Source of the DNA: Gigantopelta aegis
Taxonomy: Eukaryota; Mollusca; Gastropoda; Neomphalida; Peltospiridae
Assembly (NCBI RefSeq): GCF_016097555.1
Contig: NC_054712.1
Span: 43,124,567 to 43,188,566 of the forward strand
Direction of reading: 5' to 3'
DNA length: 64,000 bases
The notes under the pieces were generated by a model. It was not told where the DNA came from, made no database searches, and was given only the letters and a program-made list of their open reading frames with translations. Positions 1 to 64,000 of the stretch are shown here, in pieces; within the stretch, counting starts at the first letter, position 1, and every line of letters starts with the position of its first letter. The position numbers were made by a program, and so were the translations under genes.

Positions 1-1161
1 ATTCATTTTATGTTCTGAACAGTTAAAAACATGCCAGTTTTATCAGTCATTTAAAACAAATGTATTGTAAACAATTATTCTTTTTTTCCCCCATAATTAC
101 TTTTCATTAAAGATTAATACAACCCCGAGTAATCTCAAATAGTAGCCTGTTGATTTTTGTTTCTAATAAACTGGCTGCCACAAATACTCAATCTCACAAA
201 GTAATTGCTTGAAATGGCATAGTAAAACTGAAAAAAAAAGTAATTATATTATATATACCCCGGTATATATGTAATTATATTATATATATATATATATATA
301 CATATATACAATGTATATTGCCATTAATAAATTGTACAATTTTGTTAATGTAAATACTGATTGTGAGAACAATGTTAAAACGTGAATCATGAATTGTGAA
401 ATCTGTTGTTCAGTTTGTACAGTGTATTACTTGAATTGATAGAACTCTATCACCACAGGTAAGGAGGGTGTAACACAATGTTTCTACCGTTAATAAAATG
501 GTTGTATGTATCAGTTGTGTTGACATTTTTATTTCACATCAGGTACTCTGGATTGAATAAAAAAAAACACCTTAAAGCCACAAAGAGAGACATTATTTAA
601 CAATCTGACAAAAATCAGTTCCACTGGTCTATAACAATGATCATTCATGACAAAAGTTGCATTGTAATTTCCCCCCCCCCAACTTCTGACAGGTGTGTTC
701 AGAATAACAACTAATCGGTTGTAGAATACTAGAAGTCGTATATGACAAAGAATCTGGACAGTATAAATATTGAGTTGTAATACATTCAGATTAGAATCTG
801 GACAGTATAAATATTGAGTTGTAATACACTCGGATTAGAAGCGAGAGCAGAAATGTTGGCCAATTTTTTGCTGGCAGTTGGTAGTTTGTTCCTAGCGTAA
901 GAACTGAATATTAATTTGTTTTAACATTTATGGAGATCTGAATAACAGAACTAGTAAACACTGCACTGCTGTCCATACATACATGTAAGTGTGTAAAGAG
1001 ATATTGTGGTTCATATTGTGAACATCAAAAATTATCACTGAAAAGAAAACTTAAGCAATTACACACACTTGATTCAAGTGACCTTGACCTGGGTCACGTG
1101 TGTGTGTCCATTAGACTTGATAGGTATGTTGAACAATCATACCAAATAAAGTTTAAAATTA
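1..1161. other. intergenic, no gene recognised
   Basis: AT-rich sequence with no convincing coding region. It holds a TA-rich microsatellite near 241-300 and a short tandem duplication (749-836). AATAAA-like strings near 492 and 556 could belong to the 3' end of a gene outside the window, but nothing ties them to one. Confidence 0.5.
749..836. repeat. 44-bp tandem duplication
   Basis: Two adjacent copies of a 44-bp unit begin with AGAATCTGGACAG at 749 and 793. They differ at only a few positions. Confidence 0.8.
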
Positions 1162-1455
1162 GTTCTGTTTAATGACACCACTAGAGCTCAGATTTAATAA
1201 TCATCAGCTGAGATGTCAAACATTTGGTAATTTGGAGGAAACCTGCTACATTTTTTCCCCATTAGCAGCAAGGGAAACTTGTATATGTACTTACAGACCA
1301 CCAGGAAAGCACATACCAAAAGCTTGATATACCAGTCACGGGGCACTAGTGGTGGTAGGATTAAAACATTTTTAAGAGCGAACAGGTCCACCTAGGGAGT
1401 TTGATCTTTTGACCCAAAGATTGTCCGCAGAGCTTTCTACCAACAGCTAATCCCA
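1162..1455 (-). mobile_element. tRNA-derived SINE, tail type 2
   Basis: Minus-strand SINE whose 3' tail (GTGCTCTAGTGGTGTCGTTAA type) starts at 1162. The shared body (AGCAAGGGA, a retained piece of the AGATCCCTTGCTGCTAA block) follows. The head end is diverged. It is recognised by similarity to more than 20 other copies in this window. Confidence 0.7.
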
Positions 1456-1497
1456 ACCCTCCATATGTTAAACATCTAGTAAAGGATATCAGTTAAA

Positions 1498-1940
1498 CTT
1501 TGTTTAACAACACCACTAGAGCACATTGATTTATCCATCAACAGCTATTGGATGCCGACGGGACAAGACGTAGCCCAGTGGTAAAATGTTCGCTTGATGC
1601 ACGGTCGGTCTAGGATCGATTCCAGTCGGTGGACCCATTGGGCTATTTCTCGTTCCAGCCAGTGCTCCACAACTGGTGTAACAAAGGCCGTGGTATGTAC
1701 TATCCTGTCTGTGGGATGGTCCATATAAAACATCCCTTGCTGCTAATCAAAAAGAGTAGCCCATGAAGTGACGACAGTGGGTTTCGTGTGGTTCTTAACC
1801 ATATGTCTGACGCAATATAAACATAAATAAAATGTGTTGAACGTGTCATTAAATAAAAATTTCCTTCTTATTGGATGCCAAACATTTGGTAATACAGAGT
1901 GGAAACTCAAATATTTTCATTCCACATGGATCGATCCCAC
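1498..1940 (-). mobile_element. SINE (tail type 2), split by a younger SINE
   Basis: A minus-strand type-2 tail runs from about 1498 to 1556 and resumes at about 1880 (ATTGGATGCCAAACATTTGG). The break is filled by a plus-strand SINE at 1557-1868. The older copy is therefore the target of the younger one. Confidence 0.7.
1557..1868 (+). mobile_element. tRNA-derived SINE, head A, tail type 1
   Basis: Full-length copy. The head contains a polymerase III A-box-like segment (TAGCCCAGTGG) and a B-box-like segment (GGATCGATTCC). The body and the tail (GTCATTAAATAAAA) follow. The flanking duplication TATTGGATGCC lies at 1546-1556 and 1869-1879. It marks insertion by LINE-type retrotransposition into an older SINE. 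Confidence 0.85.
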
Positions 1941-2228
1941 ATTGACAAACTACATGAATTAACAATGAAAAAACCCAACACTAACATCCTTTATAACAAC
2001 ATATATTTTAATAGAGAGAACAATTTATATTCAATGCCCCACCCCTTCCATTCCATGATTGATGTTCAAGTTAAATGAAGTTTCATTGTGATGGATGTTT
2101 CCTGTCCCACTCTGACTCCTATCTGTAAACACGTTGGTTAATACCTGAAAACAGATCAAATACAACACATCACTATTTAACAAGCTTTGAAATCTCATTT
2201 TTGTAATATAAATAAACTTTATATCTAA

Positions 2229-2606
2229 AGGGACATTCCTGAGTTTGCTGCAATTTGTAAGATGTTACCAAATAACAGAAACCTTTTTAATTACATATAT
2301 TTTTTCAACATAAAATATTAATAGCTGTATATTAAACATGTTTCGGATCATGTTTCTAATATTTGTACTACTACTAGGTTAAATTTTATTTTATTTCCTA
2401 AACAATTGGTTTTTCATAGGTACAAAATTATTTGAAGACAAAATCCAGTTTGAGCTTCTTACAAATATTAAGATGACCACAAACATATTGAATATACAGA
2501 CAGTGATATTCTAAACAAGAAAATATAATTAATATGTAAGTTTAATCGTAGAAATATTTTATTAGTCGGAAACATCTCACAATGCAGCAAACTCAGGAAT
2601 GCCCCT
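2229..2606. mobile_element. TTAA-flanked inverted-repeat MITE
   Basis: Ends are AGGGACATTCCTGAGTTTGC and its near-exact inverse, about 28 bp long. They are flanked by CTAA at 2225-2228 and TTAA at 2607-2610. A second copy lies at 36106-36476 with TTAA on both sides. TTAA duplications are typical of piggyBac and Kolobok types; the superfamily is not settled here. No coding capacity. Confidence 0.75.
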
Positions 2607-2708
2607 TTAACAGTATGTGTCAAGCCATAGGATTTCAAATTTCATTGTAAACACTTTTTCGGTTCTGTGCCTGGTGATCATGGGAATTCATCGGGAAACT
2701 GTTTTAAA

Positions 2709-3050
2709 AAAAATATATTTACCCTGCAACCACCATTTCTACTGACAGAATATGATGATGGATAAAGCATACTCGTATCCTTCTACTAGCAGGATATGAC
2801 TTTTGACATCACATGAATGTCGTCATACGCATAGCTACATTACAAAATCGCTCATTTGACCTTTAGGTCATTGTACAATGTGGCTGAAATAACAGCTTTT
2901 CCCCTTAATTTGTATGGTCTGCAGGATAAAGATAATAACTAGTTAATGACGTCGGATATCTGCTTATTCTGTTCAAGCAGAGCCTCGCGGAATTTCCCAT
3001 TCTTATCTTCACAGAATAAAACAGATATCCAACATCATTAACTAGTTATT
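2709..3050. repeat. interspersed repeat ending in a hairpin
   Basis: This matches, in reverse orientation, the sequence at 42855-43490. Shared stretches include the part reading TCATATTCTG/CAGAATATGA and the GTCAAATGAGCGATT region. Its right part (2936-3046) folds back on itself, with arms around AACTAGTTAATGACGTC and GGATATC. The hairpin type recurs at 37113-37258. Class unknown. Confidence 0.6.
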
Positions 3051-3087
3051 CTCTCTCTCATTCTCTCTATAAATATATATATATGTA

Positions 3088-3329
3088 TGAAGAGTTTCAT
3101 CGCAAAACGCCATATTAAAAACCATTGTGCGAACACCACTCAGATACTGTTCATACATCGACAAACACAAGTTCAAATTCAGTTTTCAGCAAAATGCGAT
3201 ACGATTGTCTGAGGATATATAGCAGATTGCAAAGAAACTGGCGCAGTGTTTATGGTGGTTTGGAATAAAACGTTTTTAGGATTGGGTGTGTATAGTGGCA
3301 TTTATCGCATTTTGCGATGAAACTCTTCA
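3088..3329. mobile_element. TA-flanked MITE
   Basis: Inverted termini of about 21 bp begin TGAAGAGTTTCATCGCAAAA, with TA on each side. This layout fits a Tc1/mariner-type non-autonomous element. No coding capacity. Confidence 0.7.
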
Positions 3330-4303
3330 TATATATTTTTTTTTTTTTTGAATAGTTGTACTCAATATATTAATCATGGGAAACAAAATTTCGGTGCCAT
3401 AATTTTATTAACAGAGTACGGAAACGATCGTTTCTGTAAAGTCAGAAGGCCTGACATGTATTTTTTTTTAAAGTTTGAATTACTGATAATTTTTAATGTA
3501 TATATGAAAGGAAAGACATGGTGTTCTGTTGAATAGACTAAAAAAATTTATTAATAAGAAAAAGAACCAAAAAATAATAAAATATAAATAAAGTACAGCA
3601 GCAAAACCCCACCCAGAAAGCCTCACAGGGTGAATATGGGTGCCATGGAAACCATGATATATTTTCTCTTCCTTGGTCCGATGCATTTAAACCACATACA
3701 ACCATGCCTTTATTATCAACCAATATTCATTTTCATAACCAGGGGTGGGAATCAATTGGTGAATTGTAAAAAAGAGTAAAATCTAGAGGGGTCCCAGAAA
3801 TTCTTGAAAACCTAGGTTAAAATCCATGCCATCTGACACATTTTGGAGGAAAGGACGATTAAAATTCGAGGAAACACAATGTTCCATGAGAGGAAAACAG
3901 CTGATCCGTGGATAATTCCCACCCTTGATAACTTTTATCAGGGCTCAAACTTATTGTATATTGATCACTTTTCCCACAGCAAAATCATTTCAAAACTGCC
4001 GTAAGTAGCAAATCCAGTTTTCCTGACCTAACTAAAAAATTTCACCACATTCCAGGCTTGAAAAAATTACATTTCCAAATTCCATTATTTCCAGAATATC
4101 CCAAACTTGAAGCCAAATCCTAGATATTATTACTGTTTGAAACCACTAAATTGACATTTTGTCACCATTTTGTAAAACTGCCAAATTTAAATAATGCATG
4201 AAGTGATCAGCATCAAAAAAATTAAATATCTATAAGCAATACAACAAAACTACACAACAACAAATGTGGATTATTTCATTAATCTCACCTTTTTTTTCAG
4301 TAT
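3330..4303 (-). other. probable DAD1 3' untranslated region and flank
   Basis: Lies directly downstream of the DAD1 stop codon on the minus strand. No other gene is seen. A minus-strand AATAAA at 3716-3711 is the nearest clear polyadenylation signal found, which would give a 3' UTR of about 590 nt. The end of the transcript is not otherwise visible. Confidence 0.4.
3711..3716 (-). promoter_or_regulatory. candidate polyadenylation signal of DAD1
   Basis: AATAAA on the minus strand, about 590 nt after the DAD1 stop. Chosen only by motif and position; another match at 3547-3552 is possible. Confidence 0.3.
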
Positions 4304-4434
4304 TTATCCAATAAAGTTGATAACCACAAGATGAAGAACTGCATGTGCAAAGATGAAGTCGGCAAAGGCTCGTTCTGGACTTATTCCTGAAAAATCTAGC
4401 TTGTTCTGAGGGTTGGCTTGTAACCGTAAACAAA
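4304..4434 (-). CDS. DAD1: DAD1 coding exon 2
   Basis: Begins after a TTTTCAG acceptor. It encodes [12 protein letters not shown] through the conserved SPERAFADF segment to the terminal glycine, and stops with TAA at 4306-4304. Confidence 0.95.
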
Positions 4435-7400
4435 CTGAAAAATAAATCAAATCCATGCAGTTATTACAGTGTTCTTGCTGCTCCATTTAAGCTATTACAT
4501 TTCACGTTCTCCGTCCTCCAGGGGTTTCCCCAGGGCCGTTAGGCGTAGCGGCCCGACACGCCTTCGTCTGTAAAGTAAGCGCTTTGACGGCGTGGAAGCA
4601 CCTTAAATCAATTGCCGCTACGCCTTGATTTGAAGTACTTTAGAAAAACAATTATCACAAGTATGAGCGTGGCAGTCGACTACCTTTTGCAAACAACTTG
4701 TGTACCAGTATACCAAGCACACCTACCCACTATGACAGGTCAAACACTTCCTAACTACTTAACAATGGACCAGTCATCTGCTTACAATTGGTGTTTGGTA
4801 ATCTACTGGGACCGCTAATCCGTCAGGAAGGCGTTTACGCGTAACAGGATTCCTGTGCCGAGCAATCAAGCTTCAAGGCCGATCAAAGATGATGCCCATT
4901 GACAGAATCAACTGTACTATTTAACTCAATAAACAATAGGTGAAGCACTTTTTAATAGTACAGTTAAGTTGGCAATCAGTAATTTCTATCCTAACAAAAA
5001 AATGGATAATAAAATTTGCAAGTGGCTAAAATTTTGGCTGAGCCATTTTCTATCTTCTGATGTGAACAAACGGTTACATAATCTATTCGACACCTCAAAC
5101 ATAATAATACCAAATATTCAATTAGCATAATAGCGATCTCGCGACCGGTAACGAGAAACGGTGTTATCCAGAATACAGCGTATGCCTTATGATATTTGCT
5201 AATTTTAATAATCAAGGTTATTAATTTTAACGGCATGCATTCAACATGTATGACAGCAATGTGAAGGTGATTCAATGTCTGGAAGATATGTAACTTGCTA
5301 TTTTAATTTTGTAAAGTCTTTGAACCAAAGTAATAAAAACAAACGATGCATGTCAATTTGAATACACATGCCAGTTCAGGGCCGAAAGACATGCCGGCTA
5401 TCCCAAGGGCTGGGTTCAGCCAGACTGAGCGAAAACAAAACGTTCGCTACACCGGTTTGTGCGCTTCACATTAAACCAAATGGACACGATGGACACCAAT
5501 CAAATAGTTCGCGAACGTTAGGAAGAACGTTCGTTGGCTGAACTGATGAAAGCTCTCGGCGTAATATACATCACGCTTCAGACATTAAACAATACAATTA
5601 CACAGAAGTAAATCTGATGTAAATTTGTAGAAAAACAATAGTTGTTTGCATCAATGAATACCTAACTGCAGTTTCGGTTATTTCCTTTGTCTTTGTTAAT
5701 TTTGTACCTATGGTCGTGAGCACGCATGCAGATCACGATCGTGGGAAATAAACATGCAGTATTTATACAAATTGCAGTTAAACGTACACTGAATTAGTTT
5801 ACAATAATCATATTTGTTAGATAATGCTAGATATATATTTGTAAAACTGTGAGGTAACATTTAATTAGCTGGATTTAAAAAATACTGTAAAATTTTATTT
5901 TATTAACGTTTTTTGTTTTGTTTTTTGTTTATAAATGAAATATACTGTGAAGTCAGCATTCTTAGGTTAGGTATTTTACAAGCAGAATTCACAACAAGCA
6001 TTTAACACGACGCTGAAATCAACAGCAACAACATGTTGCAAATTATGAAATTGTTGGGGGTGGGGAATTGATGGGTTATTTTTTTTAAAGTTTTAACCCC
6101 CCAAAGAAAAACAAAACAAAAACAATATGATTTGATGGATTGAAGGCAAACACTTAACTGTTTTCAACCCACTACCCCACTTCTTTTGGCTTAATTTTTG
6201 TGTTACAATGATGCTAAATATGTAAGCGCCTTAAAAAAATCCTGGGGAAAGGCCTGCATCCTCCTTTATTTTTCTGCGCCCTTCTTTATTTTCCAGCACC
6301 CTACTATATTTCACAGCACCTATCTCCGCTATTTCCAAATGCATTTTTTTCCACACATAAAATAAACCAGTCTGCACATTGGACATCAAAGGAAACAAGC
6401 CAAGTTGTGTACGAAAAAGCAATTGACGAAACATTTACGACATTTACCGTAACATAATTTAACAGTATTTTTAACAGCCTCTATTTTGTCCGATACCTGT
6501 ATCCATTTGTATGTTTAATACACACAATGAAAGTTATATTTTATTTGAGCAATGAAAACATTTTTATTTTTTACGGATTCGGCAATCTCGGATTGAAAAA
6601 GACACTTATTTGGTGCCAAATTTATCATGTGATCAGAACAGTCATTCTGTCTTTTGTTTCCACTGATATTTTGTCCTCAATTGCAGATACAATTGGTTGT
6701 AACTGATGATTTTTACTTTCTATCATTTCTGTTTATTCTATTTATAGCAGGTCTTTATAAAATATTGTAAACTTTTCATTTGGGGGGGGATATCACCGCT
6801 TATAAAAACAACTAAAGTGCTAGTGTTTATCATTAAAATCATTTATCTTGGGTGCTAAATAATATATACACTGCCTTTACAAAAACAAAACTACTTTTTA
6901 TCAGAAACACAATCTACCTCGTTTTTGTGGGATGATAAATAGTCATGCATTGCAATGTTCTGTAATAATACACATCCCAGTAAGCCAGCAATAAGTATAT
7001 CAATATATACATATATTATTTTTCAATACAAAATAAAATACCATTGTCAAAGTGGCTACACAACAAGTCGAACCAATTAACAATGTTTTGCCCATGCATT
7101 AACATACGTACTGAAATGATACACAGAGTGTTTTCTTAGTTAATTGGTCTATGCCGTTAGTCGCTTCTACCTGTGATTCTAATTGGCAGGTGTGTATTTG
7201 ATTGGTAACCAGACGAGCCAATTAATTGACGCTGTCTAGACACAAAAATACATACCGGTATTGTGGAATTTACCTGTTGCCCCTAAAATTGTAATGGACA
7301 TGGTTTATTACTGTAAATAGTTCTGTAAAACTATTGATTAAGTAGACTATTCCATCTAAAACCACAGAACTGACCAATTACGTAGTCCCAAAGAAAGAAA

Positions 7401-9175
7401 ATTATCACTTGGGTATCGTGGGTTGTCATTTTTGCTCCAACGTAGCATATCAACAGGCCTAATAGTGTACATTTTTCCTTTGGATTATTTAACAGAGAAA
7501 AATACTATAACCCCATTTTGTTCCGTTAATGCAACTTGAAATATATTTAGTTAAATAGTTTATTTATTATTACGTCATTTATGCTGTTTTACAAGTCTGG
7601 TTGATCAAAGAGAAGCGCCTTGTCGAAAATTACTGCTTTTGTTTACACTGTACATACAGGAGATGGTCAGGAGCTGACATCACTTCGCCCCAAGCTATCC
7701 CACCGGACGTCACAAAAATGAAACAAAATGGCTGCCCCCAGTTAGCAGGAATAATCATGTTTTTTTATTAACTCTAAAATTACGCGTTTTTCATTTGCTA
7801 AAGTGTCAGTATGTGTTGGTGGTCCGGGTATGCATCTTTCCAACACATACGGCTCTTGTTTGAGTTGACCCTACCTTTAAATGTCAGACCGATAACATCT
7901 TCGGTTCAGTTAAAAGACGAGTCTGTTTGTATTTCGTATAAACGTTTTTGTTGGCAAAATAAGGAGTATGTCTTTCCACAAAGTCTACCAACACACAACA
8001 ATGCGGTGACCAAGCTCTCCACCCCCCCCCCCCCCACCTATTTTTTTTTTCATTTCGTTTTAATAAGTTTTTGAAGGGTGTGGTGCCGTGCGGCCGCCCT
8101 CCTTTAATTTTTACCCAGTGAGAACACTATTATGAGAAAACGTACATTGTAGTTTTTATGACAATTCAGGGCTTGAAATAGCGACCCACAAAAAGCCAAA
8201 AGCAGTCCATTTATTACTCACATGACATTTGATTTACAAATTATGTCACATCATATTTGAAACATTACACTTGTAAAATTGTCACAGAATATGATTTTTA
8301 AGGTTAAGTAAATCCATGAGGATGATGATTGATTAATAAATTTAAGAAAGTGTAGTAAATTAAAAACTGTAAAGAAGGTACATATAATAAATTTATACAG
8401 AATGTCACGTTGTTTTCGCTTCCTACATATGTGAAGTTCTGTATATTTACCAAAGTTAGTAATTATTATGCAGCGGCATAAAAGTGCCGTCAGTGTCAGT
8501 GATGCTCCTGATCCATGGCGGAAGGACTTTCCTTTGGCACTGTTACTAACCCTATTTAAATAAGTATTTATAATGTTCTTTATATGTGACAGTGCCAAAA
8601 GAATGTCCTACCTCCATGGCAATTTATTCGCAAGGACAACAATTTTCGTCGGTGTCATAATTAAGTTCAAGCCCTGTAGTAAATAACACGGCACATGCAC
8701 TTTGTTACACCAGTTGTGGAGCACTGACTGGAACGAGAAATAGCGTACGGCTAATGGGTTGACCAATGAGAATCGATCTTAGATACACACTCAGGGGTGT
8801 GCTTTTTCACAGGGCTATGTCCCACTCAACAATGGCAGATGGGTGTGGGGGGGAGGAGGGGGGTGTGCATGCATGCACAGCAGGAAGGCAGAGGGTGTGT
8901 GATCGTAACTAATGCATGCATTACACAAAACGGACCATGGGACCTAGTAAAACTTAGTCCTCACCTCCTAAAACAAATGATCCTACTGTTGAGATGAAGC
9001 CGGACAGAAACGAGTTGAAGGGGAAAGTGCCCACCAAACAACAGTACGCGAACTGGATCACACCCGTCAACAAAATGTAAAACAGGTATGCATCGATCAA
9101 TTTCAGTCTTTTAGGGGTCACGTGCACATATTCATCATAAAATTTTCCAAGCACTGTAGTTAATTTTTCGGGCAT
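4304..9175 (-). CDS. DAD1: DAD1, oligosaccharyltransferase subunit (2 coding exons)
   Basis: Subunit of the oligosaccharyltransferase complex in the ER membrane, which transfers the glycan to asparagine during N-glycosylation (yeast Ost2). Coding exons are 9175-8965 and 4434-4304, joined in phase 1 across GT (8964-8963) and AG (4436-4435). The product is 113 residues, the same length as the human protein. Family signatures are plain: [19 protein letters not shown] in the first exon, [15 protein letters not shown] before the splice, then [20 protein letters not shown] and a C-terminus [10 protein letters not shown]. The known topology is three membrane segments. The start at 9175 is the ATG reading [12 protein letters not shown]; it fits the family length. 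The intron (about 4.5 kb) is filled with repeats. The promoter (9234-9260) has housekeeping-type sites. The identification is very secure. Confidence 0.96.
5413..5543. mobile_element. short inverted-repeat MITE
   Basis: Termini GGTTCAGCCAGAC and GTTGGCTGAAC are inverted. The inner part has repeated AACGTTCG motifs. A related copy lies at 59904-60029 inside the large hAT-like element. Confidence 0.55.
8167..8676. mobile_element. hAT-like non-autonomous element
   Basis: Inverted ends CAGGGCTTGAA and TTCAAGCCCTG, as in many hAT elements. The inner part resembles 23870-24060 (CATATTTGAAACATTACAC). A clear 8-bp flanking duplication was not seen. No transposase. Confidence 0.5.
8702..8791 (-). mobile_element. 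SINE fragment, head side
   Basis: Minus-strand fragment containing TTACACCAGTTGTGGAGCAC and GAACGAGAAATAG, followed by a degraded tRNA-like head. It lies about 170 bp downstream of DAD1 exon 1, in the intron. Confidence 0.6.
8965..9175 (-). CDS. DAD1: DAD1 coding exon 1
   Basis: Encodes residues 1-70 plus the first base of codon 71 and ends at a GTGAGG donor. It contains the cytosolic N-terminus, the first membrane segment and most of the second. Confidence 0.95.
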
Positions 9176-9233
9176 TTTGAGTAGTTCGGCGTCTTTAGTT
9201 TGCAAAGTTCCAAACGTGGCACCACACAAACCT

Positions 9234-9260
9234 ACTTCCGCCTACTTCCGCCTAGATTGG
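9234..9260 (-). promoter_or_regulatory. DAD1 core promoter: CCAAT box and two ETS sites
   Basis: On the minus strand, reading toward the gene, a CCAAT box (9260-9256) is followed by two CGGAAGT sites in tandem 10 bp apart (9250-9244 and 9240-9234). They lie 59-85 bp upstream of the DAD1 ATG. CGGAAGT is the core recognised by GABP/ETS factors, common at TATA-less housekeeping promoters. Function is inferred. Confidence 0.6.
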
Positions 9261-9365
9261 TCAACCAAGTTGTCTTGTAACCAGCGTAGTAGATTTGGGA
9301 ATTCAGTGTTTATGTTGTTATTAGATATAGTTCCTATACAACAGATTCTGATTAAGAATCTGGAA

Positions 9366-9660
9366 TTTGTTTTGGTTAACGACACCACTAGAGCACATTA
9401 ATTTATTAATCATCGGCTATTGGATGTCAAACATTTGATAATTCTGACAGAGGAAAACCACCAATTTTTCCTAATGCAGCAAGGGATCTTTTAAATACAC
9501 TTTGCCACAGGCAGGAAAACACATGTATCACAGCCTTTGACCAGTTGTGGTGCACTGATTGTAATGAGAAAAAACAAATCAGTTTAATGGATCCATCGAG
9601 GTGATTCGATCCTACGACCCAAGCACCTCATGCGAGCACTCAACCGGCTGAGCTAGCCTA
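9366..9660 (-). mobile_element. SINE, tail type 2
   Basis: Minus-strand copy starting with the inverted tail (GTTAACGACACCACTAGAGC). The body has the AGCAAGGGATC block, and the tRNA-like head with its B-box-like GATTCGATCCTACGACC lies near 9617. Confidence 0.75.
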
Positions 9661-10710
9661 AATTCCGAATCTGAACTACAAAAACTAAATATAATCTCGT
9701 ACCTCAACAAGACAAATTTAAAGGATGTTTTTATGATTATATACCTGCTACATCATAATAATAAGGTCTATAATATAAGAGCTTGCTTTCGCTCTCTTTT
9801 AAAACACAACAAGCACGTGTGTATATATATATGCACGTACCTGCGAAAAAACGCGCACACGCGTTCAATACACAAAACAGTGTTTAAAATATGTCTTGTA
9901 CATATGATTTCTATTACGTATTTTAATAACATCTTAATTTTGTCAAATTAGGACTACGCCACTGTCAATCTGAAACACTGGGGAGGGATCCAACATTGGG
10001 ATGGATGGGCAGCATAATCGTACGAGACACGGGGCGGTGTTTAGGGGGGGGCAACAGCCCCCCTAGTGCTCGAGCAAAACCTCAAATTCGGGTAAAAATT
10101 ATACAGAGTGAGCTAACCTAATATCTTTCTACCACGTATTTCCATCATTGTACCCTCAAAATTAGTTCTAATCCATGTAAAAATGCGTAGTGATTCGTGT
10201 GTAACCCTATATATAGCTGTTTGGTAGTAATGATAATATGAATAAATGTTGTTATCCAGATTCGGGCATTGTCGTTTAATTCGGACAAAAACTAGCTTGT
10301 CCCTTTTCAAAAAATGGGAACCCGTACACCTACGGTGGACAGGGCAGGTCAGGTCAGGTCAGGTCATAGGACGTAACATGCACATTCAGAGCAAGCTGTT
10401 GTAGCGCATGCCTGTCACGGGCGCAGGTATCCGATCGACTTACACCTGTTCATTCGTCCGGGACAGGAAAGGGTGGGTGGGCAACCAGGTTGTCTGTTAG
10501 TCATGTTATAGGGAGACATGAAAATATATACGGTAGTTGGGGGTAAATATGTATGATTGGGGAGTGGCCTCCATACGCCCTTCCTCCGCTAGCTACACAT
10601 GTGGTCATAAATAGTGAAATGGTGATCCAGGGGATCGACAAGAGCGTTATGTAATTTTAGAGGGGGGCGTCTTAGAAATGTTACGAAATGTTATACAGGG
10701 GAGAGGGAGG
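9661..10710. other. intergenic between DAD1 and the ZNF507-like gene
   Basis: No gene recognised. It contains the AGGTC tandem (10346-10366) and G- and C-rich patches near 10030-10070 and 10620-10670. Confidence 0.5.
10346..10366. repeat. (AGGTC)4 tandem
   Basis: Four AGGTC units in a row, ending in A, so that AGGTCA nuclear-receptor half-sites overlap. About 1.1 kb upstream of the DAD1 promoter. No further support for function. Confidence 0.5.
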
Positions 10711-11015
10711 AAGGAAATGTTAACGACGCACTCAAACCATTTTATTTACGATTAAATATAGCGTCGGACCTATTGTTAAGGACCACAGAGATATTGAGAG
10801 ACAAAACCCGCTGTCGCTACTCTTTTCGATTAGCAGCAAGCGATATTTTATATGCACCATCCCACAGATAGGATAGTACATACCACGGCATTTGTTACAT
10901 CATGTACCAGTTGTGGAGCACTGGCTGGAACGAGAAATAGGTCAATGGGCCCACCGACGAGAATCGATTTAAGATCGATCGCGCATCAAGCGAGCGCTAT
11001 ACCACCGAGCTACGT
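10711..11015 (-). mobile_element. SINE, head A, tail type 1
   Basis: Nearly complete minus-strand copy, from the inverted tail (AAGGAAATGTTAACGACGC) to the head near GAGCTACGT. The head B-box equivalent is around 10965-10985. Confidence 0.75.
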
Positions 11016-11948
11016 ATCGTCTATAGGGGAGAGGATACAAAAATGGGCAGATTTATCGTTATGTAATTGTTGAATGATTCCTGTATTGCTCTGGACAGGA
11101 CATTTATATATAAAGTTAAGATTTTCCATGACATACAATATGTGGAACGGAATGTAGCTCTATGGTAAAGTGCTTACAAGTAATGAGTCGATGGCAGATC
11201 CGTATACACCGGGGAGGGGGGGGGGGGAACTGGGGGGTTGTGCCCCCCCCCCCCACTTGGGAACCAAAATGTACTGGGTTTGGGTTTTTTTTGTCCCGTT
11301 ATAAATAAAGATTTTTAAAATATGGTTTGTGTCCCCAACTTGAGACTAAAGATTGTGTCCCCCACCCCACCCGTCTCCATAGTAGGATCCACCCATTTCG
11401 TATTAATATGATTGTTTTCTTCCTGTGGTAAATGCATGTGCACACCACTCACATCCTGGTTATGGTGTGCCAGTGATGATACACCCAAAGTTAGCTGAAT
11501 AATCGGGTGAAATGTCCATGGGAAGGGAGTATAGATGTTTTATAAATCGGAAGAAATTTAATTTGATCTACAACTATGCAATGAACCAAGTGAACTTTGT
11601 GAGAGAAAAACAAACGTGTACTGAGTAGAACTGAGTACGCATAATGGAAGCAATTAAAAAATCCAATAAGCAGTAGACTTCCAAGCAACATCTTTGTAAT
11701 CTAGACTAGCTACTTAATATTTAAATTTATTTTAAAATGGAACAATGTTTACACTCTTCTAAATAGCATAAAAATCTTACTTCAACTACACAAACTGGCA
11801 ATGATATATACAATTAAGTCTGAGTCGACCCTGTAGATGAATCCATATTTTCTCTTCATAGGAATATATACCGGTAGCTAATTAAATTTCAGTAGGATGG
11901 CTACATAAAGATATACAAACCCCAGTTATGCATTTTAGTTAATTGGTA

Positions 11949-12003
11949 CTGTGTGTATGTGTGTGTGTGTGTGTGTGCGTGCGTGCGTGTGTGTGTGTGT
12001 GTA
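11949..12003. repeat. (TG)n microsatellite
   Basis: Mostly TG dinucleotides with interspersed TGCG steps. Confidence 0.9.
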
Positions 12004-12292
12004 TGCAAGGACGCGTGTTTCCATTAATCTCTGTGCATTTAAATTCTAGTATTAAGAGGGTTTTGTACATTAAATCAGAATTATGTTGTAAAGTCAACTG
12101 GGGACTTCTCGATGGTAACTTCGAACTAGTTCTGTAGGTAATATTTATAGAGATATTTTACATTGAGCTTTAATATATTACATCATATCATAGATATAGA
12201 TATAATTTAATATTAGCTACAAACATATAATAAAAACAAAAATAAAATAAATAATAATAAATATGTTCAGAAACAAAGTGCGTTATTTTAAC

Positions 12293-12402
12293 CACGTGAC
12301 TTTCTCTGGTGTACAATGTGATCACGTGACATATTTTAGTCGCCATCTTGACCGCCAGATTGATGTTTTGGAAGAAAAAAAAAGACTATGTTTTAAAAAA
12401 GA
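12293..12402 (+). promoter_or_regulatory. candidate promoter and non-coding exon 1 of the ZNF507-like gene
   Basis: Two CACGTGAC E-box/CRE-like sites (12293-12300 and 12323-12330) precede a YY1-type site CGCCATCTTG (12341-12350). YY1 sites of this orientation usually lie at or just after transcription starts. About 50 bp further on is a strong donor, GTAAGTG, at 12403. The next good acceptor on this strand before the coding ATG is at 17319-17320. The exon would run from about 12340 to 12402 and be spliced to 17321. This is inference from motifs and spacing only. Confidence 0.45.
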
Positions 12403-13489
12403 GTAAGTGTTTCCTTTTGAAACCGAAAAAAAGAAATCTGCTATAATTGTGCCAATATACTACCACATTGTAACATTTTGACTACATTTATTTAAAGACA
12501 TTAATTACCGGTAATAGTTTTTTTCTTTCGATCTGACCTGTCATCGACCGTGGAAAACGCGGGCCGTTTTATGCATCGTAACCATGCGGTCCAACATAAC
12601 TATTCCTGTTTAAAATAATCCAATTTGTATGACTTCAAATCATAACTCTCTCTCGTCTCCAAGAATATTTATTTAAAATAATAATAATAATAAAAACCTC
12701 AGTTGATTTTTAAGCTAAGACTAAGAGTTCTATTTCTGTTTTCTGATTTCATAAGTGGACGTAGCGTCTTAGGCCTAACTGCGGTACCTAGATTAAGTTA
12801 GAGGTTAACATAGTGGATTCCTCACCAGTTTGTGCAGTTTTCCATAAAATTCAAATATAGATGAATGTGGCATTCATAGATTACAGAAACTTCTTCCAAT
12901 CACCAGGTGTTGTACTACTGCAGAGCTTCTAGATTATGGTAGCCCCACTCACATGGCTAGTGATATTCAATGTTGGGCTAGTAAATAATTACAATTACCA
13001 TGCCCGACGGCTAGTGATTTATTTTTATTTATTTTGGTCAAGTCAATTTTGTAAATATGAATATCCTGCTCTCACACCAAGCCCCCAGTATTAGTGTTTT
13101 AAACACTATCTCCCTCTTTAGGCGACATATCTGATTATTAGGGGTGCAACGATTTGGTCAAAGTTGTATTGCGATATAAGAAACCATATTGCAATATGTA
13201 TTGTATTTTATTAAAATTCTAGAAGCCCTTACTGGGTTATAACGAAAACCGAACTGTGCCAAAATAATGGCCCCAAGCAAAATGGAATCAAACTGGATAA
13301 ACCAGAATCTAGTGTTGGCTGACATGGCGAAAATGGAACCAAACATTAATATAAATGTATGGCTAAAACAGTCCCAGAATCATTACAAGTTGTGAGCAAT
13401 GATATCTTCAATAAAATAATGGCTGTATTAATAGTTTATTAAGTTGCTTTGTATTTATGTCCATGTAGGAGATAGGAGTAATGGCAGCT

Positions 13490-13974
13490 GGGGGGCAGGA
13501 CGTAGCCCAGTGTTAAGCGCTCGCTTGATGCACAGTCGGTTTAGGATCGATCCCCGTCGGTGGCCCTATTGGGCTATTTCTCATTCCAACCCGTGCTCCA
13601 CAACTGGTGTAACAAAGGCCGTGGTATGAACTATCCTTTCTGTAGGATGGTGCATATAAAAGATCCCTTGCTGCTAATCGAAAAGAGTAGCCCATGAAGT
13701 GGTGACAGCAGGTTTCCGCTCTCTATTTCAATGTGGTCTTTAACCCAGGGCTAACTCTGGCAGTCGCCAATTGCGAATTTCAAAATCAATTGGCAAATTT
13801 TATTTTAGTCTGGCGAAATAATTTCATGAAATAATGGATATTTTGTTAGAAAATAACAGGTTTTTCTGCAATTTTGTATGTTTAGTAGATAATTTGGTGA
13901 AATGTTTTGCTGACCCATATGTCTTATGCTATATAACTAAGTGTATCGTTAAATAAAACAGTTCCTTCCTTCCT
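13490..13974 (+). mobile_element. SINE, head A, tail type 1, with internal insertion
   Basis: Head with GTAGCCCAGTG and GGATCGATCCCC, shared body, and tail (GTATCGTTAAATAAAACAG). Flanked by TAATGGCAGCT (13479-13489) and TAATAGCAGCT (13975-13985). A hAT-like MITE sits between body and tail (13746-13912). Confidence 0.8.
13746..13912 (+). mobile_element. hAT-like MITE inside a SINE
   Basis: Begins CAGGGCTAACTCTGGCAG. Related sequence in reverse lies at 42014-42485, ending GTGCCAGAGGTAGCCCTG. The right end here lacks a clear matching terminus. Confidence 0.55.
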
Positions 13975-14622
13975 TAATAGCAGCTAGCTTTATGTCTATG
14001 CTGCAACAAACATTTGTTTCATTATCTGCAAAATAGTCCATATCATTTTTCTTTTGTTTTTATGGAGTGGGTGGAGTTGATTTTTATTATTATTTAATTT
14101 TAAGTTTTCAGGTGTTAACACACCAACCTCAGTGACAAATCAACTAATAATACAATGCATTGATGTTTGAACTGTTATATTAATGGGGAAAAAAATGGTA
14201 GAGTTTTCATCATTACATTGGGGTGCTGTTATAGCCAATTGGTTTCTGTTTTCCTCGGATTTCACGGAAACAATCGTTTCTACCCGTTTCCGGTAGCATG
14301 TTCTAAAATTATGGAACCAGAATGATTATTATATTGAGTAAAAATATATATATATATATATATATATGTAATTATTTGTTAAAAAACTTTTTCGATGAGT
14401 TCCCATGATCACAAGGCACAGAACCGAAAAAGCGTTTACCATGAAATTTGAAATCCTATGACCTAGTTTTTGCCAACAAAAATGATTTCTTTTTGGTATT
14501 GATTCCGTTTTAGCCTGATCTCATATTACTTGTAGGCTACATGTGAATATTAAGTCCATTTTCGTTTGCAGCCAAGTTGTTCAATCAAAGGATCTTGAGC
14601 ACTAGTTATGATATTATATACC

Positions 14623-14809
14623 TGTAGTGAAATCACTCAAAACCGGATACTCAGTAGACCAGAATTCCCTCAAAACCAGACATTTTTCATAATCCCTTTT
14701 TTGATATCACCCTTGAAGAGATCCCCTCAAAACCAGACATCCCTTATATAGTAATAACCACATTGTTTTACTTGGTTCCATAGGTGTCTGGTTTTGATGG
14801 TTTCACTGT
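14623..14809. mobile_element. Tigger/pogo-like MITE
   Basis: Inverted ends around TAGTGAAATCACTCAAAACC and GGTTTTGATGGTTTCACTGTA, flanked by TA. The inner part repeats CTCAAAACCAGACA. A relative lies at 23167-23324. Confidence 0.6.
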
Positions 14810-15171
14810 AGTATGTGTGTGTGTGTGAATAAAAGTGGACTTTTAATAGTTTTTATATTGTATTTGAACATTTTAATTAAACTTTAAATAGAAAGTAATT
14901 ACCAAATAGATCAGTATATAGTTCAAAGAAATTTTTATCCCATTAAAGTATTTGGTCAGTATTTGTGCTGTAAATTAAATACTCGCCTTGCCTTCAGCAA
15001 TTTTAAACAAGTACATGTAACTTTTGTGTTAAAAAAAACATATAGCTGAATTATTAGGTTTCTGTATGTAATCATAGTTTACATGTAGTTATTTTTTTCT
15101 ATAAAATGACTGAAATTAAATATTTAAATCTGATGTGCTGGATTCTTCATTAGTAATTGCTATCATGATCA

Positions 15172-15507
15172 TAGAGATTGGTGCATGTACAGACATTTCC
15201 TTTCGGTTTCCATGCTAATACTGATGCATAGCTTCTGTTTGAGTTTTCCTTCTCCTGAGAGAGTTTCCGTACTAGGATTCTGAGCCTCTCCAGCCCAGTT
15301 TTGATTTTGGAGTTTGCTTCTCCTAGACAGTTGTCTTTCTTGACTCATGTCCTCTGTCTGTCCAGTCCATATTAGTCTAGTCTCTATCCTTTGACCAGTC
15401 CAGCTTGGGTGACCCTACCAGGAGCTGATGCTCCAGCTGGCATAGCTTTCTGAATCATTGAGACATGCAAGCTACCTCACCACGTCAAGGAATGGACCAT
15501 GAGATAG
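15172..15507 (+). repeat. unclassified interspersed repeat, copy 1
   Basis: About 335 bp, sharing long stretches with 41564-41931 (from TTGGTGCATGTACAGACATT to GGACCATGAGATA). It lies next to a fragment of the hAT-like family (GGCGAGTGCCAGAG near 15523). It could be the 3' part of a retroelement, but no coding sequence is present. Confidence 0.7.
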
Positions 15508-16126
15508 AATTGTTGGCAAATTTGGCGAGTGCCAGAGAGAGTCATGAACAATAGATGCCTGTTAAATTGCTAAATAAATGCTATTAATGCTTTGTCTGAT
15601 GTTCTGGTTTTGTTAATAACAGTCTGTACCACACTGTCTCTTTAACAAAAGAATTTAACATTGACCAAAAAAACACCAATATATATATCAGTGTGCGATT
15701 TTGAGGAGAATCAGTGGGCTCGAGGCTCTCAAAAATTATATAGGACTCTATAGCTTGGCTAGCATACGAGCCCGCATGGCTTGTAACAATTATTTGTACA
15801 AATTACATTGATTTTTCGAAATGACACAGTCAACATATATCTAAAAATCCTGCGAAACCACAATCTTGAATAGCAGTCTTTTCCATGGCAGGGTTTATAA
15901 AATCCACTAGCCATGGGATCACTGATTTTAAAAATGTACTAGCTACGATTAAAAATTCACTAGCCCTACTTTACTTTAAGTTGATATAATTTTACTAAAC
16001 AATTATAATAATCAAATATGTCACCTAAAGAGGGAGATATAACTTAAAAACACTAACATTTGGGTGGAGGTGGAGGGCAGGATATTCATATTCACAAAAT
16101 AGACTTAACTGCAAAATTTGAGTCAA

Positions 16127-16325
16127 ATTTTTTATTTACGGTTATATGGCGTCAGACATATGGTTAGGGACCACACAGTTATTGAGAGAGGAAACCTGCT
16201 GTCGCCACTTCATGGGCTATTCTTTTCGATTAGCAGCAAGGGATCTTTATATGCACCATCCCACAGACAAGATAGTACATACCACAACCTTTGACCTGTT
16301 GTGGAGCACTGGTTGGAACATGAAA
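16127..16325 (-). mobile_element. SINE, tail type 1, head missing
   Basis: Minus-strand tail (TTTATTTACGGTTATATGGCG) and body ending at GTGGAGCACTGGTTGGAAC. The head is absent; a second body follows directly. Confidence 0.7.
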
Positions 16326-16496
16326 TCAGCTATTGCATATTAAACATTTGGTAATTTTAACATATAGTATTAGTGAAGAAACCGGCAACATTTTCCCATT
16401 AATTAGTAGCAAGGGATCTTTTATATGCACCATCCCACAGACAGGAGAACATACCACAACCTTTGACCTGTTGTGGAGCACTGGTTGGAACCTTGA
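16326..16496 (-). mobile_element. SINE, tail type 2, head missing
   Basis: Minus-strand type-2 tail and body ending at the same TGGAGCACTGGTTGGAAC point as its neighbour. The shared breakpoint suggests a local duplication or recombination between two SINEs. Confidence 0.65.
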
Positions 16497-17320
16497 ATAA
16501 AGACCAGAATTCAGAGCATCTCGGTAAAAATAGAAACCTAGTCTTCTGTTCAAGGGTTTGACAAACTTTGTGGTAGTTGTACTTGCAGGAGTTTAATTTG
16601 TGGATCAGACACTGACACTGATGTTTTTGTGCTGGCTCTGGTATCACATATTTAGAACTTAAGGAATAGAGAAAATGTTAATAAAATTATCTTCGAAGAA
16701 AAAATATACACTTTCAGTTTTTCACAACAGTTAATTTCATGTTCAGTCCATTTTGATGTTGTTTCTGATCATTCGTAAGCCTAACTTATTTACTTACTTT
16801 TTTTTAATTAAATGAATTAGGAGATAACCATATGGAGTTTTTAGATTTGTGTGTGTTCTTTTCTATTTGATATAATACTGCAAATGTAATTTTTGACTGA
16901 AGGCGTTAACCTGAAGACGGCTGAAGTAAAAAAAGGAACCATTTGCAGGCATCAAATAGACAATAGCATCTGCATATATTAAAAACTCCATATAGTTATG
17001 TCCATTGTAAACTGAATCGTTTACCTACGGAACTAACTGTATATTTGGTATTTCTTGAAGAAAAAAAACCCTGGCTACAATCAACTGTAGACCCTTGAAC
17101 CGTCAACTTCGCCTGTTCCAATTGCTAATGACGTCACTTTCTAATGACTTCATTAGCTTTCTGGGTGTTATTTTTCATTTGATCCCAGATAAAAAAAAAT
17201 TAACCAATCACAATACAGAACACCCTCGCCATCAGTTTACAATATTTAATAAAAAAAAAAGCCATTTTTTTAAAACATAGATTTTTGTTATTTAATTGTC
17301 TTATTTTTATTTTTTTTCAG

Positions 17321-17422
17321 ACATACTCTACTGATGTCACCTGGAAGTAGATCCGTTGAATGTGTGTAAAAGTACGTCCGTTAATATGTCCTGGTGCTGA
17401 CTGACTGCGAAATGGTTTGACC
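17321..17422 (+). other. 5' UTR part of the ZNF507-like coding exon
   Basis: A long pyrimidine tract and CAG (17311-17320) form a good 3' splice site. About 100 nt of non-coding sequence then leads to the ATG in the context ACCATGA, with A at -3. Supports at least one upstream exon. Confidence 0.55.
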
Positions 17423-20400
17423 ATGACGGAGGTGTGCAAGCCGACGGCCGCCACGTCTGTGAGTTCGCTACAGAAGAGATCTGAACACTCGTGCCGAATC
17501 TCTGAGTCCTCCCAGTCGACCCCCAGCATCACCATATACGCATCGACCCCGCCCACTGCCGACCTTGAGACACGGTCTGAGTCGGACGAATCTGGTCCTC
17601 TCATCATCATCGAACACATCGAGAGTCCCGCGAAACCGGCCAACAACACCACGCCCGTCAAGTGTTTGTCCGTGTATGGCGAGTCTGATGCTGGGTCGCC
17701 GCCCCAGGATGGGAGGCCGCTGTTCCAGTGCGAGTCGTGCGACTACTACAGCCACAACAAACACTATCTGAAGCAGCACGTGGATCTCGTGCACAACGCA
17801 GACCGCCCCTACAAGTGCCCATTCTGCGACTACGCGGGCAAGCGGAGCCACTCGCTGCGGGAACACCTCGTCGTCCACACCAACGAGCGGCCGTACGAGT
17901 GCGGCTACTGCAACGCGACCTTCAGGAAGAAGGGCCACCTGACGAACCACATCAAGCTGCACACCAGTCAGAAGTCGATGATCATGTGCAAGCTGTGTAA
18001 CCAGACACTACCGGACGTGGCCGCATTCGAGGGCCACTTGAAGACCAACCACAACACGGACAAACTGTACGCGTGCCAGCGGTGTGAGTTCGTCGCATCG
18101 GACCACGTCAGCATCATGAACCACGTCGTGGTGCATGCCGCGGAGAACTTCTACCGCTGCAGCAAGTGTAGCTTCATCACCGCCGATGTCGGGTCGCTGG
18201 CCTCCCACGCCGACACCCACCTTCCCAAACAAAACACCGTCCCCGTGGAGTTGCCTGTGAAAGACATGATGATGAAGTGCACGGAGTGCGGCTTCTCTGC
18301 CAGTGATACAAACACGATGAAAAGTCACCTGCTGAAACATTTGGCAGCGACTAAAACGCAGGTGCTGCCCCAGACACCTGTTGCCTTACCTCAGACCCCC
18401 CACGTCCTCGGTTACAGCATCGATCAGCCTCTCCCGCAGAACGCTTCCTACAAATGCACGGAATGCAACTTCACCGACAAGGATGCCACGATTTTCATAA
18501 AGCATCTTCTGACGCACAAGGTCAAACAACAGTCTGCAGCAAAGGCCCTGCAAACTGAGGAAATCCACCAGCCTCAGGAGCCGAAGCCTATTGTGGTCAC
18601 ACCCATAGCGAAGAAAAACACCTGTCAGAATGCAACCCCACCATTTATTTTCGACCAGCTGTCTGGTCGCTTCCGGTGCATAATCTGCGGGTACACGTGT
18701 GAGTTCCAGAGGACAATTAAGGCACACATCTGGAAACACACGGGACACAAAAACATCAATTATCCCATGTTTCAGAATGGACCGTTGAGTATTTACGATG
18801 ACCAGACTCCCATAAAGATTGAGAAAGGGGTCGGTCAGGTTCCAGCACACGGAACTATTCTCTCCATCAAGCATCCCGACGAACTTACAGACAATCTTAG
18901 TAAACGTTCTGAGGTTGTGGAATCTCATGGTAAAAACTCATCATCATCATCATCTCATAGTAGTCTCGTTCAGAGGTTGCTGAGTGGTCACCTGGTTTCT
19001 GATCGTTTAGTTGTTAAACCAGCAGTGACCTCCAGTTCTCCCTCTGTTAGATCTGATCCTGATGTTGTAACAGAAGGTGGTAAAACGACAGCTGTCAAAG
19101 AATCTCCCTCAAAGCTTACACGTGAGGACAAAGTAGATGGGCAAACGGAAGCTGAATCTCTCCATCCTGCTAAAGAAGCGACTGTGATTCAGTCGGTCGT
19201 AAAGAAAGAAAGTGAAGAAATTAAAGCAAAACCGGACTCCACCAGTGTCACCTCATCCAGCTCCTCTGTTGTGTCACCAGTGGCAGTTGCAGGTTCTGAT
19301 GGGCATGCAGATTTACAAAGCAAACAAACAACAACTTACTTCACTATCTCATCTGAAATACCTCAATCGGCAAGTGAAAGTCAGTCTTCCTTAAAAGAAA
19401 TGACTGTTGTTTCAGAAGCAGAAACTTCTAAAGCGATTCATGGAATCACTAATCAACACGAGCAGTGGGATGAGTCGACAAACCTAGGGATTAGTGTCGT
19501 CGTGGAGACTGTAGACACTGCTCCTCCATCATCCGTGTTCACCAGTATGAAGAGTCAGCAGAACAGTCCTAGGATTTCCGATCTGCAGCAGGCATCGGAT
19601 GCTGAATGTGCTGAAACTGGTCAGTGTGATGACAAATATCCAAAGGAAATCCAGCCGGAGAATGAGAGTTCACAGCAGAGTTCTTCAGCTAAAGAAGATT
19701 CAGTGCTGAAGCAGACTCTACTAGCTGCAGATCTGTCGAAGGACAATGAGTCAGCAATAACCCTTCTGTCACTGTTGAAGAAAGGTCCGAACAGAAATCC
19801 GGCTCATGTTGATTCTCACCTGCGGTTGTCTGACCAAACTGGAGGAAACCTGAGTCCTGACGGAGAGAGCAGATCTGACTCGGACACTGACCAGGCATCA
19901 GAAGGTGGTGATGACTCCTTGTCCTCAGCCAGACCAAAGTCTGGCATCTGTTCTTCATTACTCGCCGTCATAGAGCAACTCAGGGAGCGGGCCAACTCAG
20001 AAGGTGAGAGTGTCATTTCACAGGGTGGAAGAGCAAGCATTTCGGTTATAAAGAAAGAGTGTCTCACAGAAGACGACCTGCCTCCAGAAAATATGGAGAA
20101 CATTGAGCAACTGCAGGAGGACGGAGAGATCAAATACCGATGCAAGTTCTGTCATTACAGCAATCCACGAGCGTTGCTAATCAAACTGCACATGCGGCTG
20201 CACAAATCCAAGCAGCCGTTTGAGTGTTCTTTGTGCAGCTACATAGCCAAGTCGAGCGAAAGTCTGCAGGACCACATGATAAAGCACTGCAAGGTGCGCA
20301 CCTACCAGTGCAAGCTGTGTCCGTCTGCCTTCAACTACAAGAGTCAGCTGCGGGCCCACATGAGGGCTCACAGCGACAAGGACCCGTTCTGCTGTGAGTC

Positions 20401-21307
20401 GTGTGACTTCGAGACAATGGACGCCACGACGTACAGGACTCACGTCCGCTACCACATAGACAAGAGCTGCTTCAGGTGCGACTCGTGCAAGGACATCTTC
20501 CCGACGCTGTCCGATCTGAACCTGCACATCCTGGAGCTGTCGTGTAAAAACATGCTCAACTGCGAGGAGTGCAGCTTTGTTGCCGACGACAACCTGGGTC
20601 TGATCAACCACATCCGCGAGACACACCGGGACTTCCGCTGCCTCGAGTGTACCTTCTCCTGCACCACGCGGCTGGCCCTCACCCACCATGCGACCTCCCA
20701 CCACCACAGCGTGGCCAGCGACGACTCGGGTCTGCTCAAGTGTGACCTCTGCGACTTCACAGCCGTGTCCAGTCGGAGTCTGAAGTCGCACATGAAGCGG
20801 CACATCAATGACCAGCGCTATGTACAGCAGCCGCTGGAGCAGTACAAGTGCAACCTCTGCGGCTACGTCTGTCACCACCTGCCCTCTCTCAAGTCGCACA
20901 TGTGGCGGCACGCCAGCGATCGCAACTACAGCTACGAGTTCACCAACGACGTCATCAATGCTGCCATCGATTACGACTGCCGCATCGACAGCTCGAAGAT
21001 AGACGACCCCGACCTGATGGAGAAGATCCTCAGTTCAGAACGGCAGATCCTGGAGGGGCGTCTGAGCCGGTCGGTGTGTGGGGGTGCGTCCGCCATATGC
21101 TGGGTGACCTTCCGGTGCTGCCAGTGTGGCTTCGAGACCATCAACAAGGCAGACCTGAACGTCCACATGAAGTCTCACTCGGACATAATCCAGCGAACAC
21201 TAGACGTCGGAGGTCAGCCTCGTAGGGCCTTCAAGAGAGTCGGGGAAGATGGTGGGCAGACTGCCGCTGAACCAGCTAAAGCTTCAAAGGTTGAGGACAG
21301 TGGATGA
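17423..21307 (+). CDS. ZNF507: ZNF507-like multi-C2H2 zinc-finger protein
   Basis: Single-exon coding sequence of 1294 residues; nuclear DNA-binding factor by family. The N-terminal cluster has about nine C2H2 fingers (residues about 101-438), beginning FQCESCDYYSHNKHYLKQH. The second finger reads YKCPFCDYAGKRSHSLREH and the third YECGYCNATFRKKGHLTNH. The ninth (FRCIICGYTCEFQRTIKAH) stands apart. Residues about 470-890 are a Ser/Glu-rich linker without fingers. The C-terminal cluster has about ten fingers from residue 903. It includes YKCNLCGYVCHHLPSLKSH followed by MWRHASDRNYSYEF, and ends with FRCCQCGFETINKADLNVH. That last pair, with its spacing, is what I recognise from vertebrate ZNF507 (about 950 residues, so this one is longer). 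One finger, FRCDSCKDIFPTLSDLNLH, ends in Cys instead of the last His. Finger regions are GC-rich against an AT-rich background. The start is the ATG at 17423. Family assignment is from memory of the human protein. Confidence 0.85.
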   Translation: MTEVCKPTAATSVSSLQKRSEHSCRISESSQSTPSITIYASTPPTADLETRSESDESGPLIIIEHIESPAKPANNTTPVKCLSVYGESDAGSPPQDGRPLFQCESCDYYSHNKHYLKQHVDLVHNADRPYKCPFCDYAGKRSHSLREHLVVHTNERPYECGYCNATFRKKGHLTNHIKLHTSQKSMIMCKLCNQTLPDVAAFEGHLKTNHNTDKLYACQRCEFVASDHVSIMNHVVVHAAENFYRCSKCSFITADVGSLASHADTHLPKQNTVPVELPVKDMMMKCTECGFSASDTNTMKSHLLKHLAATKTQVLPQTPVALPQTPHVLGYSIDQPLPQNASYKCTECNFTDKDATIFIKHLLTHKVKQQSAAKALQTEEIHQPQEPKPIVVTPIAKKNTCQNATPPFIFDQLSGRFRCIICGYTCEFQRTIKAHIWKHTGHKNINYPMFQNGPLSIYDDQTPIKIEKGVGQVPAHGTILSIKHPDELTDNLSKRSEVVESHGKNSSSSSSHSSLVQRLLSGHLVSDRLVVKPAVTSSSPSVRSDPDVVTEGGKTTAVKESPSKLTREDKVDGQTEAESLHPAKEATVIQSVVKKESEEIKAKPDSTSVTSSSSSVVSPVAVAGSDGHADLQSKQTTTYFTISSEIPQSASESQSSLKEMTVVSEAETSKAIHGITNQHEQWDESTNLGISVVVETVDTAPPSSVFTSMKSQQNSPRISDLQQASDAECAETGQCDDKYPKEIQPENESSQQSSSAKEDSVLKQTLLAADLSKDNESAITLLSLLKKGPNRNPAHVDSHLRLSDQTGGNLSPDGESRSDSDTDQASEGGDDSLSSARPKSGICSSLLAVIEQLRERANSEGESVISQGGRASISVIKKECLTEDDLPPENMENIEQLQEDGEIKYRCKFCHYSNPRALLIKLHMRLHKSKQPFECSLCSYIAKSSESLQDHMIKHCKVRTYQCKLCPSAFNYKSQLRAHMRAHSDKDPFCCESCDFETMDATTYRTHVRYHIDKSCFRCDSCKDIFPTLSDLNLHILELSCKNMLNCEECSFVADDNLGLINHIRETHRDFRCLECTFSCTTRLALTHHATSHHHSVASDDSGLLKCDLCDFTAVSSRSLKSHMKRHINDQRYVQQPLEQYKCNLCGYVCHHLPSLKSHMWRHASDRNYSYEFTNDVINAAIDYDCRIDSSKIDDPDLMEKILSSERQILEGRLSRSVCGGASAICWVTFRCCQCGFETINKADLNVHMKSHSDIIQRTLDVGGQPRRAFKRVGEDGGQTAAEPAKASKVEDSG

Positions 21308-22200
21308 ACTGGTCCAACCACCGTCTGTTTTACTGCTTCACTACATCTCGGTTCGATTCAGTTTTTACAAAGTTTCTGGCAGAATATTATGCCAAGTCTT
21401 GTGTTAATGGTTTAATTATAATTTTTTTCAAGATCTGAGTGTTACATATATATATCATAATGAATCAGCAGTGTTTGTTTGTTTTATTTTTAATTAATAC
21501 CAGAACAATGGTCACAGCTTGACAATATACGAGTTGCCTTCAGACATACTGTCTTTTTAATACAGAATATCAAAAATGTGGTCCAAGACCAGAAAATATT
21601 TTTCGTAAAAAAGAAATTGTGGCTATATTACTATTATTATACAATGTATATTAATAATAACATTGTAGAGATATGTGTGTTAATATGTATATGTTTGTAC
21701 ATAGCTGAATATATTGCCTCTCAGTATTGTTCGGGTTAAACTATTAGCTTTATATTGTGTGAAATATATAAAAACTGTTTAATTATCTTTTTTTTAAAAC
21801 TACTTTGTTCGATTTAAATGTATTGTATAATTGTGTTGCCAAAAACCCAGTGACCCATTCTATTCTTTATCGTCATCACTTTCAAATTTCTGAGAAACTT
21901 AGGTAAATAATTTCAGACATTTTTACTAAAGAGTTCTTACAAACAGCAGTCTGATTAAAATTAGCTCTACTGGGTCTACCAGTAGATCTAACAGCATTGC
22001 ATGGACTCCCATGTCCAGATGACATTTCATCTATAAATAACAATTTAAATATCGACCAATTACACTTTGCCTTTTATAGTGTTATTCAGGAGCATACATG
22101 TACATATTCTAAAAATATCGGGCAAGATTATTTATGCAATAGGTGAACTTGTTTGTCTGTTTCAACATTGAAAAAATGGGGGAAAGTGCAGTAATAAACT
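21308..22200 (+). other. probable 3' UTR of the ZNF507-like gene
   Basis: AT-rich, with no repeats of the interspersed families seen elsewhere, which fits a UTR. The first AATAAA after the stop is at 22193-22198; another is at 22536-22541. Confidence 0.45.
22193..22198 (+). promoter_or_regulatory. candidate polyadenylation signal
   Basis: First AATAAA downstream of the ZNF507-like stop codon, about 890 nt away. Chosen by motif only. Confidence 0.35.
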
Positions 22201-23166
22201 CTGGATTGTATACTAGTATAAACAAATTTTGTACCTATACCATCACGGTTGTTTTTTTGTTTTGTTTTTATATTGCAATTAGTTTCCGGCACACTTCGTA
22301 ATTCACCCGAATCATTTCGTATACCCTCGGCATAATCCTGAATGTTTTCAAATCACTAGCATGATTTTGATTGGTCAAATGAAAGTCAACTGGACATGAG
22401 CTTCAGCGGGTTGTTGTTAGATCCACATGTAATAGTGGAGCTAATTTTAATTAGATTGCTACAAACAGGGTCAGACAATACATTTGAGTGGGGTTTATTT
22501 ATTTATTTATTCCAAATACTCTGATAAAAAGTTTTAATAAAAGAAGACAACTAAGCCACTGATAAAATTATGGGTCAGGCTAAAAAAGAGTTTGATCATC
22601 AAAGATTTGTATGAAGTTCATTGTACCTCCTGCAAGCTGGATTCAACTAGTGTTTCTGTTATTATTGAAGTTTTATTCTCAGTCACCTTGTCCGTCCATC
22701 TGTACTTGTATATATATCATTCAGTTTTTAATTGTTTTCTTTTTAACTATTTAACACTTTCTCTGCTGTGTTCTTGTGTTATGCCTGTTCAATCCAGCCA
22801 CGTGATGACACTTCAGTTTCATATTCTCAGTGTCATCATGGAATAGGACTGGTTTAGCAGCCATCTTAAGTTTTTGATACGTAAGCAAGGTTGTTGGTGT
22901 GGTGGGGTTTTTTAATACCATATTTTTTCATGAATCTTGCAAACCTGTATGAAGTGTGTTTACTAAGCATGTGAAAAAGGGTATGTTTAAATGGTTACAG
23001 TTTTCAAAGCTCAAAATTCACTTTGTGGAGTAGAAAGCAATGTTTGCTTTTTAAATTTTAAGTTATAAGCAAATGTTACAAATTGATTAGCTCTAGAGGT
23101 AGTCTGGAAATAGACAATTTATACTTTTTTCGCCAGCTATGCAGATAAGAGATTATAATTTAATAC

Positions 23167-23324
23167 TGTGAAACCTCTCAAAAGCGGACCCTCTGTAAAC
23201 CGGAATTCCCCCCCCCCCCCAAATCAGTACAGAACTTAACCTCTCTAAACCAGATACCTCTTAAAACCGGACATTTTACTTGGTTATGAGGGTGTCCGGT
23301 TTAGAGGGGATTCACACTGAATTA
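23167..23324. mobile_element. Tigger/pogo-like MITE
   Basis: Inverted ends ACTGTGAAACCTCTCAAAAG and the TTTAGAGGGGATTCACACT end. The inner part has repeated CTCTAAACC and AAAACCGGAC segments and a poly-C run. Confidence 0.6.
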
Positions 23325-24069
23325 TCACTCCTGAAAATTAGGAATTCTGGATCCAATATATATCTGGAATGTTAAAAAATCTGAAAAGCAAAAGCTTCAT
23401 GTGAAAATGGTGTTCCGAAAGCACACTGTACATTTTGAGCGGCATTTGCTTCCTACCACCTGTCCGTTTCAAGCTATGACTTCATGTATATACCACTGGT
23501 TTATATCAACCATATACAGTTATTTAACCTGTTCTCGTATAACAACCACTACATATGTGACCTTGCACAGTGTATTATTATTATTATTAAACAAGCCATT
23601 TATATGGTTATCTCTATTTCTTCCAAATGTGGACTTAATGAGTTTTGTAAAAGTGCACTATTCATTATATTGTTGCAGTTTGACAGCATTTTTAACACTG
23701 GCTGTTAGATATTTCATATCGGTTTTCAGTTTATATGGGCAGCTTGTTATCTTACTATACATGTAGTGATAAAAGCATTTTCAAACCGTGTGATAAATGT
23801 ATCTTGTATCACACATATGTGCGATCTGGACTGGGAACTTGTAAATGTGGAATTCCCTTTTTTATTTTTACTGGTGTTTATAGCGCCTTTTTGTTAATGA
23901 CATGTATTATTTACAAATTACGTCACGTCATATTTGAAACATTACACAAGATTGCAGCAGAGTATGATTTTTAACATTAAGAAAATCCTTGAAAGGAGGA
24001 TTTATTAATACATTTAACTTTTAAGAAAATGTATTTATGACTTTAAATAAAAAAAGTTTTTTGTAAAAA

Positions 24070-24246
24070 ATTAAAAATACAGAACTTCACATATGTTGTT
24101 TTCACTTCCTATTTATTGTACTTGTTTATTTTGCACAAAAACATACCACTCGACTGTTACGCGGTCTCATGATGTATATTCTTGTGCAAAAGAAACTCGG
24201 GCAATAAAAAAGAATCAAAAACAACATATGTGAAGTTCTGTATGTG
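24070..24246. repeat. inverted repeat with 29-bp arms
   Basis: Arms contain ACAGAACTTCACATATG and CATATGTGAAGTTCTGT, separated by about 115 bp. Similar arm sequence occurs near 8430-8450, so this is part of the same element family as 8167-8676. Confidence 0.65.
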
Positions 24247-24613
24247 TTTGATGGAAGTATGTGCAACAGTCGGGGAAACAAACCACTAAGTTTTCTAATA
24301 CAATATGTTACGTTTCTGGTACACAGAATTCCTCAGAGGTTGGGTTGTGTGTGTATAATGACAACACTTATTATTTGTTTTGTTGAATTGTGGTGTACCA
24401 GTGTTATTACTTTTATTACACCTGTGAGGCTAAATGATCGTTTTATCTCTCACAGTCATCAGCATTCTCTCTGGCAGTCTTTATTAAAAGTAGAGTAGTT
24501 GACCTCTTACAAGCAGTCATACAGATTACCTGACTTAAAATGAAAAGTTAATTTGCATAGCACGATATATCTGTATGCTTTATTTTGAGAAAAAATGTGT
24601 TTTCTTCAACACG

Positions 24614-24876
24614 AGCCAATTGGGCTATTTCTCGTTCCAGCCAGTGCACCACGACTGGTATATCAAAGGCCGTGGTATGTGCTGTCCTGTCTATGGGATG
24701 GTGCATATAAAAGATCCCTTGCTGCTAATCGAAAAGAGTAGCCCATGAAGTGGTGACAGTGGGTTTCCTCCCTCAATATCTGTGTGTTCTGTAACCATAT
24801 GTCCAATGCCATATAACCGTAAATAAAATGTGTTGAGTGCGTCGTTAAATAAAACATTTCCTTCCTTCCTTCTTCT
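24614..24876 (+). mobile_element. SINE, tail type 1, 5'-truncated
   Basis: Starts within the body (AATTGGGCTATTTCTCG) and runs through the AGATCCCTTGCTGCTAATCG block to the end GTCGTTAAATAAAACATTTC and CCTTCCTTCC. The tRNA-like head is missing. Confidence 0.85.
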
Positions 24877-24964
24877 ACATGGTGTAGCCTATATTACACG
24901 AAGGACAGTTAAGATTCTGTTTTAAAATTTATCAATATTACAAAAACATTTTTTGTTATCAAAA

Positions 24965-25116
24965 TATTTCTAATGGGGCCCTTCCACTGCACCCCATTGC
25001 TCATGCAGCAGCTTGCAGAGAGAGACTACAAATTCAAAAATATTTCTAATGGGGCCCTTCCACTGCGCCCCAATGCTCATGCAGCAGCTTGCAGAGAGAG
25101 ACTACAAATTCAAAAA
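24965..25116. repeat. 76-bp tandem duplication
   Basis: Two adjacent, nearly identical copies starting TATTTCTAATGGGGCCC at 24965 and 25041. Confidence 0.85.
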
Positions 25117-26131
25117 TTTTATAACCCAAAAGGGGGTTTATGCCAAAAACATTTACATACTGGTAACCTATTTTGGTTTGCATAATAATTTGTTTGTTAC
25201 ATTGAAAAGTGCATACTGTACCAAGCATCGGCTAAACGGCATAGAGTATATTTGACTAGTTCATTTCCAAAATGAGACGTGTACGTCAATTTACAAATTT
25301 TGCAGTTAGCCATAGAGGTAGACTGGTACTAGTACAACTTGGCAACAGATAATAATTTCTGTCAAAACACAATCAATGCCCATTTGGCTAATTTTGCAAT
25401 GGGCAGGGTGAGCCCTGGTACACAATGAGTTGTATGTAGCTTAATACATAACATGTACTTACATTTTACGATTATTCATTTTCAACAAACACTTATCAAT
25501 ATTTACAAGAAAGTATACATTTCAGTTTTGCATCACAAAACCAAAACTAAGAAAAACAAAATGTAACATAAATGTTGTCAATTATTATTTGTATTTGTCA
25601 TTTTTTTTAATACATCCTGGGAATCTTATTTGCCTGTCATTTTTGTATTAAAAATTTAACTTTACACTAAGAATATTTAATACTGATCTCAAAGATGCAT
25701 TTATTTAAAACAAAAAGAACTGTGTACCTGTTATTGATATTCACCAAAACTTGAACCATCTGGTTTTCAGCAGTTGTTAGCCAAGCTTTCTGATGTTTGG
25801 TTTGTTTCTGTTTCCTGATGTTAGAATATGGTTCTTGTTTTATAATTACAGGATATTAAACAAACTTCCATTTTGTATCATGTGTATGTTCCGAGTGACA
25901 TAATTTTCAGTTATTACAATCTTTAGCGAGTGACAATGAAAATTATTTCACATGCGACATAAACATGATATGCAATGGTAGTGAGTTTAGTATCCTATTT
26001 ATTACCCATCATCTATTTTATTTATATCACTGATCTCGTTTGGTTGGTGTTCCAACAAGGTTGTAGTGCACCAAAAAACCCAACAACAACCCGTTTTGGC
26101 CATTACAACTTGGTTAAATTATACATTATTT

Positions 26132-26349
26132 CAGACCTCGCTGTGCAAAAAAAATTAGGGGAGTGATTAATTGCACTCATAAATTTGATTTTTGGAGAAC
26201 CATTTTAAATTTTACCATATTGAGCATTGATAGTTAATCCGTTTGTAGTACAATTTTCTTCAAATTCACATGCTATGGTTAACAAATATTTGTTAAACTA
26301 GTCTGAGGGGAGTAACAGAGTTATAGCTCCCCTTAAATAGTGAGGTCTG
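26132..26349. mobile_element. hAT-like MITE (CAGACC family)
   Basis: Inverted ends CAGACCTCGCTGT and AGTGAGGTCTG. The inner part has GGGGAGTGATTAATTGCAC. A second copy is at 47217-47395 in ZFP64 intron 5. Confidence 0.65.
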
Positions 26350-26449
26350 TTATTAGTCTCCTACTGGTCCAGCCGAAGGGGACCAGGTTTTATCTCCATC
26401 CTTCTGTCTGTTCATACATCTCTGTCCTGCATATAGTTTTCTGTATGTT

Positions 26450-26810
26450 TTTCCTCACAATGCCTCAAGATTGTGAGCTGATACTTTTTTGTACAGCTTT
26501 ATCATGTACTGTTACAGATCAAGTTCGTCTTTCATGGCGATTTACCCATTTGTTTCGCAGAGTTATGACCCTTGAACTTAGGAGATATAAAAAATTGTTG
26601 TGCCCCATGGGGGCCATGTATGGCCTTTTCCACACCTTTTTTTCGGAATGCCTCAAGATATTAAGCTGAAATTTTGTGTACAGCTTTATCATATACTGTA
26701 AAAGATAAAGTTTTAATTTTATGATGATATCCCGATTTTTTGCAGAGTTATGGCCCTTGAACTTAGGAGATATGAAAATGTGTTGTGTCTGGTAGGGGGA
26801 CATGTATTGC
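26450..26810. repeat. about 190-bp tandem duplication
   Basis: Two diverged copies in a row: AATGCCTCAAGAT at 26459 and 26648, CAGAGTTATG then CCCTTGAACTTAGGAGATAT in each. No coding sequence. Confidence 0.7.
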
Positions 26811-27147
26811 GTTAGCAGTACTCTCAGAATGATTGTTTCAATTGTCTTGCTTAACTTAACAATTTTGACAATCTAATAAGTTTCTGGTCATCCTGTTGTT
26901 TGTAAGTAGTTTAAACTACTTTTAATATCAAACACAAAAGATGTGCCCCTTGGAAAATAGGGTTAGTGATTGTACTAATGGCATTTTTTAGTTTTCAAAT
27001 GTATGTTTGCCTTTTTTTCTTCTAATTAATGAAAATCATTGTTAATTAAAATCATGTATTACTCATTATGCATGCATGTTCAGTGCTATTTTTTGTTTTC
27101 AGTATCACTGTATATAATGGAATGTTTACCACATTGTTCTACCAGAT

Positions 27148-27330
27148 ATATCTGTGTGTGTGTGTGTGTATGTCTGTCCATCTGTGTGTGTGTATGTCTG
27201 TCTGTCTGTGTGTGTGTATGTCTCTGTGTATGTCTGTCTGTGTGTGTATGTCTGTCTGTCTGTATGTGTGTGTGTCTGTATGTATGTATGTGTGTGTGTG
27301 TGTGTGTATGTCTGTGTGTGTGTGCGATTG
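27148..27330. repeat. TG-rich compound microsatellite
   Basis: Mixed TGTG, TATG and TCTG steps over about 180 bp. Open frames on both strands here are low-complexity only. Confidence 0.9.
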
Positions 27331-27574
27331 TTCTCGAACTCTAGTCTTCCCCTGTACATTCGGGTCTCTCTCAAGTGGTGTCCTCTTTAACATGGAACTC
27401 TCCACCACATAAATACATTTTATTTATTTTTTTGCTTTTTATTTTAATCTTAACTGTTTAGAGGGTTTTTTTTTAAATTATTATTTAATTCATATTTCCA
27501 TGACATAATGAAATTAAAACAAAGGAGTACCGTGTTGATTATTGGTGAATTTGAATACTAGTATGTAAGACTAA

Positions 27575-27735
27575 GGGGCAGTTCAAATATTTTCAGAAGC
27601 ATACAAACCATACCCAGGGGGTAAGAGTTAGGGTGGGGTGGGGAGGGGTAGCCCCCCCCCCCCCAAAAAAAAAAAAAAGAGAGAGAAAAAAGAGTATGGT
27701 TTGTAAACTTGTGAAAATGTGCAATGCCCCTAGCA
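27575..27735. mobile_element. inverted-repeat MITE
   Basis: Arms of about 40 bp: AGGGGCAGTTCAAATATTTT through ACAAACCATAC, and GTATGGTTTGTAAAC through AATGCCCCT. The loop contains poly-C/poly-A runs. Confidence 0.65.
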
Positions 27736-29003
27736 GTAGTAAAGTATTCACTAATTAAATATACTAATGCATTTTTACCAAAACATTTTCATTTGCTAGT
27801 AAAAATATTTTATGTTAGATGACATTCATAACTCTCTATAATATTCAAAACGATTCACATAAATATGTACACATTTTAGTGTAGTGGCCATTTTAAATGT
27901 TATGACCATTTAACAGTCAACAAACTGACATATACAATGTACAATGTACTTTGTTTATTGTTGTTTACTTATTTATATGATAGAAACATTTATTACCGGT
28001 AATTAAACGTTTCTGTGGTCATCTTTATCTTTGGACTACATCTCTTACCCTCCCCCCCCCCCCCCCCCCCCCCCCCACCACCATCAATGATGTAAAGCCA
28101 CAATCACCAAACTGCTAACTAATCACCAACAATTAATCATTAGCTGTACCATGACCTGCAGAAGCTCAGATACATGTAGCTGAGGTGCTTGTCCAGGACA
28201 GCATGCTTGAACTCTGAACCTTAGGTGGATGTAAAAACTAAAATCAGTGTGGTGGTATCAAAGTGTTTTTACTACAGATACCTGACACTTTTCTTATTGG
28301 TCACTATAACAGTTCATTATCTCACACTCTCAATAAGGGTGGGGTATTTTGTAACCCCCCCCCCCCCCCCCCCCCCAATCTTCACCCTGTTGGATTATAT
28401 TTTTTACAGAAGACTGGCACTTTTCTTATTGATCTGTGTAACAGTTCATTGTCTTACATTCTCTCTCAGTAAGGGTGGGGTTTTTTGTGCCACACACACA
28501 CACACACCCAGTCCCTGCCCCTGTCGGATTATATTTTACTACAGGAACCTGACACTTTTCTTAGTGATCACTATAACAGTTGATTGTCTTACACTCTTGG
28601 CATATCCCATGCCGTGTTGGTTGATACGAGTATTATATCCCAGTGCTGCATGGTGTTAATGTGTTCAGTTTGTTGCGTCCATTTTGATTGATTTATCTCT
28701 GTTCTAGTTAGCGTAGATTTGAATTTTACTGAAAACACAATGGCAAGCAGTGTGTTCACTCAGAAGAATGTATAATTAATTTGCTATTCTTGAAATATTA
28801 ACATGGACTTAAATGTATTGCTTACATTACAAGCAAATAGAAAAACGATGTATACAGGTCAGGATATGCAATATGTTTAATTTATTTTTACATTTACCAA
28901 TCATCATGAAATGAGTAAATGCATTTGAAAATAATTATGAGAACACCCCAGCATATGTATAGTGAAGCTTCCATAAAGATTCCTTGTATGACAGCCAGTT
29001 TTA

Positions 29004-29460
29004 CAAAGGAAAGGAAGATTTGTTTAATGAAACCTCGGCACATTTAAACTTTGGCTATTTGGCATCTAACATGGTGGGGTAGGACGTAGCCCAGTGGTAA
29101 AACGCCTGCTCGATGTGCGGTCGGTCTAGCATCGATCCCCATCGGTGGGCCCATTGGGCTATTTCTCGTTCCAGCCAGTGCACCACGACTAGTATATCAA
29201 AGGCCTTGGTATGTACTACCCTGTCTGTGGGATGGTGCATGTAAAAGAGCCCTTGCTGCTAATCGAAAAGAGTAGCCCATGAAGTGGTGACAGTGGATTT
29301 CCTCTCTCAATATCTGTGTGGTCCTTAACCATAAATAAAATGTGTTGCGTCCTTTCTTCTAACATGGTTATTTTAACATTTGGTTGATAGAGAGAGGGAG
29401 AGGAAGCCAGCTGCTGCTACATTGGCGACTCCTAATGTTAAAGCAGCAAATGGTCTTTTA
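29004..29460 (-). mobile_element. SINE remnant split by a younger SINE
   Basis: Minus-strand type-2 tail (GATTTGTTTAATGAAACC onward) to 29074, resuming after 29367. The younger plus-strand copy sits at 29075-29357. Confidence 0.5.
29075..29357 (+). mobile_element. SINE, head A, tail type 1 (shortened)
   Basis: Head with GTAGCCCAGTGGTAAAACG and a diverged B box, full body, short tail. Flanked by TCTAACATGG at 29065-29074 and 29358-29367. Confidence 0.8.
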
Positions 29461-29502
29461 TATGCACTTTACCATAGACAAGACCTTACATACCATGACT
29501 AT

Positions 29503-29692
29503 GTTAAAGATTCCTTGCTTGTAATGGAAAAGTGTAGCGGGTTTCCTCTAAAGACTACGAGTCAGAATTACCAAATGTTTGATATGCAATAGCTGATGAT
29601 TAATTAATCATTATGCTTTACTGGTGTCATTAAACAAAAACATGTTTGGGATCGATCGCTGTTGGTGGGCCTATCGGGCTATTTCTCGTATG
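29503..29692 (+). mobile_element. SINE fragments, tail type 2 plus head piece
   Basis: Body end and type-2 tail (ACCAAATGTTTGATATGC to GGTGTCATTAAACAAAAAC), followed by a piece of head and body (GGATCGATCGCTGTTGGTGG, GGGCTATTTCTCG). Confidence 0.6.
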
Positions 29693-30065
29693 AACTTGCC
29701 AGAGTGTAATACAATATATATTGCATGAAACTTTAAAACATGAATATACATGTACTTATTATATGTTATATATCAATTATAATACATAACCAGTAATGTC
29801 ATAACAATTAAAAGTTGTATGTCTTCTAGGCTAATCAGAATTTATCTGGATACAATCTGTTTATTACTGAAACTTTAATGCAATAAGAATGGTTAATATA
29901 TTTTTCTAAGTGAACACATTGATACTGTTGGTGAATATTTATTATTAACCATGACCAGTTTCATTTTTAAGTCGGTAGACAATAAAAATGACATGGCATA
30001 CATGACTTTGTTCTGTTTTTTCAATATTAGTTGCAGATGTGTCTGGGTGAGCTGAAATGAAAAGA

Positions 30066-30394
30066 AGAAAGGAAATGTTTTATTTAGCGATGCACTCAAC
30101 ACATTGTATTTACGGTTATATGGCGTCAGACATATGGTTAAGGACCACACAGATATAGAGAGAGGAAACCCGCTGTCGCCACTTCATGCACTACTCTTTT
30201 TCGGTTAGCACTAAGGGATCTTTTATATGCACCATCCCATAGACAGGATAGTACATACCACGACCTTTGTTACACCAGTTGTGGAGCATTGGCTGGAACG
30301 AGAAACAGCCCAATGGGTCCACCGACGGGGATTGATCCTAGACTGACCGTGCATCAAGCGAACACTTTACCACTGGGCTACGTCCCGCCCCGAG
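30066..30394 (-). mobile_element. SINE, head A, tail type 1
   Basis: Complete minus-strand copy, from the inverted tail (GGAAATGTTTTATTTAGCGA) to the head (CACTGGGCTACGTCCCGCCC). Confidence 0.85.
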
Positions 30395-30424
30395 CTGAAA
30401 TGTGTCGAGTGGTAACAACGTCAA

Positions 30425-30622
30425 AGTTTGTTTTGTTTAACGACACCACTAGAGCACATTAATCATCCGTTATTGGATGTCAGACATTTGGTAACTGACA
30501 TTGTCCTGTTACATTTTCCCATTAGTAGCAAGGAAGGGATCTTTTATGTGCACCATCCCACAGACAGGATAGCACATACCACACCCTTCGATATATGTTG
30601 TGGTGCACTTGCTGGAACAACG
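30425..30622 (-). mobile_element. SINE, tail type 2, head missing
   Basis: Minus-strand tail (TTTGTTTAACGACACCACTA) and body up to TGCACTTGCTGGAACAA; the head is absent. Confidence 0.7.
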
Positions 30623-30949
30623 CCCATAGAAATACACATGGTAAATTATAAAGTAGAAGAAAATGTTTTAGCTTTAATATTGCTTGTAACACACACACAC
30701 ACACACACACCCACACACCCGCACCCCTGCCTAAGCCACTGTCATGATATTGACCAAATGATACTATCCAGTTGTCCTTGTGGAATGTTGCACCATTATT
30801 CAACCAGAACCATTTCCAGATTGTCTAGCGATTGTGGATGGACATGACGACCATAAACACTTTCCAAACATGTCACAGTCAGGTTATATGGGATTACAAT
30901 CATAGGGAATATGCAGGCCAGGGTATTTGAGTGACATTGTTTGCCTGGA

Positions 30950-31260
30950 AAAGAAATGATTTATTTAACGATGCACTCAACACATTTTATTTACAGTTAT
31001 ATGGCGTCGGACATATGGTTAAGAACCACACAGATATTGAGGGAGGAAACCCGCTGTCGCCACTTCATGGCAATTAGCAGCAAGGGATCTTTTATATGCA
31101 CCATTCCACAGACAGCATAGCACATACCACAGCCTTTGATGTACCAGTCGTGGTGCACTGGCCGGAGCGATAAATAGCCCAATGGGCCCACTGACGGGGA
31201 ATGATCCCAAACCGACCGCGCATCAAGCGATCGTTTTACCACTGGGCTACGTCCCACCCC
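30950..31260 (-). mobile_element. SINE, head A, tail type 1
   Basis: Complete minus-strand copy bounded by a perfect 13-bp target duplication TTGTTTGCCTGGA (30937-30949 and 31261-31273). Confidence 0.9.
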
Positions 31261-31409
31261 TTGTTTGCCTGGAGTGCAGCAGTCACTACTTGTGAGCGGT
31301 GGATTCGGACATTATCGTCCATGAAAATAAAATCTGTTCCTTACTGTTGAGTATACCATAATGCTTTCAATGCAAATTATAAGCCACTGCTAGGCAGTAA
31401 AGTTAAAAG

Positions 31410-31722
31410 TTCGTTTTTGTTTAACGTCACCGCTAGAGCACTGATTTATTAATCATCAGCTTTTACATGTCAAACATTTGGTGATTTTGATATACATGTA
31501 TACTCTGATATATACCTGCTACATTTTTCCATTAGTAGCAAGAGATCTTTCATATGCACCATCCCACAGACAGGATAGCACATACCACGGCCTTTGATAT
31601 ACCAGTCGTGGTGCACTGGCTAGAACGAGAAATAGCCAAATGGGCTCACCAACGCAGATCGATCCTAGATCGAGCGCACATGTCAAGACATGCGCTTTAC
31701 CACTGGGCTACGACCCGCCATG
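31410..31722 (-). mobile_element. SINE, head A, tail type 2
   Basis: Minus-strand copy: tail TTTGTTTAACGTCACCGCTA, body, and head ending CACTGGGCTACGACCCGCC. Combines head A with the type-2 tail. Confidence 0.8.
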
Positions 31723-32915
31723 CAATAATTTTTTTTTTTAAAAAGGATGTCAGCAGGCCCCTAGCCAATGGGGGGTTGGTCGACCCCCCCCCCCCCCCCC
31801 CTTACTGGTGACTTTTTACAAATATACTTGTCAATTCTTCGCGCCCTCGTGTGAGGCAGCTTCGTGCCTCGCCATAAGCCTAAACGACCCCCCCCCCCCC
31901 CAAAAAAAAAACGGGCCTGATGTCTATGGAAAGTTTTAATCATTATTCTAATGCAACATGACGCACCCAATAAGTGATCTAAATCTACATGACATAACTT
32001 AATGTGATCAAAACTCTCTTCATTCATGGATAAGAGTCCAGTAATGGAATAGCCAGCTGTTGTACTCACTGCTTTCTCACGTAGGCCCTACTACGTGTCT
32101 ATGAATGGCAACTAGAAAAAACACGTGTTTATGAATGGCATAGTAGAAAATGTTATCGTGGTTAAAACTTATCTATGAATAAGTAGAAGCAATGGTATAG
32201 CCTAGGTGTTGACCTTTATAAATACCCAACTAGTTAGAATATTGGATTATTATAATATTTTCTGAAATAGTGATTATTTAAAAACTTTAGGCTACGTAAA
32301 GAATCATGCTGTTGTATTATCATAACACAGAACCTGCGCGTGTACAGGGAAAGGGTTTGGGGAGTCTAAACCCCGCCCCCTCCACCGATGGAGCAAATTT
32401 CACGGGGGGGGGGGGTCAATATATTTTCCGGGGATGCATATCGACCCCCCTATATAGAGAGAAACACAGAGACGGTTTAAGGATCCGCCTGGCCTGTAGC
32501 TCAAGTAACAGCGGAGTCCCCTTCCCAGAACATATTTTGCAACCTACTCGGGGAGAGGGGGAAAATGACCTGGGGGAAATAGGCCAAGTGTACACATCAC
32601 CACGGGGAAGCGCGGGAACCGTAGCACGTGCTACATGTGCTGCTAGGATAAACCGGTTGTGGAGAAACAACAACAAAAAAACTCACCCAATATAGCTCTA
32701 GATCGAATATGTCCCCCATAACACATAACTTCTAAACAATCTTTATTATTATTATTTTTAATCGGGCGGGGTGGGGTTATGGTGGCACGGTGCCGACACT
32801 CCCTCGATCTTCAGGGTATTTTTTTTTTAAACGTTTATTTTCCGTGGCAACATAACTCCATCCCCCTAGAAACTTCGTTCGCCAATTTAGATTCCCCTGC
32901 ATACATTCCTGCAAC
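31723..32915. other. intergenic, homopolymer-rich
   Basis: No gene recognised. Long C and G runs near 31786-31801, 31890-31900 and 32404-32414. Open frames here are driven by these runs. Confidence 0.5.
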
Positions 32916-33288
32916 GGAAAGAAATGTTTTATTTAACGACGCACTCAACACATTTTATTTACGGTTATATAGCGTCAGACATATGGTTAAGGACCACACA
33001 GACAGAGCCCCCGCCACTACATGGGCTACCCTTTCCGATTAGCAGCAAGGGATCTTTTATTTGCGCTTCCCATAGGCAGGATAGCACAAACCATGGCCTT
33101 TGTTGAACCAGTTATGGATCACTGGTCGGTGCAAGTGGTTTACACCTACCCATTGAGCCTTGTGGAGAACTCACTCAGGGTTTGGAGTCGGTATCTGGAT
33201 TAAAAATCCCATGCCTCGACTGGGATCCGAACCCAGTACCTACCAGCCTGTAGACCGATGGCCTACCACGACGCCACCGAGGCCGGTC
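32916..33288 (-). mobile_element. SINE, head B, tail type 1
   Basis: The tail and body are the same as in the head-A SINEs, but the head is different. On the minus strand it reads CCTCGGTGGCGTCGTGGTAG with a B box GGTTCGGATCCC. Flanked by ACATTCCTGCAAC at 32903-32915 and 33289-33301. Confidence 0.9.
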
Positions 33289-33665
33289 ACATTCCTGCAA
33301 CAAGCCTACTATATTTCATCCCACTGTTTTGTCTCTGCTATGATAATGCATGTCTAATTTTAGTTCTTTTAAAGAATCTGCAGTAGGCCTAAATTATATG
33401 CCTCTTCTTTTTCTTTCCTTTTGTAACCCAGGCGAGAGTTAGTTACTTAGTGGTTAGTGCGAGTGCGAATAATTTTTACATGCTCATATACCACTAGAGT
33501 TTCGAGCATGTCCGTCCTGGGGCCTGTCTCTGGATAGCCAGGGGCTTGTCCCGGGACAGAAAAAAAATTAAGCGAAATATTTTGATATTTACATCCAAAA
33601 ATTAAATAGTGGGCCTTTAAAATTTTGATGCGCATCTCTATCTAATGAGTAAAGAAAATTCTACT

Positions 33666-34851
33666 TGTCACGGGGATCCTGTAATACCCGTAACTGAATA
33701 AAACACGATTATCCAACTGTCTCTTCTAACTGTAGGCCTATATCTATTAGATCTCTCTGTATCGGGCAGTCCAATACCCGAGTGGTTCGGCTCTAGGTAT
33801 ATCAGAGATAAGATCTTATATAAAAAGTATATGTAATATAGCACGTTTAGTTCACTAGAAAACAACAAAACACAATACACTTTGGAATCTGTATTAACCT
33901 TACGCTGACAAATATATTTGCCGCAGTTAATTACTTACAACAACAACAATAATAATAACAACCCGGAACTAATCACTTAATTAGTTAATCACTAGGTGTC
34001 TAGTTTACACAATATTCTAATCACTTCACCGTGATACAACACGCACACGTGTGATCATTGAGAAACGCTGCCAGGGGAACTTAATTAATAAAGGAATTAC
34101 AACTCTATTCTTAACTGGTTAATTTTTAATTAACCCTTAACTACTCATTCAGTAACCTTGTAATACAGAATTAATACTGGTACCTATCACAATAAAGACA
34201 ATAACCTACAGTTTACCTAGGTCCTCTTAGGATGACTGGTTAAGCTTGAATAATTTTAGAACAGTGAAGCCTACAATTTACTTCGTCAGATTACCGGAGA
34301 CACTGTCTAAATAATATTGGTATAATAAAATATTAAAATATTTAAGGTCACATCAATCACATCAAGGTTATTACAACAGAGCAGAAAAATATATTTACCA
34401 CGTCCGGACTGAACTTATATATTTCGTTCAGTGGACGACGTCCGTTCCCCTGCAGCCTTCCTATGTTTCCCCCCGATATATCTAAATCCTATCTATTTAT
34501 TACAAAATCCCGAATATCGCCTGGGGGCACATCGCGGTACTTCTCCCATCATGTGAATTTTCCACAGCGACCAAGACGACATTTTTTCTTAGATGGTCAG
34601 ACTAGCTGTCGCCATTCCGCTAAAACAGAACTCGCGGAGGTATTACGTAACTACTGGCCACATGGCCTCCACAGCTGGTCTGGGTGTGTATTAGGGGGTA
34701 CGGTCGCGCGGAGGTATTACGTAACAAAGTGCATATTGGAAACAGCTCGACCACCATCGCGTGGGGGTATTACGTAACCACGCCGCACACGGCCCTCTGA
34801 AACAATTAACATCGCCACAGGCGAAAAAAAATAAGAGCATGTTCCGTCACA
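33666..34851 (-). mobile_element. solo LTR (LTR retrotransposon, Gypsy-like by inference)
   Basis: A 1186-bp unit with TGT...ACA ends and a short inverted terminal motif. Flanked by the 5-bp duplication CTACT (33661-33665 and 34852-34856). No internal retroelement region on either side, so it is a solo LTR left by recombination. It belongs to the same family as 53844-54888. Three TTACGTAA motifs (34643, 34717, 34770) lie in the part that would be U3. Old fossil; the lengths of the two copies differ by about 140 bp. Confidence 0.8.
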
Positions 34852-34856
34852 CTACT

Positions 34857-35481
34857 CATTAAATTTGGTCGCTAGATTAGATCGGGTGGTCAAAAAGAAA
34901 TTAGATAAGATGGGGGGGGGGGGGGGGGAAGGGGGTTAGAGTTGAAAATGGGCAGAATTTTGAAAATAGCAATTAGTAAAAAAGTTAATAGAATTAAAAA
35001 AAAACAAAAAAACAAGCCAAAAATAGTTGGCCCCCCCCCCGTGAATCTCTTTTTTCCCCCTTTTTACTCCAGAAAATAGCATACACACCTCAGGGTTTAA
35101 TTTGTTTAGAAAAAGTAGTGCCCCCACCCCCACGGATTTTGATCAGGGTACGGGCCATGAAGTCCACACATTAATACACTTTATTTATTTATTTATAATT
35201 TAAATCCATTTGTATCTTTTCCCACAATATATTAAAATAAATAACCATTTCATAAAAGAATTCGAAGTCGAAAATTCGCGCCCATAATTTTATCGTCAAC
35301 CTCTACTCGTGGCCCGGAATATGAACTTCGCCTGTTTTCGGATAAATACGGCAATTGCCGAATAAATCCGAACATGATCCTCCATGTTCCTCCGTTTTGT
35401 GTATTGTGAAAATTCTGTTTCAGTTTTGTCTTTTTACAGCAGGTTTATGAAAACAAACAACACAGTTTCAACGCTCATACA
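34857..35481. other. flank upstream of ZFP64
   Basis: Starts with a poly-G run (about 34912-34928) and a poly-C run (35031-35040). The part from about 35250 is free of recognised repeats and could be the ZFP64 promoter and 5' UTR. No strong core motif was identified. Confidence 0.4.
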
Positions 35482-35494
35482 ATGGATAAATCTA
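35482..35494 (+). CDS. ZFP64: candidate first coding exon of ZFP64
   Basis: ATG in an excellent context (A at -3, G at +4) gives M-D-K-S, then a GTAAGG donor at 35495. It is in phase 1 and joins the acceptor at 37540 in frame, with no stop. In the human protein too the N-terminal CGICK finger is preceded by residues from an upstream exon. The alternative is translation from the ATG at 37552. Inference only. Confidence 0.4.
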
Positions 35495-36105
35495 GTAAGG
35501 AGTCGACTTTAGTATATACCTTCAGTTTATTGCATTTTGCTTTAGTTTATTTTAAAAATACAAAATGCTGCTCGTTAGGGGCATAATGCGCCAAATCGGG
35601 CCCTAGCGGCTATGGCCAGTTGCACAAAAGAGCATGCGAGGTTAACGATGCTTATCATGCGTAATGGGGGCCTATAATATATTGCACTTTTCTTGCTTGA
35701 AAAATGCAGACGACAGAATATAATACGGCTACTAGTACACCAAGGACCGTTATCTTGCTAATAATTATAGGTTTAGGATTTTCAACGATTAGCAATTAAA
35801 TCGATATAAACATGGATAAAACGGCACATACACACAAGAAAATAGGCTACAGCACGTTTTTCACACCTTCAAATGACAAATTGTCAAAAATGTTTTGCAT
35901 CCAGTTTCAAATGTGAAATGTTTATATATGCATTAAAGTTATCTTAGGCTCTTTTTATTATTTTATTTTATCAATATGATATAGGCTTATTTGTGAAGAA
36001 GAAGAAAAACTCCCAACTAAGCTTAGGTATCCATAACAAATTTTGTTTCCAGATGGGATATTTGGAGCCATGCCCACCCCCCCCACCCCACCCCCAACCC
36101 TTTAA

Positions 36106-36476
36106 AGGGACATTCCTGAGTTTGCTTCATTGTAAAATGTTTCCGACTAAACTTGAATATTAAATATATTTTCCTGTTTAGAATATCAGTGTCTGTATAT
36201 TCAAAGTGTTTCTGGTCGTCTTAATATTTGTAAGAAGCCCAAACTGGATTTTGTCTTAAAATAATTTCGTATCTATACATGTGCGAAAAAATAATATTTT
36301 AGGAAATAAAATGAAATTTAACCTAGTACAAATATTAGAATGATCAGAAATACGTTTAATATGCAGCCACTAATATTTTATGCAGAAAAATATATTTGAT
36401 ATGTAATTACAATTGTTCAAAAGTCTCTGTTAGTTGATAACATCTTAAAAATTGCCGCAAACTCAGGAATGTCTCT
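36106..36476. mobile_element. TTAA-flanked inverted-repeat MITE
   Basis: Second copy of the family at 2229-2606, with TTAA at 36102-36105 and 36477-36480 and matching AGGGACATTCCTGAGTTTGC termini. It lies in proposed ZFP64 intron 1. Confidence 0.8.
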
Positions 36477-36837
36477 TTAAATAATTCATGTTAGGATTCT
36501 CAGACGGGCACCGCCATAGACAAAACAGGGCGGCCTGCATGTAGCTAATAAGGGGAGGGGGCACTTTCCCCACCACAACAGCAACTTATATTAAGTATAA
36601 ATACAAATTGTATAACATGACAATAAATTTACTGGTTAATAATATTGACATTTTAATTTTTATGTATGTTACCACCCTGAAATGGCTGCAAAAGCAAAAT
36701 TGTGAATTCATCTGCCGAATTCATCTATCCGAAATATGTTTTTATATACATTTGTCTTTGACAGGTCGTATTATGGTACATGGTGTTGTCCATCCATCTG
36801 TAAACTTTCTGTTTTCTGATCATATCTTTCTTATCAA

Positions 36838-37055
36838 TTCAAACCTTGCATGCAAGTGCAACTTGGGATGGTGGTGTGTTGCCTACCTTAACTAGGTCAC
36901 AGTGACCTATGTTTCATGAATTACTGCATATCAAAGGAAATTCTTGTCTGGGCTATATAGCTTCCTCGTGAATTCAGATATGATCATCAAACCTTGCATG
37001 CAAGTACAACCTGGGGTGGTGGTGTATTGTGTACCATAACTAGGTCACTGCAACC
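36838..37055. repeat. tandem repeat of about 147-bp period
   Basis: Two copies of CAAACCTTGCATGCAAGT followed by GGTGGTGT and TAACTAGGTCAC. Confidence 0.65.
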
Positions 37056-37112
37056 AACATTTGATGTGTGTATCGCATACCTCACTGGAACTCTTTGTTG
37101 TTAATATAAATA

Positions 37113-37258
37113 GGGAATAATTGGTTAATGTCTTAAGATATCGGCTTTATCCTGCGAATGTTAGAATGGCAAATGCAGCGAGACAGAGCCTTGCTGCATT
37201 TGCTATTCGACCTGAGCAGGATAAAACCGATATCTTAAGACAGTAACCAGTTATTTCT
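37113..37258. repeat. foldback hairpin
   Basis: Arms of about 60 nt around TTAAGATATCGG and CCGATATCTTAAGA, with TTTATCCTGC and GCAGGATAAA inside. Related hairpins are at 2936-3046 and 42857-42990. Confidence 0.7.
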
Positions 37259-37540
37259 TTTATCTTGCAATCCTACAGGAATAGTCAAAAAATCATTTAT
37301 TCCTCTTTTTGCGCACGGAAATCGAGTATCGCCAACCTAGCAAGGCATTTACGGTATGACATCATACAAGATACATGACATCATTCTTTGTAACACGCTA
37401 GCTACATTCTGCAACATTCAAAAAGTGTTTCTAAGCTCTAATTCATAAATAAATATACAAGTTTTGTATTGTTATCGCAAAACTAAAAGTTTTGTTAAGT
37501 ACAAGATATTATGTACCGGTATGTCTTTATTTATTTACAG

Positions 37541-39475
37541 GTAATTTGTTGATGTCCGATCCGCACAGTAACACATCAGCTGACATTCATATCTGTGGTA
37601 CGTGCAAAGCTCAGTTCAGCGACGTCATTGTTTTTCTCACACACAAAAAGGAGTGTTCTGAAACCTGCTTACTGCCACCACCAATACCACAAACCAGAAG
37701 GCCACACAGTTTGAATACTAACAATGATCCAGCTACGTCCATGTATGAAAACAATGTCCGAAGTCTCGAGTCTTCTGTCTTGGACAGAGATGATGGTCAG
37801 GACATGGATGTTGCTCACACTGAAGCACTTCACAGATCAGGTGATGGGGTGATGGTGTCGCTCAGTTTGTCATCTGATGGAGTCCGGGACAGTAGCACAC
37901 ATCTTATTCAGCCAACCAGCAAGGCAGTCATTGTCAGTGACGGACAAAGGTTGTATCAAGAGCAGAGGATTGTTGATTCACAAAGTTTACATCACGGACA
38001 AGGGGTTGCTTCACCAAACCAAAGATCACATGTGGTTCTTGAACAGCAAAGGATCCAACATCGATCTCCCAGGATCACACAGGATAGGTTTAGAGAAGGT
38101 TCTCAACATCGAGTTGAGAGTCAGTTTCCTCGGCAAGTAGAAGCCCATATGGTTGAGAAAAATATCCAGAATGTTACATCGAAGCTTTCTCAAGAAGCAG
38201 TAAGTGGAAATCTTCAACAGACAGGAGTTCTCGTTGCACAGCCAAACTTTCGCATGACTACATCGAGATCCCGTGGCTTGATTCCTGATAGAGTAGAAAG
38301 CCTCGTCCAGCAGAATGCCCACCAGGTGACAGACAAGTCTGTTGAGGAGACTCTGTCTGTGTCCGCTGGTGGACAAACCGTGGTGTTCACTGACGGGTCT
38401 CAGCTCTCTCAGATTATAACATCAGATGGACAGCCTGTTGTTCTGCAAGGTGGAACCCAGCTTCCTCACATTGTCAGTTCTGATGGGCAGACCATCTTAC
38501 TTAGAGATGGAGCCAAATTTACCCAGACGGCATCTTCAGATGGACAGTCTGTTCTCTTGCAAGACGGAACTCCGCTCTCTCAGATTGTCACATCAGATGG
38601 ACAAAGCATCTTGTTAAGAGATGGAGCCCAACTCACGCAGGTTCAAAATGCAGGTAGACAAACTGTTCTACTGAAAGATGGAACCCAGATTTCTCAGGTT
38701 CAGACTTCAGATTCAGGATGGCACCATCAGACAGTTCTTGACCAGAGTCAGCTGAGGGGGTCAGTTGATGGCATCAGTTCTTACGATGATGCTGAAATGT
38801 TCACAGCACCAGAGACAAGTATGAATTTTGAAGCTCACACTTCCAGCAATTCCAGATCAGAAGCTTCTAATTTCCAGACTAACACAAATGTGATGTTTCA
38901 TTCCCAGGATCCTACAGCAGAACACCTGCATATGGACAGTCTTTCTGACACATCCATCTCCGAACAATCTCTCAGGGATGCTGTCAATCTTCTTGCTAAA
39001 GGCAAAGGCCAAAGTGTTGCTCACCAGAAAGTAACTGAAAGTGGTTCTTCAAACTCTTCCTCTAGTATCTTAACACACAAATCTGGTGCCAGGGGATCGA
39101 AGAGACTGAAGCTGGATGATCTAGGTATGTCTGCCATACTCCACGTGAGTCAGGACTCCTCTATATCATCGTCTGGTGTTTTTGACTCAGCTTCATCTAC
39201 CAGCATTCATGATGCTGCTGCCTCAGCAGGTATTTATGATGCTTCATCCTCGTTGACTTCTCTCCAGGATCCTGTACCATCTGGTGTTGTGTATCACATT
39301 CCTTCGTCAGCTGCTGGACAAGAGGGTGAAGTGTCTGCTGCTGCTGATGGTGTTGCTGCTTCTGCTACAGGGATTCATGGTGCCAGCTTCCAGCAGGTGG
39401 CAGTAAACGAAGGAATTGCACATATTCAGAACTCACAACAGACACAGCAGATAGGAGTGTCTAAAACAGGACTAG
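37541..39475 (+). CDS. ZFP64: ZFP64 exon 2 (N-terminal region)
   Basis: Acceptor TTATTTACAG at 37531-37540; donor GTAATT at 39476. The exon starts in frame upstream of ATG 37552, so either this ATG or an upstream exon supplies the start. It encodes the conserved CGTCKAQF finger-like motif, then a Gln/Ser-rich region. Six 19-residue repeats (38365-38706) have the pattern SDGQxxLLxDGxxLxQxx. Poly-Ser and Ala-rich tracts follow. No other fingers. Confidence 0.88.
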
Positions 39476-42400
39476 GTAATTTGTTTTGTTATTTGCTATC
39501 AGCCACATGCTCCAGTATTTATTGCTAAGTACTAGGGTATGTGTGTGTGTGTTTCAGTGGTAGAGAACTGGTTTTTTGGAATATTTCAGACTGATGTGTC
39601 ATACTAAACATAAGAGAGCTATTTTTCGGGAATGTTTTAGACTATATTGAGTCATACTGTAAATATAAGAGAACTGTGTTTTTCTGAAATGTTTCAGATT
39701 ATAATAATTATTGAGTCATACTTTACATATACTCTTCAAAAAAAGAAACGCAAAAGGGTACAAATGGGTTATAACTCCGATTTTATGTTTCCTACCGGTT
39801 CATGCTTTGTGAATATAAGGTCATTGCATGTCCCAAACACATTCCCACGGTTACATTCGATAAAACGCAGCTACTGTACAATAAAGTTCCAAAATGTGAA
39901 TATTCGCAAAAACGCAGCCACGTGCAAACCATGTCACCACTGCACGTGCGTTGTCTGCACGTGCAACATGAACACCGACAGTATAAAAGTGCAGGGTGTT
40001 CGCTTGCCTGGCCTCTGTATCTGGCCGACAGTTGACAATCCAGGACATGCCACGTCTCAGTGAACCGCAGAGAAACAATGCCATCGGCCGACTAGACGCA
40101 GGCGAATCCAGAACGGCCGTTGCCAGGGCATTCCATGTGTCCCCAAGCACCATCTCCAGACTGTGGGACCGTTACCAGCAACATGGATCAACACGTGACC
40201 TCCCTAGATCCGGTCGACCACGGGTCACTACCCCCGGGCAGGACCGCTACATCCGGGTACGCCACCTTCGGGAACGATTGACTACTGCCACCTCCACAGC
40301 CGCAGCAATACCAGGTTTGCGCAGGATATCCGACCAGACCGTACGGAACCACCTACGTGAGGTAGGAATTCGTGCCAGACGTCCAGTTCGAGGTGTCATC
40401 TTAACACCACAACACCGTCGACTCCGATTGCAGTGGTGCCAGATTAATCGACAATGGCCTCAACTGCGATGGAGACAGGTGTGGTTCAGTGACGAGTCCC
40501 GATTTCTGCTCCAACGTCATGATGGAAAATGTCGCTTGTATAGGCGTCGTGGTGAACGTTATGCGGCAAACTGCGTGCAGGAAGTGGACAGATTCGGCGG
40601 GGGTAGTTTCATGGTGTGGGCAGCCATCTCACACACTGGCAGAACTGACCTGGTCCACGTGCAGGGCAACCTGAATGCACAGGGCTACATTGACCAGATC
40701 CTCCGGCCACACATCGTTCCAGTTATGGCCAACGCCAACGCAGTGTTCCAACATGACAACGCCAGGCCTCACACAGCACGTCTCACAACGGCTTTCCTAC
40801 AGAACAACAACATTAATGTCCTTCCTTGGCCATCGATATCACCGGATTTGAACCCAATTGAGCATCTATGGGACGAGTTGGACCGACGCCTCCGACAGCG
40901 ACAACCACAGCCTCAGACCCTGCCCGAGCTGGCAGCAGCCTTGCAGGCCGAGTGGGCCACCATCCCCCGGGACGTCATCCGTACTCTGGTTGCTTCAATG
41001 GGCAGGCGGTGCCAGGCAGTTGTCAACACACGCGGAGGCCACACCCGGTATTGACTCCAGATGACCGTGACCTTGGTGGTGTGTCCTATCACTTACTCAC
41101 AATGGACTAGAGTGAATTGTGAACAATCCTGCAACATTTGGTAATTATCGGACTCACCATTCAATAATTAAATCAATTCTCCAAATGTTACGACAATGTG
41201 GTTTTGCGTTTCTTCTTTTGAAGAGTATATAAGAGAACTGTTTTACTGGAATGTTTCAGACTATGATGAGTCATACTTTACATATAGAACAGTTGTTTTT
41301 CTGGAATGTTTCAGACTATGTAGTCACAGTGCACGATCCCGACTCGCCCAGCAAGAAACGGTTCAAGTGTTCCGTGGCCGACTGCCACTTCACGACGACC
41401 TACATTCGTGACCTTGACCGACACAACCGAGTGCACACCGGCGAGCGTCCGTACATCTGTCCGCTGTGTCCCAAGTCGTTCAGTCGGTCGGACAAACTCA
41501 ACATTCATCTGAGGGGACACACGGGTGCAAAACCATTCAAGTGCAATTTCTGTAAGTAGCATTTATTATAGAGCTTGGTGCATGTACAGACATTTCCTTT
41601 CAGTTTCCATGCTAATACTGATGCATAGCTTCTGTACTCTGACTTCAGTGGACCTGGTTTGAGTTTGGAGTTTTCCTTCTCCTAGGAGTTTACTTACTAG
41701 GATTCTGAGCCTCTCCAGCCCAGTTTTGATTTTGAAGTTTGCTTCTTCTAGACAGTTGTCTTTCTTGACTCATGTCCTCTGACTGTCCGGTACATATTAG
41801 TCTAGTCTCTACCCTTTGACCAGTCAAGCTTGAGTGACCCTACCAGGAGCTGATGCTCCAGCTGGCATAGCTTTCCGAGTCATTGAGACATGCAAGCTAC
41901 CTGACCAGTCAAGGAATGGACCATGAGATAGGTAAGTAGCATTGACAGGCAGGGTAGCGACAGTAGATGGCTTAATAAATTAAAGGTTTACACATGTAGC
42001 TCTAGATTAGCAGATAATTTCACCAAATTATAACTTAAAAATTTCTTCAAAACTAGCAGACATAAAATTATTTTCTAACAAAATATCAATTACAGCGATG
42101 TGAGAACTACACGGAAACGTGGAAATACGCTTTTCCATTTAGTCTAAAAAAACAAAAAACATGATGTTCAATACTGTTGACCACACAAGGTTCATTTGCA
42201 TGTTTTCACGGTTTCAAGTTTATGATGTGTGCCTTATATTATAAGTTATAACCAGTTCAGATTTGTTAGCATTGAATGTAATTTTTGGCAGTTCCAGGTG
42301 TTAAAAACAACAATTTTCCTTCAGAGACCCTTGAGTGGCCCCTGGCCGCAGTAAGCTTTTTTGTTCCAGCCCCTCTCAAATCCCTGCAATTATTATATGA

Positions 42401-45400
42401 AATTACGAGACCAATGACAATAGAATTTGCCAATTGTTTTTAAAATTCACAATTGGCAAATGTGGCGAGTGCCAGAGGTAGCCCTGATTTTCGTATGGAA
42501 TTTGTGACTTGAAATATACCCTGCTCATCCTGTTCAACTGATGTTCACTACCATGAGCCGTTAAGCAAATATTTAAAACTGTTATTATTAATTAGCCAGG
42601 GACTTAACAACATGTTCTGTAGGTCCTTCCCAAAAGAAAGTGGCACTGAAAATTCCCAATTTCTATGCTCAAAATTCCCAATATTATATATTTTTAATTA
42701 TTTCTGTTAAAATTAATAAATTAATTTAACAGTGGTTACTGCATCATGCAGTGGCCTAAAACAATATTCCAAGTATGATTTACTCGTTCTGATTTTCCCA
42801 ATCTCACATACATGTATAACCATGGCAAAAAATTCTGGATATATCCCTGTTAGTTTAAATAGAGAATAAATAGTTAATGACGTGTCGGATACTTCATTTA
42901 TCCTGTGAAGGTAAGAATGGGTAATTCTCATTTGGCCTGAACAGGATAAAGCAGATATCCAATGTCATTAATTGGTTATTATCTTTACCCTGCAGACCAT
43001 AAAAAATTAGGGGGAAAAGCTATTATTTCTGTTATTTCAGCCACAGTGTATGATGACCTGGAGGTCAAATGAGCGATTACCGACCTCGATGGTGTCGTGG
43101 TTAAGCCATCGGTCTACAGACTGGTAGGTACAGGGTTCGCATCCTGGTACCGGCTCCAACCCAGAGTGAGTTCTTATTGGCTCAATGGGTAGGTGTAAGA
43201 CCACTACACCATCTTCTCTCTCACTAACCACTAACCAACTAACAACTAACCCACTGTCCTGGACAACCAGCCCAGATAGCTGAGGTGTGTGCCCAGGACA
43301 GCGTGCTTGAACCTTAATTGAATATAAGCACGAAAATAACTTGAAATGAAATGAGTTGAGTGATTTCGTAATGTAGCTATGCGCGTGACGTCAAAAGTCA
43401 TATCCTGCTACCACACAAATATGACTTTGCTTTATCTGTCATCATATTCTGTAAATAGAAACGATGGTTGCTGGATAAAAATATATTTTTTTTTTTTTGT
43501 CTAATTTAATATTTATAACTATTGAAATATGATTTATGACTAGTAATATATGATTTATGGATACCAAAAATCTGTGACTTTGGCTACCGAAATATGAATA
43601 ATTAATGGAATGTGAAGATACATGTATAAATGTCCTAGCGTTACTGAAAAATATATAACAAAATACTCTTTAATTCTTTACGGGCCCAATAGTAAAGCAC
43701 CCCCTCGATGCGCGGTTGGTGTGGGATTGATCCTCGTCGGTGGGCCCATTGGGCTATTTCTCGTTCCAGCCAGTGCACCATGACTGGTATATCAAAGGCC
43801 GTGGTATGTACTACCGTGTCTGTGGGATGGTACATATAAAAGATCCCTTGCTGCTAATCGGAAAGAGTAGCCCATGAAGTGGTGACAGCGGGTATCCTCT
43901 CTCAATATCTGTGTGGTCCTTAACCATATGTTTGACGCCATATATTATAACCGTAAATAAAATGTGTTGAGTGCGTCGTTAAATAAAACATGTCCTTCCT
44001 TCCTTCTTTTAATTCTTTCTTTTTGTTTTGTTTATTTATTAGAAATGTTGTACTACAAAGTATCTGTATTTCAGGTGACTATGGCGCGGCAGATAGCAGT
44101 AGTTTGAAGAAACACATCAGAATCCACACAGATGAAAGACCTTTTAGGTAGGCAGGCTGCGAATCTAGCACGATTTCCAGGGAACATTTTGTTGAGTATC
44201 GCGTCGTGATTCCCTACACAAGATTCACAGATCTCTACACAATTTTGTAACATTAAACAGTAGTTGCTAATCAAGTTTCAGTCAACTAAGATCGATGGCA
44301 GTCACTTTTCGCACCCTTGTTTTGGCTTCATACACAATAAATATAGCATATCTTACCGTAATTTCACTTGAAATCCATATATCGTAAAAGGTACGATTTT
44401 TTAATCACAAGATTTTCTTCAAACACATTCAGGTGCATTAGTAATGTTCAAACAAAAAAATCTCAATAGCAATTTTGCACTGGAATTTTTCCAGCATTCT
44501 TAAAACGGAAACGTCATGTACCCAGTTATGGTTATTGTAAGCAGATGCAAATTGACGTCATTGGAATACTGACGTTATTCAAATTCAGAATTAACTATGC
44601 TATTACATTGCTTCGCTGCATTAAAGTAAAAACTGGTCTACTAAATTTCTATAACAAACAGACAACTTTGTTTACAAGTCGGTATTTTTCATAATTCTGG
44701 ACAAAATATTAATTTTAAATTTTAAAACATGAAAGAAATAAAAAGTACCTTTTGTTAAATATGTCATATCAGAAAATTACCATTGGATATGTTTTATTTA
44801 TTGTGTACGAAGCCAAAACAAGGGTCCGAAAAGTGACTGTCATCGACCTTAGAAGTATTGCTAATCAAGATTTTGAAAACAAATCCCACATTTTAGCTCG
44901 GAAACATAAGATTTTGAGATGGAAATCCCATAATATCTATATTACATATTTTATGATTTTGGCATATCTTTAAAAAGAAACCACACATTGATTGCCTGTG
45001 TGCTCTCTCCCCCCTCCCCCCCCCCCCCCCCCCCCCCAATGACTGGCGTCTTTGGTCATTCTGAGTTTTCCAGGGGAGGATGGAGTACCCCCCAATGACT
45101 GGCGTCTTTGGTCATTCTGAGTTTTCCAGGGGAGGATGGAGTACCCCCCAATGACTGGCGTCTTTGGTCATTCTGAGTTTTCCAGGGGAGGATGGAGTAG
45201 TGCCTCTGTCAAGCTGACAATCACTATGTTGCCCTGGAAGAAGGAAGGAAGGAAATGTTTTATTTAACGACGCACTCAACACATTTTATTTACGGTCATA
45301 TGGCGTTGGACATATGGTGAAGTACCACACAGATATTGAGGGAGGAAACCCACTGTCGCCACTTCATGGGCTACTCTTTTTTTTATTAGCAGCAAGGGAT

Positions 45401-48400
45401 CTTTTATATGCATCATCCCACAGACAGGGTAGCACTGTTGCCCTGGAATGCCTGATATGTTTGTCCAGAGATTATGGAAACTCTTTGTCTCACAGTCATA
45501 CTCATAGTCATTGCATTCTGGGTCCTTGTTGGGACGGGACGTAGCTCTGTGGTACAGCGCTCGCCTGATGCGCGATCGATCTAGGATCGATTCTCCCATT
45601 GGTGGGCCCATTGGGCTATTTCTCGTTCCAGCCAGTGGTCCACAACTGGTGTAACAAAGGCCGTGGTATGTACTATCCTGTCTGAGGGATAGTGCATATA
45701 AAAGATCCCATGCTGCTAATTGAAAAGAGTAGCCCATGAAGTGGCGACAGCGGGTTTCCTATCTCAATATATGTGTGGTCCATATCCATATGTCCGATGC
45801 CATATAACTTTAAATAAAATGTGTTGAGTACGTTGTTAGATAAAACATTTCCTTCCTTCTATGTCCTTGTTCTATTTAAAGCCAACTAGGTTTTGGGTAG
45901 TGTGAAATATTTTGGGCTATTATATTGTTTTGTTCTTTACTGTTGGCTTATGCAAATTACTTTCAACATTTTTGCTTCAACTGTTTTGGATAACCACTTT
46001 ACATGCAAACATATTAAGCAGTTTATGTGATAATATTAATTTTCAACCATTTTGGACTAGATGAATTTTGTAAAAACACTTTACGTTATTAGTTATATGG
46101 AGATCAGTCCCTGTTGGTGACCCAGTGGGCTATTGCTCGTTCCAGCCAGTGCACCACAAATGGTATATCAAATACAGTGGTATGTGCTATTCTGTCTATG
46201 GGATTGTGCATATAAAAGATCCCTTGGTACTAATGAAAAAATGTAGCGGGTTTCCTCTAAGACTATATGTCAAAATTAAATGTTTCACATCCAATAAATA
46301 AACAAATTAACGTGCTCTAGTGGTGTCGTTAAATAAAACAAACTTTTTTTTTTTTAGTTATATGGAATTTTATTTTAAATATTAGACCTTAGACCTGTCA
46401 TTGGATAAACAGTTTACTCACCCCACGACCTTACTGTAATGCATGCCAGTCTAAAGTATAATTATTATTACCCTAAACACTGGTGTGAGACCTCGCTTTT
46501 GTCACTGTACCATTTTGATGATGTAATAGACAATGTGTCCTTCTTTGTTAAATTAAATCCAACAAATTGTGCACTTACTACATGAAATTCTTCTGTGTCT
46601 TCTTCCACAATTTTGGATTTAATAAGTTAAAAAACACCAATTACAACTAATACTGTTAACATGTTGACCTCTACCATCATGAAATGTTATTGTGAGCAGG
46701 GCTAGCTCTGTTCTCAGGAATTGCTTTTCACATGTTAAATTGACCTTGACCATGACCTTAACCTTATTGCAGGTGTCAGATCTGCCCGTACGCGAGTCGC
46801 AACTCCAGTCAGCTGATCGTGCACCTTCGCACCCACACCGGGGACAGTCCATTTCAGTGCAGTGTTTGTGACGCCAAGTTTAAAATCAACTCCGACCTCA
46901 AGCGCCACATGAGGATTCACACGGGAGAAAAACCATATGGCTGTGATTTGTGTGACTACAGGTGTTCTGTCAGAGGTAAGAGGTTTACTCTCGGGCAACC
47001 CCAAGTGATACTACCATAACATTAAACAATCAAATATATTTTTTTTTTTACCAGGCAATCTCAAATGTCACCACCATAACATTAAACAATGAATATTTTT
47101 TTCTTTTTTACCAGGCATTGGCAAGTGTCACCACCATAACATTAAACAGTTAAATATATCTTTTTTTTACCAGATAACTTACTGTCAGTACCATAACATT
47201 AAACAATCAAGTATATCAGACCTTGCTGTTTCCTCATCACTCCTCTCAGACTAGTTCAAGGAGAGCAATTTTTAGCTCCCTTTAGCATGAGAATTTATAC
47301 GATATCAGTATGGTAATATCTTAAATGGCTCCCCATAATCTTTGTGAGGGGAGCAATTAATCACACCCGTCAAGTTGTTTTCACTGCGAAGTCTGATGTA
47401 TCTTTTTTTTACCAGGCAACTTCAAGTATCAGTACCATAACATGAAACAATTAAATATATATTTTGCCCCAGGCAACCTCAAGTGTTTGTGACATATCAT
47501 TAAACAATGAAATATATCCTTTTTTCCCCAGGCAACCTCAAGTTGTTGTGACGTATCATTAAACAATCAGGGCTCACCCTGTACATTGCCAAATTAGCCA
47601 GTTGCTAATTTTTATATAAAATGGCTACAAAATTTAGCCTTTGGCTAAAAGAATATTCCTCAAATTAACCACATTTTAATAAATTTCAAGGAAATACTCA
47701 AAATTGACTAAACCAAAATTTGTTCCAGTGTGAGCCCTGAACAATGAAATATATCTTATTCCCTAGGCAACCTCAAGTGTCAGTACCGTAACATTAAACA
47801 ACCAAATATATCTTATTCCCTAGGCAACCTCAAGTGTCAGTACCGTAACATTAAACAACCAAATATATCTTATTCCCTAGGCAACCTCAAGTGTCAGTAC
47901 CGTAACATTAAACAACCAAATATATCTTATTCCCTAGGCAACCTCAAGTGTCAGTACCGTAACATTAAACAACCAAATATATCTTATTCCCTAGGCAACC
48001 TCAAGTGTCAGTACCGTAACATTAAACAACCAAATATATCTTATTCCCTAGGCAACCTCAAGTGTCAGTACCGTAACATTAAACAACCAAATATATCTTA
48101 TTCCCTAGGCAACCTCAAGTGTCAGTACCGTAACATTAAACAACCAAATATATCTTATTCCCTAGGCAACCTCAAGTGTCAGTACCGTAACATTAAACAA
48201 CCAAATATATCTTATTCCCTAGGCAACCTCAAGTGTCAGTACCGTAACATTAAACAACCAAATATATCTTATTCCCTAGGCAACCTCAAGTGTCAGTACC
48301 GTAACATTAAACAACCAAATATATCTTATTCCCTAGGCAACCTCAAGTGTCAGTACCGTAACATTAAACAACCAAATATATCTTATTCCCTAGGCAACCT

Positions 48401-51400
48401 CAAGTGTCAGTACCGTAACATTAAACAACCAAATATATCTTATTCCAGGCAACCTCAAGTGTCAGTACCGTAACATTAAACAACCAAATATATCTTATTC
48501 CCTAGGCAACCTCAAGTGTCAGTACCGTAACATTAAAGAACCAATATATCTTATTCCCTAGGCAACCTCAAGTGTCAGTACCGTAACATTAAACAACCAA
48601 ATATATCTATTCCCTAGGCAACCTCAAGTGTCAGTACCGTAACATTAAACAACCAAATATATCTTATTCCCTAGGCAACCTCAAGTGTCAGTACCGTAAC
48701 ATTAAACAACCAAATATATCTTATTCCCTAGGCAACCTCAAGTGTCAGTACCGTAACATTAAACAACCAAATATATCTTATTCCCTAGGCAACCTCAAGT
48801 GTCAGTACCGTAACATTAAACAACCAAATATATCTTATTCCCTAGGCAACCTCAAGTGTCAGTACCGTAACATTAAACAACCAAATATATCTTATTCCCT
48901 AGGCAACCTCAAATGTCAGTACCATAACATTAAACAACCAAATATATCTTATTGCCTAGGCAACCTCAAGTGTCACTACCGCATCAACCACTCGAGTGAG
49001 AACCAGATGTCGTGTCCCGAACCCAACTGTAAGTTCACCTCGTCCTCGAGGAAGACCCTATGGGAGCACAAGAAGACGCACGACCTGTTGCGGCCAATCA
49101 AATGCGAGGTGTGCAGCTACGCGTGTGCCAGCAACAGTGCGCTGAAGATGCACATGCGAGTTCACAGCGCGGACAGACCCTACAACTGTGGCATCTGCAG
49201 CTACTCGTCCAAACAGAGCGGGAACGTCAAGACGCACATCCGGAAGAGGCACCCGGAAACGTTGCAGATCCGGTCGGGCAGAAGTGGTAAGAAGAAAGGG
49301 AGGGTCCAATGGAGCGCCTCGGAGGAGGACCCCGGGATACCAAAGCTGCGACAGAACTGCCGCAAGGCGTACAAGTGTAACATCTGTTCCGCGTCGTTCG
49401 TCAGGGAGGACTCGTTGAGGAGTCACATGCGACAGCACTGCCGCGAGATTGAGCAGAATCTTGAGAGTACTGCCCTGGCCGTGTTGGAGCAGCAGCAGAG
49501 TAGCGCAGGGCAGCAGCAGCAGCAGGGGGTGTCAGTGATCCCTCAACACGACCAGCTGACATCCGTGTGTTGTTCTACCTCCCAGCAGATCCCAGCCGCT
49601 CTCGATACGACTAACAGTATTAACCAGAATGTGAAAATTACTCATTCAGATCCTTACATGTTCCTCTCGCAGCCGCACAAGACTGGAGAGAAGACGATTA
49701 AGTTGGTGTCGACATCACTTCCTATCCACTCCGATGAATCTCTCTCTCAGCAAGTTGTGCTTGGTTCACAGTCTACAGCGACGCTGGAAAAGGAAAGTGG
49801 ACTGACGATGTATCAGGTTTCTCAGAGTGGGAGCCAGTCATCCGATGATCGGTTGATTCCTGTTTCCATGCTTGAGACACATCTGCCTGGTGGTTCGCGG
49901 AACACATCACGTGACACCGTAGTAACAAGTTCCATGCCGACGACGACCACGGTGATGTCACGTTCGATAGTGAGCGATGGACAGCCTCTTTCCACATCTG
50001 ATATACAGCAGAATCATCCAATGTTAACTGCAGGTTCGTAAACAGTCTTTAACTCTTATCCACCCAGCTTTCCAACGTGAAATATGTAATTTTGAACCTA
50101 CATTATTCAACCTCAAATTGTAAAAAAGCCCAACTAATTTAACGCTATTTTGATGTATGTTCATAGTTTAGAGGACATATCAGTGAATCTAATTACCAAA
50201 ATAAAACTTACAGAAGAACTTATTAATATTTGATTTTTTTTTTTTAAAACCCCTACGATCATGATCCATGACGTTATTGTTTATGACAGTTTATTTTCAC
50301 TTTCAATCGACGTCAGGTAATCCATCCATCATCTACTTCAAAGTCTGTATTATCAGTTATTTTCAGTGAATACATCCTTTACAAATCTTCAGTTTTCATT
50401 AAATAATAATGTCCCAACATGTTTTAAAAGAAATAATTATATAAATAGCGAGAAATCAAACCTATGTGTGCATTACGTTATCAATAACGTTTACACAAAT
50501 TTAGACTGTTTTTTGTTTTCTTTTTGATATTGTGATAATAACTTAAATACGAATACCAGTCAACAAAATACACTCAACGTGTTCGATTGTGATCCTACTA
50601 TGTTCTAGCATTCACAGAATCAAGATAGATAACTCCTGTGAATGTTGACAGCTGTGAGTATGAAGACCGGTCGCGTCTCAACTGCAGCCGAGAATGGGAG
50701 GGAATGAGTTAAATAACATTATTGGCTAATATAAAAAGTCTCTGCATACATTTTTGTAATTTTGATTTTAATATGAATTTGTATCCCAAATGAAAGAATT
50801 TGTGGGGGGGTTTTGTACAATAATTTTCATATAAATTTAATATCCCAAATGAAAGAATTTGTCGTCTTTGTAAAACAATTTTCATTTGACATATTTTTCA
50901 TATTGCTATCAGAGATAACATTTGATATTTTGTTTTAAAGCTGGTTAACAATATTGTTTTGTTCTGTCTTTTTTTTGTTATTAAAAAACAATTCCACAGT
51001 GATGCAGCAAGGTGTTGAAGTGGCCGTCAACTTCCCCCAGATGAGAATTCCCCAACACATGACGTACCAGACGGAACCGACCACCAGCCAGGTCCTGGAG
51101 CCCGTGTTCCTGACTCCGAACAAACACCAGCCCGGCATCGCGTCCAACCAGTCACCCCAGGACCACCTCTCCAGTCTCGCACACGCTGCCGCACAGATCC
51201 AAATCCCTGTCTCATCCCAAATCCAAATCCCTGTCTCGTCCCAGATCCAAATCCCTGTCTCATCCCAAATCCAAGTCCCTGTCTCATCCCAGATCCAAAT
51301 CCCTGTCTCGTCCCAGATCCATATCCCCACCTCATCCCAGATCCACATGCCCATGTCGTCCCAGCAGACCGTCATGAAGAAACCCATCCGGATAATCACC

Positions 51401-54400
51401 CAGACCCAGCCGGACACGACGAACAACAAACTGGTGTTTGTGGAGGACCACCGGAGTCCTGTCACGGATTACCGAGTGGGTGTGGCAGCGGGGGCGGAGT
51501 CCGACGTGGTCACGCATCAGTTGGTGCAGACGTCGCAGGGCTTCCAGATCATCCAGAACATCCCGCTACACAGTCTGCGGTTGGTGGGGAAGACGAAGGG
51601 GGGTCAGGGGGTGGTGAGCGAGCAGGGAGGGGGGTCGGAGAAGGGGTTGTCACAGATGGTGATGTCATCATCGTCGTCGTCGTCACTGCAGTCGGTGGAA
51701 CAGCAACTGATGCAGCCGCAGTTAGTGCAGCAAGTTCATACTGGACACACAGATGTAGGACACATTGAGACAGTTAACATACAGGTAGGGGTACATTTGT
51801 GTGGACTTTTCTTTACTATTTGCTTTGTTAGTTTTTTGGGGCGGGACATAGTCCAGTGGTAAAGCGCTCAGTTGATGTACAGTCAGTCTAGGATCGATTC
51901 CCGTTAGCGGGCCCATTGGACTATTTCTTATTCCAGTCAGTTCACCATAACTGGTATACCAAAGGCCCTGGTATGTGCTATCCTGTCTGTGGGATGGTGC
52001 AAATAGAAGATCCCTTGCTACTAATGGAAAAAAAAAGGTAGGTTTTCTCTCTAAGATTATATGTCAGCATTACCAAATGTTTGACATCCAATAGCCGATG
52101 ATTATTAAATCAGTGTGCTCTAGTGGTGTCGTTAAACAAAACAAAGTTTTTCAAAATAGCCGATGACTAAATAATACATGTGTTCTAGTGGTTAAACATT
52201 TAACAAAACTGAACCTTCCTTTTTTTCTTTTCTTTTTTCTCTCAGGTCATCAAACCTTCCACCACCCAGACATCTTACCCCATCAACATCATCACTCAGG
52301 AGGTGATGGAACAAACGTCTGTATCCCAGAATGCCCCAGCGATGGCCCAGTTCCAGATCGTCCTTCCGTCTGGAGTCCAGTCCCCGCAGATCGTGAGGAA
52401 TGCAGTGAGCGGTCAGCATCAGATCATAGTGCAGGTGGAGGAAGTGGGGGGGTCCAGGGTGGAGGACTCCTCCCTGTCCATCACACCGGGGGGAATCATC
52501 ACACTTCCTATATCGATGGCTCAGACCCTTCTGGCTCAAGTACATCCACAAGGTACTTTCTGCACGGCTAGTTCAGGGAGATATATTAATAGAATCTATC
52601 ACCGTTGTGAGGTATAGATAGGCAATTCCAACCCGAGGGACAAAATGTTTTTTGTGTGGGCCGAGGTTTACCGAGGCCCTTACAAAAACATTTTGTCCCA
52701 AGGGTTGGAATTGCCTTATCTATACCTCAAAACGGTGATTTTTTTTTCTTTCTTGCCCATTTAATTACAGTAACAAAACATTAATTTTGTAAACGTATGG
52801 TTTGTTTATTGTTGAATGATTCGTAAACATTTCACCTACAAACAATGAAACTCATTTAATCATAAGCTGAAATATATAATCCATCTTATGCAACGTCATA
52901 AAAATACAGCAACTTAACAATAAATATAAAGTTGAAAATATTAATTTGTTTAAATATTTTTAAAACAATGATACAACGTAAAATGGCAAACAGAAGTTTG
53001 AAAACCAGGAGTTATGACGTCAATTGTCGTAAAACATGAGTTATGATGTCACACGTATGTAGAAATTGTCTAGTCCTTGGGTCAGACAGATTTATCTAGC
53101 CCTAGGTCCAGACAGACTTTTCTAGCACCGTGCAAAAACTGGATAACCCTGTCCAGTGGGCAAGAATTCACTTTCTTAGGTAACTGGACAGGATTTCTGC
53201 CAGAAAATAATTTTAGAGTACGTAATTAAAAAAACCCACAGACCACAGGTGCCTCTACAAGGTAGTTATGGGTTTGAATGTTTGGAAATTGGACACTGCG
53301 TGCCATGTGCTTTGACACATTTTAAATAGCATTTCTCTTACTATCATCAAAGGCCGTGGTATGTGCTATTCTGTCTATGGGATGGTGCATATAAAAGATC
53401 CCTTGCTGCTAATCGAAAAGAGTAGCCCATGAAATGGCGACAGCGGGTTTCCTCCCTCAATATCTGTGTGGTCTTTAATCATATGTCCGACGCATATAAC
53501 TGTAAATAAAATGTGTTGAGTGCGTCGTTAAATAAAACATTTCCTTCCTTCTTCCATTAATTTACATGATTCCTAGAGTACGTAATTTTACTCTTCATAT
53601 CCTCTGGCATAAATCCTGCCAGAAGACGGTTCATGCAGTTTTTATCTTTGTAAACTTCTAATTGTTCTTAATGTGAAGTTTATTTGTTTAATGGATAACT
53701 TTATAATAGACCAGAGTTTCTGCCAGAGGGTAAAATGGATATGGCGCCATACCCAAAAAATTTTGCAGATTAAAAAAAAATTAAGTTGACCTTTTGACAA
53801 AATTAATAACTCTTTAACATTACTGTATGATTTTCTTAACCCTTGTGATGGAACATGCTCTTATCTTTTCGCCTGTGGCTATGTCCATTGTGTTGGGGGG
53901 CTAGTGCAGCTTGGTTACGTAATACCTCTGCAAGACCGTACCTCCTAATACACACCCAGACTAGGTGTGGAGGCCATGTGGCCAGTAGTTACGTAATAAC
54001 TTCGGTAGTGCGGTTTATGACTGGGGTATTGCTGGCAAACTGGCGACAGTAAGACTGGCCATCTAAGAAAATATACCGACTCTGGGAGTTGTGGAACTAT
54101 CACATGATAGGTGAGGTACCGCGTTGTGCCCCAAGGCGATATTCGGGAATGTTTGTCCGTCTGGACTGGTAAATATATTTTTCTGCTCTGTTGTATAACC
54201 TTGATGTGATTGATGTGACTTTAAATATTTTAATACTGTATTATACCAATATTATTTAGACAGTGTTTCCGGTAATCTGACGAAGTAAATTGTAGGCTTC
54301 ACTGTTCTAAAATATTAAAGCTTAGCCGGTCATCCTGGAGGACCTAGGTAAACTGTAGGTTATTGTCTTTATGGTGATATGTACCAGTATTAATTCTGTA

Positions 54401-57343
54401 TTACAAGGTTACTGAATGAGTAGTTAAGGGTTAATTAAAAATTAACCAGTTAGGAATAGAGTTGTAATTCCTTTATTAATCAAGTTCCCCTGGCAGCGTT
54501 TCTCAATTATCACACGCGTGTGGATTGTATCACTGTGCAGTGATTAGAATATTGTGTAAACTAGACACCTAGTTATTAACTAATGAAGTGATTAGCCCTG
54601 GGTTGTTATTATATTTTTGTTGTTAATTAACTACTGCGGCAAGTACATTTGTCAGCGTAGTGTTAATACAGATTCCAAAGTGTATTGTGTTTTGTTGTGT
54701 TTTCTAGTGAACTAAACGTGCTACATGTATATTTTTTATATAAGATCTTATCTCTGATCATACCTAGAGCCGAGCTACTCGGGTATTAGACTGCCCGATA
54801 CAGAGAGATCTAATAGATATACAGTTAGAAGAGATATTTGGATAATCGTGTTTTATTCAGTTACGGGTATTATAGGATCCCCGTGACAACCCTAACCGTA
54901 AACCTAACCCATTTTATTTCTGGGTGAGGCCCCCATACTTCCTATTGATTGCGGTAGCATTCAGCACACACTTTGTAATTAATCAATTTTGTAGCGCCAT
55001 ACCCAAAAATTTCTTTCTGGCAGAAACACTAAATACAATTATGAACTATGAACTGTATGATTGAAATCTATTTTAATGTATACTTGTATTGCCAATAATG
55101 AGTAAAAAGCAAAGCATCTTACAAAATACCTAAGCTAAACATTCCAAACTTTATCAAAACAAGGATACCTTATGACATTTCAATCTTTTCATTATATGCA
55201 CTATACACAAATCAACAAATTATGTCAGTATTCAAGAGAAAATTGTACAATCTACGTCACTGTTCAAGATAATTAACTCTTTGTTACTGTTCCTTTTAGC
55301 CAAAAAGCAGTTTTAATGCTGGATTTTCAATATGTTTTATACAACTGAAATAGCCTTTATTAGAAATGAAAGCACATGTTATATACAGTCGAACTTCGAT
55401 AACTCCACCTTCGATCTCTCGAAAACTTCGATCTCTTGATCTGAAGCAACGGTCCCGGCCAAGTTGCTATACAAACTAGTAATAACGGCCTTCGAAAACT
55501 CAAACTAAAATTCTATAAACTCGATCTCTCGACCTAATTCTTTTGTCCCGCCATAAAGATTTAATAGAATATGTACCTCTAAAACCCAACGCATGTCGAT
55601 TGATCAAACTGTCGTCGTTACCAATAGTATTTTAAAGACGAATGTATTGTCAATCATGTTAATCAAGAGAAGCGCGCCTGTTTCTGGTGGTCTTGGCTGT
55701 CGAGGATTACGGTGATAATTACAGATTAATAGATCGCTGACTTAGTGGAACGAAATGATCCTGTGTTTCGTTGTCGGTGTGTGTACGTGGTTGAGAGCCT
55801 CACTACGTAATACATAATTACAGACACAGTCTGCTTAACTTCAAAGAGCATTTGTAATAATTGTTAGCGCTGTTTGTTTTTGTTCTCAAAGGCTTGAATC
55901 GTGTCAAACTTTAGCTTTTCTATTTATGTATCGGTCATTTAGTTATGTTAAAAATTGATACATCATAAGATCGAGCAATCTGGGGAAGGACCCGGTAATG
56001 TGGGGATAGCCAGATCAGTTTTAAAAAGTTCTGCTTTCTTGTCATCCACGCAATCTCGTGTAGGGCCCAGAAATGGGGGTGGGTAGCCAGATTGGAGAAA
56101 GAAAGAAAGAGGTGCGAATTGTAAATAATTTTGTGTAAAACAAATGAACTTAGTGTTATTTGGCACTCAGTTTTTTATTTGTTAGTTTACGTTCCACCAT
56201 GTTTTGACGTCTGTAAAATACGTCAACGTTCATTATATCATTTACTTTCTGTTATTTATATATGTATGCAAATGCCTTCTTGTTTTGTTTCTTTTTGCTG
56301 TCAATAAATACATGTAGCCTATATGCCTAAGCATATATTTCAAATTCATCTGGGTTATCTTTTTTGTTTTGTTATTTACTTACTTTTACAATATACGCAA
56401 AATGAATGTACCACAGGCATCGAAGATGCCAACAGCTGGGGTGGGGTGGGCTGGGGTGGGGTGGGGTGGGGTGGCAGTGATATATTAATTCACCGTTTAA
56501 CTGGGGATGCATAATTCAGAGGTAGGCAGCGAAGCTCACGCTTCTCACAATATTAAGCAAAATCGACCAGCTGCAATGCTGTTTCAAATTTGAACTCATA
56601 TATTACTTTTGAAAACTCAACTCATTGAAACTTGAATTAATTCCTCGTCCCCTTCAAGATCGAGTTATCAAAGTTTGACTGTAATTGATTTTTACAGGGA
56701 AACCACTTCAAAAATTAAAATATATTTTTAAACTTATGGCCTTGGGGCTTAAAGAAAGAAAGAAAGAAATGTTTTGTTTAACGACGCACTCAACACATTT
56801 TATTTACGGTTATATGGCGTCAGACATATGGTTAAGGACCACACAGATTTTGAGATGAAACCCGCTGTCGCCACTACATAGGCTACTCTTTCCGATTAGC
56901 AGCAAGGGATCTTTTATTTGTACTTCCCACAGGCAGGATAGCACAAACCATGCCTTTGTTGAACCAGTTATGGATCACTGGTCGGTGCAAGTGGTTTACA
57001 CCTACCCATTGAGCCTTGCAGAGCACTCACTCTGGGTTTGGAGTCGGTATCTGGATTAAAAATCCCATGCCTCGACTGGGATCCGAACCCAGTACCTACC
57101 AGCCTGTAGACCGATGGCCTAACCACTATGCCACCGAGGCCGGTGGGGGCTTAAAGAAGACCGATCTATAGGTTTAAAAATAAGGGCTTCTCAATTTTCT
57201 AGTAACTGATCTGTAACTGCTCATTTCAGATTCGAGTGTCGTGGGTCAAAGTCCGATCTCAGTGATTCAAGATGGAGTTCAACTTCAAGAAGTCATTGTA
57301 GCAGTAGACAGGTCTTCACTGATTGGTTCAGCAGTCTCCAGGG
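37552..57343 (+). CDS. ZFP64: ZFP64 orthologue, multi-exon C2H2 zinc-finger protein (3' end not seen)
   Basis: Nuclear C2H2 transcription factor. Coding exons: 37541-39475, 41315-41551, 44075-44147, 46773-46975, 48960-50033, 51000-51784, 52246-52552, 57230-57343. Every junction is GT-AG and phases agree (1,1,2,1,1,0,1). From the ATG at 37552 this gives about 1572 residues, against about 680 in human, mainly through a long N-terminal region. Matches to ZFP64 include DIHICGTCKAQF near the N-terminus, then DYGAADSSSLKKHIRIH, CQICPYASRNSSQL and KFKINSDLKRHMRIHTGEKP. The finger array (about ten fingers) spans exons 3-6, and the C-terminus QDGVQLQEVIVAV resembles the human end. The last exon seen ends in a good GTGAGT donor, so more exons are expected beyond the window or unrecognised. 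Introns 2, 3 and 5 carry duplicated splice sites. Confidence 0.9.
39732..41225 (+). mobile_element. Tc1-like DNA transposon, apparently complete
   Basis: 1494 bp with 24-bp terminal inverted repeats (CTCTTCAAAA start, GAAACGCAAAA at the inner end), differing at one position. Flanked by TA at 39730-39731 and 41226-41227. It carries one uninterrupted transposase gene. It lies inside ZFP64 intron 2, in the same direction as the host gene. Confidence 0.93.
40047..41054 (+). CDS. Tc1/mariner transposase (DD34E)
   Basis: 335 residues, the usual length for Tc1 transposases; cuts and pastes the element at TA sites. The N-terminal part is a paired-like helix-turn-helix: VARAFHVSPSTISRLWDRY, then the GRPRVTT linker. 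Catalytic residues are visible in WFSDESRF (first Asp), VFQHDNARPHTA (second Asp) and SPDLNPIEHLWDEL (Glu), with 34 residues between the last two. The start is the first ATG in frame, giving MPRLSEPQRNNAIGRLDAGE. GC content is higher than in the surrounding intron. No stops or frameshifts are seen, so it may be recent and possibly active. Confidence 0.93.
   Translation: MPRLSEPQRNNAIGRLDAGESRTAVARAFHVSPSTISRLWDRYQQHGSTRDLPRSGRPRVTTPGQDRYIRVRHLRERLTTATSTAAAIPGLRRISDQTVRNHLREVGIRARRPVRGVILTPQHRRLRLQWCQINRQWPQLRWRQVWFSDESRFLLQRHDGKCRLYRRRGERYAANCVQEVDRFGGGSFMVWAAISHTGRTDLVHVQGNLNAQGYIDQILRPHIVPVMANANAVFQHDNARPHTARLTTAFLQNNNINVLPWPSISPDLNPIEHLWDELDRRLRQRQPQPQTLPELAAALQAEWATIPRDVIRTLVASMGRRCQAVVNTRGGHTRY
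41315..41551 (+). CDS. ZFP64: ZFP64 exon 3 (fingers 1-2 and start of 3)
   Basis: Begins with the split Asp codon, DYVVTVHDPDSPSKKRFKC, and encodes fingers FKCSVADCHFTTTYIRDLDRH and YICPLCPKSFSRSDKLNIH. It ends within FKCNFC at a GTAAGT donor (41552). The phase matches exons 2 and 4. Confidence 0.93.
41564..41931 (+). repeat. unclassified repeat inserted at the exon 3 donor, copy 2
   Basis: Same family as 15172-15507. Its 12-bp target duplication is GTAAGTAGCATT, at 41552-41563 and 41932-41943, which is the 5' splice site of exon 3. A duplication of this length fits target-primed retrotransposition. Confidence 0.75.
42014..42485 (-). mobile_element. hAT-like element, interrupted copy
   Basis: In reverse relative to 13746-13912. 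The outer part is at 42420-42485, ending GTGCCAGAGGTAGCCCTG; the inner part is near 42014-42092. About 330 bp of other sequence lies between. Confidence 0.45.
42855..43490. repeat. interspersed repeat with hairpin, split by a SINE
   Basis: Reverse copy of 2709-3050. The hairpin part is at 42857-42990. A head-B SINE is inserted at about 43080-43370, with TGAGCGATT/TGAGTGATT flanks. The uninterrupted copy at 2.8 kb shows the empty site. Confidence 0.65.
43080..43370 (+). mobile_element. SINE, head B, tail type 3
   Basis: Head B (CTCGATGGTGTCGTGGTTAA, B box GGTTCGCATCC) is joined to a different 3' part: CCAGGACAGCGTGCTTGAAC, then AAGCACGAAAATAACTTG and AAATGAAATGAG. Pieces of the same tail occur near 28150-28215 and, reversed, near 60850-60915. 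Confidence 0.75.
43676..44012 (+). mobile_element. SINE, head A, tail type 1
   Basis: Almost complete plus-strand copy ending TCGTTAAATAAAACATGTCC, about 60 bp upstream of the exon 4 acceptor. Confidence 0.85.
44075..44147 (+). CDS. ZFP64: ZFP64 exon 4 (finger 3)
   Basis: 73 bp after TCTGTATTTCAG. It completes the finger begun in exon 3 (DYGAADSSSLKKHIRIH) and runs through the linker TDERPFR to a GTAGGC donor. Nearly identical to the human segment DYAAADSSSLNKHLRIH. Confidence 0.93.
44170..44990. repeat. large inverted-repeat element in ZFP64 intron 4
   Basis: Arms of roughly 100-130 bp (about 44255-44360 and 44775-44890) share ATCGATG.CAGTCACTTTTCG-like and CCTTGTTTTGGCTTC segments in opposite orientation. 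No terminal duplication identified. Confidence 0.55.
45032..45199. repeat. 56-bp minisatellite, 3 copies
   Basis: AATGACTGGCGTCTTTGG begins at 45038, 45094 and 45150. The array follows a poly-C run of about 25-30 bases at 45006-45037. Confidence 0.9.
45238..45437 (-). mobile_element. SINE, tail type 1, head missing
   Basis: Minus-strand tail (GGAAATGTTTTATTTAACGA) and body, ending at CCCACAGACAGGGTAGCAC. Confidence 0.8.
45530..45861 (+). mobile_element. SINE, head A, tail type 1
   Basis: Complete plus-strand copy: GGGACGTAGCTCTGTGG, GGATCGATTCTCCC, body, and tail ending ACATTTCCTTCCTTC. Confidence 0.85.
46104..46344 (+). mobile_element. SINE, tail type 2, head truncated
   Basis: Starts near the B-box position and keeps the body and the GTGCTCTAGTGGTGTCGTTA tail. 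Confidence 0.75.
46773..46975 (+). CDS. ZFP64: ZFP64 exon 5 (fingers 4, 5 and first half of 6)
   Basis: After ACCTTATTGCAG. Encodes CQICPYASRNSSQLIVHLRTH, FQCSVCDAKFKINSDLKRH and the Cys half of finger 6 (CDLCDYRCSVRG), then a GTAAGA donor. The His half of finger 6 is in exon 6, on the far side of the tandem array. Confidence 0.95.
47217..47395. mobile_element. hAT-like MITE (CAGACC family) in the array
   Basis: Ends CAGACCTTGCTG and GCGAAGTCTG. The 8-bp flanks AAGTATAT and ATGTATCT match at six positions. It splits one of the older acceptor copies; relative at 26132-26349. Confidence 0.65.
47568..47739. mobile_element. hAT-like MITE in the array
   Basis: 172 bp with ends CAGGGCTCACCCTG and CAGTGTGAGCCCTG. 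Flanked by AACAAT at 47562-47567 and 47740-47745. It lies between the diverged and the regular parts of the array. A partial relative ends near 25418. Confidence 0.7.
48960..50033 (+). CDS. ZFP64: ZFP64 exon 6 (fingers 6-10 and Gln-rich region)
   Basis: Starts with the His half of finger 6 (NLKCHYRINH). It continues with SCPEPNCKFTSSSRKTLWEH, IKCEVCSYACASNSALKMH, YNCGICSYSSKQSGNVKTH and, after a basic linker, YKCNICSASFVREDSLRSH. A Gln-rich, then Ser/Thr-rich segment follows. The donor GTTCGT at 50034 is weak, but the phase matches exon 7. Reading on would stop within two codons. Confidence 0.92.
50782..50885. repeat. 59-bp tandem duplication in intron 6
   Basis: ATCCCAAATGAAAGAATTTG occurs at about 50783 and 50842, followed by ACAATTTTCAT-type sequence in both. 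Confidence 0.7.
51000..51784 (+). CDS. ZFP64: ZFP64 exon 7 (Gln/Ser-rich region)
   Basis: Acceptor AATTCCACAG; phase-0 donor GTAGGG. No fingers. Seven 8-residue repeats of QIQIPVSS type lie at 51194-51361, followed by a Ser run (about 51665-51688). Human ZFP64 also has a long disordered C-terminal half. Confidence 0.85.
51194..51361 (+). repeat. 24-bp coding minisatellite
   Basis: Seven in-frame units starting CAGATCCAAATCCCTGTC, with the last two more diverged (IHIPTSS, IHMPMSS). They encode alternating hydrophobic residues spaced by Ser and Gln. Confidence 0.9.
51838..52146 (+). mobile_element. SINE, head A, tail type 2
   Basis: Plus-strand copy 54 bp after the exon 7 donor. Head with ACATAGTCCAGTGGTAAAGC and GGATCGATTCCC, and tail GTGCTCTAGTGGTGTCGTTA. 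Fills most of intron 7. Confidence 0.85.
52246..52552 (+). CDS. ZFP64: ZFP64 exon 8
   Basis: Long pyrimidine tract and CTCAG acceptor. It encodes VIKPSTTQTSYPINIITQE onward, a hydrophobic/Gln-rich stretch (FQIVLPSGVQSPQIV, QHQIIVQVEEVGG), and ends at GTACTT in phase 1. Confidence 0.85.
52598..52739. repeat. 142-bp near-perfect palindrome
   Basis: Arms from ATCACCGTT to a central GGCCGAGG/CCGAGGCCC region, containing GGCAATTCCAACCC and its inverse. Begins 45 bp after exon 8. Probable foldback MITE. Confidence 0.75.
53348..53555 (+). mobile_element. SINE, tail type 1, 5'-truncated
   Basis: Starts at AAAGGCCGTGGTATGTGC and ends at CGTTAAATAAAACATTTCC and CTTCCTTC. Confidence 0.85.
53844..54888 (+). 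mobile_element. solo LTR (same family as 33666-34851)
   Basis: 1045 bp, TGT...ACA ends, flanked by the 5-bp duplication ACCCT (53839-53843 and 54889-54893). Opposite orientation to the other copy. Two TTACGTAA motifs (53915, 53989). No internal region. Old fossil in ZFP64 intron 8. Confidence 0.8.
55386..56681. mobile_element. Tigger/pogo-like non-autonomous element
   Basis: Ends CAGTCGAACTTCGATAACTC and GAGTTATCAAAGTTTGACTG are inverted, with TA on both sides (55384-55385 and 56682-56683). Subterminal copies of CGATCTCTCG lie near the left end. No transposase recognised. A (GGGGT)n run is at 56438-56474. Confidence 0.7.
56438..56474 (+). repeat. (GGGGT)n run with G-quadruplex potential
   Basis: At least six runs of three or more G separated by single T or CT. 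Confidence 0.7.
56757..57145 (-). mobile_element. SINE, head B, tail type 1
   Basis: Complete minus-strand copy with head B. Flanked by GGGGCTTAAAGAA (56744-56756 and 57146-57158). Ends 84 bp before exon 9. Confidence 0.9.
57230..57343 (+). CDS. ZFP64: ZFP64 exon 9 (last one seen)
   Basis: Acceptor CTCATTTCAG; encodes SSVVGQSPISVIQDGVQLQ then EVIVAVDRSSLIGSAVSR, and ends at GTGAGT in phase 1. If not spliced, translation stops at TAA 57349-57351, after adding Gly-Glu. The IQDG-type motif resembles the human C-terminus (LIQEG). Confidence 0.8.
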
Positions 57344-58656
57344 GTGAGTAACTCCAACTAAACACAACCGATAGTTAACGGCTTGCAAGTTTCTTTGCTT
57401 CAAAGCTTCGTATCTCACCTCCCTATTTCACTAGAATAAAATCCAGCTGTATTGCACACTCTACCTGCTAAATAAAGTGTTAATGTTGTATTTCGTGATG
57501 GCTATTCCAGTCCTTCACGTTTAAAAATATTATAAGCCTTCTACATGACAAAAGAGGGTGGGATGTAGCCCAGTAGTAAAGTACTTGCTTGATGCATGGT
57601 CGGTTTAGGATCGATCCCCATTGGTGGCACCATTAAGCTATTTCTTGTTCCAGCCAGTGCTCCACAACTGGGGTAACAGTGGTATGTACTATTCTGTCTG
57701 TAGGATGGCAGGCCTCGAAATTCAGTGTTAAAAGGGCAGGCTTTTAAAAGCCTTTAAAAATCTAGGAAATGAAGGGCACCAAGGCTAATCTAAAAGGCAC
57801 AAAGGCTACGTTCATACATTTTCAAAGGGCACCAAGGCAGTCTTTTTTAGGAAGTCAATTTAACCAGAAAAAACCCTTTATCTGTAATTCTGTTAATCTA
57901 TAATAAAAGTAGATATGTTAATTTTATCTATTAGTTTGTGAAGGTATCTCCAGAGAATCACTGTAGAATACAGGTACTAAGTTTCAGAATTAACCAATCA
58001 AGATTTCTATTTCAATTTTACAATCTCATTAATTTAAAAAAAACCAAAACAAAAAACGTTTTTACAAGTTTAGACATCTTTATTATTTTGTGGAGAGTAC
58101 CAAAAGAATATGTGTATTACGTTTCAGAACAATACAATCAAAGCTTTAGGAAAATGGATGAAATGTTCAGTGTTAAATTATTTGAAATACAAATAATTAA
58201 ATAAATAAATGTTCAAACCAAATCATTTAGGTTTTTAAAAATTTAATCTTTATATTATTTTTGTTCTAAATTCTATATTTAACAATAATAAAAAAATCCA
58301 CCCTAATTTCAACTTTTTCTCCAACAAACATGATTGTAATAACAAGATCAACCAAATGACCCATTCAATTATAGAATAAAAAATGTGGAGGGAAATCCCA
58401 TTCTGTCATATGACCGTATCCACAAAAACGTAAACATTGTCGGAGGACACCATGGCCTATTTTCTTAAGTATGTTTTCAGCATTTATGGATTATTTTTAA
58501 TGTGTGTGTTTGTGTGTGTGTGTGTTAAATGGAGGTTGAGGGATGTGTGCGTGGGGGGGGGGGGGGGGGGGGGGCAGCAGCGATGGTTTTTATACACCCC
58601 CACCCCACTTTTTGGCTCCTTCTTACGCTGTGGCCTGGACCCAATCACTGGCGTTA

Positions 58657-58894
58657 GGGACGGTCCATAAATATCGATGTGCTTCACAATCCGAACAATG
58701 TTCGGAAGGGGGGGGAGGGGGTAAAAGCCATGTTCGGATTGCTTTTCAGGTAAAACATCGGTCCATCGAAGGTCAATGTTTCGTACACATTATATCAATG
58801 TTTTTATGTTACGATTAGGGGAGGGGGGGGGGGGTCAAACCCAATCCTAACATTGTTAGGATTATGAAAACCATTGACATTTATGGACCGTCCC
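58657..58894. mobile_element. PIF/Harbinger-like MITE nested in the hAT-like element
   Basis: Ends GGGACGGTCCATAAAT and ATTTATGGACCGTCCC, with the 3-bp duplication TTA at 58654-58656 and 58895-58897. 238 bp. Confidence 0.75.
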
Positions 58895-59903
58895 TTAGAG
58901 ACTGGACCCAGACTAGACATGCCTGGACGTTGAATGGATATGAGCATAACTAATTTGTTTCAAATCGGGATCATTAACATGTGCTCTTATTAGGTACCAC
59001 GGTAATTGGTGACACACGAGATTGCATGACAGTACGGTAACGTGTGTGGCGATTAAACGGCTTTTATTACAAACTGCTAAATACTGTACTACTAGTCTGT
59101 AGGCCTATAGAGGAAAATATATCGTATTATCGTAACTCCAGTCATCTCATACATTGTAGGTTTATTTTCCAAAAACAACAACGTGCGATCTCAACAAAAC
59201 AATCGAGGATTTCTCAATACCACATGCACAGACTACAAGTCATCGCGTTTTTTTCCGCATGCAAAGGTGAAGGTCATTTGAAGAAGACGTGGTACAATTT
59301 TCGTTGTTGGCTACTGCTTAGGCTAGTACCCAGTATTTGTTAATATACACGGGTGTAGCCTGTAGGAAGATACAAAAAAGTGGGGTGGGTGGGCACACAG
59401 ACACACGTATAAAATTAATATATAAACCATCGATGCTGCTACAAAGTACCCCCTTCCCCGCTTCCTACACCAGTGATGTATAGGCCTATCAACTGCTGAG
59501 CATGGGTAATAATTAAATAAACCACAAGAATAACCACAAACATTAAACAGTTCACATTTATTTTAGTGTTTCAGTTAATTGGGAATAAATTAATTTGGGT
59601 GATTTTAGCATAGGTCCGTTCAATAAGCTAATAAACATTAAAACTATAAGTCTGTCCCACAGGGAACGCCTTTTTTATTACTATGAAATTTACTACAGGT
59701 TATTAATTTCTAAGCTGATTGATTTGTAAATTGCACACAAAATTAGTATTGTTTTGTTATTTCCAATACACTTTTACTTTTCTTGTTATGTCAAACAAAA
59801 CTGAAATTAATAGCAAAATTTATTTTTTATAGAATGATGGGACAGACTTTTTTTTTGTAATTTCAAAATTTGTCATGAAGAATATCGATAACAACAGCTC
59901 CAA

Positions 59904-60029
59904 GTTCAGCCAGAAAACGTTTGTCTAACGTTCGTGAACTATTTGATTGGTTCTCAACGTGGCCATTTGGTTTCTTGTGAAGCGCATAAACCAGTCTAGC
60001 GAACGTTTTTCCGCTCGGTCTGGTTGAAC
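59904..60029. mobile_element. short inverted-repeat MITE, relative of 5413-5543
   Basis: Shares GTTCAGCCAGA, AACGTTCG and the inverted TCTGGTTGAAC end with the copy in the DAD1 intron. Confidence 0.5.
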
Positions 60030-60774
60030 GCAGCTGACATTTAAATAGCTAATAATAATAATAATAATTTTTACCTGAACTAATAAAAACGTTTTGGCAA
60101 TTTTTGTCTTCTTTGGTCTTCTTTTTCTTCTAGGCATGGTTTAGCCTATTTTGAAAAAAAAAAAAAAATTGCCCCGGGATTCTTTTTCGGTTATTTACGT
60201 TTTTTCCCGTAAATGTATGACGTTAAAACTTTCGGCAATTTACGGTGGGGTTTTTTCCTTAACGCTGTACGTTTCAACCGTAATTTATCATTTGTTACGT
60301 TCGATGTGCAATTGTAATACATGACCAAGAAACTGTATACAAACACTACTGAGGAACATCGAATTTGTGCATGTTTAATGTTTTAAAATAAAAGTTAGGG
60401 TTATACAAGTTTAAAAAAAAAAAACATATACAAAAGGGGCACCACGGCAGGTAATGAAAAGGGCACGGTTATTCATAGCCGTAAAGTAACTGGTATTTTT
60501 GAGGCATCACAGCAAAGGCACAAGGCAGTACGGCAAATGCCGTGGAGCCGTCGTGAATTTCGAAGCCTGGGATGGTGCATATAAAAGATCCCTTGCTGCT
60601 AATCGAAAAAGAGTAGCCCATGAAGTGGCGACAGTGGATTTCCTCTCTATATCTGTGTGGTTCTTAACCATATATCTTGACGCCATATAACAGTAAATAA
60701 AATGTGTTGAGTGCATAGTTAAATAAAACATATATCCTTCCTTCCTTCTACATGTTTTGAATAGCACAAATATA

Positions 60775-60828
60775 AATGTAAATGTAAATGTAAATGTAAA
60801 ATGTAAATGTAAAATGTAAATGTAAATG
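60775..60828. repeat. (TAAATG)n microsatellite
   Basis: About eight units, a few with an extra A. Confidence 0.85.
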
Positions 60829-60991
60829 ATCCCACCCTACAGTAACAATAATCATTCGTTTCATTTCATTTCAACTTGTTTTCGTGCGTATATCCAATTA
60901 AGGTTCAAGCACGCTAAGTGAAGTGCTAATGTATCAAATACTGGGGCCTGCTATGGTTAAACCTGCCTCTGTTCAAACAACCAATGAAAGG

Positions 60992-61316
60992 AAGAAAGAA
61001 ATGTTTGATTTAATGGTGCACTCAACACATTTTTTTTACGGTTATATGGCATCGGGCATATGGTTAAGGACCACACAGATATTGAGAGAGAAAACCCACT
61101 GTCACCACTTCATGGGCTATTCTTTTCCATTAGCAGCAAGGAATCTTTTATATGCACCATCCCACAGACAGGATAACACATACCACGGCCTTTGATATAC
61201 CAGTCATGGTGCACTGGCTGGAGCGAGAAATAGCCCAATGGGTCCACCGACAGGGATCGATCCCAGACCAATCGTACATCAAGTGAGCACTTTACCACTG
61301 GGATACATCCCGCCCC
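60992..61316 (-). mobile_element. SINE, head A, tail type 1
   Basis: Complete minus-strand copy with the 10-bp duplication CAATGAAAGG (60982-60991 and 61317-61326). Confidence 0.88.
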
Positions 61317-61599
61317 CAATGAAAGGTGTGCTGTTGCCATATTATAGGTGGATGATAAAAACCCGCTCCATCGATGAAGTTATAGCTGTGATAGGGTGCA
61401 CAAGTGCGATCGCGAGCTTTCAATGTGAAGGACTGCTGTTGAAGTAAGCAACATAGAATAAACATATCCTGTTTGGGACGATGACATGTGGACATGTTTA
61501 TGTCGCCAGCTCATATCTGAAATATACAAAATTGTGGTAACTTACCATATAATTCAGGCCTCTGTACTTGATAATAAATTTGGGCAAAAAATATCAGAG

Positions 61600-61915
61600 A
61601 AGGTTTGTTTTGTTTGATGACACCACTAGAGCACATTGATTTATTACTCATCGGCTATTGGATGTCAAACATTTGAAAATTCAAACATATAGTCTTAAAG
61701 AAGAAACCCACTACATTTTTCTTTTAGTAGCAAGGGATCTTTTATATGCACCATCCCACAGACAGGATAGCACATACCACAGCCTTTGATTTACCAGTCG
61801 TGGTGCACTGACAGGGATGAAAAATAGTCCAATTGACCCACTGACGGGGGATCGATCCTAGACAGACTGCACACCAAATGAGCGCTTTACCACTGGGCTA
61901 CGTCCCACCCCCATC
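61600..61915 (-). mobile_element. SINE, head A, tail type 2
   Basis: Minus-strand copy from the tail (GTTTGATGACACCACTAGAG) to the head (CACTGGGCTACGTCCCACCC). Confidence 0.8.
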
Positions 61916-62173
61916 TAATAGAAAAGCAGTTGAACTAATCTAAAAAATCTAAAATAAATGTTCTGTGATGTAAACACTTGCACAGTCAACCAAGTTGATA
62001 TTTATTATATTTGTCTGTACAGTTAAAACAACTTTCTGCAAAGTGAAGCAGGATCATTTTTAAGTTTCTTTTCTCAAGCTGTTTGAAACTCCTGGAGCCA
62101 CAGACAATTTTAAAATACAGTTCTTCCATAAACTATTATAAAGATTTTAAAAATAACTTTGTTAATAATTTGA

Positions 62174-62565
62174 CCGGCCTCGGTGGCGTCGTGGCAGGCC
62201 ATCGGTCTACAGGCTGGTAGGTACTGGGTTCGGATCCCAGTCGTGGCATGGGATTTTTAATCCAGATACCGACTCCAAACCCTGAGTGAGTGCTCCGCAA
62301 GGCTCAATGGGTAGGTGTAAACCACTTGCACTGACCAGTGATCCATAACTGGTTCAACAAAGGCCATGGTTTGTGCTATCCTGCCTGTGGGAAGCGCAAA
62401 TAAAAGATCCCTTGCTGCCTGTCGTAAAGAAGAGTAGCCTATGTGGCGACAGCGGGTTTCCTCTAAAAACAGTGTCAGAATGACCATATGTTTGACGTCC
62501 AATAGCCGATGATAAGATTAAAAATCAATGTGCTCTAGTGGCGTCGTTAAATAAAACAAACTTTT
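62174..62565 (+). mobile_element. SINE, head B, tail type 2
   Basis: Head B (CCTCGGTGGCGTCGTGGC, B box GGTTCGGATCCC) with the type-2 tail (GTGCTCTAGTGGCGTCGTTA). Flanked by the 15-bp duplication TTGTTAATAATTTGA (62159-62173 and 62566-62580). Confidence 0.92.
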
Positions 62566-62818
62566 TTGTTAATAATTTGAGAAAGGCTACAAAGACTGAA
62601 CTGCCATGGAGTTAAATTGCCTCAGTCTAAATAGAATATTTCACATGGAGTGAGACTAATAAACATTTATAGAATGAAGAGTGCTATGGATGCTGTACTG
62701 ATATCACAAGTCTTAAAGGTTATATTGTGAATTTTATGTGAAAACTTTTTTTATTGTTTACATAGAAAACAAGCGAATTAACCATTTCAATATAAACTTG
62801 TTTCCAAGTTAATTAGAG

Positions 62819-63105
62819 CTGGGATATGGCTCGATGGTAGAGCGTTTGCGTGAGGTGTGATGTCTTGTAGGATTAATCACCTTTGATAGACCAAGTTTCC
62901 CACATTCTGGTCTATGTGTCACCACTGGTACATCAACGGCTGTGGTATGTGCTGTCCTGTTTGGGGAAGTCTCTACTAGTTTCATTGCTTCTTGTTGGTG
63001 AGCATATCACCAAAAGTGTTGAAATAACAATATGTTAGACACCAAATAGTCATATATATAACTAAGGTGCCGTTAAAGAAAACTTGTTTCCTTGCCAGAG
63101 TTAAT
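62819..63105 (+). mobile_element. diverged SINE with a different tRNA-like head
   Basis: Begins GGGATATGGCTCGATGGTAG with AGCG, a good tRNA A-box-like segment unlike heads A and B. The body is recognisable (GGCTGTGGTATGTGCTGTCC) and the tail is weak. Older than the others. Confidence 0.5.
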
Positions 63106-63540
63106 TATTAAATAAATATATACCAGTCAGATATGTACACAAACATAAATTAATTGTTATATTTTCAGTTAGTACTGTATGTTTTAATGTTTGTAGAATG
63201 CCTGCAAAAGCCAAACTTTTCTGTCATAAAAGTGAATGTGTAAGGACTAAATCTAGCTATATAATTATTAAGTTAATATTCTGAATTAAATCCGTAAGAC
63301 TTAGCATCCACTCAGAGGATCTAGAAAACCAGGAGACTCAATCTGTTTATGGTATTTATATTTAGTAAGCAGACTCAGTTTGATGAGGTAATTTGCTTTT
63401 GGGTGAGATAAACATAACTTTTTTTCTATTTTGAAATTAAAAATTACTTTATCTGTTTTTCTGGAATGTTATTTTAATATACAATTTTAATATGCTTGTT
63501 CAAATTATTGGATGCAGCTTTGTTTCCCAAATTTTCTGTC
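63106..63540. other. no recognised feature
   Basis: AT-rich; no exon, repeat family or motif could be supported here. Confidence 0.5.
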
Positions 63541-63915
63541 ATGATGCATTAAGGCTTAATGGATGGACAAGTAATTGGATGGATGGATAGATGGATGCAT
63601 AGATGGATGGATTGATTGATGCATAAATGGATGGATAGATGGATGGATAGATGGATGGATGGATAGATGGATGGATTGATGAATGTATAAATGGATGGAT
63701 AGATGGATGCATAGATGGATACATAGATGGACAAGTAATTGGATGGATAGATGGATGGATAGATGGATAGATAGATGGATGGATAGATGGATGGATTGAT
63801 GGATTCATAGATGGATTCATAGATGGATGGATAGATGGATGCATACATGGATGGATAGATGGATGTATAGATGGATGGATAGATGGATGCATAGATGGAT
63901 GGATAGATGGATGCA
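63541..63915. repeat. (GGAT/AGAT)n satellite
   Basis: About 370 bp of TGGATGGATAGA-type steps with TGCAT variants. Open frames here are low-complexity and not genes. Confidence 0.92.
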
Positions 63916-64000
63916 TATGTGTGTCAGTATTAAGTGGATGGAAGGTTGTTGTTGAGTTTTTAATGGGTAAGTAGATGGGTGGGCTTTGTTTTTGAAGGTG

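Follow-up and report, generated by a model that had tools for sequence, protein, structure and literature searches.

Arrays of duplicated intron-exon boundaries, termed 'mirages', have been published for amphioxus, where RT-PCR suggested that splicing is undisturbed (PMC3087553). The genes concerned include the globins BflGb6 and BflGb9. The BflGb6 array has units of 150-160 bp, six in one haplotype and three in another, and the units of the Adh3 mirage measure 10-72 bp. These arrays are unstable in length, and the edges of the clusters are excluded from homogenisation (PMC3087553). In human genes, internal tandem repeats, which are minisatellites with on average four units of 30 bp, alter the structure of exons and introns (PMC2812944). 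PMC3087553 is the sole paper on boundary minisatellites that our literature search returned; the search was not worded for molluscs, and an earlier mollusc report is possible.

Here we describe intron 5 of a ZFP64-like gene of the mollusc Gigantopelta aegis (46976-48959; positions are those of the window, the whole 64-kb stretch of DNA that was analysed, and the gene and its repeat units lie on the plus strand). The molluscan source agrees with five matches in the assembly to the haemocyanin beta-sandwich family PF14830, which belongs to the molluscan type; none of 14 control genomes matched, but those named among them are prokaryotes, so that this control carries little weight. The abalone egg-lysin family gave no match in the assembly and none in the controls, and is uninformative. 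In intron 5, the junction with exon 6 recurs 28 times, as seven old and 21 young copies. The sequence-only reading of this locus had known of no array on this scale, an impression that the amphioxus mirages weaken, although the globin array is smaller. Its count of 21 near-identical and about seven older copies is borne out by two methods. Wraparound alignment to the unit places 28 starts from 46995 to 48903, with the 21 young ones at 47767-48903 and exon 6 beginning at 48960. Tandem Repeats Finder concurs, with one stretch at 47740-48981 (period 57, 21.9 copies, 98% matches, score 2407) and two older stretches at 47013-47216 (period 60) and 47399-47567 (period 59). Each unit spans the boundary, with about 35 nt of intron end and about 22 nt of exon 6 start; over the first 22 nt, unit and exon 6 are identical at 21 positions. 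As proposed earlier, the unit has the make-up of an acceptor module, since a branch-point-like block, a pyrimidine tract, an AG and the first exon-6-like bases are present in every copy. The branch-point-like motif CGTAAC that had been given for the unit is found in the young copies, whereas the old ones mostly carry CATAAC. The copy at 46995 is preceded by CTCTCGG and has no AG ahead of it; the other 27 of the 28 copies do, which makes 27 decoy acceptors and, with the real one, 28 acceptor modules. The 'some 28 alternatives' first proposed are therefore reached only when the real site is counted.

The intron opens (46976-46994) with the donor GAG/GTAAGA, which scores 10.13 by an approximate matrix, and the first unit starts 19 nt on. 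The seven old units (46995-47766) are diverged and start at 46995, 47055, 47115, 47174, 47416, 47473 and 47532. Most of them have longer T-rich tracts than the young units. Five are uninterrupted and measure 57-60 nt; each of the other two is broken by an insert with inverted ends and hence predates it. The fourth old unit contains an insert at 47212-47400 (no strand assigned), whose 18-nt inverted termini are 78% complementary and which looks like the relic of a small DNA transposon (MITE). The insert in the seventh old unit (47567-47740, likewise without strand) has 15-nt inverted termini that are 93% complementary, is flanked by repeated AACAAT and also looks like a MITE. The two inserts qualify the earlier description of the intron as almost wholly made of a 57-bp unit: the 28 units are there, but part of the intron is not repeat.

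The 21 young 57-nt units (47767-48959) are homogenised inside the array and diverged at its edge. Of the 21, 17 equal the consensus, and the exceptions are the units at 48394 (a 2-nt deletion), 48506 (one substitution and a 1-nt deletion), 48562 (a 1-nt deletion) and 48903 (three substitutions). The three deletion-bearing units lie in one stretch (48394-48617), and their deletions of 2, 1 and 1 nt are either real or consensus errors. Divergence is found in the seven old units and in the last unit, which adjoins exon 6 and whose three substitutions are private to it. These private substitutions at the exon edge resemble the unhomogenised cluster edges of BflGb6 (PMC3087553), a likeness that speaks for a minisatellite.

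Exon 5 (46773-46975) encodes two complete C2H2 fingers followed by half of a third, and ends on the first position of a codon, as judged from the open reading frame and its translation; its start was placed by eye, from sequence alone, at TTATTGCAG/GTGTCAG. Exon 6 (48960-50033, with the 3' end estimated at CTGCAG/GTTCGT) completes the split finger and adds more fingers and a tail. The acceptor that had been placed at 48960 fits the predicted protein, in which the joined exons 5 and 6 would give a C2H2 finger of ordinary spacing. One CTCF domain aligns across the junction without a gap, and the other junction-crossing alignments shown (ZNF568 and Aart) have single-residue shifts near the joint and no 19-residue step. 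The gene may resemble human ZFP64 and share an intron position with it. PDB entry 2dmd (ZFP64, isoforms 1 and 2) matches at E 2.5e-21, and other zinc-finger proteins score higher; the name ZFP64, based on the fingers, is therefore provisional. The great length of exon 6 (about 1.07 kb) may make its definition as an exon weak, which counts against an array that is simply tolerated.

We searched for the unit in the 1,149,253,464-base assembly. An exact 42-nt pattern gave 17 hits and a DNA search with two units gave 15 matches, both counts being lower bounds, and all of them fall within intron 5. Neither search returned a copy of the unit elsewhere in the 1.149-Gb assembly or a second haplotype copy, within the same lower bounds. 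A mobile-element origin of the unit was rejected on this ground, and the confinement of the matches to intron 5 makes the array look like a local minisatellite and not a dispersed element. Minisatellites of comparable size are common in the genome. In 20 evenly spaced 10-kb stretches, all from contig C14 (200,000 bases, 5,200 N), the number of merged arrays (period 20-200) is 29 at a minimum of 2.5 copies and falls to 20, 13 and 6 when the minimum is raised to 5, 10 and 20 copies. The corresponding numbers in the 64-kb window are 8, 3, 1 and 1, the last being the array in intron 5. Large minisatellites are thus ordinary in G. aegis. Scaled naively, the sample corresponds to some 75,000 arrays with 10 or more copies in the whole genome. 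With 21,438 genes (PMC7895826) and an assumed six or so introns per gene, a few hundred array seeds would be expected, as an order of magnitude only, to straddle an acceptor in the absence of selection.

These data suggest that the array is probably a tolerated junction minisatellite, derived from a tandem duplication across the boundary of intron 5 and exon 6 and subsequently expanded and homogenised. Minisatellites expand and homogenise through slippage or unequal exchange. At this locus, the founding event would have duplicated a short segment over the boundary, some 35 intronic and some 22 exonic nucleotides, and slippage or unequal exchange may later have enlarged and homogenised the array beside the exon. 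The acceptor at 48960 presumably still yields most of the functional mRNA. Any leakage to the decoys would in most cases run into premature stops; from the six nearest to the exon, it would add multiples of 19 residues within a zinc finger.

We derived the predicted outcome of each decoy from a frame map. For 21 of the 27 decoys, translation would end prematurely within the array. From the acceptors of the last six units (48618-48959), at 48618, 48675, 48732, 48789, 48846 and 48903, the frame of exon 6 is kept and stays open, and their use would add from 114 (48618) down to 19 (48903) residues within one zinc finger. Upstream of the three deletions (net -4 nt), the young units have lost this frame; if the deletions are errors of the consensus, it would be kept by each of the 21 young decoys. 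This question matters in view of the suspected identity of the assembly with the one of PMC7895826, which was built from PacBio reads with Canu correction and wtdbg2. One open reading frame (48593-50041) connects the array with exon 6, and another (47748-48473) is open as well. An in-frame open 57-nt unit is expected by chance in about one case in eight (an estimate, one third times about 0.4) and constitutes weak evidence. We considered selection for an in-frame unit and found it unsupported, given this chance level, the stops met from the old-unit acceptors and the deletions carried by young units.

The predicted strength of the splice signals does not single out the real acceptor. All scores derive from approximate matrices; 17 of the 28 acceptors were scored, and the other 11 have an upstream 20 nt identical to that of 47824. 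The real site at 48960 reaches 3.28 bits, compared with 4.69-6.52 for the young decoys and 4.82-13.62 for the old ones, and is the weakest of the 28 by this crude measure. The old acceptors nearest the donor look strongest, with five of six at 8.45-13.62 and one at 4.82. For three other presumed acceptors in the gene, the scores are 7.91, 16.53 and, at 51000, -2.42, so that a low matrix score does not disqualify a site. The recognition of short introns should favour a nearby strong acceptor, and the first decoy would create an intron of 79 nt with a strong-looking one. Neither strength nor proximity to the donor would therefore explain a use of 48960, and both the weakest score of the real site and the short intron offered by the first decoy weigh against a tolerated minisatellite. 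What distinguishes 48960 is its exon context, with 54% GC in exon 6 as opposed to 37% in the young array and 34% in the old part, and this context would mark the site. Micro-exons formed through donor-like sites within each unit were also considered and set aside: among sites before 47900 and after 48900, ACC/GTAACA scores 0.03 and the best repeated site 2.78, and a donor-like site of 4.52 occurs in the last unit alone.

We compared the decay of the different parts of the unit between the seven old copies and the young consensus, with all seven included and no anchor. In the branch-point block (TAACATTAAACA, 12 columns), 3 of 84 cells are changed and 2 of 12 columns are variable. The exon-like columns 1-22 have 36 of 154 cells changed and 18 of 22 columns variable, and columns 35-54 have 30 of 140 and 12 of 20, respectively; the seventh old unit was over-trimmed by about two bases at its insert, which affects columns 35-37 and not the branch-point block. 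A Fisher test on columns gives a P-value of 0.0006 for the comparison with the exon-like part and of 0.0017 for that with all other columns within 1-54. Since the block was picked after inspection of the data, we also asked by permutation how often any window of 12 columns is as low (P-value 0.027 for cells and 0.021 for columns), which corrects for the choice in part. The same trend is detectable in a version restricted to five of the seven old units, with the two interrupted ones dropped and a motif as anchor (2 of 60 cells as compared to 25 of 110). Each of the seven old units has retained its terminal AG. The units share ancestry, and the preservation of the branch-point block is hence only suggestive. 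It fits the past use of each unit as an active acceptor, or its continuing use. The better preservation of the block in the old decoys than simple neutral decay predicts goes against the minisatellite reading.

The alternative that fares best takes the decoys as poison acceptors, which would be used and would lower or tune ZFP64 output through premature stops and mRNA decay, with array length setting the dose. The stops predicted for most decoys, the strong look of the donor-proximal old sites next to the weakest real site, and a branch-point block that is the best-preserved part of the old units, together with their retained AGs, are all in line with this possibility. Against it, the block was chosen post hoc in units of common ancestry, the preserved signals may date from the time when each unit was itself the active acceptor, and splicing in the amphioxus precedent appears undisturbed (PMC3087553). 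On balance, we regard poison acceptors as unlikely. A stronger version, in which a hypervariable minisatellite with selected branch-point blocks works as a splice regulator and would set the dose and form of ZFP64 in each animal through copy-number-dependent diversion to stops or to finger-splitting insertions, we hold to be quite unlikely.

It is also improbable that the array is an artefact of assembly and that the true number of copies is far lower. The sequence comes from a single assembly, and 11 consecutive identical units are hard for noisy long reads. On the other hand, the array, at about 2 kb, is shorter than ordinary long reads, and the diverged old units, the two inserts and the distinct variant units anchor it at several points. 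The least likely of the readings is that translation takes in the last units (or, should the deletions be errors, the whole young set of 21) as an in-frame repeat exon that gives a ladder of k x 19 residues in one finger: 57 equals 3 x 19, the unit is open in the frame of exon 6, as the two open reading frames reflect, and single-base deletions are a plausible type of error if the assembly is the PacBio one of PMC7895826, but the open frame has the chance level given above, the old-unit acceptors run into stops, and one inserted unit splits the finger and lowers the whole-protein zf-C2H2 score from 81.5 to 73.8 bits, though five matched stretches remain either way.

The array offers a natural dose series for the choice of acceptor: of its 27 decoys, some 21, in steps of about 57 nt, have nearly identical local signals, and the weakest-looking site comes last. 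In the living animal, the usage of each AG would tell the contribution of signal strength apart from those of exon context and of distance to the donor. Counted across the genome and compared with the background density of minisatellites, junction arrays would serve to gauge how far selection removes decoy splice sites.

The locus can be placed among the known systems in which splice sites are multiplied. At NAGNAG acceptors, several AGs likewise compete for one exon, but there the sites lie a few nucleotides apart and share one branch point and tract, whereas each copy described here has its own set. Intron gain by tandem genomic duplication (PMC4974935, PMC3443670) resembles it in that a tandem duplication feeds new splice sites, and differs in that our array lies within an existing intron and creates no new intron position. 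The survey of human internal repeats (PMC2812944) also includes whole repeats within exons and is not limited to boundaries. The closest counterpart is the BflGb6 mirage, in which the unit likewise consists of an intron end and an exon start, many units carry usable-looking signals, the array adjoins the real site, and homogenisation inside gives way to divergence at the edge (PMC3087553). The present array is distinguished from it by its 28 copies of about 57 nt, as opposed to 6 and 3 units of 150-160 bp, and from the amphioxus mirages in general by its occurrence in a mollusc, its in-frame open unit and the two inserts in its old part. By its structure, it appears to be a striking case of this known kind, with an effect on splicing that is predicted only, and it would extend the mirage phenomenon of amphioxus to a mollusc.

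Two exons of the ZFP64-like gene carry coding repeats of their own. Within the large N-terminal exon, a repeat with a period of 114 nt (window positions 38422-38697) encodes 19-residue repeats (TSDGQ...LLQDGT...). The 57-nt half-period of this repeat coincidentally equals the unit length of the junction array in intron 5; the two sequences are apparently unrelated. A downstream exon holds 6.3 copies of a 24-nt coding repeat that reads IQIPVSSQ or similar (51194-51345). The coding sequence of exon 6 also contains a donor-like site, ACT|GTAAGT, at 49029, which scores 6.45 with an approximate matrix.

Tandem repetition is found beyond these exons too. The intron preceding exon 5 bears three tandem copies of a 56-nt unit with 100% matches (45032-45199), including TTTTCCAG, and no exon was seen at this repeat. 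Two of the 10-kb stretches sampled from contig C14 for minisatellite background harbor large minisatellites, one of 51.9 copies of 84 nt (L016, 1-4325) and one of 24.7 copies of 63 nt (L031, 447-2004).

ARAGORN returned weak tRNA-like calls at 33212-33283 and at 57068-57140 on the reverse strand, of which Rfam calls only the latter; both are probably SINE heads. Finally, the span of the ZFP64-like gene includes an open frame of 355 residues from stop to stop (39987-41054), by its appearance a putative transposase of the Tc1/mariner type.
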